Source: Corynebacterium sp. HMSC04H06 (lineage in GTDB: Bacteria > Actinomycetota > Actinomycetes > Mycobacteriales > Mycobacteriaceae). From it: a stretch of DNA of 64,000 bases. The notes under the pieces are model-generated. The model saw nothing but the letters and a program-made list of their open reading frames with translations. It did no database searches and had not been told where the DNA came from. The stretch is taken from positions 1-64,000 of the forward strand of contig NZ_KV823440.1 in assembly GCF_001815935.1 (NCBI RefSeq). Reading direction: 5' to 3'. Shown here one piece after another: positions 1 to 64,000 of this stretch. Within the stretch, counting starts at the first letter, position 1; each line of letters opens with the position of its first letter. The translations under genes were made by a program, and so were the position numbers.

Positions 1-1683
1 GCCTCACACACAAACTTCCTGACACCCTCCTACGCTGTTAACGGTGCCCTTCACTATGCGCGTCACATCTCTACCAAGAGTGGGTTTACGAAGGTTTTTG
101 CTGTCGCTGTCTCCGGTGGCGAAAAGCGTCATCGGATCACGCCTTACTACGTCGATGATCGGGGTGAGTTCAAACAGCTCGATGATATCGAGTCGTTCAT
201 CTGGTTCAATGAGTCGAATATCTACGAGTACTACACCCGCCATGTACTCGAAGAAGTCACTGACTACGAGAAGACGACCAAGGAGATCCTGAAAGACGCG
301 GCCGAGCTTCACGAAAAGCTGCGGACGTTCGGCACTCTCAAGGACCAAGACAAGCCCTTGGTCGTCTCGGGTATTTTGCTCGCTCTCGATGAGGTTGAAT
401 ACGGAAACTTCTCCATTGCCTCGCTCCACGGTGACAAACTTGCTGGGTCTCGCGACGGCGACAAGATCATGGCCGCTATCAAGGCTCGCCTAACCCGATC
501 AAACGTCGGCCCCGACGCTAAGCGCGACAAGCTCCTGCGTGAATTTGCCGTCATTACCGATAGCGTGCGATTGAACGAGGTTAACCCCACGCTCGGGAAG
601 ACGCCCCTGAAGTACTACACCGAGTTTTTGAACAAGCGGGTCTTCCAGGCCATCAAATACCAGCAAACATCCGAAGACTTCATCGGTCGCTTCTACGGCG
701 AGTTCATGAGCTACTCGGGAGGCGACGGTCAATCTCTCGGTATTATTCTCACGCCTAAGCACATGACTGACCTCATGGTGGACCTCGTCGACGTGCGTCC
801 CGACGATATCGTCCTGGACCCTACCTGCGGTACTGCCGGATTCCTTATCGCCGCAATGCACAAAATGTTGCACTCGGCGGAGAGTGATTCGCAGCGTCGA
901 AGCATCAAGAAGAAGCAGCTGCACGGCTTTGAGATTCAGCCAAATATGTTCGCCATTGCTGCAACAAACATGATCCTCCGGCATGACGGAAACTCGAACA
1001 TTCAAGCCGCCGATTTTCTGTCCCAGAACCCGGCAGACCTCCAACTTCAAAAGCATGCGTCTGTTGGTTTGATGAATCCGCCGTACAGTCAGGGCAAGGA
1101 CGACCCTAATCAGTACGAAATTCTCTTTACAGAGCACCTTCTCGACTCGATGACCGAAGAGGGGCGTGTAGCGGTGATTATTCCGCAATCTTGCGTCACT
1201 AATAAGACCAAGATTGAGCGACAAGCCAAGCAGCGCATCTTGAAGCGACACACGCTGGAAGGCGTAATCACCTGTAACCCAAACACTTTCTATGGTGTCG
1301 GCACTCATGCGTGTATTGCGATCTTCACCGCAGGTGTGCCCCATCCACCGGAACACGAAGCCAAGTTCATCGACTTTCGGGATGATGGCTTTGTGGTCCG
1401 ACCTCACATCGGTCTGATAGAAGGTGACACCGCTAAAGACAAGCGTCAGCACTTGCTAGATGTGTGGAACGGTCTGATCGAATCTTCGTCAGAGTTCTGT
1501 GTTTCCTCGACAGTGCTGTCAACCGACGAGTGGCTACACAGTTTTTACTACTTCAACGACGAGATCCCTACGGACAATGACTTTGAGAAGGCCATTGGTG
1601 ACTATCTCACATTCGAGTTCTCAATGATCATGCAAAACCGTGGATACCTTTTCGAGGGAGGGGACAACAATGAAGCCTCTTGA
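1..1683 (+). CDS. N6-adenine DNA methyltransferase / restriction subunit, BcgI alpha-like (5' partial)
   Basis: The frame is open from the first base, so the N-terminus is outside the window. A SAM-binding motif (LDPTCGTAGF, around 823-852) and the N6-adenine catalytic motif NPPY (around 1075-1086) identify a gamma-class adenine methylase. The segment before motif I (YGEF, then LTPKHMTDL) is typical of type I M subunits and of the fused BcgI alpha chains, which carry a nuclease domain ahead of the methylase. The visible upstream part could be the end of that nuclease, but this cannot be confirmed. The 3' end overlaps the specificity gene by 14 bases, indicating translational coupling. Moderate GC suggests horizontal origin. 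Confidence 0.85.
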   Translation, partial: ASHTNFLTPSYAVNGALHYARHISTKSGFTKVFAVAVSGGEKRHRITPYYVDDRGEFKQLDDIESFIWFNESNIYEYYTRHVLEEVTDYEKTTKEILKDAAELHEKLRTFGTLKDQDKPLVVSGILLALDEVEYGNFSIASLHGDKLAGSRDGDKIMAAIKARLTRSNVGPDAKRDKLLREFAVITDSVRLNEVNPTLGKTPLKYYTEFLNKRVFQAIKYQQTSEDFIGRFYGEFMSYSGGDGQSLGIILTPKHMTDLMVDLVDVRPDDIVLDPTCGTAGFLIAAMHKMLHSAESDSQRRSIKKKQLHGFEIQPNMFAIAATNMILRHDGNSNIQAADFLSQNPADLQLQKHASVGLMNPPYSQGKDDPNQYEILFTEHLLDSMTEEGRVAVIIPQSCVTNKTKIERQAKQRILKRHTLEGVITCNPNTFYGVGTHACIAIFTAGVPHPPEHEAKFIDFRDDGFVVRPHIGLIEGDTAKDKRQHLLDVWNGLIESSSEFCVSSTVLSTDEWLHSFYYFNDEIPTDNDFEKAIGDYLTFEFSMIMQNRGYLFEGGDNNEAS

Positions 1684-2725
1684 TCAATTGAACTGGGAGC
1701 CTCGTGTTCTCCAGGATGAGTTTGATTGCGCCAAAGGCGTCTACCTCCAAACCGACAGCGTCGTCGACGGAGACATCCCTTATGTAACTGCGAAAGCTGG
1801 GGGGAACGGTCTTAATCGTTTTATCGGCAACCGAGTCTTGTTCCCCGGTAACCACTTGACGGTTGAAAAAGTGAGGCTGAGTGCTTACTACCAGCCCGCT
1901 CCCTTTTACTGCTCTCATGACGTGAGCACATTGACCAACAGCTCTCTGAACGCTGAAAATGCGCAGTTCCTAGCAACCATGATTATGCGGAACGGTGCTA
2001 AGTATTCTTACGGTCGTCAGGCTCAGCTAGATGTCGTGAAACGCGAGAAAGTGTTTCTTCCGACAACCAGTAACGGCGATGTTGATTACGACTACATGGA
2101 GCAATATTCTGCTCAGACCCGAGAGCGATTGCTCGAACGCTATCAAGGTGTTCTGCGCTCCCGGCTTTCCGACCTCGTACACCATGACATCCCCGAACTT
2201 AGCGAAAAGGACTGGTCTGAGTTCCCGCTCAATGAAGTCTTCGCCGTGAAGTCCGGTGTCAGGTTGACTACGGCCGACAAAACCCCTGGACAACGCCCGT
2301 TTATCGGCGCTACTGACAATACCAATGGCGTTACGGGCTTTGTTTCCAACGAGAATCCTTCTTTGGACTCAAACGTCTTGGGAGTTAATTACAACGGCGC
2401 TCCGTGCATCGCCTTCTATCATCCCTATGAGGCTATTTTCACAGATGATGTGAAGCGTTTGAGGCTGCTGCATCATAGCAATAACGCCCTGGTCTTACTG
2501 TTCTGCAAGGTTGTCGTCATGCAACAAAGGGCGAAGTATTCCTACGGTTACAAGTTCAATGCCGGAAGAATGGCTCGCCAGCTTCTCATGTTTCCCGTGA
2601 CAAGCGACGGGGATATCGACTACGAGTACATGGAGAAGTACGCCGAGAATATGCTTCTCAGGAAGTACAGGCAGTACTCGGATTACCTCGCATCGCTTCT
2701 CGAAACCGATGCAGAGGAGAGCTAA
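1670..2725 (+). CDS. Restriction-modification specificity (S) subunit, BcgI beta-like
   Basis: The 351-residue protein has two similar halves, each ending in a matching block (AKYSYG followed by FLPTTSNGDVDYDYMEQY in the first half; AKYSYG and FPVTSDGDIDYEYMEKY in the second). This is the two target-recognition-domain layout of S subunits, which choose the DNA sequence cut and methylated by the partner encoded at 1-1683. ATG 1670 was chosen because a strong GAGGGAGGGG ribosome-binding site precedes it; an upstream GTG at 1640 is less likely. The stop lies two bases before the recombinase start, so the three genes form one transcript. A type I S subunit is the main alternative to a type IIB BcgI beta chain. 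Confidence 0.85.
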   Translation: MKPLDQLNWEPRVLQDEFDCAKGVYLQTDSVVDGDIPYVTAKAGGNGLNRFIGNRVLFPGNHLTVEKVRLSAYYQPAPFYCSHDVSTLTNSSLNAENAQFLATMIMRNGAKYSYGRQAQLDVVKREKVFLPTTSNGDVDYDYMEQYSAQTRERLLERYQGVLRSRLSDLVHHDIPELSEKDWSEFPLNEVFAVKSGVRLTTADKTPGQRPFIGATDNTNGVTGFVSNENPSLDSNVLGVNYNGAPCIAFYHPYEAIFTDDVKRLRLLHHSNNALVLLFCKVVVMQQRAKYSYGYKFNAGRMARQLLMFPVTSDGDIDYEYMEKYAENMLLRKYRQYSDYLASLLETDAEES

Positions 2726-2727
2726 CC

Positions 2728-3300
2728 ATGCTCATCGGTTATGCACGTGTGTCCACATCCAAGCAAGGGCAGTCGCTCGACACCCAGCGCGAGGCGCTCA
2801 TCGACGCTGGCTGCGACGCTGCGCACATCTACACCGACACCATCTCGGGGACCAAGTGGCAGCGGCCGGGCCTCGACGATGCTCTCGCCTACATGCGCCC
2901 AGACGACACACTAGTCGTGACCAGGCTGGACCGTCTCGGCCGCAACCTGGCGGAGACTGTGAACACCATCGCTGACCTGGCGGATCGCGACATCAACGTC
3001 AAGGTGCTAGAGCCAGCGCTAGACACGTCGCGGCCTGCCGACAAGGTGGTGATCAACGTCATGGCGTCGCTGGCTGAGTGGGAGCGCGACCTGCTGATCC
3101 AGCGCACCCGTGAAGGCGTAGCCCACGCCCGAGCACAGGGCAGGGTAGCCGGGCCGAAGCCCAAACTCTCCAACGAGCAAGCCCAGGTGGCCAAAGAGTT
3201 ACTCGACGGTGGCAAGTCCGTGAGTGCAGTGGCGAGGACGTTCAACGTATCTAGGCCCACCATTTACAGAGCCATCGAGCGCCTTGAGGCTGACGCATAA
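2728..3300 (+). CDS. Small serine recombinase (resolvase/invertase family)
   Basis: The 190-residue protein starts with the resolvase signature YARVST (Ser9 is the expected nucleophile), contains the RLDRLGRN motif, and ends with a helix-turn-helix domain (KSVSAVARTFNVSRPTIYRAI). This is the architecture of Tn3-type resolvases and Hin/Gin invertases, which cut and rejoin DNA at short inverted sites. It follows the S-subunit gene by two bases and has higher GC than the restriction genes, suggesting a separate origin. A perfect 13-base inverted repeat just downstream (3325-3378) could be its site. It could resolve element multimers, invert a segment, or support integration; the sequence does not decide which. 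It is too short to be a large serine integrase. Confidence 0.92.
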   Translation: MLIGYARVSTSKQGQSLDTQREALIDAGCDAAHIYTDTISGTKWQRPGLDDALAYMRPDDTLVVTRLDRLGRNLAETVNTIADLADRDINVKVLEPALDTSRPADKVVINVMASLAEWERDLLIQRTREGVAHARAQGRVAGPKPKLSNEQAQVAKELLDGGKSVSAVARTFNVSRPTIYRAIERLEADA

Positions 3301-3324
3301 TAGCCCAGACCTATCACGAGGGCT

Positions 3325-3378
3325 GCGTCGCTAGCGCCACTGTCCTGCAAGCCAAGCACCGAACAGCGCTAGCGACGC
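3325..3378. repeat. 13-base perfect inverted repeat after the recombinase gene
   Basis: Arms GCGTCGCTAGCGC (3325-3337) and GCGCTAGCGACGC (3366-3378) are perfectly complementary and separated by 28 bases. They lie 25 bases after the serine recombinase stop. The structure could be a recombination site or part of a transcript end; no T-tract follows, which argues against a plain terminator. Confidence 0.7.
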
Positions 3379-3436
3379 CCTGAGCGCGTGGGGGTGCTGC
3401 AGGGCGCGGTAATAGCACTGCCCGGCACAGCCGGGG

Positions 3437-3472
3437 CCAAATACGGAATTGATCACACACATCCGTATTTGG
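3437..3472. promoter_or_regulatory. Inverted repeat in the leader of the DUF4192 gene
   Basis: Arms CCAAATACGGA (3437-3447) and TCCGTATTTGG (3462-3472) are perfect complements around a 14-base spacer. The right arm abuts the AAGGAGT ribosome-binding site of the gene starting at 3485. This fits an operator for a dimeric repressor or an mRNA hairpin controlling translation. No regulator is identified. Confidence 0.55.
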
Positions 3473-3484
3473 CAAGGAGTGCTC

Positions 3485-4510
3485 ATGTCCACCTACTCGC
3501 AAACTCTTACGTCCCACGGCGAGATCCTCGCCAACATCCCCGGCATCCTGGGCTTTTATCCACAGAACTCGCTGGTCATCTCGTTCTTTGAACGAAACAG
3601 TGACACCCCTGGTCTGCACCTGGGGCCGCTTGCCCGTCTCGACCTCGACGACGCTGTCGAGACGCTAATCGACAACCAAGCGCAATTCTCTGCCCTGTCC
3701 GGCAGCCTCGACACCGACGCCGTCATCGCGTACGTGGTCAGCAGCAACCCATCTGCTGCCGACGACCTGGCGGAGTTCCTGCTCAGCGAGGACTCACCAC
3801 TGCCAACGGTGCTTGCCATCGTGCAGGTTCCAGAGATCACCTCTGGGACGGGATGGTGGACTGTCTACCAGCAGCTGAGTCTGTCAGCACCGCGCAGCGG
3901 CGTAGTTAGCGAGGTGTCCAGCTCCGCTGCGCTGCAGCAGATGATCTTAGATACCGGTCAGCTACCAGCACTGTCGCGTGGTGAACTGGAGCAACGTCTC
4001 GACAGCACGGCTCACGGCATCAACGAGGCCGAGTACCAGGACATCATCGCTGATGTTGAGGCTTACGAGAAAGAGATCCACTTCCTCCGCGACGACCTGC
4101 AGCGTGAGTATGAGCAGGCCACTGTGGGGATTGCAAACCCCACTGACACACGAGCTATCCGATCTGCGCTGAGGTGCTTCACTACTCCTATGCTGCGCGA
4201 TCCACTGCTCGCAGCGCTACTGGACGAGCCAGAGCAGGGTCTTGAGTTCGCAGAACCCCTTATGCGTACCGTGCCACGAGATTGGCTCAAGATGCGGTCG
4301 CAAATAACCGCTACCGTGGCTGTTCTCGCGCAAGCCACTGGCCAGACAGGATTTGCAGGCGTGGCAGCGAACAAAGCCACCGAGCTGAGCGAGACAGAGA
4401 ACTTTCCGAACCTGGTGGCCAGGTCCCTCAACCTTGGCCTAGGCAGCAAGCTGATTACAAGCGTCAAACAGGGTGCAGAGAAGGCACACTATCTTCTGTT
4501 CGACGCTTAA
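3485..4510 (+). CDS. DUF4192 domain-containing protein
   Basis: The 341-residue protein begins with the DUF4192 pattern (GEILANIPGILGFYPQNSLV), a family of unknown function found in actinobacteria, often on plasmids and integrated elements. No signal peptide or membrane segment is visible. ATG 3485 has the ribosome-binding site AAGGAG seven bases upstream; a TTG at 3449 lies within the inverted-repeat leader and is unlikely. The gene is flanked by its own upstream inverted repeat and a downstream terminator, so it is probably transcribed alone. The domain assignment is confident; function is unknown. Confidence 0.85.
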   Translation: MSTYSQTLTSHGEILANIPGILGFYPQNSLVISFFERNSDTPGLHLGPLARLDLDDAVETLIDNQAQFSALSGSLDTDAVIAYVVSSNPSAADDLAEFLLSEDSPLPTVLAIVQVPEITSGTGWWTVYQQLSLSAPRSGVVSEVSSSAALQQMILDTGQLPALSRGELEQRLDSTAHGINEAEYQDIIADVEAYEKEIHFLRDDLQREYEQATVGIANPTDTRAIRSALRCFTTPMLRDPLLAALLDEPEQGLEFAEPLMRTVPRDWLKMRSQITATVAVLAQATGQTGFAGVAANKATELSETENFPNLVARSLNLGLGSKLITSVKQGAEKAHYLLFDA

Positions 4511-4518
4511 ATCTTTCA

Positions 4519-4557
4519 CCCCGTTGCAGCATGCGCTGTAGCGGGGTTTCTTTTTCT
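4519..4557 (+). terminator. Rho-independent terminator after the DUF4192 gene
   Basis: A 12-base stem (4519-4530 with 4535-4546, two G-T pairs), a four-base ATGC loop and a following TTTCTTTTTCT tract form a standard intrinsic terminator just after the stop at 4510. Confidence 0.85.
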
Positions 4558-4674
4558 ACCAGTGCCGTGACCAGGGAAGAAGGTCATTTCCACCGAGCAG
4601 GGGAGAAGCACCTAGACAGCAGAGCTGTCTCCAGAAACCGGATTGAGAATCAATCCACGACAAGGAGACGCATC

Positions 4675-4818
4675 ATGTACCACTACACCAGCGAAGATCT
4701 CGAACTGCTCTACATGCTCTCTGACGGCGTTGATGGCGAAGACGCCGATCCGGGGGCTACGCAGGAGCTACGCGACCTAGAAGCAGCCGGAGCACACCTG
4801 CCCTGGGCCGTGCTGTAA
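4675..4818 (+). CDS. Small acidic hypothetical protein (47 aa)
   Basis: A 47-codon frame starts at ATG 4675 with an AAGGAG ribosome-binding site eight bases upstream and ends at TAA 4818. The product is strongly acidic (DGVDGEDADPGATQEL) and has no recognisable domain. It lies between a terminator and the SSB gene on the same strand, with about 85 bases to ssb. Small acidic proteins near replication genes can be regulators or anti-defence factors, but nothing here shows that. The support is the start signal and context only. Confidence 0.5.
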   Translation: MYHYTSEDLELLYMLSDGVDGEDADPGATQELRDLEAAGAHLPWAVL

Positions 4819-4903
4819 CAGCATTTACAGCAGCAGCAAAGCAGCTGCTCAAACACACAATTGAAAGACAATCACACACTCACTCATATAAGGAGAAATC
4901 ACA

Positions 4904-5323
4904 ATGTCCAACCCGTTTAACAATGGCACCATCGTTGGCAACGCAGCACGCGAGCCGAAGATCTTTGAGCACGCAAACGGCGGTGCGACGGTGAAGCTCA
5001 ACGTCTACGCACGTAATACGTTCAAGAACAAGTCCACAGGCAAGGTGGAATCAGAGATTGTCGAACTCACTGGCTACGTGGCTGACGCCAAGAACCTCGG
5101 CGTCTTCGGATGCATCGGCGCTGGTGATCGCGTTGCAGTGAGCTACTCGCTGAAGACTGACAACTACACCGATAAGGACGGCAACAAGCACTATCCGCTG
5201 GTAGCGCGCATCGACACTGTGCAGCTGATCGACTCCAAGAAGGAGTCTGAGGCACGAGCAGCACGCCGCGAGAACAGCGCAGATAACGCTGCTGCTAATG
5301 ACTCTGAAGAAGTGCCGTTCTAG
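4904..5323 (+). CDS. ssb: Single-stranded DNA-binding protein
   Basis: The 139-residue protein has the OB-fold pattern of bacterial SSB (start NNGTIVGNAAREPK; middle VELTGYVADAKNL) and ends in the acidic tip EEVPF, the variant of the usual DDDIPF tail that docks replication and repair proteins. It coats single-stranded DNA during replication or conjugative transfer. The start ATG 4904 has a good AAGGAGA site. It is shorter than chromosomal corynebacterial SSB, and its place on an element with its own polymerase and relaxase suggests a dedicated element copy. A strong terminator follows directly. Confidence 0.93.
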   Translation: MSNPFNNGTIVGNAAREPKIFEHANGGATVKLNVYARNTFKNKSTGKVESEIVELTGYVADAKNLGVFGCIGAGDRVAVSYSLKTDNYTDKDGNKHYPLVARIDTVQLIDSKKESEARAARRENSADNAAANDSEEVPF

Positions 5324-5334
5324 TTGCAACAACA

Positions 5335-5366
5335 CCCCGCAGGGAAACCTGCGGGGTTATTTTTTC
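5335..5366 (+). terminator. Terminator after ssb
   Basis: The stem CCCCGCAGG / CCTGCGGGG with a GAAA tetraloop (5335-5356) followed by TTATTTTTT is a textbook intrinsic terminator 12 bases after the ssb stop. Confidence 0.92.
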
Positions 5367-5554
5367 AGCACAGACCACGCATAACGCCGTCGCCGTCCAG
5401 TACGGGAGCGCTGATACTCCTGCTCCAGACGCTCTGTCTCTACACAGTGCATTACATGAGCCATTACATGCGCTGTTTTACTGCACTGTGTACTAGCCAT
5501 TCCATTACGCACTACGCTGGCGCACTTCAAGTTCATTGAAATCTTCTCAGACAT
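5357..5554 (-). CDS. Small basic hypothetical protein (65 aa), minus strand
   Basis: On the minus strand an ATG at 5554 follows a clear GAAGGAGAA ribosome-binding site (5561-5569) with good spacing. The frame runs 65 codons to a TAA at 5357-5359, inside the T-tract of the ssb terminator. The product is basic at its C-terminus (RSRTGRRRRYAWSVLKK) and has three cysteines. It has no recognised domain. The gene would be convergent with ssb and divergent from the metalloregulator at 5693. The start signal is the main evidence; coding status is uncertain. Confidence 0.4.
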   Translation of the reverse strand: MSEKISMNLKCASVVRNGMASTQCSKTAHVMAHVMHCVETERLEQEYQRSRTGRRRRYAWSVLKK

Positions 5555-5692
5555 TAGTGGTTCTCCTTCAAGTGAAGAATGCTTTAACTGGCCCCACCTT
5601 ACCGGCATTCCTCTCAAACTTGGCCTCTGTTCGCTATGAGCGTTGGGGCACAGCGCCTAAGGCGCATACGGAAGCTGGGTTAACATTTACTC

Positions 5693-6373
5693 ATGTCTGT
5701 TTCTGAGCTGTCCACCAGTACCCAGAACTATTTGAAAGCTATCTGGGGGCTAAAGGAATGGTCATCCGAGCCCGTTACCGCCACACTTATAGCGAAACAG
5801 CTGGGACTCAAGCTCTCCTCGGTCTCCGATGCAGTGCGCAAAATGTCGAAGCAAGGGCTCGTGTCACACACGCCCTATGGCTCTGTGGAGTTAACCGAAC
5901 TTGGCAGGCAGTACGCATTGGTCATGGTGCGCCGCCACCGATTGCTTGAGTCTTTTTTGGTTCAAGCATTGGATTATACGTGGGACGAGGTCCATGATGA
6001 AGCCGAAAATCTTGAACACGCGGTGTCTGACATGCTCATAGAGCGCGTGGATAAGTTCCTCAATTACCCCACTAGGGATCCACACGGCGACCCTATCCCT
6101 ACGGTTGATGGACAGGTCACTATCCCCAGTGCGCACCGTCTCACCGACAGCGGCGCACAACCGCAGGTGACCGTGGAACGCATTTCTGATTCCGACCCAC
6201 AACTGCTGGCCTTCCTCAAAGAGCAAGGCATCGTCATTGGGGCTGTTCTTACCACGCGCGAAGGAACGCCCTTTTCAGAATCGCTCGAAGTACAGGTAGC
6301 CGACAGTACTCAGTGGGTAGTACTTGGGCGCCCAGCTACGGACGCAGTGTTTGTAGCACACCACAGCCTGTAG
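5693..6373 (+). CDS. DtxR-family metalloregulator, MntR-like
   Basis: At 226 residues it matches DtxR in length and layout: N-terminal winged helix, dimerisation/metal domain, C-terminal SH3-like domain. The ancillary-site residues are kept (His82, Glu86, His101). In the primary site, however, the DtxR methionine and cysteine ligands are replaced by Asn12 and Glu105, with Glu108 and His109 retained (HDEAENLEH). Glu at the cysteine position is a feature of manganese-sensing MntR proteins, so manganese or broad metal specificity is more likely than iron. It sits upstream of and codirectional with a ribonucleotide reductase operon, separated by a 146-base region with two tandem inverted repeats, its probable targets. 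Metal choice is inferred. Confidence 0.85.
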   Translation: MSVSELSTSTQNYLKAIWGLKEWSSEPVTATLIAKQLGLKLSSVSDAVRKMSKQGLVSHTPYGSVELTELGRQYALVMVRRHRLLESFLVQALDYTWDEVHDEAENLEHAVSDMLIERVDKFLNYPTRDPHGDPIPTVDGQVTIPSAHRLTDSGAQPQVTVERISDSDPQLLAFLKEQGIVIGAVLTTREGTPFSESLEVQVADSTQWVVLGRPATDAVFVAHHSL

Positions 6374-6417
6374 TCTTTCCCCTTCTCATTAATCCTGTCC
6401 CTACCTGCCCTTTTAAA

Positions 6418-6460
6418 AACTACGGTGCGGCGTAGTTTGCAACTACGGTAGTATGTAGTT
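6418..6460. promoter_or_regulatory. Two tandem inverted repeats upstream of nrdI
   Basis: Two copies of AACTAC-N8-GTAGTT lie at 6418-6437 and 6441-6460, 23 bases apart start to start. Each is a perfect six-base inverted repeat with an eight-base spacer. They are about 60 bases ahead of nrdI. The symmetry fits a dimeric repressor such as the DtxR-family protein encoded just upstream. They do not match the NrdR box consensus. Confidence 0.6.
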
Positions 6461-6519
6461 AATCTTTTCGATCATCACCTATCCCACTTATGGCTAAGGC
6501 CAGGATGAGCAGGATTGTC

Positions 6520-6939
6520 ATGTCAGACTCACCAGATTTGGTGTACTTTTCTAGCGTTTCTGAAAACACAAAAAGATTCGTCGAACGCTTAGATAGACCC
6601 GCAGTGCGCATTCCACTGCGGCCCAAGAAAACCGGAATGATCCAGGTTTCACACCCGTACGTACTCATCGTTCCAACCTACGGCGGTGGCTCGCTCAAAC
6701 GCGCAGTCCCCAAACAGGTCATCGACTTCCTCAATGACCCAATCAACCGTTCCTTTATCCGGGGCGTGATTACCTCAGGCAATACCAACTTCGGAAGCGC
6801 TTACTGCGTCGCCGGCCGCATCATTTCCGCTAAGTGCCACGTTCCAGAGCTGTATCACTTCGAACTGCTCGGCACGCAGAAGGACGTTGCCGCTGTAAAG
6901 CAGGGCCTTCACAAGTTTTGGGAGCAGCAAAGCAACTAA
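6520..6939 (+). CDS. nrdI: NrdI flavodoxin-like protein of class I ribonucleotide reductase
   Basis: The protein has the NrdI pattern: [18 protein letters not shown] at the N-terminus (FMN phosphate loop) and [20 protein letters not shown] further on. NrdI is the flavoprotein that supplies superoxide to activate NrdF; in class Ie enzymes it drives formation of the DOPA radical without metal. Start is uncertain: ATG codons at 6490, 6505 and 6520 are in frame. ATG 6520 places the flavin loop at the family's usual position and has AGGA upstream; 6490 would add ten residues. It leads an operon with nrdE, nrdF, a small gene and an FMN reductase. No nrdH redoxin gene is present. Confidence 0.9.
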
Positions 6940-7006
6940 CAATTACACCCCATTGATTTCCCACAAAATGAAGACCACATCCGCAACACACAGATTGGAA
7001 ACCACA

Positions 7007-9202
7007 ATGCCGCCACTTAAGGCCACCCCCACACAGCCCATTGGCCCTACGCCCCGCACCGCTTCAGCAGACGATGCCGGCGGTGTCGGTAAGCGCAAGA
7101 GCTACCATGCACTCAACGCGCAGCTGAACCTATTCGACGATTCGGGAAGAATCCAGTTCGACAAGGACATTGAGGCAACACAAGACTTTTTAGCGCACCA
7201 TGTCACTCCCCGCATGCATCAGTTTGAATCCACCAAGCAGCGCTTGGAGTGGTTGGTTGATAACGAATACTACGAGCGGGAATTCCTTGAGCTTTATGAT
7301 GACGATTTTCTGTGCACTATGTACGACAGAGCCCACCGAGCCAAGCATCAGTTCCGCACTTTCCTCGGCGCATTTAAGTTCTTTACTTCATACGCACTGA
7401 AAACCTTTGATGGCTCGCGATTTCTGGAAGGCTACGAAGAACGCGTCGCCACCACAGCTTTGTACCTTGCACAGGGCGATGAAGAGCTTGCGGAGAAGCT
7501 GGTGGATGACATCATGACCGGACGCTTCCAGCCCGCCACCCCTACTTTTCTCAACGCAGGAAAAGCCCAGCGTGGCGAAATGGTCTCCTGCTTCCTCCTT
7601 CGCATCGAAGACAATTTGGAAAGCATTGGCCGCAGCGTGAACTCTGCACTGCAGCTTTCAAAACGCGGCGGTGGTGTGGCCTTGTTACTGAGCAATCTGC
7701 GCGAATCCGGAGCCCCAATCAAAAAGATTGAGAACCAAGCTTCCGGCGTAGTCCCAGTCATGAAAATTCTGGAAGATAGCTTCAGCTATGCCAACCAATT
7801 GGGCGCTCGACAGGGCGCTGGAGCCGTCTACCTACATGCGCACCATCCAGATATTCTTCGTTTCCTGGATACCAAGCGGGAAAATGCCGATGAGAAAGTC
7901 CGCATTAAGACTCTTTCGCTGGGAGTTGTTATTCCAGATATAACCTTCCAGCTGGCCAAAGAGAACAAGGATATGCATCTTTTTAGCCCGTATGACATCG
8001 CTCGCGAGTACGGCGTAGCCATGTCTGACATGTCTATCACCGAGTATTACGACGAGCTGGTTTCCAATCCGCGAATTTCTCATACGACTATCAAGGCCCG
8101 CGAGTTTTTCACCACGCTGGCTGAGCTTCAGTTTGAATCTGGATACCCCTACATACTCTTTGAGGATACGGTCAACCGCGCTAATCCCCTCAAAGGACAT
8201 ATCAATATGTCCAATCTGTGTAGTGAGATCCTCCAGGTCAACACGCCATCCACCTACGGCGCCTCAGGTAACTACACCACCGTTGGCCAGGACATTTCCT
8301 GCAATCTAGGGTCGCTCAACATCGCTAAAGCTTTTGAATCACCGGACTTTGGGGAAACTGTTGAAACCGCGGTGCGCGCTCTCACGAAGGTCTCAGACCT
8401 AACAAATATCGAAGCTGTTCCTTCCATCGCTCACGGTAATGCATCCATGCATGCCATCGGGTTGGGCCAAATGAATCTCCACGGTTTCCTGGCTTCCAAG
8501 CGTATTCCTTATGGCTGCGCCGAAGCACTGGACTTTACAAATATCTATTTCCTGACCGTGACCTATCATGCGCTCCGTGCATCCCATGCGCTAGCGGTTG
8601 AGAAAGGTCAACGATTCACTGGCTTTGAAGAATCCACCTATGCCACTGGCGTCTACTTCGACAAGTACATCGACCAAGACTGGGCGCCGGCCACTGACCA
8701 CGTAAAACAGCTATTCCATGAGGCTGGCGTGCAGATTCCTCAACGCGAGGATTGGCTACGGCTCAAGAACCAAGTGATGCAAGACGGCATCTACAACGCC
8801 TACTTGCAGGCAGTTCCACCCACTGGATCAATTTCCTACATCAATGACTCCACCGCGTCCATACACCCGATTGCCTCCAAGATTGAAATACGCAAGGAAG
8901 GCCGCTTGGGGCGCGTGTACTACCCCGCACCGGAAATGACCAACGACAACTTGGAGTATTTCGATGACTCCTACACCGTGGGGTACAAAAAAATCATCGA
9001 CACCTACGCTATGGCCACCCAACACGTGGACCAAGGGCTTTCCCTGACTTTGTTCTTCACCGCTGACACCACTACGCGGGACATCAACAAGGCACAAATC
9101 TATGCCTGGAAAGCCGGAATCAAGACCTTGTACTACATCCGTTTACGCCAACCTGCACTCCAGGGAACCGAGGTCGAAGGCTGCGTTTCCTGTGCTCTGT
9201 AG
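7007..9202 (+). CDS. nrdE: Class Ib/Ie-type ribonucleotide reductase large subunit NrdE
   Basis: This is the catalytic alpha subunit that reduces ribonucleoside diphosphates. Seen in the sequence are the finger-loop motif SNLCSEI with the thiyl cysteine, the redox cysteines in MVSCFLL and ISCNLGS, and the C-terminal CVSC pair that passes electrons from a redoxin. From ATG 7007 it is 731 residues, slightly longer than usual NrdE (about 700-720) because of a Pro/Thr-rich N-terminal extension before [10 protein letters not shown]. In-frame starts at 6953 (TTG) and 6968 (ATG) exist but lack better ribosome-binding sites. It is followed by nrdF after 51 bases. Its radical partner is the unusual NrdF next door. 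Confidence 0.95.
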
Positions 9203-10532
<1,330 letters not shown>

Positions 10533-10572
10533 TCGCACGTACCTACGCCCAACTAAGAAGAAAGGACTTCCT

Positions 10573-11154
10573 ATGACCACCCCACGCATTAGTGTTATCG
10601 TCGGCAGCCTGCGCCGCGGCTCATTTGCGCGCAAGATTGCACACGAAGTGCTCACAATGATCCCTGAAAACTACCAGGCAGACATCGTTGAAATCCGTGA
10701 CTTGCCGCTCTATGACTTCGACTACGATGACCCCTCGGTCACGGACAAGCCCATTCCAGCTGAGTACACCACTTTCCGCGACACCATCAAGAACTCGAGC
10801 GGCGTCCTCTTTGTTACCCCGGAAAATAACCGTACTATCCCTGCCTGTCTCAAGAATGCAGTGGACATCGGTTCCAAGCCCAACTCGGATGTGGCTTGGA
10901 AGAACCTTCCCGCAGGTATCATCAGTCACTCTGTAGGCCGCATGGGCGGCTACAGTTCACAGAAGAACCTCCGGCTCGCCCTGTCCTACTTCGATATGCC
11001 GCTTCCTGGTCAGCCCGAGGTATTCCTTGGCCAATCCCCCACCCTCTTCGAAGACTCCGGCCATCTCAATGAAGGCACCGCAGGCTTTGTCAAAGACTAC
11101 GTTATACGCTTCCTGCAGTTGGTCGACATGACATTAACAGCCAAGCACAGCTAG
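10573..11154 (+). CDS. NAD(P)H-dependent FMN reductase family protein
   Basis: The 193-residue protein has the flavodoxin-like fold pattern of the NADPH-dependent FMN reductase family: ISVIVGSLRRGSFARKIA (phosphate-binding loop), the switch LPLYDFDYDD, and VLFVTPENNRTIPACLKNAVD, where the family usually has PEYN. ATG 10573 follows AAAGGA. It reduces flavin or a quinone/flavoprotein with a nicotinamide cofactor. As the last gene of the nrdI-nrdE-nrdF operon, it is a plausible electron donor to the FMN of NrdI; that partnership is inference from position. A bidirectional terminator follows at 11291. Confidence 0.85.
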   Translation: MTTPRISVIVGSLRRGSFARKIAHEVLTMIPENYQADIVEIRDLPLYDFDYDDPSVTDKPIPAEYTTFRDTIKNSSGVLFVTPENNRTIPACLKNAVDIGSKPNSDVAWKNLPAGIISHSVGRMGGYSSQKNLRLALSYFDMPLPGQPEVFLGQSPTLFEDSGHLNEGTAGFVKDYVIRFLQLVDMTLTAKHS

Positions 11155-11290
11155 CGACGGCGACTAACCCTAGCCACCGCCCTCTACGAAGTACTTGAAG
11201 GCTTCTAAAGGGCCTTCTCAAAGACACAAACCCCGGATTCACACTCATCCTTGAGTTACCTGAATCTGAACCCAGGACGCTTCAAAAAAC

Positions 11291-11334
11291 ACCGCTCTAA
11301 TTCTTCGATTTTCGCTGAATTAGAGCGGTTTTAG
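11291..11334. terminator. Bidirectional terminator between FMN reductase and relaxase genes
   Basis: A perfect 13-base stem (11291-11303 with 11317-11329) and a 13-base loop are followed by TTTT on the plus strand and GTTTTTTG on the minus strand. It lies between the convergent FMN reductase and MobV genes and can end both transcripts. Confidence 0.85.
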
Positions 11335-11409
11335 CGCTGTCGCTGGACACTGACCCCGGCGACACCCTGCTAGGCCGCTACAGGGCCGTACAGGGCGCGT
11401 GGTGAGCTA

Positions 11410-13029
11410 CTACAGCTCCATGCCACCATCGCGGTCGCGCTGTTGCTGCTGCTGGCGGCGCTTGTTGGTTCGTTCCTGAGCACGACGGCGTGCGGCGGTC
11501 CGTTCCTGCTGAGTGCGCTGTTCGACAGTATCGAGGTAGCGCTGCTTCATCTCAGGGTCGTTATCGAGTTCGACATGCAGGAAGTCCCGGTCTACGTGGG
11601 AAATCTCTTGCAGAGACTCAACAGCCTCTTCGATGATGATCTTGGCTTCCTCCTCTGCAGCTGCGCGGCGCGCTTCGAGACTTTCGGCGAACGCACGTTT
11701 CTCCGTGTCAAAGGCTTCACGCTCACTGTCCAGGGCTGCGCGTTCGCTAGCCAGCTGTTCACGCTCACGCGCGGCCTCGCTGCGGATGCTCTCAGCGTCC
11801 CGCTCGGCTTCCTTGCGTGCTGAGGTGCGGATGCTCTCTGCGTCCTGTTCCGCACGCTTGAGCTTGCCCTCTGCAGCACTGTTGACCTCTTCGGCACGGT
11901 CCAGCAGCTCATCTGCTTGAGCTTCGGCCAGCCCTGCCGTCTGCTCAGCATCCTTGCGTGCTTCACTACGGATCTGCTCTGCCTCCTGCTCAGCCTTCTC
12001 GCGTGTCTCGCGTAGTACGCGTTCGGCCACTGCACGCGCCTGCGTGTCAGCGTTCTCCAGTACGCCCTGCGCTGCTTCACGGTCTTTCTTGGCCTGTTCG
12101 AGTTCCTCTGCGGCCTGCTTGAGATCACGGTCAATCGCGTCCATGTCTCGTTGTACAGAACGGCGCTTGACCTCCACCTCGTCCTCGCGGTTCGTGAGGT
12201 CACGCTCCCGGTCCTGCTGCTCCGCATAGCGGTCAGGACTGAGTGACTCGTCGTGTCGTTCAGACACATCTAGCTCTACCGGATAACCCAGCGCGTACAT
12301 GTGCTCGCGGAGTCCGCGCTGCGCGTCGATGAACTTCTGGTTCCCGGAGATTTGTTTGCCCTTCTTCGGGCCATCTTTGTACCGCACCGAGGTGTCGGTG
12401 TTGTACGCGATGCCGGGGCGGCAACGTAGCTTGGCAGGGTCTTTCGGGTCAGGGGAGAAGGTGTCAGCCTGGAACTGGATGTGAGGCGTGCTCTCATCGA
12501 AGTTCATATCCCCGCCGGCCACAGCATCGATGCCGCCGGGGATGAAGTTCTCGGCGAGCCAGCGCATCGACTCTTCGAGGTACTCCTTCGCTTCGTCGTA
12601 GTCGCGCGCTACCAGCCGTGCTCGCTTCACCTCACGGCCGTCCACCTCACTGGTGTAGAAATCGGGGACCTCCACACACATCGACTTCGGCAGATGCACG
12701 ACGAACAATGACGTTTCAAACGAGTTCTTCTGTACACGTACACCGTCCATACGGGCGTCCTGGTACTGCAGGACTTCCTCGACGGATGTTGCGCGCCTGA
12801 ACGTCCCATCTCCGTTGTTCACGAACGGGACGTTCAAGTGCGCGTCGGCCACGACGATGTTTGAGTTCATCGCGGCCTGATGCGCGAGATCCTGCGGATC
12901 TAATTCTCGCATCGCCTCCTTGAGGAGTCGCTTGCGATCTCCACGTGTGTCTCCGCCGCAGTTATCGCGGCGAAGATGGCGCAGATTGAACGCTGCGCGT
13001 CCCTTCTGCGCTGTAGATGTCTCCGACAT
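11410..13029 (-). CDS. MobV-family relaxase (Mob/Pre) with long coiled-coil tail
   Basis: The 539-residue protein has a Mob/Pre N-terminal domain: a basic start (FNLRHLRRDN), a motif II equivalent (NSNIVVADAHLNV, residues about 55-67) and a motif III equivalent (DESTPHIQF). Such proteins nick oriT and pilot plasmid DNA in mobilization. Roughly residues 290-500 form a long Glu/Ala/Arg-rich coiled coil with repeated EAE.IRSEA-like units, followed by a basic Gln/Arg tail. ATG 13029 is preceded by a perfect AGGAGG site; an upstream in-frame start at 13170 would run through a structured region and is rejected. Upstream inverted repeats are candidates for oriT. Transfer would need a conjugation apparatus in trans. 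Confidence 0.88.
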   Translation of the reverse strand: MSETSTAQKGRAAFNLRHLRRDNCGGDTRGDRKRLLKEAMRELDPQDLAHQAAMNSNIVVADAHLNVPFVNNGDGTFRRATSVEEVLQYQDARMDGVRVQKNSFETSLFVVHLPKSMCVEVPDFYTSEVDGREVKRARLVARDYDEAKEYLEESMRWLAENFIPGGIDAVAGGDMNFDESTPHIQFQADTFSPDPKDPAKLRCRPGIAYNTDTSVRYKDGPKKGKQISGNQKFIDAQRGLREHMYALGYPVELDVSERHDESLSPDRYAEQQDRERDLTNREDEVEVKRRSVQRDMDAIDRDLKQAAEELEQAKKDREAAQGVLENADTQARAVAERVLRETREKAEQEAEQIRSEARKDAEQTAGLAEAQADELLDRAEEVNSAAEGKLKRAEQDAESIRTSARKEAERDAESIRSEAAREREQLASERAALDSEREAFDTEKRAFAESLEARRAAAEEEAKIIIEEAVESLQEISHVDRDFLHVELDNDPEMKQRYLDTVEQRTQQERTAARRRAQERTNKRRQQQQQRDRDGGMEL

Positions 13030-13107
13030 ATCTGTGTACCTCCTGTAGATGTGTGCGCGCACACGGAGCCTCTGTCTTCGACCCCTCCATGTACGCGCAC
13101 ACATGGC

Positions 13108-13196
13108 GAACTTGAGTTTTCTGGGGACCCCTAAGAATCGTTCGGGTCCCTTAGCTACGCCGTCCCACACGATTCTACCCCAAAAAACTCAAGTTC
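13108..13196. repeat. Large inverted repeat upstream of the relaxase gene, candidate oriT
   Basis: Arms 13108-13126 and 13178-13196 (GAACTTGAGTTTTCTGGGG and its complement) match at 18 of 19 positions. An inner pair AGAATCG / CGATTCT shares nearly the same axis. The structure begins about 80 bases upstream of the MobV start codon, where oriT of this relaxase family usually lies. A separate 14-base palindrome, GTGTGCGCGCACAC, lies between it and the gene. No nick site can be assigned. Confidence 0.6.
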
Positions 13197-13677
13197 TTTA
13201 GCCCCCTAAAGACCTCAGTCTAACCTCCTCGCAAGCTCGGATAACTGAGGTCTCACGGGGGCGCCTGCAGCGGGCAATCTGCTCGCGCAAAAACCCTCCC
13301 TACTCGGTCGGCTTTTTCACGCTTCGCCTTGTGTGAAAAGCTACGTGACCTGCGAAGATACGCTGTGGCGATCTCCTTGGTCCCGTAGCAGGGCAGTGTT
13401 TTCACGGCGCTATTCGCCCCGTTCGACCCTGCCTGAGGCTTCTGACGAAGCCCGACATAACCGTCACATTAAAAATGTACCGGTTATGAAGCGGTGCGCA
13501 TTTTCGGCGCGAAAATTGACGCCGGTATGTAAGCGGTGCATTTTCCCTGCTCATGCAGTGAAAATAAGACTTTTCAAAAAAGTCCTGGCGTCGCACACCC
13601 TTATGCTGGGTTTACGGTGTCAGCGCTGAAAACCAGCCCTGACACATCAAATCCGTCATCGCTGCAGCTCAGACGGT

Positions 13678-13707
13678 AAAAAATCGGTTATGAACCGATT
13701 GTTTTTT
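13678..13707. terminator. Symmetric hairpin with A6/T6 flanks
   Basis: An eight-base stem AATCGGTT/AACCGATT with ATG loop is preceded by a run of A and followed by GTTTTTT, so it can terminate transcription in both directions. Confidence 0.6.
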
Positions 13708-13828
13708 GCGTGTAACCGGTTCGTAACCGGTTGACACACATATCCTTCGGAATATCTCGCTGAGGCCATGCTGTTTTCGCGTTGCTGCAGCCCTGCAGCA
13801 CGGCCACGACAGTGGCTCTGGGCACGAC

Positions 13829-13855
13829 AAAACCCCGCCACGAGGACGGGGTTTC
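13829..13855 (-). terminator. Terminator of the replicase operon
   Basis: On the minus strand the stem formed by AAACCCCG and CGGGGTTT closes a short loop and is followed by a TTTT-containing end. It lies about 80 bases after the stop of the small coiled-coil gene at 13938, the last gene of the operon. Confidence 0.8.
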
Positions 13856-13937
13856 GATGTGGGAGGACCGCTACGGCGGTACAGTTTTCGCGCTCAGGCT
13901 GTACGGCGACACAGGGTGAGGCTGTACAGCCACGCGC

Positions 13938-14219
13938 CTAATTCTGTACAGACTCACCGGAGTTATCCGGCTCGCTGGACGCTCCGCTGTGGGTATCAGA
14001 CGGCTTCTCACCGTCAGGCTCGGAGGGTTTGTCAGGCTTGTCTTTGCCCTCTTTGGGTGGCTCATCGCCGTCGAGGTTTACCTCAAACTCTTTGGCGTAC
14101 TCACGCATCTTCTCTAGCCGTTCTTTCGCCGCCTTGTGTGCACGGCGGGCTTCATTCACGGCGTCTTTGGCCCTCTGTTCTTCAAGCATCGCGGCCTCGT
14201 AGTCTTCACGAAAAGACAT
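13938..14219 (-). CDS. Small coiled-coil hypothetical protein (93 aa)
   Basis: ATG 14219 has an AAGGAGAAA ribosome-binding site. Residues about 5-45 form a heptad-like charged helix (RAKDAVNEARRAHKAAKERL), followed by an acidic Pro/Lys/Ser-rich, probably disordered tail. No domain is recognised. It is the last gene of the minus-strand operon after the primase-polymerase gene (90 bases apart) and before a terminator. Such short coiled-coil proteins can be polymerase accessory or copy-control factors; that is speculation. Coding is well supported by the start signal and composition. Confidence 0.65.
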   Translation of the reverse strand: MSFREDYEAAMLEEQRAKDAVNEARRAHKAAKERLEKMREYAKEFEVNLDGDEPPKEGKDKPDKPSEPDGEKPSDTHSGASSEPDNSGESVQN

Positions 14220-14308
14220 GATTTTTCTCCTTGGTTGGGGTCTATCTGTAGGACTGGATCACCCACACGCGGCGGACCACGCGTGGGCAGTAGGGCGCTC
14301 ATCTTCGG

Positions 14309-17300
14309 TCAGTCCTTGCACCCTGCCCATGACTCCGCAGGGCCTGCAGAGTCGGACAGGACAGGGACTTCCACACCGTCCTTGCCGGGCAGTGTGACAG
14401 CGTTGAACGCAGCCAGGACCGTCTGCGTGATCTCCTCGGCACGGTCACGTGGGACCGAGAGAACAATCTCGTCGTGGACGAAGATGCGGATCATCCCCAG
14501 CACCTCCTGAGGGAGGTTCATCACGCCTTCGAGGAACACATCACGTGCAGTACCCTGGCCGTACGCGGCAGGGGCTTGGGTGTACGCAGTGGAGCGTCCT
14601 ACAGCCACACGACGGCCAAAACCAGTTGCAACCCAGCCGAGTGCCTCGGCGTGCTTGCGTAGGTGGTTTTTGAAGTGTTCGAGAGTCTGGAACTCAAAGT
14701 GCATGCGGTCCAACTGCCCCTGCGCCTCGACCTCGGAGATGCCAGCATGCGCTGCAAAACTCTTTGATCCCATGCCGTAGTTCGCGGCGTGGCCGAGCGC
14801 CTTCGCTTCAGGCCTGCGCTCAGCGTCACCGAAGACCCTGATGGCCATCTCGGTGTGGGCGTCGCGGCCCGGCGCAAAGAGTTCTGCGTACTTGGTATCA
14901 CCGCTACCTGCTGCCATGCAGCGCGCGTCGATTTGCGACAGATCCACCGCGATCAATGCTTCATCAGCGTTGTCGGGCAAGATCATTTGACGCTGGCGGA
15001 TCAGCTGCGCATCGCGAGAACCGAACACCGTCATGCCGGGGTTCGTGGTACTCAGCCGGCCAGTGACCTGGCTTGACTGAATACTCGGGTACACCTTGTC
15101 TCCGTGCAAGTGCTTCTTGATCGTCGAGGCCGGGGTAGAGGACTGCAGTAGCGTCTCCATCTTCTCGGCCAGTTCGACGACCTCGGGCACATCAGCGTGC
15201 TGTTCGGCAAGTTCATTCAGCGCCTTCGCACTGGTGCTGATCGCACCCTTGGCCGTGCGTGGGGCAGCAACGCCGAACCGTTGAAGGTACTCGGCAATAG
15301 CTTGCTTCCCGTTATTAGACGACCAGGGCTGTTTCCCCTTATCTGGGATACCGACCACGCTGACGAGCCAAGCACGGATCTCAGCCTTGATGGCTGCTTC
15401 TTCTGCCAAAAACTCTTCAACCTTGGCAGTGTCTACACGCACACCGTGGGACTCAACCACGCTCAGTGCGTGCATTTTCTCGTGCTCGCGCTGCAGATAC
15501 TCTGCGCTAACTGCCTCCAAGGCAGCTGGGAGCATCTTGTTGTAGACAGCTACGTTTGCACGCACGTCCTGCAGTGCGTAAGCAACGTACTCAGCGTTAT
15601 CTACAGGGATCTTCTCAAACCCGCCGTACTGCTTGGCCAGCGCCTTGAGCGCGGTATCACTGCCGCTGAGCAGCTTGCCGTCCACACCGCAGCGCGCGGC
15701 TACAGCTTCCAGGCCGTAGCCCAAATTCGTATCCCCACCAGCAGCCAGGCGGGACAGGACCAGCGTGTCATGCACCTTGCCAGCGTCGATGAGCGCCTTG
15801 TCGTCCAGGCCGTACAGCCGCCGCAGGGCAGGCAGGTCATACTGCACGATATTGTGACCGACGATGGTATCTGCGCGCTCCAGGAGCGGGATCAGTTCAC
15901 CGGCAATATCCGTGGTGGTCACCGGCTCCGCGCCGTTGATCGAGTAAGCAGCAAGACGCACGAAGCCAGGATCATCCGTGACCTGTGCATCGTCTGCGCT
16001 GCCAGTCTCGGTATCAAACACAACAATGGTCTTGTCGGCGGGCGCTGCAGGGGCTGCTGGCTCGTCTACTGTTTCTGCTGGTGGCGTTGGTTCCGGTGCT
16101 GGCGGGGGAGTCCCACCGCCGTTACCGTTGCCACCGCTGCCGCCATCACCGTCGTCATCGTCGGGATCACCGTTCCCCGGACCCAAGGGATCGTCCTCAG
16201 GATCGCCAAGCCAGACAATTCTGTAGCGCAGATCTGCAAACTTAGGTGTCTCCATCTGCTTGACTGCAAGACCCTCAAGATTTCTGTTCTTGAGAAAGTT
16301 GTACACCTTCTGCAGACTGTATGCTTTTGCGTCCTGGAGGCCGTAGATACCGTCGGGGAGAGGTACGTGAGCATCTGCCATACCCAGCTGCTTCCACAAC
16401 ACATCTTTTGAGTCTTCTAGGTCCAGCTGTTCGCCAATGGAGCTAATGATCCGCTCGATATCCCACGCGCGGAAACCGTCCTCAAAGTCGTAAAACTCGT
16501 TATCCTGCACATACTTGTACAGCCAGTGAAGGTGCTGGATATCGGCAATTTCGCCATCATTACGCTCACGACGTTGCTCCTCAATGTCCGCGAAAAAGTC
16601 CTCGAAGCCCGCGTGGACAATCACACCTCCGACGACCTGGTACCACTTTTCAAAACTGCCTTCGGCCCTTCCAGACGGAGGCTTTGGCTTGTCCGCCGCT
16701 ATCCACGACTGGATGATCGTGAGCAGTGCAGTCATTAGCCGGCCACGGTTTTCCAACACCCAGTCCTCTAGCGGGCTGTGCTTAAAATCCGACCTCGTCT
16801 CCGCGTAATCTACGTCTGTTGATAAGCGGCAGTAGTAGATGCGGCGAGCCATGTCGCGAGAAAACCGCACGTTATTGCCGGTAAAGGCCATCATAAGGAT
16901 GTTGCGAACGGCAATTTGTCGTGACTCACCGAGTACACGGCCCCTGTAGGTCTTACTCGTGATCGCAGATCGAAGGTAGCGAGAATCAATCTCGCGGGGA
17001 GGCTCATCGAAATGCACGTGGGAATGACCAGCCGCATAAACCGACGTGAGCACCTTCCCCCACTCTTCGTCGTTGTTAGGGCACGTAGAAACGGGAAGCG
17101 CGTCACCCGTGAGCAGAATAGCCGCTGCCTTCAGGAGCTTTTCTTTACCCACCGAAGGACCACTACCCGTAATGGCCAACGCAGGTACAGCGTCAAGCCA
17201 GAGACGCACGATACTTGTGATCATCCAGGCCAGTACGTGAAAAAAGTCAGACTCGTCTTCAAACGGAAAGTCGCAAAACATCTCGCGAAGAAGTTCAAGT

Positions 17301-18718
17301 GCCTCGTCCGCCTCTTGCTCAGTCGGGTTGGCCGGTACTTCCAAACCTTCAACAGCTGGATCGAGGTCAAACTCCAACCCAGTTTCAACGTCATATCCAG
17401 AGTGGAGAATCATTCGACCACTCTCAGTAACAACCGGCGAATGCACAACACCGTTGAGCGGAGGCAAGTTCTTTACAGACTCGCTTTGAAAAATGTTGTC
17501 AACTTCAGAGCCAGGGAGACTGACACTTCTCGGGCCGTTTTTCATCATCATAAACGTCGTAACCGAGCGACGAATGATACTCATACCGTTCGAGCGTGTG
17601 ACAGGCACAACGTCACAACGACGATTATCTGAAGCAGACGTTGCAGGCCTATGCAGCATCTGGACAGCCCGCTCACCCTGAGAAAATAGCGACTCGCCAC
17701 CAAACTTCTCGTTGACAATCTCGAAGATCTTCTCGTTGCGAACCTCATCATTACCTTCGTGGATATCCATCACCTCAGACCCGGGATAACGAATCGTTTC
17801 CATCAGAGCGTCCAACTCACTCTCATTAGCTGCACCACCGGGAAGCTCAGGCATTTTCGGCATCTTCCGAGCAGGCTTGTCTTGGGCCTTGCTGATCCAC
17901 AGCTCAAGCATCTCCGCACGCTTGTCTTCAGGCAGAGATGCCAGAACGTCATCGAGACCCTGCTTGCCCTGACCAGGCACCTGCACAAAGCGCACTGGTG
18001 TTGCACCCCACTGGATAAGCAGTTCGCGAAACTCGCGCGCGCCGTCATAGACGTACCGGTTCTCACTGGCGTCTGCATCAGGGACGATACAGACGTACAG
18101 ACCCATGAACTGCGAGAGTACAGCGTAATTCTGCAAGCCTCTCCAGCCCCAAATACCCGTGATGCGGTAGACGGCAACCGTTTCGTCCGTGTTCGACAAG
18201 GCGGCAAGGGCTTGCTTCGTGCCCTCGACGATGAGCACGAGCTTCGTCTCATCAGTAACAGGTCGCAGCACCGTCAGCGCAGGCGGGGGAGTGCCCCACT
18301 CGTTGTCCTTGGTCGGGCAGATGTACTTCTTCGGCCGACCCTTGCTGTCGCACACAGATCCAGGCCGGGGCTTGACTTGGTACGTGGTTTCACCACTAAT
18401 TTCTTCCATCGGGAAGACGAGAGATGTCAGCGCATCCGGGCCGATCCGCTGTAATTCCTTAGGTAGGGCCTCAATGGTGCGAGCTGAGTACACGCCACAA
18501 GCCTCGATAACCTCATCGGAGATCGCGCTCGCGCGCAGCTCTTCGAGATGCTCATCAGTGAGTTTCGGAGTCACGGTATGGACAGGCGAAGAAGTTGTAT
18601 CTCCCGGTTGACCGAGTGATACCACGGTGGTATCATTGAGGTCAGAAACCGCAGCATCCTGACCCGTTGTTGTTTCTTGGCCCCCGCTCGCTACGGGGGT
18701 CTTTTTCTTTGCCTCCAT
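14309..18718 (-). CDS. Primase-helicase-exonuclease-family A DNA polymerase fusion (PREX-like replicase)
   Basis: One 1469-residue chain. (1) Residues 53-80 carry the DUF3854 start (LTDEHLEELRASAI). (2) A TOPRIM-type primase follows, with VEGTK (Glu165) and PDAD (Asp214/Asp216). (3) An AAA+/SF3-like helicase has a degenerate P-loop (GSGPSVGKE, 518-526), Walker B HFDE (569-572) and the sensor-like TGNNVRFSRDMARR (613-626). (4) A Gly/Asp then Pro/Ala linker covers about 840-896. (5) A DnaQ-like 3'-5' exonuclease has FDTE (901-904), GHNIVQYD (954-961) and Tyr1047-Asp1051. (6) A family A polymerase has motif A AVDLSQIDAR (Asp1259), motif B with Arg1302, Lys1306 and Tyr1314, and motif C VHDE (1414-1417). 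It probably unwinds, primes, copies and proofreads the element. The gene follows the HTH gene by two bases. Function is inferred; the domains are directly visible. Confidence 0.9.
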   Translation of the reverse strand: MEAKKKTPVASGGQETTTGQDAAVSDLNDTTVVSLGQPGDTTSSPVHTVTPKLTDEHLEELRASAISDEVIEACGVYSARTIEALPKELQRIGPDALTSLVFPMEEISGETTYQVKPRPGSVCDSKGRPKKYICPTKDNEWGTPPPALTVLRPVTDETKLVLIVEGTKQALAALSNTDETVAVYRITGIWGWRGLQNYAVLSQFMGLYVCIVPDADASENRYVYDGAREFRELLIQWGATPVRFVQVPGQGKQGLDDVLASLPEDKRAEMLELWISKAQDKPARKMPKMPELPGGAANESELDALMETIRYPGSEVMDIHEGNDEVRNEKIFEIVNEKFGGESLFSQGERAVQMLHRPATSASDNRRCDVVPVTRSNGMSIIRRSVTTFMMMKNGPRSVSLPGSEVDNIFQSESVKNLPPLNGVVHSPVVTESGRMILHSGYDVETGLEFDLDPAVEGLEVPANPTEQEADEALELLREMFCDFPFEDESDFFHVLAWMITSIVRLWLDAVPALAITGSGPSVGKEKLLKAAAILLTGDALPVSTCPNNDEEWGKVLTSVYAAGHSHVHFDEPPREIDSRYLRSAITSKTYRGRVLGESRQIAVRNILMMAFTGNNVRFSRDMARRIYYCRLSTDVDYAETRSDFKHSPLEDWVLENRGRLMTALLTIIQSWIAADKPKPPSGRAEGSFEKWYQVVGGVIVHAGFEDFFADIEEQRRERNDGEIADIQHLHWLYKYVQDNEFYDFEDGFRAWDIERIISSIGEQLDLEDSKDVLWKQLGMADAHVPLPDGIYGLQDAKAYSLQKVYNFLKNRNLEGLAVKQMETPKFADLRYRIVWLGDPEDDPLGPGNGDPDDDDGDGGSGGNGNGGGTPPPAPEPTPPAETVDEPAAPAAPADKTIVVFDTETGSADDAQVTDDPGFVRLAAYSINGAEPVTTTDIAGELIPLLERADTIVGHNIVQYDLPALRRLYGLDDKALIDAGKVHDTLVLSRLAAGGDTNLGYGLEAVAARCGVDGKLLSGSDTALKALAKQYGGFEKIPVDNAEYVAYALQDVRANVAVYNKMLPAALEAVSAEYLQREHEKMHALSVVESHGVRVDTAKVEEFLAEEAAIKAEIRAWLVSVVGIPDKGKQPWSSNNGKQAIAEYLQRFGVAAPRTAKGAISTSAKALNELAEQHADVPEVVELAEKMETLLQSSTPASTIKKHLHGDKVYPSIQSSQVTGRLSTTNPGMTVFGSRDAQLIRQRQMILPDNADEALIAVDLSQIDARCMAAGSGDTKYAELFAPGRDAHTEMAIRVFGDAERRPEAKALGHAANYGMGSKSFAAHAGISEVEAQGQLDRMHFEFQTLEHFKNHLRKHAEALGWVATGFGRRVAVGRSTAYTQAPAAYGQGTARDVFLEGVMNLPQEVLGMIRIFVHDEIVLSVPRDRAEEITQTVLAAFNAVTLPGKDGVEVPVLSDSAGPAESWAGCKD

Positions 18719-18720
18719 GG

Positions 18721-19029
18721 TTACGCTGCACCTCCAAGCACTGTCACGAGCTGCTGGCGCTGCGCATTGCTGAGTTTTGGTGCAGCATCAACGACAGCAT
18801 CAACAAAGTTGTCAAACATATGTGGCGACGGCACACGCGCAGCATCGAGATAGAGGTCGAGATCTTCCTGGCTGACGCGGTAGGCAGAACCGAAACGGTG
18901 AACGGCAAGTCGGCCTTCTTTAATGGCCTTACGCAGTAGAGACTCCGAGCCGAGGCCAAGTTCGTTGAGTTCTTGCAGCGAGTAGAAACGAGGTCCGATA
19001 GTCGGGGTAGCGGTGTCTTGTGCAGACAT
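18721..19029 (-). CDS. Excisionase-like helix-turn-helix DNA-binding protein
   Basis: The 102-residue protein has a MerR/excisionase-type winged HTH (YSLQELNELGLGSESLLRKA, then RLAVHRFGSAYRVSQEDLDLYL), the pattern of plasmid and phage excisionases and replication regulators. ATG 19029 is preceded by AGGAG at ten bases. It is the first gene of the operon whose second gene is the replicase, two bases downstream, so it is more likely a replication initiator accessory or autoregulator than a pure excisionase. The non-coding region upstream (19030-19790) holds palindromes and direct repeats that could be its targets. Confidence 0.8.
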   Translation of the reverse strand: MSAQDTATPTIGPRFYSLQELNELGLGSESLLRKAIKEGRLAVHRFGSAYRVSQEDLDLYLDAARVPSPHMFDNFVDAVVDAAPKLSNAQRQQLVTVLGGAA

Positions 19030-19554
19030 AATAAAGCGCTCCTGAGCAGTGTTAACTACCCGGAGCGGGGTGCTTTTCCGGCTATATTCAGGCGGCGTGG
19101 AGAGCCGTGCATAACTCGCTAGACGCTGGTCAGTGCGTCCATTGCTTTACCAGAGAGCGAACTCTGTACCTGACCGCTTTTGTGGCCGGTAATGCCGTTA
19201 CCAGCCGGTCAATCTCGTTGGAGGAACCGTGCTTATCTCGGTCGAGATGCTATCTCTTTACGTCATATCCTCGGGGTTATCCCTTGTCCGTGGCTAGCAA
19301 GACCAGAAAGTATAGAAAGTCACCACGTGCAATCTGCTGTACATCTTACAGCAGTAACGCGGCCTGCGCAATACCTTTTGTAACTAACAATTCACAGTGC
19401 GGTACAACGCAGCCCTGCAGTCTGTGTGCGGCAAATATAGGGTGTGTGTCAATACATCCGTACCTCTAATGGCAATGAGCAGCCTGTGCGCCAAACGGGT
19501 GGCTTGCAAGAAGTCGCCCGCTGGAGCAGGGCGCCGCCCTATTGAAAAATAATG

Positions 19555-19598
19555 GAAAAAAATGATTAATGGGTATATACCAACCTTTCATTTTTTTC
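19555..19598. repeat. 44-base symmetric palindrome near the element's right end
   Basis: Outer arms GAAAAAAATGA (19555-19565) and TCATTTTTTTC (19588-19598) are perfect complements, and the centre GGTATATACC (19572-19581) is a perfect palindrome on exactly the same axis (19576.5). Overall 17 of 22 half-site positions match. It may bind an initiator, recombinase or regulator, or act as an AT-rich unwinding site. Confidence 0.75.
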
Positions 19599-19650
19599 TA
19601 CTTTTATCAGTGCCTTAGGTTCAAAACTGTAGGGAGGTCGTTTGGTGTAC

Positions 19651-19730
19651 ACCGTATGTTTGCCGCACACGGTGCTACTTAGCCACTTACGGCGCGAACA
19701 TTCCGCTTAGACCGTATGTTTGCCGCACAC
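19651..19730. repeat. 20-base direct repeat, two copies
   Basis: ACCGTATGTTTGCCGCACAC occurs at 19651-19670 and again at 19711-19730, exactly 60 bases apart, 64 bases from the eccC junction at the nearer copy. Spacing near an integral number of helical turns (about 5.7 at 10.5 bases per turn) is not exact. Arm-type recombinase sites or regulator sites are possible. Confidence 0.8.
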
Positions 19731-19794
19731 AGCGGCAATTTCTACTTTCTCGTAATTACGTAGGAGGTATCGTACCCACAACCCATGTTCGTTT

Positions 19795-22188
19795 AAGTCG
19801 GAGCTGCTGCGCAGCCTGGTCACCGCGCTGGCAGCCACGCACTCGCCCGAGGAGCTGAACCTGGTGCTTGTGGATTTTAAAGGCGGGGCGACCTTCCTGG
19901 GCTGCGAGCAGCTGCCGCACACCGCGGCGGTGATTACCAACCTGGAGGAAGAATCCGTCCTGGTCGAGCGTATGTACGACGCCATCTCCGGGGAGATGAA
20001 CCGCCGCCAGGAGATCCTGCGCCAGGCCGGCAACTTCGCCAACGTCGGCGACTACAACGCCGGGCGCGACCCGGACCAGTTCCCGCCGCTTCCCGCCCTG
20101 GTCATCGTGGTGGACGAGTTCTCCGAGCTGCTGGGCCAGCACCCGGACTTCGCCGACCTCTTCGTCGCCGTTGGCCGCCTGGGCCGTTCGCTGCACGTGC
20201 ACCTGCTGCTGGCCTCCCAGCGGCTGGAGGAGGGCCGCCTGCGCGGGCTGGACTCACACCTGTCCTATCGGATCGGGCTCAAGACCTTCTCCGCCGCGGA
20301 GTCCCGCCAGGTCCTAGGCGCTACCGATGCCTACCACCTGCCCGCCCAGCCGGGTGCCGGCTACCTGAAGACCAACGGCGACGCCCTCGAGCGCTTCCAA
20401 GCCACCTACGTTTCCGGGCCGCTCGCCCGCCCGGCCGAACCAGCTGAAGGGGAAAGCGTACCGTCGGCCCGGGTGTCCGTCTTCGATGGCTGGGACGCTC
20501 ACATCACCGAGGACAGCGAGCCGGAGCTTGTCTGGGATGAGTCGACGACGCTGCTCAACGAGGTCGTGGCCGCCGCCCGCGCGGAGGCCAACAACCGCGG
20601 GCACAGCGCCCACCGCATCTGGCTGCCGCCGCTGCCCGCCGCGGTCGAGCTGCCCGAGATCCTGCACCGGGCTGGCCAGACCACCCACCTGCAGGCCGCG
20701 GTCGGGCTCATCGACCGTCCCTACCACCAGCGCCAGGATCCCCTGGTGGTGGACTTTTCCACCGCCGGCGGGCACGCGGCCGTCTGCGGCGGTCCGCAGA
20801 CGGGCAAGTCCATGGCGCTGCGCACCCTCGTCGGCTCCCTGGCCGCGAACCATGGAACTGAGGCCGTCCGCTTCTACGTCATCGACTTGGGCGGCGGGGC
20901 GCTAGCCAACTTGGACCGCCTGCCGCACGTGGCGGGCGTGGCCGGCCGCGACGAGCCGGACACGGTCCGCCGCGTCGTCGACGAGGTCACCGGCCTGGTC
21001 GAGCGCCCCGAGCCCCGCCACACCTTCCTGGTCCTAGACGGCTGGCACCACGTGGGCACCGCCGGCGCGGAGTTTAACGATCTCACGGAGAAGATCACCG
21101 CCCTAGCCGCCGACGGCCCCAGCACCCGCGTCCACCTGGTCTTGTCCACGCCGCGGTGGACCACCCTGCGCCCGTCGATTAGGGACCTCATCGCCCACCG
21201 GCTGGAGCTACGCCTGGGGGAGGCCATGGAGTCCCTGGTGGACCGCAAGGCCCAGCAGAAGCTGCCGGCCCTGCCCGGCCGCGGGCTCACCGAGACCGGG
21301 GAGATGATGCTACTGGCGCGCACCTCCAACCAGGACGTGGCGCACCTGCAGTCCCGCGGCGGCGACCCGGTGCCCCGGCTCAAGACCCTGCCCGACCAGC
21401 TGCTCCCGTCCGACCTGCCCCGGCACGCGCTGACCGCCGGGCTGGTCTGGGGAATCGGCGGCCGCGACCTGGAGCCGGTGGCCTGGGACCCGGCCACCAG
21501 CGCCCACCTGGTCTGCGTCGGCGCCAGCGGGTCCGGCAAGTCCACCTTCGTCCGGGTCATTGCCGGCGCGGTGACTGGCCTGCCCCGGGAGGACGCGCGC
21601 CTGGTGGTCATCGATCCGCGCCGGGCGCACCTGGGCGCGCTCGACGAGGACATGCTCGCCGCCTATGCCGCCACGCCCGCGGCGGCGGAGAAGGCCCTGC
21701 GCGATACTGCGGCGACTATGCGCGAACGCCTGCCGGGGCCGGATATCACCCCGGCGCGCCTGCGCGCCCGCGATTGGTGGAGCGGCCCGGAGATCTACGT
21801 GGTCATCGACGACGCAGAACTAACCAGCGAGGCCGCCCTGCACCCGCTGGTGGAGCTCATCCCGCACGCCCAGGACATCGGCCTGCACGTCATCTTCGCC
21901 CGCAAGGCCGGCGGCATCGGCCGCGCCATGTTCGGCAAGTTCTGCTCGGCGCTCAAAGACACCCAGCCCGCCGTCCTGCTCCTGGACGCCGACAAGGAGG
22001 AAGGCCCCATCTTCGGCATGAAGCCGAAGCGCCAGCCGCCCGGCCGCGGCCGCTTCCACGTCCGCGGCGAGGAACTGGGCCTGTGCCAAATCATCCACGC
22101 CGACGACCAAGAAGACGCAGCACCACCAGCCGCCGAAGAACGAGACGAGAGCAACCAAGCAGAAAGCAAGCGAAAGGACACCCCATGA
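19795..22188 (+). pseudogene. eccC: Type VII secretion ATPase EccC, 5'-truncated by element insertion
   Basis: The remaining 797 codons cover the C-terminal two thirds of an EccC-type FtsK/SpoIIIE ATPase. The fragment begins in the first ATPase P-loop (Lys-Ser-Glu-Leu-Leu-Arg), then VLVDFKGGATF and VIVVDEFSELL of ATPase 1, the second P-loop GGPQTGKS (around 20788) and the third P-loop GASGSGKST (around 21523). EccC normally has about 1200-1300 residues with two N-terminal membrane helices, which are missing. An in-frame stop at 19753 and no good start imply the fragment is not made properly. The 5' part should lie beyond the left end of the element. It overlaps the next gene by four bases. 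Loss should stop ESX secretion unless the element excises. Confidence 0.88.
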
Positions 22189-23234
22189 CGACCGCCGCAC
22201 CCGCTTTGTTGACCATCACCATCCTGGACACCGCCACCATTTTCGAGGGCCCGGAAACCGTGTACCGCTACGACCTGCCCGGCACCGGGATAGTCGAGGG
22301 CTGGGCCCTGGACGGCGCGCTCGAGCAGGCGGAGAAGATCCTGGGCGCGCACTGGCCGGAAGCCTCCATCAAGGTCTGCGCGGATTCCAGCGCGACTGCG
22401 GTCTCAGCGGAAGCCGTGAGCATCATTACCCGGCAGCTCGAAGGCCGGGAGGTGCCGGTGGTGGACACTGATGAGCACGCGGTCTCCCATCCGGCAACCG
22501 AGGTCTTCGCCCCGCTCGCACCGGCTGCCGATGCCACCCTTACTGGCGGCTCACACCAGGACGCGCCGCGCGCCGAGCCGCTGCGGCCGAAAGCCGACGA
22601 TTCCGCGAAGAGTGGGTGGTTCCAGCCCTTCTACGCGCTGCTGGCCGTGGTGGTGCTGATCGTGGCCGGCGTGGCCTGGTTCGTGGTCGGCCGCGGCGGC
22701 GATGCGAACGAGGAGAGCGCGGGCGGTGGGGCAACCGATAACGCGGTGGCGGCCGCCCCAGCCGGTCAGGACGCGGGCCCACCGGCGCCCGGGGAGGCGG
22801 GCAGCGACAGGCCGGCAAACGAGCCGCCGCCGGCACCGGAGCAGTTAAACGCGGCGGGCCTGTCGGTGCAGCTGCCGCAGGGCTTTCACGCCGAGGAATC
22901 CGCCGAGGGCGATGGGCTGGTCACGGCCACGGGGCCGGATCCGGACCTGCGGGTGCTCTTCGCCGCGGATCCGCTCTATTCGGTGCCCGCGGACTACTTG
23001 CTGGAACAAATCCAGGAAGAAATCGCCGACGACGACGCCCTGTCTCACCCGCAGGAGCACGACGGCCGGCTGACCTACGTGGAAAAGCCCGGGGACGACT
23101 CGCACGTGGTCTGGGCGACGTGGGTGGACGGCGATCACCAGCTGTCCGTGGGCTGTCACACCCGCGAGCTGCCCAGCGTCGCGCAGAAGGCGGCCTGCCG
23201 CATGGCCGAAGAATCCCTGGTCCGGGAGGGCTAG
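22185..23234 (+). CDS. Type VII secretion-associated membrane protein
   Basis: The 349-residue protein has a soluble N-terminal domain (starts LLTITILDTATIFEGPETVY), a single membrane helix around residues 148-168 (YALLAVVVLIVAGVAWFVV), an Ala/Gly/Pro-rich linker and an extracytoplasmic C-terminal domain. This matches the actinobacterial type VII secretion-associated family related to Rv3446c (TIGR03931). Its ATG overlaps the eccC stop (ATGA), so it belongs to the same operon. It is intact although eccC is broken. The exact role in ESX secretion is not established. Confidence 0.8.
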   Translation: MTTAAPALLTITILDTATIFEGPETVYRYDLPGTGIVEGWALDGALEQAEKILGAHWPEASIKVCADSSATAVSAEAVSIITRQLEGREVPVVDTDEHAVSHPATEVFAPLAPAADATLTGGSHQDAPRAEPLRPKADDSAKSGWFQPFYALLAVVVLIVAGVAWFVVGRGGDANEESAGGGATDNAVAAAPAGQDAGPPAPGEAGSDRPANEPPPAPEQLNAAGLSVQLPQGFHAEESAEGDGLVTATGPDPDLRVLFAADPLYSVPADYLLEQIQEEIADDDALSHPQEHDGRLTYVEKPGDDSHVVWATWVDGDHQLSVGCHTRELPSVAQKAACRMAEESLVREG

Positions 23235-23252
23235 AACTTTTTTAAAAACACC

Positions 23253-23282
23253 GGGAACCGATCGCGCGGCAGGGCAGTCCAA
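23253..23282 (+). promoter_or_regulatory. ECF-type promoter-like motif upstream of esxB
   Basis: GGGAACCG (23253-23260) and GGCAGTCCAA (23273-23282) are separated by 12 bases. The same two blocks with the same spacing occur at 29904-29933 ahead of the EspC-like cassette. GGGAAC followed after 16 bases by CAGTCC fits an extracytoplasmic-function sigma promoter. It is 132 bases before the esxB start. Confidence 0.5.
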
Positions 23283-23414
23283 TAAAGATGAGGAAGGCAC
23301 CGCGTCGGAAAGAACGTGGCGGCGGGGGACTTCCTCCACCAGTCTGAAAAGCAACCGCGACACACACATTCCGTGACACCACACTGTCAACCCGTTCGAG
23401 GAGGGGCGAACACT

Positions 23415-23732
23415 ATGCACACTACGTTCAAGACCGAAGCCGAGGTCATGCAGGCCACGGCCGGGCATGTCGATTCGACCAATGAGGAAATCCAGGGCGA
23501 GCTGTCCCGCCTGCACAACGTCGTGGAGGGCGCCCGCGCGAGCTGGGAGGGCCGCGCGCAGCTGTCCTTCGACAACCTCATGCAGCGCTACAACGCCTCC
23601 GCCCAGCAGCTGCGTGAGGCCCTGTCCGCCATCTCGGACAACATCCGCAGCAACGCCCGCAACTTCGACGACGTCGAGGCCCAGAACGCGCAGGTCCTCA
23701 ACAACGTCGGCGGCGCCGGCCTAGCCCTGTAG
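23415..23732 (+). CDS. esxB: WXG100 family protein, EsxB (CFP-10)-like
   Basis: At 105 residues it has the helix-turn-helix WXG100 layout with Trp44-Glu-Gly46 in the turn. The C-terminal secretion signal region reads Phe84-Asp-Asp-Val-Glu88, where the family usually has Tyr-x-x-x-Asp/Glu. ATG 23415 follows GGAGGGGCG. It precedes the second WXG100 gene by 66 bases, the standard heterodimer arrangement exported by the ESX machine whose ATPase gene lies upstream. With eccC interrupted, the pair may be synthesised but not exported. Which of the two is EsxA or EsxB is assigned from gene order. Confidence 0.88.
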   Translation: MHTTFKTEAEVMQATAGHVDSTNEEIQGELSRLHNVVEGARASWEGRAQLSFDNLMQRYNASAQQLREALSAISDNIRSNARNFDDVEAQNAQVLNNVGGAGLAL

Positions 23733-23798
23733 CCGCCCGGCACAACACCCACCGCGCGAGCGCACACAAGATAAACACCAGGAAGGAAAAATTCCCGC

Positions 23799-24086
23799 AT
23801 GACCGCTATCAAGTACGAATTCGGCGCCATCGAGGCCGCCGCTGCCGATATCAACTCCACCTCGGCCCGCATCAACGGCCTGCTGGATGAGCTCAAGTCC
23901 ATCATCGAGCCCATGGCCGCTACCTGGGAGGGCGAGTCCGCAGCTGCCTACCAGCAGGCCCAGCGCAAGTGGGACAACGCCGCCCTGGAGCTAAACCAGG
24001 TGCTGATGACCATCTCCCGCACCGTCTCCGAGGGCAACGACGCCATGAGCGACGTCAACCGCCGCGCCGCCGCCAGCTGGGGCTAA
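23799..24086 (+). CDS. esxA: WXG100 family protein, EsxA (ESAT-6)-like
   Basis: At 95 residues, with Trp43-Glu-Gly45 between two amphipathic helices, it is a typical ESAT-6 relative. ATG 23799 follows GGAAGGAAA. It should form a helical-bundle dimer with the preceding protein and be exported through the type VII system. It is the last gene of the locus, with a strong terminator 32 bases after the stop. Confidence 0.9.
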   Translation: MTAIKYEFGAIEAAAADINSTSARINGLLDELKSIIEPMAATWEGESAAAYQQAQRKWDNAALELNQVLMTISRTVSEGNDAMSDVNRRAAASWG

Positions 24087-24117
24087 ACGCACCCACCACA
24101 CAATCCCGTCTGTCATC

Positions 24118-24156
24118 CCCGTCTTCCCCGTCCAAAGGGGAAGGCGGGGTTTGTGT
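24118..24156 (+). terminator. Terminator of the esx operon
   Basis: The 13-base arms 24118-24130 and 24138-24150 (CCCCG...CGGGG with an inner TTCCCC/GGGGAA) close a seven-base loop, followed by TTTGTGTGT. Confidence 0.8.
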
Positions 24157-24368
24157 GTAGTGGGGGAGCGTTGCCGCTGCCTAGCGGCGTTTTGGGATTT
24201 TGGGGCGAAACCACTAAAGTATTAGACCTATGTGTCTGAGCGAGACAGCCCTGCTTCGGGGCTGGACGCGGCGCCTAGTGCAGGTCTCCACCGGCCGCTG
24301 TATCTAGGGGCAGTCGAAGGACCATGGCGTTGGCCGGCAGTTCCGAGACAGACTTTCAAGGAGTCATT

Positions 24369-24812
24369 TTGTCTACTTTCCACCCTAAGAGCGGTGACAT
24401 CACCCGCAAGTGGTACGTCATCGACGCTACTGACGTGGTGCTGGGCAAGCTCGCTTCCACCGTGGCAGACCTGCTGCGTGGCAAGCACAAGCCGCAGTTC
24501 GCACCGAACGTTGACTGTGGTGACCACGTCATCATCATCAACGCTGACAAGATCCACATCTCTTCCAACAAGCGTGACCGCGAAAAGCGCTACCGCCACT
24601 CCGGCTACCCGGGTGGTCTGAAGACCATGACCCTGGGTCAGTCTTTGGACGCAAACCCGGTACGCGTTATCGAAGAAGCTGTCACCGGCATGATGCCGCA
24701 CAACAAGCTTTCCCGTTCTTCCGCCCGCAAGCTGCACGTCTTTGCAGGCGAGGAGCACCCGTACGCCGGCCAGAAGCCGGAATCCTACGAGCTTAAGCAG
24801 GTGGCACAGTAA
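24369..24812 (+). CDS. rplM: 50S ribosomal protein L13
   Basis: The 147-residue protein matches L13 throughout ([37 protein letters not shown]). L13 is an early assembly protein of the large subunit. TTG 24369 was chosen because CAAGGAGT precedes it at five bases and the protein begins [10 protein letters not shown] as in relatives; an upstream ATG at 24324 would add an atypical extension. The 212-base leader after the esx terminator may contain control elements, but no known riboregulator was recognised. Its stop overlaps the rpsI start. Confidence 0.97.
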
Positions 24813-25351
24813 TGACCGAGCAGAACAACATCGATAACAACGTGGCAGACGCTGCTGACATCGCAGCCGCAGCAGCCGCAACCGAAGAGTTCACCAACAC
24901 CATCGGTGACGTCGTTGCTCCGGAGTCCGCCGAGGAGACCGAGGCTGCTGCCCCGGCCATCCACGAGGGCCCGATCCAGACCGTCGGCCGCCGTAAGCGC
25001 GCCGTCGCTCGTGTCCGCCTGATCGCCGGCTCCGGCGAGATCGTGGTCAACGGCCGCACCCTGGATGACTACTTCCCGAACAAGCTGCACCAGCAGGACA
25101 TCCTCACTCCGCTGACCCTGCTGGACCGCGAGAACCAGTTCGACATCAAGGTCACCGTCAACGGCGGCGGCCCGACCGGCCAGGCCGGCGCTCTGCGTCT
25201 GGCTATCGCCCGCGCACTCAACGTTTACAACCCGGCTGACCGCGCCGCCCTGAAGAAGGCCGGCCTGCTCACCCGTGACGCCCGTGCCGTCGAGCGCAAG
25301 AAGGCTGGTCTGCACAAGGCACGTCGTGCCCCGCAGTACTCCAAGCGTTAA
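24812..25351 (+). CDS. rpsI: 30S ribosomal protein S9
   Basis: The C-terminal 125 residues are conserved S9 ([33 protein letters not shown]-terminal APQYSKR that reaches the P site). The first 50 residues are an Ala/Glu-rich extension typical of actinobacterial S9. It is translationally coupled to rplM through TAATG overlap and ends before a strong terminator. Confidence 0.97.
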
Positions 25352-25373
25352 TTCTTCGCTGGTACTTACACTT

Positions 25374-25420
25374 ACGCCGCTTGGGCCCTTCCCTTTCCGG
25401 GAAGCCCAAGCGGCGTTCGT
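25374..25420 (+). terminator. Terminator of rplM-rpsI
   Basis: Perfect 13-base arms ACGCCGCTTGGGC (25374-25386) and GCCCAAGCGGCGT (25404-25416) flank a second small hairpin, followed by TCGTGTT. Confidence 0.85.
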
Positions 25421-25487
25421 GTTATCTAGGCCCGGAACCCTGGCGGGGTCTCGGTCTAGGACACCCGGGGACTAGGACAGCAAGGGG

Positions 25488-26795
25488 TTAGAATACCGAG
25501 TCGTTCCACCAGCGGCGCTCCGGGGTGCCGCAGCGGGAGCCGGTCTTGTCCAGTTTGATGCCCACCACTTGGTGGAGCTGGACGATGTTGTGTTCGAAGC
25601 CCCACTGGGAGCCGGCCATGTACATGCCCCACAGGCGGGCGGTCGGCAGGCCGACCAGGCTGACGGCCTCTTCCCAGTTGTCCTTGAGGTTCTCGCACCA
25701 GGCCGACAGCGTGCGCATGTAGTCAAAGCGCAGGTTTTCCTCGTGGAAGACCTCGAATCCGTGGTCCTGCATCTTGCGGACGATGGTGCCGGACCCGGTC
25801 AGCTCCCCGTCCGGGAAGATGTAGCGGTCGATGAAGGATCCGCGCGGGGTCTTATGGTTGTCCGGGTAGGTGATGCAGTGGTTGACCATCACGCCGCCCT
25901 CGCGCAGCTTGCCGGACAAAAAGTCGAAGTAGCTGGCGTAGTTCTTCACGCCGATGTGCTCCATCAGGCCGATGGAGGAGATGGCGTCGAAATTTTCCTC
26001 CGACACATCGCGGTAGTCCATGTAGCGGATCTCAGCCAGATCCTCGAGGCCTTCCTCCAGGATCTTCTTCTGGCCCCACTCGGCCTGCTCGCGCGAGAGC
26101 GTCACGCCGATGGACTTCACGCCCTGGCGGGCGGCGTAGCGGACCATGCCGCCCCAGCCGCAGCCGATGTCCAAGTGGCAGTCGCCTTCCTTCAGGTGCA
26201 GCTTCTCAAAGACCAGGCGGTACTTGTTGGCCTGGGCCTCGTCCAGCGAGGCGTCCGGGCTGGGGTAGTAGGCGCAGGTATAAGTCATGGAATCGCCCAG
26301 GAACAGCTCGTAGAAGTCGTTGCCCACGTCGTAGTGGTCGGAGATGACATCCGCGTCGCGTTCCTTGGAGTGCCGCGACAGGCCCTGGCGCAACATGCGC
26401 TCGAATCGGCCGGCGCGCTCGGCCTCCGGTACCGGCTGGATCTGGATAGCGCCCATCGAGGCCAGCGAGCGCACGATCTTCAGCAGCGTGCTGGTATCCG
26501 GCCGCTCGAACTTCCGGTACATCTCGTGCAGGGCGTCGAAGATGCCGTAGGGGTGGGCCAGGTGCTCGCCCTTGACCGTGATGCCGTCGGTGATAAACGC
26601 GCGGGCTAGGCCGACGTCGCCCGGGGCGGTGGCGATGTAGGACAGGCCTTCCACGCTGTTGATGGACACGTGGTACTGCGAGTCCGGGTTGCCGGTGGAA
26701 GAACCATCAAACGCGGTCCAGTAGAAGGGGTTGGCGGCGGGGACGAAGGCGTCGATGATCTCGGCTACCGTCATCGGCTGAAACTTACCGGGCAT
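25488..26795 (-). CDS. tmsB: CFA synthase-family methyltransferase, tuberculostearic acid type (TmsB/BfaB/UfaA1-like)
   Basis: The 435-residue protein is a cyclopropane-fatty-acid-synthase relative with the SAM motif LDIGCGWGG, the SRHS...ISDHYDVGNDFYELFLG region and a C-terminal WGFEHNIVQLHQV segment. In mycobacteria and corynebacteria a protein of this type adds a methylene at carbon 10 of oleoyl phospholipids, and the FAD protein next door reduces it to 10-methylstearate (tuberculostearate). The neighbour upstream in the same operon, 32 bases away, is exactly such an FAD oxidoreductase, which supports this over a plain cyclopropane synthase. Substrate is inferred from the pairing. Confidence 0.85.
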   Translation of the reverse strand: MPGKFQPMTVAEIIDAFVPAANPFYWTAFDGSSTGNPDSQYHVSINSVEGLSYIATAPGDVGLARAFITDGITVKGEHLAHPYGIFDALHEMYRKFERPDTSTLLKIVRSLASMGAIQIQPVPEAERAGRFERMLRQGLSRHSKERDADVISDHYDVGNDFYELFLGDSMTYTCAYYPSPDASLDEAQANKYRLVFEKLHLKEGDCHLDIGCGWGGMVRYAARQGVKSIGVTLSREQAEWGQKKILEEGLEDLAEIRYMDYRDVSEENFDAISSIGLMEHIGVKNYASYFDFLSGKLREGGVMVNHCITYPDNHKTPRGSFIDRYIFPDGELTGSGTIVRKMQDHGFEVFHEENLRFDYMRTLSAWCENLKDNWEEAVSLVGLPTARLWGMYMAGSQWGFEHNIVQLHQVVGIKLDKTGSRCGTPERRWWNDSVF

Positions 26796-26827
26796 GGGAT
26801 AGGGCTTCCTTTCTTTCTTTCGTTGTC

Positions 26828-28366
26828 TTAAGAGTTGTTCACGGTCTTGTCGTAGAGAGTGGGGAAACGGCCCGCCGGGTCGGCCTGCTGTTTCATCTTC
26901 TCCGGCAGGTCGCCGCCGTAGAGCTCGGCGAACTGCTCCGGGGTATAGAAGGCCTCGGAGTACAGGGACTTGTGGCCGCCCAGCTCGCTGACCTTGGCCT
27001 CGATGACCTTGTTAAAGGCGCCCGGCTCTTGCTCCGGGCTGACGTGGTCGGCCGGGACTCCGGACCAGAAGCCGACGTTTACCCAGGTCGTCCCCTGCTT
27101 TAGGGGGTACAGCGGCCAAGGCGAGTCCGAGGAAGCGGTAACCTCGCCGGTGCCGACCAGGTCCTCGACGCCGTCGCGCAGCCGGATGGGGCACAGCCAG
27201 ACCGGCTGGATGTCGCTGGCGGAGAAGAACCAGTCGAGCCACTGGGCGGTTTTATCGGCGGTGACTTCCACGTCTTGGACCACCCGCTCGGAGGCCGGCA
27301 GGCCCTTGGGCTTTTTGAGGAAGTTGTATTCCAGCTGGTACTTGCGGTCCAGGCGCACGATCTTCCAGTAGAAGGAGCTGCGGCGCCACTGGCGCGGCCA
27401 GATCTTGCGCACCGTCGGGTTCTGCGCGCCGAAGGCCCGGGAGCACCAGAACCAGTCCGTGTCCCAGCGCCAGATATAGTCGCGGATACTCAGCAGGTCG
27501 TGGCTCGTGCCGTGGGGGTGCTGCAGGCTGCGGTAGTAGATGGCCTGGCCGGTGTAGTCCGAGGTATGGGAGGCGGAATTGCCAGCCGCCACCGCCAGTA
27601 CCAGGTAGGCCTCCTGCGGGCTGAAGGCCACCCCGTCGAGACCGTGCAGGCGCGTGCCGTCGAATTTTCCACTGGCGGAGGCCTCGGCCAGGGCGTCCTG
27701 GAAGCTGTCAAGGTCGTGGAAGCGCACGGAGCGGACCTCGATGCGGGAGGGGACTTCCTCCAGCTCGATGGTCAGGCGGACCGCGTAGCCCAGCGAGCCG
27801 TAGGAGTTGGGGAAGGTGCGGAACAGATCCACGTTTTCTTCCCGGGAGCAGGTCACGATCTGCCCGTTGCCGTTGAGGACGTCCATCTCCAGCACGGATT
27901 CGTGCGGCAGGCCGTTGCGGAAGGAGGTGGATTCCACCCCCATGCCGGTGACCGCCCCGCCCAGGGTGATGGTTTTCAGCTGCGGGACCACCAGCGGCGC
28001 CAGCCCGAAGGGCAGGGTCGCGTCCACCAAGTCCTCGTAGGTGCACATGCCCTGCACGTCGGCGGTCTTGGCCACCGGGTCGATGGCGATAACCCCGCCC
28101 AGGCCGCTCACGTCCAGCCCCGGGGTGGTGGACTCGCGGCCGCGGAAGAGGTTGGAGGTCTTCTTCGCTAGGCGCACCCGTTTGCCGGCGGGGACGGCTG
28201 CGAAGCTGCTCAGCAGCCGGCGCACGCCTTCTGCGTGGCGGTGCCAGCCGATGGGTTGGATGTCTTCCGCGTCGACCGTGCGGCCGGGTAACGCGCGGGC
28301 TAGCGCATTAGTAGCTCGACCGGTGACGTTAATCAGTGATTCTCTTAAGGTTCCGCCTGCGCTCAT
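26828..28366 (-). CDS. tmsA: FAD-binding oxidoreductase, tuberculostearic acid type (TmsA/BfaA-like)
   Basis: The 512-residue protein has a PCMH-type FAD-binding domain in its first half (VRLAKKTSNLFR; GLGGVIAIDP; PQLKTITLGGAVTGMGVESTSF) and a DIMINUTO/DWARF1-like C-terminal half. In the TmsAB pathway this flavoprotein reduces the 10-methylene intermediate to the 10-methyl lipid. It is transcribed divergently from glmM and 32 bases ahead of the methyltransferase gene. The FAD family is certain; the substrate is inferred from the partner gene. Confidence 0.85.
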   Translation of the reverse strand: MSAGGTLRESLINVTGRATNALARALPGRTVDAEDIQPIGWHRHAEGVRRLLSSFAAVPAGKRVRLAKKTSNLFRGRESTTPGLDVSGLGGVIAIDPVAKTADVQGMCTYEDLVDATLPFGLAPLVVPQLKTITLGGAVTGMGVESTSFRNGLPHESVLEMDVLNGNGQIVTCSREENVDLFRTFPNSYGSLGYAVRLTIELEEVPSRIEVRSVRFHDLDSFQDALAEASASGKFDGTRLHGLDGVAFSPQEAYLVLAVAAGNSASHTSDYTGQAIYYRSLQHPHGTSHDLLSIRDYIWRWDTDWFWCSRAFGAQNPTVRKIWPRQWRRSSFYWKIVRLDRKYQLEYNFLKKPKGLPASERVVQDVEVTADKTAQWLDWFFSASDIQPVWLCPIRLRDGVEDLVGTGEVTASSDSPWPLYPLKQGTTWVNVGFWSGVPADHVSPEQEPGAFNKVIEAKVSELGGHKSLYSEAFYTPEQFAELYGGDLPEKMKQQADPAGRFPTLYDKTVNNS

Positions 28367-28494
28367 ATGGGGCCATTTTAAGCGTGTCCGGGCGCGGCGC
28401 TATTCGGTACCGGTGCGGCTCCCCCACTTTAGGTGAGTGCAGGAAGTGGGAATAGGTCCGGTCCGGTCGCGCGAAGCATAACGGTAGGGGCATA

Positions 28495-29847
28495 ATGTTG
28501 GACATGACTCGACTATTTGGCACCGACGGAGTACGGGGTCTGGCTAACCAGAAGCTGACCCCCATGCTGGCACTGAAACTTGGCCAAGCGGCGGCGGAGG
28601 TGTTTACCGCCAACCGGGAATCCTACGAGCGCCGACCGCTCGCAATCATTGGCCGCGACCCGCGCGTGTCCGGGGAGATGCTCGACGCGGCGATCGCTTC
28701 CGGGCTCGCCTCCCGCGGCGTGGACGTGCTGCGCGTGGGCGTGCTGCCGACCCCGGCGATTGCCTTCCTCACCGATGACTACGGGGCGGACCTGGGCGTG
28801 ATGATTTCTGCGTCGCACAACCCCATGCCGGACAACGGCATCAAGTTCTTCTCCGCCGGCGGGCGGAAGCTGCCGGACGCGGTGGAAGACGACATCCAGC
28901 AGGTAATGGACTCCTTGAGCGAGGAGGGGCCGACCGGCACCAAGCTGGGTCGCATCATCTCGGAGGCTCCCGATGCCCGCGAGCGCTACCTCAAGCACCT
29001 CGCCGAGGTCGTTACCGCCGACCTGTCCGGTATCACCGTCGTGGTGGATACCGCCAACGGCGCCGCCTCCAAGGTTGCCCCGCAGGCTTACGAGGCCGCC
29101 GGCGCGACGGTCATCCCGATCCACCACAAGCCGAACGCCTTCAACATCAATGAGGACTGCGGCTCGACCCACATCGAGCAGGCCCAGAAGGCCGTGGTGG
29201 AGCACGGCGCGGACCTCGGCCTGGCCCACGACGGCGACGCCGACCGCTGCCTGGCTGTCGATGCCGCCGGCAACGTCGTTGACGGCGACCAGATCATGGC
29301 TATCCTGGCCGTCGGCATGCACGAGGACAACGACCTGCGCCACAAGACCCTGGTCGCCACCGTCATGTCCAACCTGGGCCTGACGCTGGCGATGCAGGAG
29401 CAGGGCATCGAGGTCGTTCAGACCAAGGTCGGCGACCGTTACGTGGTCGAAGAGCTCATCCGCGGCGACTTCTCTCTGGGCGGCGAGCAGTCCGGCCACA
29501 TCGTCCTGCCGGACGACTGCACCACCGGCGACGGCACCCTGACCGGCCTGTCGCTCATGGCGCGCATGGCCCGTTCCGGCAAGTCGCTGCAGGAGCTGGC
29601 CAGCGTGATGAAGGTCCTGCCGCAGGTGCTCATCAACGTGCCGGTTTCCGACAAGTCTGCCATCATGGGCAACGATGAGGTCAAATCCGCCATCGCCCAG
29701 GCCGAGGAGGAACTCCACGGCACCGGCCGCGTGCTGCTGCGCCCGTCGGGTACTGAGGAGCTCTTCCGCGTCATGGTCGAAGCTGCCGAGGAAGAGCAGG
29801 CCCGCAAGGTCGCCGGCCGGCTCGCCGCCGTGGTCGCCGGGGTCTAA
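28495..29847 (+). CDS. glmM: Phosphoglucosamine mutase
   Basis: It converts glucosamine-6-phosphate to glucosamine-1-phosphate for UDP-GlcNAc and peptidoglycan. The catalytic serine loop [17 protein letters not shown], the metal loop DGDADRC and the phosphate loop [14 protein letters not shown] are all present. Starts at 28495 (with AGGGG upstream) and 28504 (the family's usual MTRLFGTDG) are both possible. glmS, the preceding pathway step, lies 3.2 kb downstream, separated by a three-gene cassette and a hydrolase gene. Confidence 0.97.
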
Positions 29848-29903
29848 AAACACCCGCGCCACCGGCAACCGAGAGCCCACGAGCGGTTCCAGAAAAAATT
29901 GGT

Positions 29904-29933
29904 GGGAACCGCCGGGGACTTCCGGCAGTCCAA
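29904..29933 (+). promoter_or_regulatory. ECF-type promoter-like motif, second copy
   Basis: GGGAACCG (29904-29911) and GGCAGTCCAA (29924-29933) repeat the blocks and 12-base spacing found upstream of esxB at 23253-23282; the intervening 12 bases differ. It lies 72 bases before the gene at 30006. Confidence 0.5.
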
Positions 29934-30005
29934 AGAGGTGAAGCTGCTCCCATTCGGGGCGGCTCGGACCTGAAGAGAAGAGACTGCAAGAAAGGGAGTC
30001 CCTCG

Positions 30006-30320
30006 GTGCCGGAATTCGAGTTCGACCACACTGATATTGTCGCTCGCCTGGGACAGGTATCCACCGGCGTGAGCGCGCAGCGCCAGGCGCACCTGCGCCG
30101 CGTGCCGGAGTACCCGCAGGCCGCCGCCGGCCGTGATTTCGCCGGCCACGGGCAGCGCATCCAGCAGCTGCTTAACCGCCTGCATGAGCTGGGCGGTTGG
30201 CGCATTAACAACATGGACGCAACCGTGCGCGCCGCGGCCGACCAGTTCACCGCCGTCTACCGCGGCGATGACGCGTTCGGCGCCCGCCTGGGGCAGGGGG
30301 ATGACCATGAGCAGCACTAG
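30006..30320 (+). CDS. EspC-like small helical protein, possible type VII secretion substrate
   Basis: The 104-residue protein starts at GTG 30006 after AAAGGGAGT. It appears all-helical, with a final segment ([20 protein letters not shown]) that resembles EspC-type ESX substrates and ends in Tyr85-x-x-x-Asp89, the YxxxD export signal of type VII systems. It overlaps the next gene by 14 bases and shares the promoter-like motif of esxB. No enzyme motif is visible. Family membership is tentative because identity is low and the Trp-x-Gly turn is absent. Confidence 0.6.
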
Positions 30321-31860
30321 CGCCATGACCCGCAGCCAATTAGCCGATTATTCCCGCTCGGTGAGCAATTTCCAGCTGGCCAGCCAGGGCGCGTATTCCG
30401 GCCCGAGCCTGCCAATCGGGGTACTGCAGAAGATGGTCGGTTCCGTCGACGGGCTCAGCAGCGCCGACCTGGTGGCGGGCACCCGGGCGGCCGTCGGCGC
30501 GGACCGGCCCAACCGCGGCGGCGGTGAGCTGCGCGAATTCCTGCTCGGCGGCGGCTTCCTCGTCGCCGGCGACAAGCTGTTGGACCGCCTGCGCACCCTT
30601 AACGACGACCACGAGGATGACCGCACCCAGGCCGACGAGCTCGCCCGCGACGCGGAGGACTGCGCCCAAGCCATCGACGACGTGGTGGACGTTTCCGACT
30701 CCGCGATCGGGGAGTTGCTCAGCGCCGCCATCGGGCTGCTGGACATCCTGGCGATGGTGCTGCGCCGCCACCCCGTGGCCCAGTTCCTCATTTCGGCCAT
30801 CTCCGCCATCGGCGGCCGCGTCATCGAGGACACCAACAAGCAGGTCGCCGGCACCTGCCGGGAGCGCGACGAGGCCATCGACAGCTGCTACGAGGAATTC
30901 GAGCGCCGCTGTGAGTGCGCCTGCGAGCGCCCCCTACCGCCCGAGCCACCGGAAGCCCCCGCAGAACCAGAAACCGAACCCTGCGCCGAGGACCAGCCAG
31001 AGGCCGTGCCGAAACCCACACCAGAACCGCAACCCAAGCCCGAACCCAAACCACAACCCAAGCCCACACCGGATGCCGGCCCACCACCGACCGAGCCGTC
31101 GTCCCTGGACCCTGTGCCCAAGCTGGCCCCAGAACCTGAACCAAAACCAGAAAAACAACCAGAACCACAGCCACAGCCCAAACCGGCACCGGCCCCTCAC
31201 CCTGAGCCTGAGCCCTGCCCGGAACCAGAAATTCAACCTGAGCCCAAGCCTGAGCCAGAACCTAAACCGGAGCCCGAACCGGAGCCTGAACCTTGCCCCG
31301 AGCCGAAGCCAGCACCGGAAACCGAGCCGACCAGACAGCCCGCACCCGAACCGGAACCCACGCCAGAGCCTGAGCCAGCACCCGAGCCCTGCCCGGAGCC
31401 GGTCCCATGCGAGCCCGCGCAATGCTGCTGCGGCGTCCTCGGCGTCGCCGGTGCCGGCGTGGCACTTATCGGGGCTGGCCTGCTGTTGGCGGCCGCGGCC
31501 GAGTGCCTGGAGGGCATGGAATGCCCGGAACCAGAACCAGCTCCTGAGCTAGAGCCAGAGCCAGACCCGGAACCAGAACCCGAGCCCTGCCCGGAGCCTG
31601 AGCCGGAACCCACACCGGAACCAGAGCGGGCTCCTGAGCCTAAGCCCGGGCCGCCGGACCTGTCAGAGGTGCCGGAGCCGGAACCGCCGGCAGGCAAGCT
31701 GGCCCATATGGATGCCGCGCCGCCGGCGCCCGAGCCGGCGGCACCACCGGCTGCGGACGCCGGTGGTGGGGCGGGGCTTGCCCCGCAGGAGGCGCAAGTG
31801 CAGGAAGAAGATACTGGAGATGAACAGCAAGAGCGAGCCCGAAAGGCAGGACGATGGTAG
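30307..31860 (+). CDS. Helical protein with long Pro/Glu-repeat stalk and hydrophobic segment
   Basis: The 517-residue protein has three parts. Residues 1-200 form helices ([40 protein letters not shown]). Residues about 205-365 and 400-470 are irregular Pro-Glu/Pro-Lys repeats. Between them sits a Cys-flanked hydrophobic segment ([20 protein letters not shown]). ATG 30307 has AGGGGG at six bases; it overlaps the upstream gene by 14 bases, and its stop overlaps the next start. No signal peptide is present, so export by the type VII route, as its neighbours suggest, or a membrane location through the central segment are both possible. Function is unknown. Confidence 0.7.
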
Positions 31861-32135
31861 ACGACTTCGACGAATTTGCCCGGCAGTTCCGCCAGCGTAC
31901 CGCGGCGCGGCTGCTGGAATTTGAACGCACCCTGGCCAAGGCGCAGGAAGACTTAGAAAAGGCCGCGGACAATGCCAAGAACCAGGCTAGTGCCGAGGCG
32001 AAGGCGGCCGGCAAGACGCCGCGGACTTCGGCGGCGCACCCCGGGGCGCCGGCGCGGTTGGGGCGGGAGGAACGCAGAAAGCCCCAGCGCACAAGTGTGC
32101 CGGGGCAGGTAAAATCCGTGCTGCGGAGGGGCTAG
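31854..32135 (+). CDS. Small charged helical hypothetical protein (93 aa)
   Basis: ATG 31854 overlaps the stop of the repeat protein by seven bases, showing coupling. The first 55 residues form a charged coiled coil ([20 protein letters not shown]), the rest is a basic disordered tail. No domain is recognised. As the last gene of the three-gene cassette it may be a chaperone or partner of the others. Its 3' end overlaps the convergent hydrolase gene by four bases. Confidence 0.6.
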
Positions 32136-32965
32136 TCGTCGCGGGTGACGCCGGCCTTCTCACTGAGATCTTCGCCGATGAAGCTCTCCACGTTCTTGCC
32201 GACGGCCTCCGGATCGGAAAAATCGGAGTACTTGCTGTCGTTGTTGAGCTGGTGGAGGAAAAAACCGGTGATAAGGCCGCGGGCGGTCTCCGTGGGGCCG
32301 CCCTCAAAGGCCGGGGTGCCGAGCATGAGCTTGGTCAGGCGGTCTTCGCTAAAGCCCTGCTGGGTGCCCTTGGCAATCTCCCGGTAGGAGCAGTCGCCGG
32401 CCCAGTTGTAGGCCAGCTTCGCCGGGTTGCCGGCGCTGAAGATATCGGAACGGCCGGACCCGATGACCAGGCCGGGGATCTCCAGGCGGCGGGCGGCGCG
32501 GGAGGCCGACGGGGCAGTGGAGGCGGGGTAAATGGCCGCGACAGCGCGCACCTTGTCGTTGTCGACGCTGGCCAAGACGGCGGCGCCGCCGCCCATGCCG
32601 TGGCCGACCATGCCGAGCTTGCCCGGGCCGACGGAGATATTGCCCTGGCCCAGCTTCACGCCGGCGGCGATCTGCAAGGCGGTTTCCATGTCAGCGGCTA
32701 AGTTGCGGTGGTTCGGGTGAAAGCCGGTCTCCGTGTCCGGGGCGACCGCCACGATCCCCCACGAGGCCAGGTGGCGCAGCGTGGCGTGGTAGCTTTTCAC
32801 CTTCTTCATCCAGTCGTGGCCGAAGGCCACAGCGGGCAGCGCGTTGCCTTCGGCAGGGGCATACACCTTGCCGTTGAGGCCGGCGTACGACAGATCGCCG
32901 ACGAGCACCCGGTGCGGGCCGCGCTTGGACAGGGTCGATAGATGCTTCTTCAAATTCGCAGACAC
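32132..32965 (-). CDS. Alpha/beta-hydrolase fold protein with Gly at the nucleophile position
   Basis: The 277-residue protein has the alpha/beta-hydrolase pattern of chlorophyllase/PET-hydrolase-like proteins (LPAVAFGHDWMKKVKSYHAT oxyanion region; HLASWGIVAVAPDTE). The nucleophile elbow, normally Gly-His-Ser-x-Gly, reads MVGHGMGGG, with GGC coding glycine in place of serine. This would remove hydrolase activity of the usual type, so it may bind rather than cleave a ligand, or use another mechanism. It lies alone on the minus strand between the repeat cassette and glmS. Confidence 0.8.
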   Translation of the reverse strand: MSANLKKHLSTLSKRGPHRVLVGDLSYAGLNGKVYAPAEGNALPAVAFGHDWMKKVKSYHATLRHLASWGIVAVAPDTETGFHPNHRNLAADMETALQIAAGVKLGQGNISVGPGKLGMVGHGMGGGAAVLASVDNDKVRAVAAIYPASTAPSASRAARRLEIPGLVIGSGRSDIFSAGNPAKLAYNWAGDCSYREIAKGTQQGFSEDRLTKLMLGTPAFEGGPTETARGLITGFFLHQLNNDSKYSDFSDPEAVGKNVESFIGEDLSEKAGVTRDD

Positions 32966-33099
32966 ATCTACCAGGATAGAGCAAACCTTGGCACGGTAGC
33001 ACCTGACCGGGGCCGAAATCTCCGGGCAATTGTTACGGCGAGGTGAATATACAACCTGCCTCCGTCGGAGTGCTGGATAATGCTGTAATATCTGGGGCT

Positions 33100-34971
<1,872 letters not shown>

Positions 34972-34976
34972 CTTCC

Positions 34977-36077
34977 ATGTCGTTACTCACCACCCGCATC
35001 GATTTGGATGCCATCGCCCACAATGTTGCCTACCTCAAGGACAAAGTGGGACCGGGCACCCGGCTGATGTGCGTGGTGAAGGCGGACGCCTACGGGCACG
35101 GAATCGAAAAGGTGGCCCCCGTGATGGAGGCCGCCGGCGCGGACGCCTTCGGCGTGGCCACCACCGCGGAGGCCGTGAGCCTGCGCCAGGTCGGCGTCAA
35201 CCAGCCGATCGCGGCGTGGATCTGGGACCCCAGCGATGATCTCTCGGAGGTGCTAGCCCACGGGATTACCGTCGGCGTGCCCTCCCTGGAGCACGCCCGG
35301 GCACTGATCAACCAGGAGACTCCGGCCAGCGTCATCATCGGCGTGGAGACCGGGATGCACCGCTCGGGCATCCAGCGCGCGGACTGGCCGGAAGCTTTTA
35401 AACTGCTGCGCGACTGCCCCTTCCTGGAGGTCACCGGCCTGATGTCGCACTTCGCGTGCGCTGATACCCCGGATCATCCGCACAACGACTACCAGGAACA
35501 GCAGTTCCGCAACGCCCTAGAGCAGGCGCGGTCGATGGGCCTGGAGTGCCCGGTCAACCACCTGGCGAATTCCCCGGCCACCCTCACCCGCCCGAGCGCC
35601 TACTTCGAGCAGGTGCGCGTGGGCCTGGCCTGCTACGGCCTGGAGCCAATCGAGGGCTTGGAACACGACCTGCGCCCGGCGATGACCTGGGCTGCCACCG
35701 TCATCAACGTCAAGCCGATCGAGCTGGGGGAGGCCACCTGCTACGGCCTGACCTGGAGCGCGTCCGAGCCGGGCTACCTGGCCACCGTGCCCGCCGGCTA
35801 TGCCGATGGCCTGCCGCGCAACTTCCAGGACAAGCTGAAAGTGGGCATCAACGGCCACCTCTACCCACAGGTCGGCCGGGTGTGCATGGACCAGGTCGTG
35901 GTGGACTTAGGCCCCAACCCGCACGGGGTGGCCATCGGGGACGAGGCCGTGCTCTTCGGCACCGGCGGGCGCAGCGCCACCGATCTGGCGAACGCCGCCG
36001 GGACCATCAACTACGAGGTGGTCTGCCGGCCCACCGGGCGCACCCAGCGGACCTACCTTCCCCGGCAGGAGGCCTAG
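34977..36077 (+). CDS. alr: Alanine racemase
   Basis: The 366-residue PLP enzyme interconverts L- and D-alanine for peptidoglycan. The PLP lysine motif VVKADAYGHG is near residue 35-44, and the second-base tyrosine region LACYGLEP and RVCMDQVVVDLG are present. It follows glmS by five bases and precedes tsaE by one, in a cell-wall/tRNA-modification operon conserved in actinobacteria. Confidence 0.97.
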   Translation: MSLLTTRIDLDAIAHNVAYLKDKVGPGTRLMCVVKADAYGHGIEKVAPVMEAAGADAFGVATTAEAVSLRQVGVNQPIAAWIWDPSDDLSEVLAHGITVGVPSLEHARALINQETPASVIIGVETGMHRSGIQRADWPEAFKLLRDCPFLEVTGLMSHFACADTPDHPHNDYQEQQFRNALEQARSMGLECPVNHLANSPATLTRPSAYFEQVRVGLACYGLEPIEGLEHDLRPAMTWAATVINVKPIELGEATCYGLTWSASEPGYLATVPAGYADGLPRNFQDKLKVGINGHLYPQVGRVCMDQVVVDLGPNPHGVAIGDEAVLFGTGGRSATDLANAAGTINYEVVCRPTGRTQRTYLPRQEA

Positions 36078-36078
36078 G

Positions 36079-36585
36079 ATGCGCAGCGATTTTCCCGCTT
36101 GTGGCAGCGAGACCCTGAGCACCCGCGAGCAGACCCAGGACTTAGGAGCGCGCCTGGGACGCGCACTGGAGGCCGGTGACGTGGTGATCCTGGACGGCCC
36201 GCTGGGCGCGGGCAAGACCACCCTGACCCAGGGCATCGCGGCGGGCATGGGCGTGAAAGGCCGGGTGACCTCGCCGACCTTCGTCATCGCCCGGGAGCAT
36301 CGCGCGAAGCAGCCCGGCCCGAACCTGGTGCACGTGGACGCCTACCGCCTGCTGGATGACTTCGGCGCCGGCTCAGGTGATCCCATCGGGGACCTAGACG
36401 CGCTGGACCTGGACACGGAGCTGGCCGACGCCGTCGTCGTCGCCGAATGGGGTGGCGGGTTGGTTGAGCAGCTCAGCGACGACTTCCTGCTCGTGCGCAT
36501 CGACCGGGAAAGCGCGCGGGCTGACGACGCCCCGCTGGATGAAGACGGACCCCGCGTTATTTCCTGGCAGTGGCACAGCCGCTAG
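36079..36585 (+). CDS. tsaE: tRNA t6A biosynthesis ATPase TsaE
   Basis: The 168-residue protein has the TsaE P-loop GPLGAGKTTLTQGIA and the SPTFVI and HVDAYRL motifs. TsaE is the ATPase that cycles the TsaB-TsaD complex making N6-threonylcarbamoyladenosine at position 37 of ANN-decoding tRNAs. TsaB and TsaD are encoded just downstream. It starts one base after the alr stop. Confidence 0.95.
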   Translation: MRSDFPACGSETLSTREQTQDLGARLGRALEAGDVVILDGPLGAGKTTLTQGIAAGMGVKGRVTSPTFVIAREHRAKQPGPNLVHVDAYRLLDDFGAGSGDPIGDLDALDLDTELADAVVVAEWGGGLVEQLSDDFLLVRIDRESARADDAPLDEDGPRVISWQWHSR

Positions 36586-36748
36586 CCGGCCGCGCCCGCG
36601 ATGAGCGCGGAGGCGCCACACACTCGCGGAACCTGCACGATGTACCATTGCAGGGCGTAAAAACAATGCCCAAGCCTGTCTAGGCACTTAATCCCCATAG
36701 AAATAATCCGATAGTCGGGCGTACGACTGTCGCGCAGAAGGAGTCACC

Positions 36749-37225
36749 ATGATGAAACTGTCCAAGTCAGCCGCCGCACTGGTGGCCGTCGTCACCGTCG
36801 GCTTCCTCATCGCCATCCTGGGCCTGGTCGGCTGGACTGCCGCCCGCGCCGACGAGCCGGTCGGCCGCGTGGGCCACATCCTGGAAGAGACCAAGAACAA
36901 GGGCCTGCACGGCACGGCCCTGTCCCCGGCGGACGTCTACGGCGAAGAGTGGAACGCCGCGGCGTTTGTTTGCCCGGGCGTTTCCGGCGATGAGCTACGG
37001 GAAGCCTTCGACCTGAACCCGGACGAGCTGGACCTGGTGGACGGCAAGGTCCCGGAGGACACCAACTACTTGGTGGCCCTGGACGATGACCTGAACACCT
37101 TCCCGGAGAAGCTGGACCGCAGCGAGGTTGACCTGTGCTCCCAGCAGGTCCCGCCGGTCATCAACGGCTTCTCCCTGCTGCCGTTCATGCAGAACCAAGA
37201 CGGAACCTGGGTCCTGGCGTCCTAA
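36749..37225 (+). CDS. Secreted or membrane-anchored hypothetical protein
   Basis: The 158-residue protein has a basic start and one hydrophobic segment (residues about 8-31, AAALVAVVTVGFLIAILGLV), consistent with a signal peptide ending near Ala-Arg-Ala or a membrane anchor. The rest is an acidic extracytoplasmic domain with two cysteines that could form a disulfide. ATG 36749 has GAAGGAG at five bases. It sits between tsaE and tsaB and its stop overlaps the tsaB start, so it is cotranscribed, but no link to tRNA modification is visible. Confidence 0.75.
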   Translation: MMKLSKSAAALVAVVTVGFLIAILGLVGWTAARADEPVGRVGHILEETKNKGLHGTALSPADVYGEEWNAAAFVCPGVSGDELREAFDLNPDELDLVDGKVPEDTNYLVALDDDLNTFPEKLDRSEVDLCSQQVPPVINGFSLLPFMQNQDGTWVLAS

Positions 37226-37962
37226 TGCGTGTTCTGTGCATCGACACCTCCACCACGGATCTGGTCACCGGTCTGGTGGATATCGACCCGTCCCAGCCGG
37301 GCAACGCGGCTTATGCCCAACCGTCGGCGGCCCAGGACGCGACCGTTAAGGACACCCGGGCCCACAATGAGCTGCTGATGCCCACCATCGACCAGCTGCT
37401 GGGCGGGGACTATTCCCAGCTGGACGCCGTCGTGGCCGGGTGCGGGCCGGGGCCGTTTACCGGCCTGCGCGTCGGCATGGCCACGGCCTCCGCCCTGGCG
37501 CAAGCGCGCGGAATCCCGGTCTATGGGCTCTGCTCGCACGACGCCATCGCGGTGGCCGCAGCCGCCCAGGACAGCGGTGCCGCGGAAGGCACACACACCA
37601 GCGGCTCCGCAGAAACCGGCGAGCTCGTGGTGGCTACCGATGCCCGCCGCAAGGAGATCTACTACTCCGTCTACCGCGGCACCGAGCGCGTCAGCGGGCC
37701 GGACGTGGCCCGCCCCGAGGACGTGGACTTCCCGGACGCCGTCACTGCCGTCTACATCCCCGCGGCGCTGGGGGAGCGGCTGCCCGAGAAGTGGCACGCC
37801 GCTGTGCGCCCGGCGCTGAACCCGTGCCCGGCCGCGCTGGCAGCAGCCGTGGACTTTAACGCGCAGCCGGAGTCGCTGGTGCCGCTGTACCTGCGCCGGC
37901 CCGACGCGAAGGAGCCGGCGCCGAAGCCGCGCTCGGCGGCCATCCCCGAGGTTGAGCTGTGA
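37225..37962 (+). CDS. tsaB: tRNA t6A biosynthesis protein TsaB
   Basis: The 245-residue ASKHA-fold protein starts MRVLCIDTSTTDLV and contains AGCGPGPFTGLRVGMATA, the TsaB hallmark. TsaB forms the core dimer with TsaD in t6A synthesis. Its ATG overlaps the previous stop (TAATG) and its stop overlaps rimI, so the order tsaB-rimI-tsaD is a tight unit. Confidence 0.95.
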   Translation: MRVLCIDTSTTDLVTGLVDIDPSQPGNAAYAQPSAAQDATVKDTRAHNELLMPTIDQLLGGDYSQLDAVVAGCGPGPFTGLRVGMATASALAQARGIPVYGLCSHDAIAVAAAAQDSGAAEGTHTSGSAETGELVVATDARRKEIYYSVYRGTERVSGPDVARPEDVDFPDAVTAVYIPAALGERLPEKWHAAVRPALNPCPAALAAAVDFNAQPESLVPLYLRRPDAKEPAPKPRSAAIPEVEL

Positions 37963-38441
37963 GCCTCGTCCTGCGGGAGCTAAAAGCATCTGACGCCGCC
38001 CGGTGCGCCGAGCTGGAAACCGTGCTCTTCCCGGGGGAGACCCCCTGGTCGCAAGAGGTCTTCCAGGCGGAGTTTTGCCAGCCGCACACCTTTTACCTGG
38101 GCGTGCAGGATACCGAGGCGGATCTGTTGGTGGGCTACGCGGGCATCGGGCGGATGGGCCCGGCCGATGACCCGGAGTATGAAATTCACACCATTGGCAC
38201 GGATCCGGCGCACCAGCGCCGCGGTATCGGCCGGATGATGATGGACAATATCTGCTTTATCGCCGACCGTGAGAAGGCCCCGATCTTCCTGGAAGTGCGC
38301 GTGGACAACGCGCCGGCCATGAGCCTGTACGAGGCCTATGGCTTTCACCGGCTGGGCCTGCGCCGCAACTATTACCAACCCTCCGGCGCGGATGCCTACA
38401 CTTATAAGCGAGAAGGCGGGCAGCCCGCCGACGACAGTTAG
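37959..38441 (+). CDS. rimI: Ribosomal protein S18-alanine N-acetyltransferase RimI
   Basis: The 160-residue GNAT protein has the acetyl-CoA loop HQRRGIGRMMM and the C-terminal YGFHRLGLRRNYY typical of RimI. It acetylates an N-terminal residue of ribosomal protein S18 and possibly others. GTG 37959 overlaps the tsaB stop. Confidence 0.93.
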   Translation: MSLVLRELKASDAARCAELETVLFPGETPWSQEVFQAEFCQPHTFYLGVQDTEADLLVGYAGIGRMGPADDPEYEIHTIGTDPAHQRRGIGRMMMDNICFIADREKAPIFLEVRVDNAPAMSLYEAYGFHRLGLRRNYYQPSGADAYTYKREGGQPADDS

Positions 38442-38526
38442 CAAGCAGCGAACTAGCAACCAGCCTGGCGCCGGGCCACAGCGCGGCCGGGCGGGAATGA
38501 CAAGAAACTAAAGAAGGCGAACGGCA

Positions 38527-39579
38527 ATGATCGTATTGGGAATCGAGTCCTCCTGCGACGAGACTGGCGTCGGCATCGTGGAGGTCGACGAGGCCGGGCA
38601 GATGCGCGTTCTGGCGGACGCGGTGGCCTCGTCCATGCAGCAGCACGCCCGTTTCGGCGGCGTCGTGCCGGAGATCGCTTCCCGCGCTCACCTGGAGGCC
38701 ATGCCCCAGGTGATGGAGGAAGCCCTGCGCCAGGCCGGTGTTGAGCGCCCCGATGCCGTGGCCGCCACCGTCGGCCCGGGCCTGGCGGGCGCGCTGCTGG
38801 TGGGCGCCTCCGCGGCCAAGGCCTATGCCGCCGCCTGGGGCGTGCCCTTCTACGGGGTCAACCACCTGGGCGGCCACGTTGCCGTAGCCAACCTGGAGGG
38901 CAAGCCCCTGCCGCACGCGGTGGCCCTGTTGGTCTCCGGCGGACACACCCAGCTACTGGAGGTCGAAGCCGTCGGCCGCCCCATGCGGGAGCTGGGCACC
39001 ACGCTTGACGATGCCGCCGGCGAGGCCTACGACAAAGTCTCCCGCCTGCTGGGCCTGGGGTATCCGGGCGGGCCGGTCATCGACAAACTCGCCGCCCGCG
39101 GTGAGCCCACCATCAAGTTCCCCCGCGGGCTCAGCAAGGCAGAGGATCTGCGCGGCGACCACCGCCATGACTTCTCCTTCTCCGGCCTGAAGACCGCCGT
39201 GGCCCGCTACGTCGAACAAGCCGAGCGCAACGGCGAAGTCATCTCCGTGGAAGACACCTGCGCCTCCTTCCAGGAGGCCGTCTGCGATGTGCTCACGGCC
39301 AAGGCCGTGCGTGCCTGCCAAGACACCGGCGCCGGCGTCCTGCTGCTGGGCGGCGGAGTCGCCGCCAACTCCCGGCTGCGCGAACTCGCCGCCGAGCGCT
39401 GCGCCGCAGCCGACATCGAGCTGCGCGTCCCGAGCTTCAAACTCTGCACCGACAACGGCGTCATGATCGCCGCCGTCGCCGCACAACTCATCGCCGAAGG
39501 CGCCGAACCCTCCGGCCTCGCCACCGCCACGGACACCCAGCTGGAGGTTGAGATCCCGCTGGTTCCGGCGGGTTTCTAA
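38527..39579 (+). CDS. tsaD: tRNA t6A threonylcarbamoyltransferase TsaD
   Basis: The 350-residue ASKHA protein starts [16 protein letters not shown], has the metal-binding NHLGGH motif and VSGGHTQLL, and the C-terminal CTDNGVMIA. It transfers the threonylcarbamoyl group to adenosine 37. AAGGCGAACGGC precedes ATG 38527; 85 bases separate it from rimI. It closes the t6A operon. Confidence 0.96.
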
Positions 39580-40047
39580 CCGCAGATCCCGAGTCCTTGT
39601 CAGCGGCGTACACCGCGAGGGCAAGGGTGTCTAATTGGCCGTTGCCTCGGATCTCGCTATCGTTGCTTTCCCTACAAACCAAGGAGATAGCGGAGTCCCG
39701 GGCATTATGGATGCAGTAGCGTTGACAAGGCTCCACAAGTCTTCCGTGTCTTCCGATTCGAGAAGGGGGCCGAGTGGATTAATGCTCCACGCCCCGGTAA
39801 GAGACAGAATCATTGCTCACCATCGAGCCAAACTTTAAACGACAATTAACCCAATATTTTCACAATTGCTTGTCCTTTGACTTAGCTCTCCGCTAGCGCC
39901 TTAGCCACCCGGTTGGATCGAGGGGTCGCTGAGGAAAGCGCGGGCGCCTGCGATCGGGGTTATTGGCCCGTGGTTCACGGAATGTTCACCCAAAGTTTTC
40001 CCTGCTCAGGGTGTGGTTTTTCGGTGTGGCGGCTAGTTTTAGGAATT
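39580..40047. other. Intergenic region with no convincing gene
   Basis: About 470 bases between tsaD and the gene at 40048. Short open frames of 60-67 codons exist on both strands (39635-39838 plus, 39631-39813 minus) but lack good ribosome-binding sites and recognisable products. Around 39835-39890 the DNA is AT-rich compared with the flanks, possibly a decayed insertion or the promoter of the downstream gene. Confidence 0.4.
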
Positions 40048-40473
40048 ATGACTATTGGATTCCTTGTCAACCCTGATCTGACCCGCCGCAAGATCACCTT
40101 CGAGCTGGAGCACGCTAACCAGTTCCTGGGTGGGGCCACTGAAGACCGCGTGGCGGTGGCTTTCCAGGAAGATGGCTCGGCCTACGCTGCGTTGTTCAAC
40201 CCGGATGCCCGCGCTGAGGGTGCGGAGCCGAACCCGGTGGCATCGTTGGCGCGTAATACCGCTGATACTGGCAACTCGGCCTTCCTGCAGGACCCGATTC
40301 GGGCGATTTCCGGCTCGGTTATCTTCGTGGGTGCGGAAGGCGACGATATTACTGATGACATCGTCGAAGGCGTGGAAAACTCCATTCGCGCCGTGCTGAA
40401 CTACCGCGAGGACAACCCGGAGGAATACCAGCTCTGGCGCGCGGCCGTTATCAACACGGAAAAGCAGGCCTAA
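40048..40473 (+). CDS. Conserved hypothetical protein (141 aa)
   Basis: ATG 40048 follows TTTTAGGAATT. The acidic cytoplasmic protein (MTIGFLVNPDLTRRKITFEL; GDDITDDIVEGVENSIRAVL) lacks signal or membrane segments and any motif I recognise. Strong codon bias and a good start support a real, probably well expressed gene. It stands alone between tsaD and sdaA. Confidence 0.7.
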   Translation: MTIGFLVNPDLTRRKITFELEHANQFLGGATEDRVAVAFQEDGSAYAALFNPDARAEGAEPNPVASLARNTADTGNSAFLQDPIRAISGSVIFVGAEGDDITDDIVEGVENSIRAVLNYREDNPEEYQLWRAAVINTEKQA

Positions 40474-40748
40474 GTTCGCAGGAGCGGTCCTGCCGCCCCG
40501 CGCGACCGTCAATCACCGTCCCTTGTAAGAGGGGCAGTGATAATTTTTGTGCAATTGGCGAAAGTGACAGGGTATCGGCTCAAAAACTTGAGTCAGATGA
40601 CAATACTTTCTAGATGTGCCTGGCATCGCTACAACCGTTAGGATGGGCGGTGAGAGGCGGCGCGCCCGGTCGCGATAATTTCTTCGCACCCCTACCTGGT
40701 TGCGGCAGGCGCGCGAGCCACGAGTGGAGCAACTAAAAGGAGTACCTC

Positions 40749-42146
40749 ATGACCCTGACAGTGACTGACATTTTCAGTATCGGTATCGGCCCGTCGTCTT
40801 CGCACACGGTCGGCCCCATGCGCGCGGCCAAGGCCTTCGTGGGCTCGCTGGTCGAGTACCCGACGCTGGTGCGCTGCGAGTTGCGCGGCTCCCTTTCGGC
40901 CACTGGCCTGGGGCATGCCACGGACCGCGCGGTCATCCTCGGCATGGTCGGTTGGACTCCGCTGGACGTGCCGCTGGACGCGGAGCCGGTCGCCGGCACC
41001 AACATCCCGCGCGAGGGCAGTGTCACCGGCCCGACTGGGACCATGGACTACAGCCTGGTCTTCGACAACGAGCCCTTCCCGGGCCACCCGAACTGTATGC
41101 TGTTCTCGGCCTACGACGCCGACGGCAAGTGCATTGCTGAGGGTGTGCCGTACTTCTCCGTTGGCGGCGGCTTCATCCAGACCCGCGCGGAGCTGGAGGC
41201 CTCCAAGCTGGCCGCGGAGAACCCCACGCCCATGCCGGAGAACATGCGCGCGCCCTACGAGTTCGACACTGGCGATGAGCTGCTGGAGCTGTGCGAGAAG
41301 CACGACCTGGCAATCTGGGAGATCATGCTGGCCAACGAGTCCTTTCTTCACGCTGATGAAGGTGGCGAGGACTTCGTGCTGGCCCACCTGGACCGGGTCT
41401 GGGAGGTTATGCAGCAGGCCGTGTCCCAGGGCATCGAGACCGACGGTATCCTGCCGGGCGGCCTCTTGGTCCCGCGCCGCGCGCCGAAGCTCTACCAGGA
41501 CCTGCTGGCGCAGAGCGAAGACGAGGACTCCGGCCTAGAGGCTATGGACTGGGTGGACCTTTACGCGCTGGCCGTCAACGAGCAGAACGCCGCCGGCGGC
41601 CGCGTCATTACCGCCCCGACCAACGGTGCCTGCGGCATCCTGCCGGCCGTGCTGCACTACGCGCGTGACTTCCAGCGCGGTTTCAACAAGCACAGCGTTC
41701 ACCGCTACCTGCTGACCGCCGGCGCGGTGGCCATCATCATCAAGACGAACGCCTCTATCTCCGGCGCCGAGGTCGGCTGCCAGGGCGAGGTGGGCTCGGC
41801 TTCCTCCATGGCAGCCGCCGGCATGGCGGAGCTGCTGGGCGGCACGCCCCGGCAGGTGGAAAACGCCGCCGAGATCGCGCTCGAGCACAACTTGGGCCTG
41901 ACCTGTGACCCCATCGGCGGTCTGGTGCAGATCCCCTGCATCGAGCGCAACGCCGTCGGTGCTGTCAAGGCCATCAATTCCGCCCGCCTGGCCAAGCGCG
42001 GCGAGGGCTCCCACGTTGTCTCCCTGGATAACGCGGTTAAGACCATGGCAGAAACCGGCCGGGACATGCTCTCCAAGTACAAGGAGACCTCCCTAGGCGG
42101 GCTGGCCAAGACCATGGGCTTCACCGTCGCCCAGGTCTCCTGCTAG
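40749..42146 (+). CDS. sdaA: L-serine ammonia-lyase (iron-sulfur type)
   Basis: The 465-residue single-chain enzyme deaminates L-serine to pyruvate. The beta domain starts [20 protein letters not shown] and the alpha domain has [12 protein letters not shown], and the cysteines expected to hold the 4Fe-4S cluster are present (NGACG, GLTCDPI, IPCIERN). AAAAGGAG precedes ATG 40749. A Ser/Thr-type transporter gene lies at 51600-52970 on the other strand, a metabolic match. A terminator follows. Confidence 0.95.
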
Positions 42147-42185
42147 TACCGCGCTGACGGTTTAAGGCGCAGGGCTTGCCTGTGG

Positions 42186-42225
42186 CCCCGCCGGTGGCTT
42201 GCACGAGCTGCGGGCGGGGTCTTTT
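42186..42225 (+). terminator. Terminator after sdaA
   Basis: Arms CCCCGCC (42186-42192) and GGCGGGG (42213-42219) are followed by TCTTTT, 40 bases after the sdaA stop. Confidence 0.7.
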
Positions 42226-42365
42226 GCGCGTTGGCTTTGGCTGCGGCCGGGGTCCCGGCGGCGTGGCTTAGGGAGCGTGGCTTGGTGGGGCGGTTTGGCG
42301 TCGAGGCCTGGTGGTGTGGAGGAGTGACGGGCATGTGCGCGGCGGGGGAGCGGTGTTGTTGTCGG

Positions 42366-42392
42366 TTAGCAGTCGCACGGGTAGAGTGCTAG
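42366..42392 (+). promoter_or_regulatory. CIRCE operator (HrcA site) upstream of groES
   Basis: TTAGCAGTC-N9-GAGTGCTAG matches the CIRCE consensus TTAGCACTC-N9-GAGTGCTAA at 16 of 18 positions. It lies 105 bases before groES, consistent with heat-shock control by the repressor HrcA. Confidence 0.85.
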
Positions 42393-42497
42393 ATAGGTTG
42401 TTTGACCCACAGTTGTTCACCCGCGACGACGGCTGTGCTGGCAATGCATGCAACCGGCACATACAACTCATTGATTCATAAACGGAGGAATCACACC

Positions 42498-42791
42498 ATG
42501 GCAAACATCAAGCCGCTGGAAGATAAAGTTCTGGTCCAGATCGTCGAAGCGGAAACCACTACCGCTTCCGGCCTGGTAATCCCAGACTCGGCTAAGGAAA
42601 AGCCGCAAGAGGCGACCGTCATTGCCGTCGGCCCGGGCCGCACCAATGACAAGGGTGAAGTCGTCCCGGTGGGCGTCAACGAAGGCGACACCGTTATCTT
42701 CTCCAAGTTCGGTGGCACCGAGCTGAAGTACGACGGCCAGGAGTACCTGCTGCTGTCCGCTCGCGACCTGCTCGCCGTTATCGAAAAGTAA
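42498..42791 (+). CDS. groES: Co-chaperonin GroES
   Basis: The 97-residue protein has the GroES pattern ([26 protein letters not shown] mobile loop; [15 protein letters not shown]). It caps the GroEL ring. GGAGGAATC precedes ATG 42498. It is 18 bases ahead of groEL and under the CIRCE site upstream. Confidence 0.97.
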
Positions 42792-42803
42792 AAGGTGGTG
42801 TAG

Positions 42804-44426
<1,623 letters not shown>

Positions 44427-44502
44427 AACCGCGTGAGCTCACGCGCGCGTAAGGCAGGCTCCGACGGGTAACCGGCGGGCCTCCTGCTTGAAAAGAGCGC
44501 GA

Positions 44503-44538
44503 GGGCCTCGTCCGGCTAACCAGCCGGCGGGGCCCTTA
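44503..44538 (+). terminator. Possible terminator after groEL
   Basis: Nested arms GGGCC/GGCCC and CCGGCT/AGCCGG form a GC-rich hairpin followed by TTAAT, only a weak T-tract. Confidence 0.4.
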
Positions 44539-44560
44539 ATCGTGCTTTAAGCTATGCCTC

Positions 44561-45738
44561 GTGCCACAACAAGAATTCATCCGGGTCACCGGCGCGCGGG
44601 ATAACAACCTGCGTGATATCAGCGTCGATATCCCGAAGCGCCAGCTGACCGTCTTCGTCGGGCTGTCGGGCTCCGGCAAGTCCAGCCTGGTCTTCGACAC
44701 CATCGCGGCCGAGTCCCAGCGGCTGGTCAACGAGACCTACCCCGGTTTCGTCCAGGGGTTTATGCCGCAGACCGCCCGCCCCGACGTCGACCGCCTGGAG
44801 GGGCTGACCGCCGCCATCGTGGTGGGGCAGGAGGCGCTCGCCGCGAACGCGCGGTCTACCTTCGGCACGGCCACGGACATCACCGGCATGCTGCGCGTGC
44901 TGTTTTCCCGCATCGCGGAGCCAAACGCCGGCGGCCCGGCCGCCTGTTCCTTCAACGTGCCTTCCGTGAGCGCGCAGGGCGCCATCCAGGTCGAGAAGGC
45001 CGGGGGCGAAGAAGGAAGTCACCCACTTCCAGCGCACCGGCGGCATGTGCCCGGACTGCAGCGGCACCGGCCGGGTCACTGACCTCGACCTCACGGCGCT
45101 AGTTGATGAGTCGCTCAGCCTCGACGACGGCGCCATCATCGTCCCGCGCCTCAAGATCGGCTCCTGGACCTGGCAGAGCTACGCCCAGTCCGGTCCTATA
45201 TCGGGGTGCTTCCCTGGCGGAGGTCTCCCGGTGGGAGCTGACCGAGGTCTACTCCTGGCTGGAGAGCCTGGAGGATGCCCGCGTGGCCCCGCTGGTGGAC
45301 AACCTGCGCCAGGCAGTCAACAGCGCGGTGGAGATCGGCCTGGGCTACCTCAGCCTGGACCGGCCGGCGGGCACCCCCTCGGGCGGGGAAGCGCAGCGCA
45401 CCCGCATGGTTAGGCACCTGGGATCAGCGCTGACGGATATCACCTACGTCTTTGACGAGCCGACCGCGGGCCTGCACCTGCTGGACACGCAGGTGCTGCT
45501 GGAGCTGCTCGATGAGCTCGTCGACAGCGGGCACACCGTCGTCTGCGTCGAGCACCGCCCGGCGGTTATCGCCCACGCCGATCACGTCATCGATTTGGGT
45601 CCCGGGGCCGGTTCGGCCGGCGGCCGGGTGGTGGCCAGCACGAGCTCGTGCGAGCTCAACGAAGTCGCCGACTCGGTGACCGGCAGCTACCTGGCCCGTT
45701 ACCTGGCCCACGAGGCCCAAGAGACCCAAGAAGGGTAG
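44561..45738 (+). pseudogene. UvrA-like ABC protein (excinuclease/drug-resistance type), decayed
   Basis: The 5' part (44561 to about 45005) encodes the N-terminal UvrA-like P-loop (VFVGLSGSGKSSLVFDTIAA). The frame then shifts by one base near 45005, continuing as FQRTGGMCPDCSGTGRVTDL, the zinc-finger region. Near 45195 a second break, with loss of the middle of the gene, joins to a third frame encoding the signature LDRPAGTPSGGEAQR and Walker B YVFDEPTAGLH. Relatives of this short UvrA group are about 750-800 residues; only some 390 codons remain. The gene is dead, from at least two lesions. It starts at GTG 44561. Confidence 0.9.
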
Positions 45739-45848
45739 GAGGCCACAAAAGGAACCACCGGGGCGGCAGGGCAGCAGGCTGCATTATTGGGCAGTGCGGT
45801 TGCCTGTGTGCCAGTGGCGGTAGGGGTCAAGCCCTAACGGGAATCCGC

Positions 45849-46166
45849 CTAGACGGTAACCGGGGCGACCTTGGTGACCTGGGCGCGCTTGTTGCGGGCG
45901 CGCAGAGCGTGGGAGCGCTCGGACTCGGACATGCCGCCCCACACGCCGTAAGGCTCAGCGGACCGGAGGGCGTGCTCACGGCACAGCTCGATGACCGGGC
46001 AGGCGTTGCAGATGGCCTTCGCGCGGTTCTCGCGCTGCGCGCGGGCACGTCCGCGTTCCCCGTCCGGGTGGTAGAAAACATCCGAGTTCTTCCCGCGGCA
46101 TGCTCCATGCAGTTGCCATTCCCAAAAATCTGCGTTCGGTCCGGGAAGCAGATGCGGCTGTGACAC
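45849..46166 (-). CDS. WhiB-family iron-sulfur regulator, WhiB3-like
   Basis: The 105-residue protein has the four cluster cysteines (Cys23, 53, 56, 62) and the turn GVWGGMSESER. Its start, PGPNADFWEWQLHGACRG, closely resembles mycobacterial WhiB3, and its place near sigD and groEL matches WhiB3 synteny. WhiB proteins bind the primary sigma factor and sense redox or NO through a 4Fe-4S cluster. AGGAGATTT precedes the start at 46166. A 19-base tandem duplication lies 26 bases upstream (46192-46229). The neighbouring sigD gene is divergent. Confidence 0.92.
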   Translation of the reverse strand: MSQPHLLPGPNADFWEWQLHGACRGKNSDVFYHPDGERGRARAQRENRAKAICNACPVIELCREHALRSAEPYGVWGGMSESERSHALRARNKRAQVTKVAPVTV

Positions 46167-46191
46167 GACGAAATCTCCTCAATTGGGTAGT

Positions 46192-46229
46192 TCGGGACTT
46201 GAAGTATTCCTCGGGACTTGAAGTATTCC
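46192..46229. repeat. 19-base perfect tandem duplication upstream of whiB
   Basis: TCGGGACTTGAAGTATTCC occurs twice head to tail (46192-46210 and 46211-46229) in the 420-base gap between the divergent whiB and sigD genes. It lies in the leader or promoter of whiB. The rest of the gap holds a duplicated CCAGCTGGTT (46269 region) and no gene. Confidence 0.85.
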
Positions 46230-46588
46230 GATTTGGCAGTATGGCCCGCACGGGTAAACGTTGGGTTTCCAGCTGGTTGCCAGCTGGTTTTCTGATTGTT
46301 TCAATCCTCACGATTAGCCGTCTGGCCAGGTTATATACACAAAGGTTAAAGTTTGGTGAACTTTGTCTGCCGCGGCGTGGGCTACTACCTTCGGGGTAGA
46401 AACGGCCAGATGAAGCGCTCCGCGTCGTGATTAAAAGCAAAATCACGATGATGAATTAGACGCTGATCATCGGTATAGTTCTGAGACGGCTAATTTTCGA
46501 TCTGAGCCGCCCCGCGCCACCGCCTGAACGTGGGTGCCTAGGCCGGCGTGATGTCGTGAAACCTTAAACGAGAAAGTAGAGCCTGAAC

Positions 46589-47149
46589 GTGAGTGATTCC
46601 GAAACCGAGCTAGCGGCCCTAGTGCCGTCGGCGGTATCGGGCGATCGTCGGGCTCTGCAAGAGGTCATCCGTCTGATCCACCCGCAGGTGGTGCGGTACT
46701 GCCGCGCCCGGATTGGCGGCCACCGCCACCCGACGGCCGACGACGTGGCGCAAGAGGTCTGCCTCGCCGTGGCGACCTCCCTGCCCAAGTACGAGGACAA
46801 GGGGCGACCGTTCATGGCCTACGTCTACGGCATCGCCTTTAACAAGGTGGCGGACGCGCACCGCACCTTGGGGCGCGACCACTCGGTGCCCACTGAAGAC
46901 CTGCCGGAACAGACGGCTTGCGGCCAAAGTCCAGAGGAATACGCGCTGGTTACAGACGGAAGTAACAGAGTTCGCGAGTTGCTCGATACATTAAGTGAAA
47001 AGGCTCGCAACATTGTGATTTTAAGGGTGTTCGTGGGCCTTTCCGCGGAGGAAACAGCCGCAGCCGTAGGTTCTACTCCGGGCGCGGTCCGGGTAGCTCA
47101 GCACCGAGCCCTCGGCCAGTTGCGCAAGCGGCTGGCTGAATCTCAATAA
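46589..47149 (+). CDS. sigD: ECF sigma factor SigD
   Basis: The 186-residue sigma factor has region 2 (DDVAQEVCLAVATSLPKYED; FMAYVYGIAFNKVADAHR) and region 4 (LSEKARNIVILRVFVGLSAEETA). In corynebacteria SigD controls mycomembrane and cell-envelope genes. GTG 46589 is used. The anti-sigma gene rsdA follows by 61 bases with its own ribosome-binding site. Neighbouring genes (whiB, rsdA, DUF5319, guaB) are in the same order as in C. glutamicum and mycobacteria. Confidence 0.94.
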   Translation: MSDSETELAALVPSAVSGDRRALQEVIRLIHPQVVRYCRARIGGHRHPTADDVAQEVCLAVATSLPKYEDKGRPFMAYVYGIAFNKVADAHRTLGRDHSVPTEDLPEQTACGQSPEEYALVTDGSNRVRELLDTLSEKARNIVILRVFVGLSAEETAAAVGSTPGAVRVAQHRALGQLRKRLAESQ

Positions 47150-47210
47150 CAACTAAAAACCAGATTTTTATTTATGTCCTGCACGGCAGGATGGGAAAGG
47201 AGGGATGATC

Positions 47211-48032
47211 ATGTCAAAGCGACGTCGGCCCGATGACACTAATGACTTGGCCGATCAGCTGCAGCCCTTAGTTGATGACGATCACTTCCTGACCGATCTA
47301 TCCGCAGGAAAAGACCCCAGTGGCGGCAGCGACGAGCTAGCGGCGTTGCTGATGGATCTGCGCAACGAGGTCCACCAGCCGCTGCCGCCGGTACCGGTGG
47401 TTGCTCTGGGTGAGGGCGAGGATACCGAGTCCGCCGAGGACACGGGCAAGGCCGCGAGGGCCTCCGTGGCCTCGCTGGCGGATCGCCGCAAGGCCAAGCG
47501 CCCGCACCCGTTCGTCCACGGCCTCATCGGCGCGGCCGCGGCCACCCTGGTCATCGCCGGGGCCGGCGCGGTGGTCTACAACACCCAGGGCTTTGGCGCC
47601 CAGCACGATCCGCAGTCGGTCGAGCTGGCCGGCAAGCTGGATGAGATTGAGTCCCGCGCCGCCAGCGGCGACTGGGAGGGTGCGCAGTCCCTTCTGGCGG
47701 AGGCCCGTAAGATGCTGAACCTGGCAGAAGAGAAGGAAGCCGACGCCGAGGTCAAGCAGGACAAGGCCCGCTCGTCGCGGGTGGCCCGCCCGCGCCCGAC
47801 GGAGACGGTGACTGAGACCGTGCCGCCAGAGCAGGGCACGGAGGCCGAGAAGCCGGCTCCCGCCCCGGAGCCGACCACGGTGACGGAGAAGGCCACCCAG
47901 ACCGTGACGGTTACGGTGACCGAGACCGGGCTGCCCAACCCGCTGCCCGAACCGACAGAACCCACGGAGGAGCCGAGCGCTTCCCCGGAGGAAAACGACG
48001 GTGAACTCGCTCCGCCGCAGGTGCAGCAGTAA
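47211..48032 (+). CDS. rsdA: Anti-sigma-D factor RsdA
   Basis: The 273-residue protein has an N-terminal cytoplasmic sigma-binding part (DDDHFLTDLSAGKDP; DELAALLMDLRNEV), one membrane helix (around residues 103-123, LIGAAAATLVIAGAGAVVYN), and an extracytoplasmic Glu/Pro/Thr-rich tail. This is the RsdA layout that holds SigD until degraded. ATG 47211 has AAGGAGG at six bases; ATG 47205 is too close to it. It ends before a terminator shared with the convergent DUF5319 gene. Confidence 0.88.
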   Translation: MSKRRRPDDTNDLADQLQPLVDDDHFLTDLSAGKDPSGGSDELAALLMDLRNEVHQPLPPVPVVALGEGEDTESAEDTGKAARASVASLADRRKAKRPHPFVHGLIGAAAATLVIAGAGAVVYNTQGFGAQHDPQSVELAGKLDEIESRAASGDWEGAQSLLAEARKMLNLAEEKEADAEVKQDKARSSRVARPRPTETVTETVPPEQGTEAEKPAPAPEPTTVTEKATQTVTVTVTETGLPNPLPEPTEPTEEPSASPEENDGELAPPQVQQ

Positions 48033-48090
48033 GTAGCTAAGTCCTTCTAAGAAACGTCTTTTCAGAGAGCCGCTCTCGGCGGGGTGGGGT

Positions 48091-48115
48091 CCGCCTTTCG
48101 CCGGAGGCGGTTTTA
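48091..48115 (+). terminator. Terminator after rsdA
   Basis: Stem CCGCCT/AGGCGG with an eight-base loop is followed by TTTTA. It overlaps the 3' end of the convergent gene at 48113. Confidence 0.7.
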
Positions 48116-48484
48116 GCGTGCGTCGAGCCCGTCTAGGTAGCCCAGGGCGTAGTCCCAGGGAACGTAGCGGTTCGGATCCGGCTCAGCGCCCGGCTCGTGC
48201 ACCGGAGCGAGTTCGTTGTTCAAGGTCGCACGCATATTGGCGGCCATGATGTCCCACTCGTAGAAGTGGTTTTCCTGGCAGTCCTCGCAGTAGAAGAAGA
48301 TTCCGTCCACTCCGCGGGGCCCGAGCGCGCGGGCGAATTCCTGGACCAAGGCGAGGTCGTGGATCACGGCGGCGCGCTCCTCTTGGCTCAGCGGCTGTGC
48401 CTGCTCTTCTTCTTCCAAGAAGGAGGCGGGATCATTGGGGTCGTCGGCAAAAGGGTCGCGGGGCATATTGGCGAAAAAGTTCAC
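48113..48484 (-). CDS. DUF5319 family protein
   Basis: The 123-residue acidic protein has two cysteines in FFYCEDCQENHFYEWDIMAANM, a possible metal site, and the C-terminal VPWDYALGYLDG. This is the actinobacterial DUF5319 family, found next to guaB in mycobacteria (Rv3412 type). Function is unknown. It is divergent from guaB and convergent with rsdA. Confidence 0.85.
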   Translation of the reverse strand: MNFFANMPRDPFADDPNDPASFLEEEEQAQPLSQEERAAVIHDLALVQEFARALGPRGVDGIFFYCEDCQENHFYEWDIMAANMRATLNNELAPVHEPGAEPDPNRYVPWDYALGYLDGLDAR

Positions 48485-48551
48485 AGTTTAGAAGCCTATT
48501 TACTCAACCAGACTTAGGCAATTCTCCCCCGGACTCACGATGTGGCGCTAA

Positions 48552-50138
<1,587 letters not shown>

Positions 50139-50215
50139 GCAGCGCGTAGGAAACCCGTTATACGACACGTAGCACTCCCCGCAACGTCGCAACACTCACA
50201 GATAAGGAGCAGCAC

Positions 50216-51364
50216 ATGCGCGACTACGTAGAAATCGGACTGGGGCGGCAGGCGCAACGCACCTACGACCTGGACGATATTTCCCTGGTGCCAACCCGGC
50301 GCACGCGTTCCTCGAAGGACGTGGATACCACCTGGCACATCGACGCCTACACCTTCGACATCCCGTTTGTTTCCCACCCGACCGACGCCCTGGCCACCCC
50401 GGAATTCGTCATCGAGATGGGCAAGCAAGGCGGCCTAGGCGTTATCAACGCTGAGGGCCTGTGGGGCCGGCACACCGACTTGGAGGCCGCCCTCGAGCAG
50501 GTCTATTCCCACCCGGGTGATAACGCCGTGCTACAGCGCCTCCACGGCGCGGATCTGGACACGGAACTGCTTACCGAGCGAATCCGCCAGGTGCGGGAGG
50601 CGGGCGTGACCGTAGCGGTGCGCGTGTCCCCGCAAAACGCCCGTGAGCTGGCTCCGGTGGTCATCGCGGCCGGCGCGGAACTGCTGTTTATCCAGGGCAC
50701 CCTGATTTCTGCCGAGCACGTCAGCACCGGCGGCGAGCCGCTGAACCTCAAGGAATTCATCGGTTCCCTGGACGTGCCGGTCATCGCCGGTGGCGTGGCG
50801 GACTACACCACGGCCCTGCACCTGATGCGGACCGGCGCGGCCGGCGTCATCGTGGGCGGCGGCGTGAACACCAACCCGGAGACCGTCGGGATCGACGTGC
50901 CCCTGGCCACCGCCGTGGCGGATGCCGCGGCCGCGCGCCGGGACTACCTGGATGAGACCGGCGGGCGCTACGTGCACCTTTTGGCCGACGGCGACTTCGT
51001 CAACTCCGCCGAGGTCACCAAGGCCGTGGCCTGCGGCGCCGATGGCGTCGTCCTGGGCCCGCTTCTGGCCTCGGCCCGCGAGGCCGGCGGTAAGGGCTGG
51101 TACTGGCCGGCCGCCGCCGGGCACCCGCGCTTCCCGCGCGGCTTCGTGGACTACGCTGCCGCTGTCCCGGGCGACCTAGACGTCGACTTCCTGGACGGCG
51201 AGGCTGACCACAACGCCCCGAGCCTCGAGGTGGTCCTGCACGGCCCGTCTAACGAGCCCTTCGGCCAGTTCAACCTGGTCGGCGGCCTCAAGCGCGCCAT
51301 GGCGAAGTGCGGCTACACGGACCTCAAATCCTTCCAGAAGGTCAACCTCGCCATCCGCGGCTAA
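50216..51364 (+). CDS. guaB3: GuaB3 family IMP dehydrogenase-related protein
   Basis: The 382-residue protein belongs to the GuaB3 family of actinobacteria and cyanobacteria (MRDYVEIGLGRQAQRTYDLD; PTRRTRSSKDVDTTW). It lacks CBS domains and the catalytic Cys loop of true IMP dehydrogenase is not present; relatives act in purine salvage or are of unclear role. AAGGAGCAGCAC precedes ATG 50216. It follows guaB in the same direction as in mycobacteria. Confidence 0.92.
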   Translation: MRDYVEIGLGRQAQRTYDLDDISLVPTRRTRSSKDVDTTWHIDAYTFDIPFVSHPTDALATPEFVIEMGKQGGLGVINAEGLWGRHTDLEAALEQVYSHPGDNAVLQRLHGADLDTELLTERIRQVREAGVTVAVRVSPQNARELAPVVIAAGAELLFIQGTLISAEHVSTGGEPLNLKEFIGSLDVPVIAGGVADYTTALHLMRTGAAGVIVGGGVNTNPETVGIDVPLATAVADAAAARRDYLDETGGRYVHLLADGDFVNSAEVTKAVACGADGVVLGPLLASAREAGGKGWYWPAAAGHPRFPRGFVDYAAAVPGDLDVDFLDGEADHNAPSLEVVLHGPSNEPFGQFNLVGGLKRAMAKCGYTDLKSFQKVNLAIRG

Positions 51365-51482
51365 GCCGAGAAGGCACGCGGCACAAAGCACGGACCCGGG
51401 AATAGGGGGCTAGGAAGCTAGCACGCCAATGGTTAGGCGCCTAAAGCCCGGGGCGCGCTGTTCAGAAAAGAACAGGAAAGAC

Positions 51483-51520
51483 AAGGAGGGCATCGCCAAG
51501 CACGGCGATGCCCTCCTTCG
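51483..51520. terminator. Bidirectional terminator between guaB3 and the permease gene
   Basis: Perfect 15-base arms (51483-51497 and 51504-51518, AAGGAGGGCATCGCC and complement) with a six-base loop lie between the convergent guaB3 and permease genes. T-rich sequence is short on both sides. Confidence 0.75.
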
Positions 51521-51599
51521 CGTCTTAGCGCGCGAACTCCCGGGCCTGCGCGCGGGCCCGGTTCAGTCGCGCCGGACCGTTTAATCGCGGCGGCGGGTC

Positions 51600-52970
51600 C
51601 TAGCTGCCGGCGACGATGTCCCAGGCGGAGACGGCCATGATGACAAGGCCCACGACGAAGACGCAGATGGTGTCCGGCCGGGTGGCGTAGTGCTTGAAGG
51701 CGGTGGCCTTGCGGAAGAGCAGCATGGGCACGATGTAGACCAAGAAGGCGACGAAGATGCCGCCGACGACGGAGATGAAATCCAGGATGGACGGGTTGTA
51801 GACCGCCACGGCGACCGAGCCGATAAAGACCATCACGTAGATGACGTAGGTGAGCTTTTTGCCCGTGAGCTTGTCCGCGGTGCGCGGGGCGAGCACGCGG
51901 AAGATGTACTTGGTGCCCTCCTCGGTGCCCAGCATGTGGCCGGAGAAGGACGAGGCGATGGCGCAGATGGCCACCACGGGGGCGAGGAAAGCCATGAACG
52001 GGGTGTGGGTGACGTTGGCGAAGTAGGACAGGATCGGGATGTTGGCCTCGCCCGCGGCGTCCATGCCTTCCGCGCCCATGGCCATGGAGCAGGACCAGAC
52101 GAAAAACATCGTGAAGGCCACCAGCAGGCAGGCGGTGATAAGTTCCACCCGGGAGACCTGGCGCTCGGTGCCGGCGACGTCATCACCGTGGCCCTGCTGG
52201 GCGTCGAGCGCGAACTGGGACAGCGCCGCCATGTGGCTAAACGAGAAGACCAGCACCGGCAGAATGAGCAGCAGGGACTTCCACAGGGGCGTGTCCGACT
52301 GGTAGCTGTAGAAGCTGGCCAAATCCCACTGCGGGATGAGGTAGAAGGAGACCGCCGCCAGGGCGATAATCAGCGGGTAGACTAGCGCGTTGCCCAGCCA
52401 GAGCACGGCCTTCTTGCCGGCGGCGAAGGCGAGGGTGAGTACGCCGATGCAGACGCTGGCCAGCACCCAGCGGTTGATTTCCGGGCCGCCGAGCTGGTTG
52501 ACAATGAAGCTGTCGACGGTGTTGGTGATACTGATGCCGTAGATCAGCACGGTGGGGTAGATGGCCAGCCAGTACAGCAGCGCCGTGGCCAGCCCGCGTT
52601 TGCGCCCGGTCAGCGCCGTGATGACCTGCAAAACGTCCAGGCCCTTGATGGGGGAGGCGGCCACGATGCGCGCGTAGGTGCGGTGGGAGAAAAAGACCAC
52701 GGGCCCGATGAAGGCGGTGGCGATGAGCAGCGGCCAGAAGCCGAAGCTGCCGGCGTTAATCGGCAAAAAGAGGATGCCCGCGCCGACCGCGGTGCCGAAC
52801 AGGGTGATAGCCCACGTCAGGTCGGAGCCGGCGGAGGAGTCTTCGCCCTCTACCGGGTCCTGGATGTCCTCTTCGTGGATGTGCTCTAGGTCGAATTCTT
52901 CGCGCGACTGCGCAATATGCTCCGGGCTATGTTGCTCAGGCAGCTTGTCGCCGTGGATGGGAGTGCTCAT
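51600..52970 (-). CDS. Amino acid permease, HAAAP family (serine/threonine type)
   Basis: The 456-residue protein has about 11 membrane helices after a 45-residue acidic N-terminus. The first helix region SDLTWAITLFGTAVGAGILFL is the pattern of the SdaC/TdcC hydroxy/aromatic amino acid permeases. It probably imports serine or threonine, fitting sdaA elsewhere in the window. ATG 52970 has AAGGACAGGA upstream; the longer open frame running antisense through guaA is not coding. The substrate is inferred. Confidence 0.88.
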   Translation of the reverse strand: MSTPIHGDKLPEQHSPEHIAQSREEFDLEHIHEEDIQDPVEGEDSSAGSDLTWAITLFGTAVGAGILFLPINAGSFGFWPLLIATAFIGPVVFFSHRTYARIVAASPIKGLDVLQVITALTGRKRGLATALLYWLAIYPTVLIYGISITNTVDSFIVNQLGGPEINRWVLASVCIGVLTLAFAAGKKAVLWLGNALVYPLIIALAAVSFYLIPQWDLASFYSYQSDTPLWKSLLLILPVLVFSFSHMAALSQFALDAQQGHGDDVAGTERQVSRVELITACLLVAFTMFFVWSCSMAMGAEGMDAAGEANIPILSYFANVTHTPFMAFLAPVVAICAIASSFSGHMLGTEEGTKYIFRVLAPRTADKLTGKKLTYVIYVMVFIGSVAVAVYNPSILDFISVVGGIFVAFLVYIVPMLLFRKATAFKHYATRPDTICVFVVGLVIMAVSAWDIVAGS

Positions 52971-53141
52971 TCCTGTCCTTCTCGTCGGATGTGAAATATG
53001 ACACTCTAGCATAGACGAGTGATAAACCACGGGGCATGGGTTCGGGGGGATTGCATGATTATGCAACCGGGCGCGAGGCGGGGAAGCTGCGGGGGATGGG
53101 CAGGCTATAGCGTCAGGCCGCCTATACGTTAAACTGGCAGG

Positions 53142-54722
53142 GTGACTAAGCCTTCCACTACCCCTCGTCCAGTCCTCGTGGTGGATTTCGGGGCTCAGTA
53201 CGCGCAGCTTATTGCCCGTCGCGTGCGCGAGGCCCAGATTTACTCCGAGGTAGTTCCCAACTCCGCCACCGTGGAGGAGATCAAGGCCAAGAACCCGGCC
53301 GCGCTGATCCTCTCCGGTGGTCCTTCCTCCGTCTACGCCGACGGCGCCCCGGCCCTGAAGCCGGAGCTGCTGGAGCTCGGCGTGCCGGTCTTCGGTATCT
53401 GCTACGGCTTCCAGGCCATGAACCACGCCCTGGGCGGCACCGTCTCCTCCACCGGAGAGCGCGAGTACGGCCGCACCGACCTGCACGTGGATGACCAGGC
53501 CGGCGTGCTGCACGCCGGCCTGGAAGAAACCCACAAGGTCTGGATGTCCCACGGCGACGCGGTCTCGGCCGCCCCGGAGGGCTTCACCGTGACCGCCTCC
53601 TCCGCGGGCGCCCCGGTGGCCGCCATGGAGTGCGTGGACAAGAAGATGGCCGGCGTCCAGTACCACCCGGAGGTGCTGCACTCGCCGCACGGCCAGGAAG
53701 TTCTGACCCGCTTTCTGACCGAGATCGCCGGCCTGGAGCAGAACTGGACCGCCGATAACATCGCCGAGCAGCTCATCGACGACGTCCGCGCCCAGGTCGG
53801 CGAGACCGGCCGGGCCATCTGCGCCCTGTCCGGCGGCGTGGACTCCGCCGTGGCCGCCGCCCTCGTGCAGCGCGCCATCGGCGACCGCCTGACCTGTGTA
53901 TTCGTGGACCACGGCCTGCTGCGCGCCGGGGAACGCGAACAGGTGGAAAAGGACTTCGTGGCCTCCACCGGCGCCAAGCTGGTCACCGTGGACGAGCGCG
54001 CTTCCTTCCTGGAGAAGCTGGCCGGCAAGACCGACCCGGAAGACAAGCGCAAGGCCATCGGCGCGGAATTCATCCGCTCCTTTGAGCGCGCCGTCGCGGG
54101 CGTGCTGGATGACGCCCCAGAAGGCTCCACCGTGGACTACCTGGTGCAGGGCACCTTGTACCCGGACGTCGTGGAATCCGGCGGCGGCGACGGCACCGCG
54201 AACATCAAGTCCCACCACAACGTCGGCGGCCTGCCGGACGACGTGGAATTCGAGCTGGTCGAGCCGCTGCGCCTGTTGTTCAAGGACGAGGTCCGCGCCG
54301 TGGGCCGCGAGCTGGGCCTGCCGGAAGAGATTGTCAACCGCCAGCCCTTCCCGGGCCCGGGCCTGGGCATCCGCATCATCGGCGAGGTCACCGAGGACCG
54401 CCTGGAGACCTTGCGCCAGGCCGATCTCATCGCCCGCACCGAGCTGACCAACGCCGGCCTGGACGCCGAGATCTGGCAGTGCCCGGTGGTCCTGCTGGCG
54501 GACGTGCGCTCCGTCGGCGTCCAGGGCGACGGCCGCACCTACGGCCACCCGATCGTGCTGCGCCCAGTCTCCTCCGAGGACGCCATGACCGCGGACTGGA
54601 CCCGCATCCCTTACGACGTGCTGGAGAAGATCTCCACCAAGATCACCAACGAGGTCAAGGAAGTCAACCGCGTCGTGCTCGACGTGACCTCCAAGCCGCC
54701 GGGAACCATCGAGTGGGAATAA
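53142..54722 (+). CDS. guaA: GMP synthase (glutamine-hydrolysing)
   Basis: The 526-residue enzyme converts XMP to GMP. The N-terminal class I amidotransferase has the nucleophile motif FGICYGFQ; the ATP pyrophosphatase has [13 protein letters not shown]; the C-terminal dimer domain ends [12 protein letters not shown]. It starts at GTG 53142. It stands alone with a strong terminator. Confidence 0.97.
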
Positions 54723-54772
54723 GCCGGAAAGCTTAAACCGGCTTCAGCTGAAGGCACGCGCCTTTCAGCGTA

Positions 54773-54826
54773 AAAACCCGCCGCCGCTACCTCAGGAACG
54801 CGTCCTGGTAGCGGCGGCGGGTTTTG
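54773..54826. terminator. Terminator after guaA
   Basis: Long arms (AAAACCCGCCGCCGCTAC and complement) around a loop of roughly 15 bases end in GTTTTG on the plus strand and GGTTTTTACG on the minus strand, so it serves guaA and the convergent ABC permease operon. Confidence 0.85.
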
Positions 54827-54861
54827 TATATTCGCGGCTTTAACAGTTCCGGTGGGGCCGT

Positions 54862-56155
<1,294 letters not shown>

Positions 56156-56166
<11 letters not shown>

Positions 56167-56857
56167 GGGGCTCCTCCTGCAGGATGCCGTCGCGCATGGT
56201 GACGGTGCGTTCGGTCTCTTCTGCCAGTTCCGGGTTGTGGGTGATGAACACGATGGTCTTGCCGTGTTCGCGGTGCAGCGTGTGGAAAAGGTCCATCACG
56301 CGGCGGCCGGTGTGCGAGTCCAGCGCGCCGGTCGGCTCGTCGGCGAGCAGGATGTCGGGGTCGTTGGCCAGCGCGCGGGCGATGGCCACGCGCTGCTTCT
56401 GCCCGCCGGACAGCTCGTTGGGCAGGTGGTGGGCGCGGTCGGCCATGCCGACGAGCTCGAGCAGCTCCGCGGCCCGCTGCGCGCGCTGCTTGGCGGGCAC
56501 TCCGGCGTAGACCAGGGGCATCTCCACGTTCTTGGCGGCACTGATGCGGCCGACCAGGTTGAAGTTCTGGAAGACGAAGCCGATGGCCTGGCTGCGGTAG
56601 TGCGCCAGCTGGTCGTCGGTGCTATCGAGCACGTCGATACCGTCGAGCAGGTAGGCGCCCGCGCTCGGCCGGTCCAGCAGCCCGATGATGTTCATCAGGG
56701 TCGATTTGCCGGAGCCGGAGGCGCCGACCACCGCGGTAAATTCCCCGCGGGGGACTTGGAAATCGCACCCCGGCAGGACGGTCAGTTCCCCTTCGGTGCC
56801 GACGTTGAAGCTTTTGACGATGCCGCGCATGTCGATGAGGGCGTTTGGCGCGGTCAC
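56156..56857 (-). CDS. ABC transporter ATP-binding protein, MacB/LolD type
   Basis: The 233-residue ATPase has Walker A VGASGSGKST, signature ELSGGQKQRVAIARAL and Walker B DILLADEPTGALD. It overlaps both neighbours, indicating a tight operon HlyD-like protein, ATPase, permease. Confidence 0.95.
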
Positions 56858-58158
56858 TGTTGCCTACCTTCGAATCCGGCGATGGTGACGTTCTGATCGA
56901 CCAGGCCCTCGTGATCGCGGGCCTGGGGGAGCACGATCTCGCCCGGCTTGACCTCCGTGCCCTTGAGTTCCGCGGCGAAGGCACTGGTAATGCCCACGGT
57001 CACGGGGCGCTTGACCACGCGGTAGCCGTCCTCGTCCGGGTTGTCGCCGGCGGGCTCGGCCACAAGCACGAAGGCGCGCTGCCCCTCGCTGAGAATCGCG
57101 GTCAGCGGCACGGTGGGCACGTGCTTTTGTTCGGCGGAGACGATCTTGGTCTTCGCGGTGGAGCCGATGTGCAGGCCCTCGGTGTCGCCGGTGACCTCGA
57201 TGGTGACCGGGAAGGTCGCCTTGGTGGCCCCGCCCTGTCCGGCCAGCGCGGCACTATCCCCGCCGGCGCCGGCGCCAGCGGCGGCCTCGGGCTGCTGGGC
57301 GACCGGGGAGATGCCGGTGACCTTGCCGGCAAATTCCTTGCCCGGGGCGCTCGGGGAGGTAAACGTCACCCGGTTGCCCGGGCGCAGGTTAGGCATGTCG
57401 GCCTCGTTGACGGTGGTGCGGATTTCCAGCGTGGAGTCATCCGCCACGGTGGCCACCGGCCCTTCCACGGGGCTGCCCTCTTTGGCGTTTAAGACGGTCA
57501 CGACTCCCTCGAAGGGGGCGGACAGGGTGCCGGCGTTGATGGAGTTTTCCAACCCGGCGTTGGCCAGGTTGGCCGACTCCTGCGCGGCGGACACGTCCTC
57601 CTGGGCGCGGGCCAGGGCGCGCTCCTGGGCGGCGATCTGGGTCTGGATATCGCCGGAGGCAGCGGCGGCAGCGCCCTCCTCGTCCGCGCGGGCGCTCGCG
57701 GCCGTGGTCTCCCCGTTGGCGGCGGCGGTGTAGAGGCGGTCGAGCTCGGCCTGGGCGTCAGCCACCTGGTTCTGGGCAGAGCGCAGCTCGGTGCGCTGGG
57801 TGGCGCGCTGGCCGGCCAGCTCCTGCTCCTCCGGGGTGGTGTCAATGACGGCCAGGGGCTGCTGGGCCTGGACACGGTCGCCCACGTGCACGCGCACGCT
57901 GGAGACCGGGCCGGTCAGGCGCGTGGACAGCACGGCCTCTTCGCGGGCGGCCACGGTGCCGTTGGCGCTGACCGCGTTGGTGACGTCCCCGCGGGTGACC
58001 TCGGTGACGTCGTCGGCCTGCAGGATGCTCCCGCTGGCCACGCTGGCGTACCAGGACCAGGCAAGTGCGCCGAGGACGAGGACAACTACGGCGATAATGG
58101 CGCCGATAATCAGCGGCTTTTTGGTTTTCTTCTTAGCGGTAGCGGGCTCAATGGCCAT
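56854..58158 (-). CDS. HlyD/MacA-like membrane fusion protein
   Basis: The 434-residue protein starts with a cytoplasmic basic stretch and one membrane helix (PLIIGAIIAVVVLVLGALAW), then a biotinyl-lipoyl-like domain split by an alpha-helical hairpin (residues about 120-200, Ala/Glu/Gln-rich coiled coil), and a beta-barrel region. This is the adaptor of MacAB-like exporters. ATG 58158 has AAAGGAG eleven bases upstream. It leads the exporter operon. Confidence 0.9.
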   Translation of the reverse strand: MAIEPATAKKKTKKPLIIGAIIAVVVLVLGALAWSWYASVASGSILQADDVTEVTRGDVTNAVSANGTVAAREEAVLSTRLTGPVSSVRVHVGDRVQAQQPLAVIDTTPEEQELAGQRATQRTELRSAQNQVADAQAELDRLYTAAANGETTAASARADEEGAAAAASGDIQTQIAAQERALARAQEDVSAAQESANLANAGLENSINAGTLSAPFEGVVTVLNAKEGSPVEGPVATVADDSTLEIRTTVNEADMPNLRPGNRVTFTSPSAPGKEFAGKVTGISPVAQQPEAAAGAGAGGDSAALAGQGGATKATFPVTIEVTGDTEGLHIGSTAKTKIVSAEQKHVPTVPLTAILSEGQRAFVLVAEPAGDNPDEDGYRVVKRPVTVGITSAFAAELKGTEVKPGEIVLPQARDHEGLVDQNVTIAGFEGRQQ

Positions 58159-58408
58159 AACAGCTAGTACTCCTTTTGAGTAAAGGCCTCGGGGCAAAGG
58201 CAGGTTTTAAGGCTCTGGCACCGCTGGGGTGGCAGACGGGCAAGTTTTGGTAGTTGCTAACTATAGACTCGAAAACCCTCTCCTTAATCCTCCCTGAGAA
58301 TGATTTCCGGAAACACCAGAAGCCTTGCGCTAAATCACGTCGGGGAGGATGAAAAGGGAGAGAGAAGAAAGGGAGCGGGGAGAGGGGAGAAGAGAGCGGG
58401 CTGCGCGC

Positions 58409-59665
58409 CTAGGAATTGGTGGCCGCGGTGGGGTAGTCGATGGTGACGTCGCCAACGCCGGCGTCGACGTGGACGGCGAACTTGGCGTCGGGGTTGTCCT
58501 GCTCGCGGCAGTTGCTAGCGCCCACGCCGTCGTCACAGGTCAGGCTGTAGGAGACCCCCTTCGGCAGGACGATGTCGGTGTTGCCGACTCCGGCGTCGAT
58601 GGTGACCTCGGTGCGGTGGTTGAGCTGGTCCCAGTCGCGGATCTGGCTGAAGTCCACCTTGCCGTAGCCGACGGAGAAGTCGTAGGTCTGCGGCAGGTCC
58701 TTCACCGAGGTGGGAGTGTATTCGCGGTCGTCAAAGACGAAGCCGTCGCTGACGGTCAGCCCGTCGGTGGGGTTGTCGACGTGGCGGACCACCCGGTAGC
58801 CCACGGTCGCGGCGATGACCAGGGCGGCGGCCAGGACCACGCCGAAAAAGCTCAAGGCGACGACCAGGAGGGTCTTGACGAGGGAGCGCTTTTTCTTCTT
58901 CGGCTCCTCGGCTGGGCGCGGGTCCGGCAGGTGCCAAGTGTCCGGGGCGGCGCCGAGCGGATCCCAGGCCGGCGGGGTGTTACGGCCCGGCGGGAAGGGG
59001 TAACCGTCCACCGGGGTGAACATCGACATGTCCACCTCCGGGTCCGCGGCCGGCTGCGCCTGCTGCGCGTCGGTCTGGGCGAGCTGCCCGGCCGCCAAAA
59101 GTCCCGCCGGCGGGGTCGGGCGGTGGCGGTACAGGAAGAACCAGATCAGGCCGGTGAACAGGGCAATGCCAAGCGCCGAGGAGCTAAAGGAGGAGAAGAA
59201 GGAGTCTTCCATGATGGTTACCGACCACGCCCCGGAGGTCATCAGGAAGCCGATGAGCAAGGCGATGGCTAGGCCGGACTCGGAAGTCTCCCCGTCCCGG
59301 CGGCCGAAGAGGTCTTCGACCGGGGAGGAGGCCTTGGAATAGCGGGGCATCAGCGCCCAGGCCAGGAAGTAGGCCGCCAGCCCGCCGCCGAAGGCGAGGG
59401 TGGTGGCCACGAAGGCCACGCGGGGCAGGACCGGGTCGATGCCGAAGCGGGCGCCGATCCCCTCGCACACGCCGGCGATCTTGGCGTTGCTGCCCTGTTC
59501 GGCGGGGATGCGCGGCGGGCGGGTGGCCCACATGGCGTGCAGGGTCTCGCCCAGGCCGTCGGTGGGTGTGGAGTCGGAGGAGGCGCCGTAGGGGCTGGCG
59601 GGGGCGTCGTTAGCGGAAGCGTCCGGGTGGGGCTCGGAGTGGAACGGGTCGTATGGGGAAGTCAT
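58409..59665 (-). CDS. esrI: PspC-domain membrane protein, EsrI-like inhibitor
   Basis: The 418-residue protein has an N-terminal PspC domain (KIAGVCEGIGARFGIDPVLP, then a membrane helix), further membrane helices, and a C-terminal extracytoplasmic beta-rich LiaF-like domain (TIDAGVGNTDIVLPKG; VHVDAGVGDVTIDYP). It is divergent from a PspC-linked histidine kinase and its response regulator. The same trio in C. glutamicum, next to guaA, is the EsrISR envelope-stress system in which EsrI restrains the kinase. The symbol rests on that synteny and domain match. Confidence 0.82.
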   Translation of the reverse strand: MTSPYDPFHSEPHPDASANDAPASPYGASSDSTPTDGLGETLHAMWATRPPRIPAEQGSNAKIAGVCEGIGARFGIDPVLPRVAFVATTLAFGGGLAAYFLAWALMPRYSKASSPVEDLFGRRDGETSESGLAIALLIGFLMTSGAWSVTIMEDSFFSSFSSSALGIALFTGLIWFFLYRHRPTPPAGLLAAGQLAQTDAQQAQPAADPEVDMSMFTPVDGYPFPPGRNTPPAWDPLGAAPDTWHLPDPRPAEEPKKKKRSLVKTLLVVALSFFGVVLAAALVIAATVGYRVVRHVDNPTDGLTVSDGFVFDDREYTPTSVKDLPQTYDFSVGYGKVDFSQIRDWDQLNHRTEVTIDAGVGNTDIVLPKGVSYSLTCDDGVGASNCREQDNPDAKFAVHVDAGVGDVTIDYPTAATNS

Positions 59666-59789
59666 GCTTTAAGTATGGTCTGCGTCTATGCTCCGGCATA
59701 TCGGGGAGCGCCCTGATCTTTGCCCGGATTAGGTCTCTCAGGGTGATCCCGGATGTGGTCTGCGCGGGAGCGTGGCACGATATTGATCT

Positions 59790-60974
59790 ATGAGTACTCC
59801 CCCGTCCGAGCCCGCCGCGTATTCCCAGCGGCGCGCGGCACCCTACCCGGCCATGGTGCGCCCGCAGCAGGGCAGGATGGTCGCCGGCGTGGCCAGCGGT
59901 GTGGCCGAGAACCTGGGCGTGGACATCCTCTGGGTGCGCCTGGCGCTGGCCGGGCTGGCGCTGGTCTCCGGGGTGGGGCTGATCCTGTACGCGGGCCTGT
60001 GGATATGCACCCCGGCCCGCCAGGACGCCCAGGCCCCGACCTCGCAGTGGGAGATCCCGCGCTGGAGCTGGGGGCTGGTGGTGGCCCTCGCGCTGGCGGC
60101 CGGGGTCGCAATCGCGACGGTGGTGCTGGGCGTGCCGCCGCAGGTGCTGATGCCGCTGGCTTTCGTCGCGGTGGGCGCCTTGCTGGCCTGGCAGGCCTAT
60201 GACCGTTCGACGAATACGCTGCTCGGCATGGGCAGCCTCGCGGCCGGCTTTGCCCTGGTGCTGGCCGGCACGGTGGTCATGGCGGTCTTCTGGGACCGTG
60301 AGCACGGGTTCAGCTCGGCGCTGGTGGCCTCCCTGCTGACCATGCTGGGGCTGGGCGTGCTGGTCATCCCGCTGGTGCTGAAGCTGTGGCGCTCGCTGGC
60401 GGAGGAAAAAGCGGCGAAGGCGGCGGCGGACGAGCGGACGGTTATCGCCTCCAAGCTGCACGACTCGGTGCTGCAGACCCTGGCGCTTATCCAGAAACGC
60501 GCCGACGATGGCCCGGAGGTCGCGCGGCTGGCGCGTTCCCAGGAGCGCCAGCTGCGAGCCTGGCTTTTCGACGCCGACTCCGCTACCCCGGAGACCATCT
60601 TCGGCGCGGTGGAAGCCGCCTGCGCCGAGGTCGAGGACCTGTTTAACATGCGGATTAATCCGGTGACCGTGGGGCAGGACGCGCCCCTGAGTGATAACAC
60701 CAAGCTGGCGGTTGAGGCGGCCCGCGAGGCGCTAGTCAACGCCGGCAAGCACGCGCAGGTGGACACGGTCGACGTCTTCTGCGAGGTGCTGGCGGGCGAG
60801 CTGACCCTGTTCGTGCGCGACCGCGGCGTGGGCTTCGACCCGGCTGCGGTGGCGGCCGACCGCCACGGGATCCGGGACTCCATCCGGCAGCGCATGGAAC
60901 GCGTGGGCGGTGTGGCGCGGCTGGATAGCCAGCCCGGGGCCGGCACGGAAGTGGAGCTCACGGTAGCGTTATAG
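59790..60974 (+). CDS. esrS: PspC-linked NarL-type sensor histidine kinase EsrS
   Basis: The 394-residue kinase has an N-terminal PspC segment (GRMVAGVASGVAENLGVDIL), several membrane helices (residues about 45-205), a HisKA_3 motif with phospho-acceptor His224 (SKLHDSVLQTL), and a HATPase domain (AAREALVNAGKHAQV; DRGVGFDP). It senses envelope stress and phosphorylates the response regulator two bases downstream. Divergent from esrI with a 124-base shared promoter region. Confidence 0.9.
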   Translation: MSTPPSEPAAYSQRRAAPYPAMVRPQQGRMVAGVASGVAENLGVDILWVRLALAGLALVSGVGLILYAGLWICTPARQDAQAPTSQWEIPRWSWGLVVALALAAGVAIATVVLGVPPQVLMPLAFVAVGALLAWQAYDRSTNTLLGMGSLAAGFALVLAGTVVMAVFWDREHGFSSALVASLLTMLGLGVLVIPLVLKLWRSLAEEKAAKAAADERTVIASKLHDSVLQTLALIQKRADDGPEVARLARSQERQLRAWLFDADSATPETIFGAVEAACAEVEDLFNMRINPVTVGQDAPLSDNTKLAVEAAREALVNAGKHAQVDTVDVFCEVLAGELTLFVRDRGVGFDPAAVAADRHGIRDSIRQRMERVGGVARLDSQPGAGTEVELTVAL

Positions 60975-60976
60975 GC

Positions 60977-61639
60977 ATGGTTACTGTCTTCTTGGTCGAT
61001 GATCACTCCGTCTTCCGCGCCGGGGTGCGCGCGGAGCTGGCCGACAAAGTAGACATCGTGGGGGACGTCGGGACGGTCGCCGAGGCTATCCGCGGCATCA
61101 ACGAGACCCGCCCGGACGTGGTCCTGCTGGACGTACACATGCCGGACGGCGGCGGGCTGGCCGTCATCCAGGGCATTGAGCCGGGCCCGAAGTTTTTGGC
61201 GCTGAGCGTTTCCGATGCCGCGGAAGACGTCATCGCCCTCATCCGCGCCGGGGCGCGCGGCTACGTGACCAAGAATATTGACGGCGCGGAGCTGGCGCGG
61301 GCGGTCGAGCAGGTCTACGACGGGGACGCGTATTTCTCCCCGCGGCTGGCCGGCTTTGTGCTGGACGCCTTCGCCGCCGGCGAGCCGGCCCCGGAACCGG
61401 AGGGCGAGCCCAAGCCCCTGCCCGCCCAGGGTGAGGATCCGATAGTCGACGCCCTGACCCCGCGCGAGCTGGAGGTACTGCGCCTGCTGGCGCGCGGCTA
61501 TACCTACCGCGAGATCGGGCAGAAGCTGTTCATCTCCATCAAGACGGTGGAAACGCACGCCTCCAATATCCTGCGCAAGACCCAGCAGTCCAACCGCTAT
61601 CAGCTCACCCGCTGGGCGGCCAGCCGCGACCTGGACTGA
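60977..61639 (+). CDS. esrR: NarL/LuxR-type response regulator EsrR
   Basis: The 220-residue regulator has a receiver domain with acidic residues VDDH and phospho-acceptor Asp52 (LLDVHMPDG), a linker, and a LuxR HTH (LTPRELEVLRLLARGYTYRE; IKTVETHASNIL). It follows the kinase by two bases. Confidence 0.93.
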   Translation: MVTVFLVDDHSVFRAGVRAELADKVDIVGDVGTVAEAIRGINETRPDVVLLDVHMPDGGGLAVIQGIEPGPKFLALSVSDAAEDVIALIRAGARGYVTKNIDGAELARAVEQVYDGDAYFSPRLAGFVLDAFAAGEPAPEPEGEPKPLPAQGEDPIVDALTPRELEVLRLLARGYTYREIGQKLFISIKTVETHASNILRKTQQSNRYQLTRWAASRDLD

Positions 61640-61674
61640 TTAATCCCAGGTGAGGCGGGCGCCCCTCGCGCCAG

Positions 61675-61690
61675 TCGAACGGACGTTTGC
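61675..61690 (+). promoter_or_regulatory. LexA (SOS) box upstream of imuA'-imuB
   Basis: TCGAAC-GGAC-GTTTGC matches the actinobacterial SOS box TCGAAC-N4-GTTYGA except for the last two bases. It lies 31 bases before the imuA' GTG start, as expected for DNA-damage control of the mutasome genes. Confidence 0.75.
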
Positions 61691-61721
61691 ATGTGTCCGG
61701 GGGAGGGTTCATACTTAAGGG

Positions 61722-62444
61722 GTGCAGCAAACAAGTGTTCCCCAAGCGGTGGGCCAGTCGGTCGAGGACCGGGTGGCGGCTCTGCGCGCGCAGATGGAAA
61801 AGATGGGCGGCGGCTCCGCCCTGCCCGCGCGCGGGCCTAAACAGCACGTTGCGCGCTCCGCCGAAAGCGGTGCTGAGCAGGGGAATGGCAAAAGTTCCGG
61901 GGATTCCGGCGGGCAGGCCGCGCTGGCCGGTGCCCTCCCGGCGGGCGGCTTGGTGCGCGGCAGCGCGGTGCGGTGCAGCGAGTGCCCGGCCTTCATAATA
62001 GAACTGGTGTGTCAAGCAACGGAGGAAGGCTACTACGTGGCCCTGGTCGGCTGGCCGGAGCTGGCCCTGGCCCAGGTGTGCGAGCGCGGGGATATTAGCA
62101 AGGTGGTCGCGGTGCCGGACCCGGGCACGGATCCGTGGGCGGTCAGCGCCACCTTGGTCGAGGGCATGGATTTTGTCATCCAACGCGTGCGCGCGGCCTC
62201 CCAGCAGCGGGTGCTCAGCCCCGCGCGGGCGCGCCCGGTGGCAGCCCGGCTGCGGCAGGGGCGCGCCGTGCTCATTACTGTCGGGCAGCACGTGCCGTCC
62301 GCGGCGCTGCGGCTGGACGCCCAGGTAGAGTCCTACCCGGGGATCGGGCGCGGGTGCGGGCGTATCCGCGGGGTCGAGGTGCGGGTGCAGGTGTACTCGA
62401 AGTATCTGTCGCACCCGGCGCAGTCCGTGGTGAGGTGCGCATGA
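61722..62444 (+). CDS. imuA': ImuA' mutasome accessory protein
   Basis: The 240-residue protein resembles mycobacterial ImuA' (Rv3395c), a RecA-like fold protein without clear Walker motifs (GYYVALVGWPELALAQVCER; WAVSATLVEGMDFVIQR). With ImuB and DnaE2 it forms the damage-induced mutasome. It begins at GTG 61722 with little leader; a TACTTA motif at 61712 suggests a leaderless or very short-leader transcript. It overlaps imuB (ATGA). Confidence 0.82.
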   Translation: MQQTSVPQAVGQSVEDRVAALRAQMEKMGGGSALPARGPKQHVARSAESGAEQGNGKSSGDSGGQAALAGALPAGGLVRGSAVRCSECPAFIIELVCQATEEGYYVALVGWPELALAQVCERGDISKVVAVPDPGTDPWAVSATLVEGMDFVIQRVRAASQQRVLSPARARPVAARLRQGRAVLITVGQHVPSAALRLDAQVESYPGIGRGCGRIRGVEVRVQVYSKYLSHPAQSVVRCA

Positions 62445-64000
62445 GCGCGCCGGCAGTGCGGATTGCTGCGCTCTGGTTTCCCGATTGGCCCATCCAGGCC
62501 GCCCGCTACGCCGAGACCCTGCCGGAGGGGACGGGGGCGGGCAGCCCCATCGGGGTCCTTGCCGGCGGGGCTGTGAAGGTCTGCAATACCGCCGCGCGCC
62601 GCGCCGGGGTCCACCGCGGCATGCGGGTGCGGGCGGCCCAGGCGGTCTGCCCGGAGCTTTTAGTCTGGGAGTCCCAGCCGGAGCGCGAGGGCGCCGTCTT
62701 CGCAGAAATCGTGGAATCCCTGGACGCGGTGGCCTCGTCCATTGAGGTCATCCGCCCCGGCCTCGTGGTGGTGGACGCCGCCGCGGCCGCCCGCTTCCAC
62801 GGCGGGGAGGCCACCGCGGTGGAGATGTTGGTCGACGCCGCCGCGCGCCAGGGTCTAGATATGATGGTCGGGGTGGCTGATGAGCTGGCCACCGCCATTA
62901 TCGCGGCCCGGGACCGCGGGCTCGGCGCGGTGGTGGAGCCGGGGGCCTCCCGGCAGTTCTTGGCCCCGCGCAGCGCCCAGGTGCTGGCCACGGAGGTCTC
63001 CCTGGGCTGCCCGCCGGAGCTGGTCGCCCAGTTCGTGCAGCTGGGCCTGCCCACCTTGGGGGATGTGGCGCAGCTGCCGCTGCAACAGGTCACCAGCCGC
63101 TTTGGCAACGCCGGGCGGCGGTGCCACGCCATCGCCAGCGCGCAGCCGGACCGGCGGGTCGCCCCGGAGTCGGCGGGGGCTGAGCTAGACGTGTGGATGC
63201 GCCCAGAGGATCCGCTGGAGCGCGTGGACGCCGCCGCGTTCGCCGCCCGCCAGCTGGCCGCCCAGCTACACCAGCGCTTGAGCGGGGCCGGGCTGTCGTG
63301 CCTGCGCCTGCGCGTGAGCGCGCAGTGGGCCGACGGCACGGAGTTGCGGCGGATCTGGCGCACGCGCGCGGCGCTGAACGAATCCGCCACCGCGGACCGG
63401 GTGCGCTGGCAGCTTGACGGCTGGCTGGTGGGCAACCAGGCCGAGGGCGGGATCGTAGGGCTCGGGCTGGAGCCGCTGGAGGTCGCCCAGCCGGAGCAGC
63501 ACAGCCTGGTGGAATCCGGGACGGGTTTGGCGGCCCGCGCCCAGCAGGTCATCGAGCGCGTCCAGTCTCAGCTGGGCATCGACAAGGTGGTCCAACCGGT
63601 CGACCGCGGCGGCCGCGGGGTGGCCGAGCGGGTTGACTTCGTGCCCTACGGCGAGCGGGTCGAGCCCGCGCCGCCGGGCGCCTGGCCGGGCCGGATTCCG
63701 GCGCCGCTGCCGGCCCAGCTGGAGCTCGACCACCCGAGCGCGAACCACCCGGCCGCCCGCATCCGGATGATCAATGCCGAAGGTCACGACGTCTTCGTTA
63801 CTGAGGAAGCGTTGCTCTCGGCTGAGCCGGCCGGCCTGGCCTGGGGAAAAACCGCTACCTGGTCACCGCGTGGGCGGGCCCGTGGCCGGTGGACACGGGC
63901 TGGTGGACGGCCGCCGGCACGCGCCTGGCGCGGCTGCAGATAGTCGGCACGGATCAAGAAAAGACGCGGGCCTGGCTGCTCAATTGGCAAGCTGGTCGGT
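62441..64000 (+). CDS. imuB: ImuB, Y-family polymerase-like mutasome protein (frameshifted, 3' partial)
   Basis: The reading frame matches ImuB (RIAALWFPDWPIQAARYAET; then a little-finger and C-terminal region), the catalytically inactive Y-family hub that links DnaE2 and the beta clamp. The Y-family catalytic carboxylates are not conserved (VVVDAAAAARF at the usual motif). At the A-run 63847-63851 one base is missing: the zero frame runs into a non-homologous Arg-rich end, while the shifted frame continues RYLVTAWAGPWPVDTGWW to the window end. This is a real indel or a sequencing error. The C-terminus lies outside the window. Confidence 0.85.

Follow-up and report, generated by a model that had tools for sequence, protein, structure and literature searches.

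The single reading frame at positions 14309-18718 of the 64,000-nucleotide stretch of Corynebacterium sp. HMSC04H06 DNA analysed here (the window) probably encodes the enzyme that replicates a Corynebacterium element, one which is integrative and probably mobilizable; we put the likelihood of this reading at roughly 0.7, with the enzymatic activity being predicted. The initial annotation had described a 1469-residue chain with primase, helicase, exonuclease and polymerase domains, and the reading frame, the domain matches and the cited residues all bear this description out. The gene lies on the minus strand, and the plus-strand reading of the same interval contains 18 stops.

Domain layout and predicted folds of the replicase

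The gene and the domains of its product are arranged as follows.
14309..18718, minus strand: fused replicase, 1469 aa (open reading frame, Pfam and PHROGs; fusion seen in relatives)
17849..18562, minus strand: primase domain, aa 53-290, an RNA polymerase domain like those of DnaG and T7 gp4, carrying the TOPRIM residues E165, D214 and D216
16484..17533, minus strand: SF3/D5-type AAA+ helicase domain, aa 396-745, with Walker A GKE, Walker B D571-E572 and R625-R626
16031..16201, minus strand: Gly/Pro/Asp-rich linker, aa 840-896 (sequence and alignment)
15539..16033, minus strand: DEDD(y) 3′-5′ exonuclease domain, aa 896-1060
14312..15526, minus strand: family A polymerase domain, aa 1065-1469 (Pfam and motifs), with motif A D1259, motif B R1302/K1306/H1310/Y1314 and motif C HDE 1415-1417

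The Pfam family DNA_pol_A matches residues 1146-1438 above its cut-off (E 2.8e-39), and DUF3854 matches residues 161-261 with 18.4 bits, under its 23-bit cut-off. The PHROGs matches cover most of the chain, with a DNA primase family at residues 54-288 (2.7e-32), an unnamed family at residues 400-737 (3.5e-54), where the helicase lies, and a DNA polymerase family at residues 879-1469 (6e-99). The best 60 of the 66 solved-structure matches of the polymerase are Pol I-type or theta enzymes, and the exonuclease domain in the chain sets it apart from the minimal TV-Pol type, which is a polymerase without an exonuclease. The polymerase carries His at position 762, a residue by which polymerases are filtered out in a published viral PolA screen.

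In the structure model of the primase-helicase part (pLDDT 86.7), residues 45-281 resemble the RNA polymerase domains of DnaG and T7 primase (2au3: Z 14.4, 211 aligned, 3.8 Å; 6n9u_F: Z 14.0, 186 aligned, 3.2 Å), and the primase domain is accordingly modelled as a TOPRIM RNA polymerase domain of the DnaG/T7 type. Residues 1-53 contain no Cys and have no Pfam match to a primase zinc-binding domain, and the model is without residues 1-44. The helicase part is closest to the PriRep1/SaPI5 primase-helicases (7pds: Z 13.5, 221 aligned, 3.8 Å; 7ola: Z 12.9, 338 aligned, 6.9 Å), and the leading matches, which also include poxvirus D5/E5, ASFV PrimPol and NrS-1, are of the SF3/D5 type, with MCM structures scoring just slightly below them. 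On the model, the helicase domain is thus predicted to have a D5/SaPI-like fold of the SF3/D5-type AAA+ class. When the primase-helicase profile was searched against the sequences of solved structures, one row came back, at chance level.

Conservation, recurrence and mosaicism of the fused chain

Residue conservation was scored over 40 aligned fused chains, 29 of which come from viral contigs. The TOPRIM residues named in the initial annotation (Glu165, Asp214/216) are present and identical in all 40, as are the exonuclease residues D902, E904, D961, Y1047 and D1051 and the polymerase residues D1259, R1302, Y1314, H1415, D1416 and E1417, with K1306 and H1310 each kept in 39. The Walker B, sensor and Arg residues it had listed for the helicase are likewise found; of the helicase residues compared, G524, K525, D571, E572, N606, G614, R625 and R626 are invariant in the 40 chains and N615 is kept in 38. 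The Walker A motif has no Ser/Thr after the lysine in any chain and reads GKN in 34, GKG in five and GKE in one, the last being that of the window; the missing Ser/Thr had gone unmentioned in the initial annotation. Since dN/dS is well below 1 in the closest pairs (about 0.06-0.17, and 0.06-0.15 between the window and its relative G231), the primase, exonuclease and polymerase sequences are indicated to be under purifying selection. That the replicase of the window is decaying or inactive is very improbable, although its Walker A Glu is unique among the 40 chains and copies do die elsewhere, as in a frame-broken one in C. minutissimum and a truncated one in G375, which adjoins transposase-like reading frames; the frame is open, the other checked active-site residues are kept and the dN/dS values are low.

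Among 242 Corynebacterium genomes searched, 18 carry the helicase, and the fusion is intact in 11 of these, namely the source of the window and ten others. A scan of viral sequences gave nothing with a single-sequence query and 44 loci with an alignment query, 29 of them with the intact fusion, including that of phiAsp2 Pas55. The initial annotation had proposed loss of a stop codon as a test of the fusion, and this recurrence rules out a chance fusion, a misassembly or a stop loss. Forms with separate genes exist too: three of the 18 Corynebacterium genomes (G268, G247 and G325) carry the primase-helicase and the polymerase as separate genes or pieces, which argues that the single chain is dispensable, and split genes also occur in Streptomyces phages. 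The description of the replicase as bacterial stands for the Corynebacterium elements and is too narrow for the family, given the viral origin of most fused chains. The replicase tree was used loosely, as it has long branches with the row L014 far off, and its "split" label takes in the frame-broken C. minutissimum copy. Judged from these sequences, the family looks like a self-contained copying machine that recurs and has drawn little notice, and not like a one-off; a search of the open-licence literature, weak in scope, found no description of it as a fused replicase.

The window and G231 share 97% DNA identity in the right-end region, a value that is not specific to the element, since G231 is a close relative in which the flanking chromosome is conserved to about the same degree, whereas their helicases are only 47% identical. 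The sequences indicate that the replicase gene is a mosaic in which the helicase has been exchanged between close elements. Origin specificity was considered as the cause of this exchange and is unsupported, as the right ends are nearly identical where the helicases differ; the repeats near the right end track the HTH protein and not the helicase. More tentatively, and with the odds somewhat against it, the TOPRIM-SF3-PolA single chains common to phages and actinobacterial integrative elements might constitute a replisome made swappable by recombination of the helicase and primase-helicase halves between close elements, perhaps evading interference from the host or rival elements, with a His762 clade hidden by the residue filters of surveys.

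Comparison with known replicases

Among the closest known counterparts is Pas55 of phage phiAsp2, which unites the four domains in one chain of 1415 aa and shows 31% identity across 87% of the query; it differs in belonging to an Actinoplanes phage, for which terminase genes are noted, and is annotated only as a "putative DNA polymerase". GP55 of the lactococcal phage 1706 is a four-in-one replicase with demonstrated activities, and its authors in 2025 called it "unprecedented" that one protein should have four replication activities (PMC12205980); as described there, it has an AEP-type primase, a family B polymerase and another domain order, whereas the replicase of the window has a family A polymerase. 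The hot-spring 3173/Pyrovirus polyprotein combines a primase/helicase-like region (DUF927) with a proofreading family A polymerase, and the likeness to this viral 1606-aa protein is one of description, not of sequence (PMC7689252). In SCCmec, a comparable module of family A polymerase plus D5-type helicase has been shown biochemically; this pattern 2 module CCPol-MP-Cch2 likewise resides on a serine-recombinase element, but consists of three separate proteins, with a polymerase without exonuclease and, according to that account, no DnaG-type primase (PMC7581432). The CyRepA plasmid Rep proteins also have an N-terminal, TOPRIM-related DUF3854, followed by a C-terminal DEXDc domain, with no polymerase in the domain description given there (PMC10079941).

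The PREX helicase is T7 gp4-like. The likeness to apicomplexan PREX drawn in the initial annotation holds, on sequence grounds, for the order primase-helicase-exonuclease-family A polymerase (PMC9631997, PMC8113025, PMC6523293). Kinship with PREX is unsupported, the helicase domain of the window being modelled with a D5/SaPI-like fold. PREX is moreover nuclear-encoded and described as cleaved after import (PMC9631997); since individual enzymes result, it does not demonstrate that such a chain works whole. By analogy, the chain of the window could be a polyprotein cut in its linker, with the primase-helicase and the exonuclease-polymerase working apart. The processing of PREX (PMC9631997), the Gly/Pro/Asp-rich composition of the linker, the split genes in relatives and the tolerated exchange between halves would all agree with this. 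We nevertheless consider it unlikely, as no element protease was recognised among the genes scanned, which are part of those of the element; the variability of the linker (36-80% identity over 24-56 positions in ten Corynebacterium relatives) also speaks against it, without being a strong argument.

The integrative element and a proposed model of its replication

The other features of the element in the window are listed below.
358..2725, plus strand: HsdM- and HsdS-like genes of type I restriction-modification
2728..3300, plus strand: small serine resolvase
4904..5323, plus strand: SSB (PF00436, 38.3 bits, cut-off 26)
6490..10279, plus strand: class Ib ribonucleotide reductase NrdI, NrdE and NrdF
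11410..13170, minus strand: MobV-like putative relaxase with motif DESTPH and a coiled-coil-like tail (PF01076 sub-threshold)
13938..14219, minus strand: small protein, 93 aa, between the replicase and the MobV-like gene
18721..19029, minus strand: HTH/excisionase-like protein, 102 aa (matches to HTH_17 and TIGR01764, each below threshold)
19422..19732: putative origin, or binding region of the HTH protein, with two inverted and two direct repeats, symmetric, with an AT-rich centre
19795..19796, plus strand: right junction, AA within the lysine codon of the eccC Walker A motif, beyond which lies the 3′ part of eccC

The same right junction is found in nine genomes, and a large serine integrase is encoded on contig C2, outside the window; on the evidence of the matching junctions, this integrase inserted the element at the lysine codon of the eccC Walker A motif, a pairing of which no report was found in the open-licence literature. 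Two elements with both ends located on one contig are integrated in the chromosome. No tRNA was detected within the window, and Rfam gave no match in its positions 1-20500. The HTH gene lies upstream of the replicase with a gap of 2 bp, but the operon is not constant, because about 1.4 kb separates the two genes in G231. The origin-like repeats were not found in most relatives examined. The host has a second NrdE besides that of the element.

As for the SSB and relaxase noted nearby in the initial annotation, the SSB passes its Pfam cut-off, while the relaxase is the weaker assignment, with Mob_Pre (PF01076) below threshold. None of 72,556 plasmid records matched it, its structure model (pLDDT 46.5) is uninformative, and a search of solved structures matched the coiled-coil-like tail alone. 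In the relative G101, PF03432 and MobC score above their cut-offs, a relaxase-type gene is found near all 11 intact Corynebacterium replicase copies, and the gene for the 93-aa protein is kept with the MobV-like gene in relatives. The gene content thus predicts an element that is integrative and probably mobilizable.

SF3/D5-type helicase proteins usually form hexamers. In the model that we propose, the integrase would first excise the element, whereupon the helicase domain, perhaps aided by the HTH protein, would open an origin, perhaps at 19422-19732. RNA primers would come from the primase domain, the tethered exonuclease-polymerase would extend and proofread them, and single-stranded DNA would be coated by the SSB of the element. 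In this way the element could be copied while drawing little on the host replisome, both after excision and in second-strand synthesis after transfer. A replicase that is not autonomous, and serves only in second-strand priming and fill-in after conjugation or in a brief amplification after excision, would be consistent with the adjoining relaxase-type genes and with the chromosomal integration, yet is rather unlikely, as fill-in alone would hardly seem to call for a helicase and origin-like repeats, and a fused relative occurs in phiAsp2, a phage that needs replication of its whole genome.

GP55 and the 3173 polyprotein are precedents of fused replicases, and next to GP55, with its PolB and AEP-type primase, the chain of the Corynebacterium elements is a second combination, assembled from other components and having a family A polymerase. 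If active, it could serve as a compact enzyme that synthesises DNA de novo and help to test what leads elements to fuse their replisomes, and its natural chimeras would reveal exchangeable halves.

The replicase chain and its predicted folds

14309-18718, minus strand: open reading frame of the fused replicase (ATG start at 18718, 1469 aa)

A GGAGG motif lies just before the start of the replicase gene and the gene of a small HTH protein ends 2 bp upstream, for which reason the two genes may form one operon in the window. In Pfam searches, the window replicase matches DNA_pol_A and, below threshold, DUF3854. Across 35 aligned primase-helicase regions, DUF3854 is matched by 27 and Toprim_3 by five (E up to 1), and the helicase region gives weak and mixed Pfam matches only; the PHROGs families matched are those of the primase, the helicase region and the polymerase. 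The predicted structure bears out the primase and AAA+ helicase folds proposed in the initial annotation. An AlphaFold2 model of residues 45-758, built from 35 sequences, has a mean pLDDT of 86.7, and in structure comparisons its first 246 residues resemble the RNA polymerase domains of DnaG and T7 gp4. The remainder resembles SF3/D5-type AAA+ proteins, namely the SaPI5 primase-helicase, poxvirus D5/E5, ASFV PrimPol and NrS-1, with MCM structures scoring only slightly below these for the helicase part. Among predicted viral structures the top match to the same model is Pas55 of phage phiAsp2. The T7 gp4 and Twinkle matches across both domains have an rmsd near 19 Å and constitute no evidence for a T7-type helicase.

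The catalytic residues were compared in an alignment of 40 fused proteins, comprising that of the window, 10 from other Corynebacterium and 29 from viral contigs, among which phiAsp2 appears again, with four duplicate loci excluded. All 40 proteins agree at the TOPRIM, Walker B, arginine and exonuclease residues and at those of polymerase motifs A and C, Lys1306 and His1310 are kept in 39 and Asn615 in 38; one odd row, L078, appears shifted in motif B. The residue following the Walker A GK is Asn in 34 proteins, Gly in five and Glu in the window alone. dN/dS, computed domain by domain in six pairs, is 0.10-0.15 in all six for the polymerase, 0.08-0.14 in five and 0.26 in one for the primase, and, with one pair not computable in each case, 0.06-0.17 for the exonuclease and 0.10-0.31 for the helicase; the figures are rough because dS is above 1 in many comparisons, most of all for the helicase. 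The replicase is conserved and probably functional.

By alignment, His1310 (window 14789-14791) occupies the position equivalent to Phe762 of E. coli. His occupies this position in 36 of 38 fused, 8 of 10 split and both primase-polymerase rows, as well as in one of two helicase-polymerase rows, the other having a gap; three host PolI proteins have Tyr. A viral PolA study (PMC9069017) retained only sequences with F, L or Y at position 762, and with such a filter the His762 clade of the replicase would have dropped out.

Distribution and apparent mosaicism of the fused chain

The fusion is conserved beyond the window, and split forms occur too. The helicase is present in 18 of 242 Corynebacterium genomes, 11 of which carry an intact fused chain of 1374-1480 aa. 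The remaining copies are fused but interrupted by a contig end (G284), frame-broken (C. minutissimum), stopped after the helicase with transposase-like ORFs alongside (G375), without a primase match (G227) or present as separate genes or pieces (G268, G247 and G325). The G375 copy (L118 8275-10752) consists of the primase-helicase part only, is 97% identical to the window and is flanked by ORFs that read as transposase-like. At the level of the class, 16 of 394 genomes match, the window's included, and the open frames of the other 15 (557-1026 aa) fall below the length needed for the full chain.

Of 44 viral loci, 29 hold all four domains within one ORF. L069 and L086 encode a primase-exonuclease-polymerase fusion and have no match to the window-type helicase, which suggests that a different helicase may take its place. 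L092 is a fused chain that gives no exonuclease match, the primase-helicase and polymerase are separate ORFs in L073 and L090, L061 and L088 have separate primase and exonuclease-polymerase ORFs and no match to the window-type helicase, and L055, L076, L080, L083, L084, L089, L091 and L093 contain only part of the chain, several of them at contig ends. Among named phages only phiAsp2 (two records of the same phage) has a single locus that covers 80% of the query, and none of the plasmid records searched reaches that coverage; Streptomyces phages such as BabyGotBac have adjacent primase and polymerase genes. In the polymerase tree the fused label requires six changes, a hint that fusion or splitting has happened more than once. 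Caulobacter phages such as phiCbK (JX100813, 118148-119170) also have relatives of the helicase domain, where they carry the labels hypothetical, "P-loop ATPase-like" or "PE-PGRS" protein.

On one side of the replicase, 7.3 kb of DNA are 99.1% identical between the window and G231, and on the other side, chromosome included, the figure is 97.2%, whereas the proteins share 92% identity in the primase, 47% in the helicase and 88% in the exonuclease-polymerase. Likewise, the C. phoceense exonuclease-polymerase is closest to that of C. oculi (85%), whereas its primase (88%) and helicase (76%) are closest to G303, the helicase sharing only 39% with C. oculi. Because these domain identities clash, we take recombination to have occurred inside the gene, with the identity steps placing one breakpoint zone near the linker. 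Helicase and primase-helicase halves seem to be swapped between elements (window 14309-18718 compared with L127, L119, L120 and L121). In G231, moreover, an insertion of about 1.4 kb separates the HTH gene from the replicase (L127 11968-13372).

The carrier element and its integration site

19795-19796: right junction of the element, at the AA within the eccC Walker A lysine codon

The genome, a Corynebacterium by its relatives, is assembled into 72 contigs totalling 2.38 Mb, and the window is the first 64,000 bases of a contig of 180,668 bases. The G+C content, in 1-kb steps, is 0.51-0.61 up to 20 kb and then 0.72, and the rise falls within eccC, part of a type VII secretion locus with WXG100, rplM and rpsI genes next to it; EccCb, L13 and S9 exceed the NCBIfam cut-offs. 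The 5′ half of eccC lies on another contig (C2), adjoining an EccD gene, and continues directly into the gene of a large serine recombinase, the Resolvase and Recombinase domains of which exceed the Pfam cut-offs. A boundary at about 3897 of L036 was likewise recorded for the integrase/eccC junction. A common right-end sequence precedes the AA in nine genomes (the window, C. oculi, C. minutissimum, G303, G331, G231, G284, G206 and G315), left junctions are seen in the three genomes whose left ends were covered, and three other genomes have an uninterrupted eccC as the empty site. The large serine integrase targets the Walker A lysine codon of this ATPase gene, thereby splitting eccC.

Four repeat sites near the right end (window 19422-19732) are arranged symmetrically around an AT-rich stretch. 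Their 13-base cores are inverted at -294 and -234 and direct at -60 and 0, with 1, 2, 0 and 0 mismatches; G231 has the same four positions (2, 3, 1 and 1 mismatches), and C. oculi has sites at -294, -233 and 0 (2, 1 and 1) and a poor one at -60 (4). Shuffled sequence gives 0.026 core sites at two mismatches, the core itself having been derived from the window, and the core in this layout was not found in the other Corynebacterium loci searched. Since the HTH proteins of the window, G231 and C. oculi are 94-97% alike while their helicases differ, the sites are more probably those of the HTH protein than of the helicase. C. minutissimum has repeats of a different kind.

The element measures about 21.6 kb in C. 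oculi and 31 kb in C. minutissimum. Of the proteins encoded by the C. oculi element, ten were scanned: an integrase, an EcoRI-type methylase, a GmrSD/HNH nuclease, DUF4192, an oxidoreductase, MerB, a transposase and three unmatched proteins, with no phage structural proteins among these ten. The pyridine-nucleotide oxidoreductase gene adjoins that of the organomercury lyase (L044 11722-13858), and the two probably confer mercury resistance. The cargo in the window includes type I RM genes, a resolvase, DUF4192, SSB, an iron-dependent-repressor-like regulator, NrdI, NrdE, NrdF and a MobV-like putative relaxase. The class Ib ribonucleotide reductase genes occupy 6490-10279, and the host has its own NrdE on another contig (C68), 68% identical. 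Each of the 11 intact Corynebacterium copies of the replicase has a MobV-like or MobA-type gene in its neighbourhood; the MobA type, as checked in G101, exceeds the Pfam cut-off and the MobV-like gene falls below it.

Relation to known replicases

That such a four-in-one chain can work is shown by GP55, which is built from different parts (PMC12205980). The 3173 polyprotein (PMC7689252) and the apicomplexan PREX represent the family A version of the same idea. The likeness to PREX in the initial annotation stands as regards the domain order of a real, conserved chain, but descent from PREX is unsupported, the modelled helicase matching the SF3/D5-type. The main text of one survey of bacterial DNA polymerases contains neither the word "primase" nor the word "helicase" (PMC12926913). 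DUF3854 proteins act as Rep proteins of cyanobacterial plasmids (PMC10079941), and D5 helicases are commonly fused to DnaG or AEP primases (PMC2579912). To such D5-primase fusions the replicase adds a proofreading family A polymerase.
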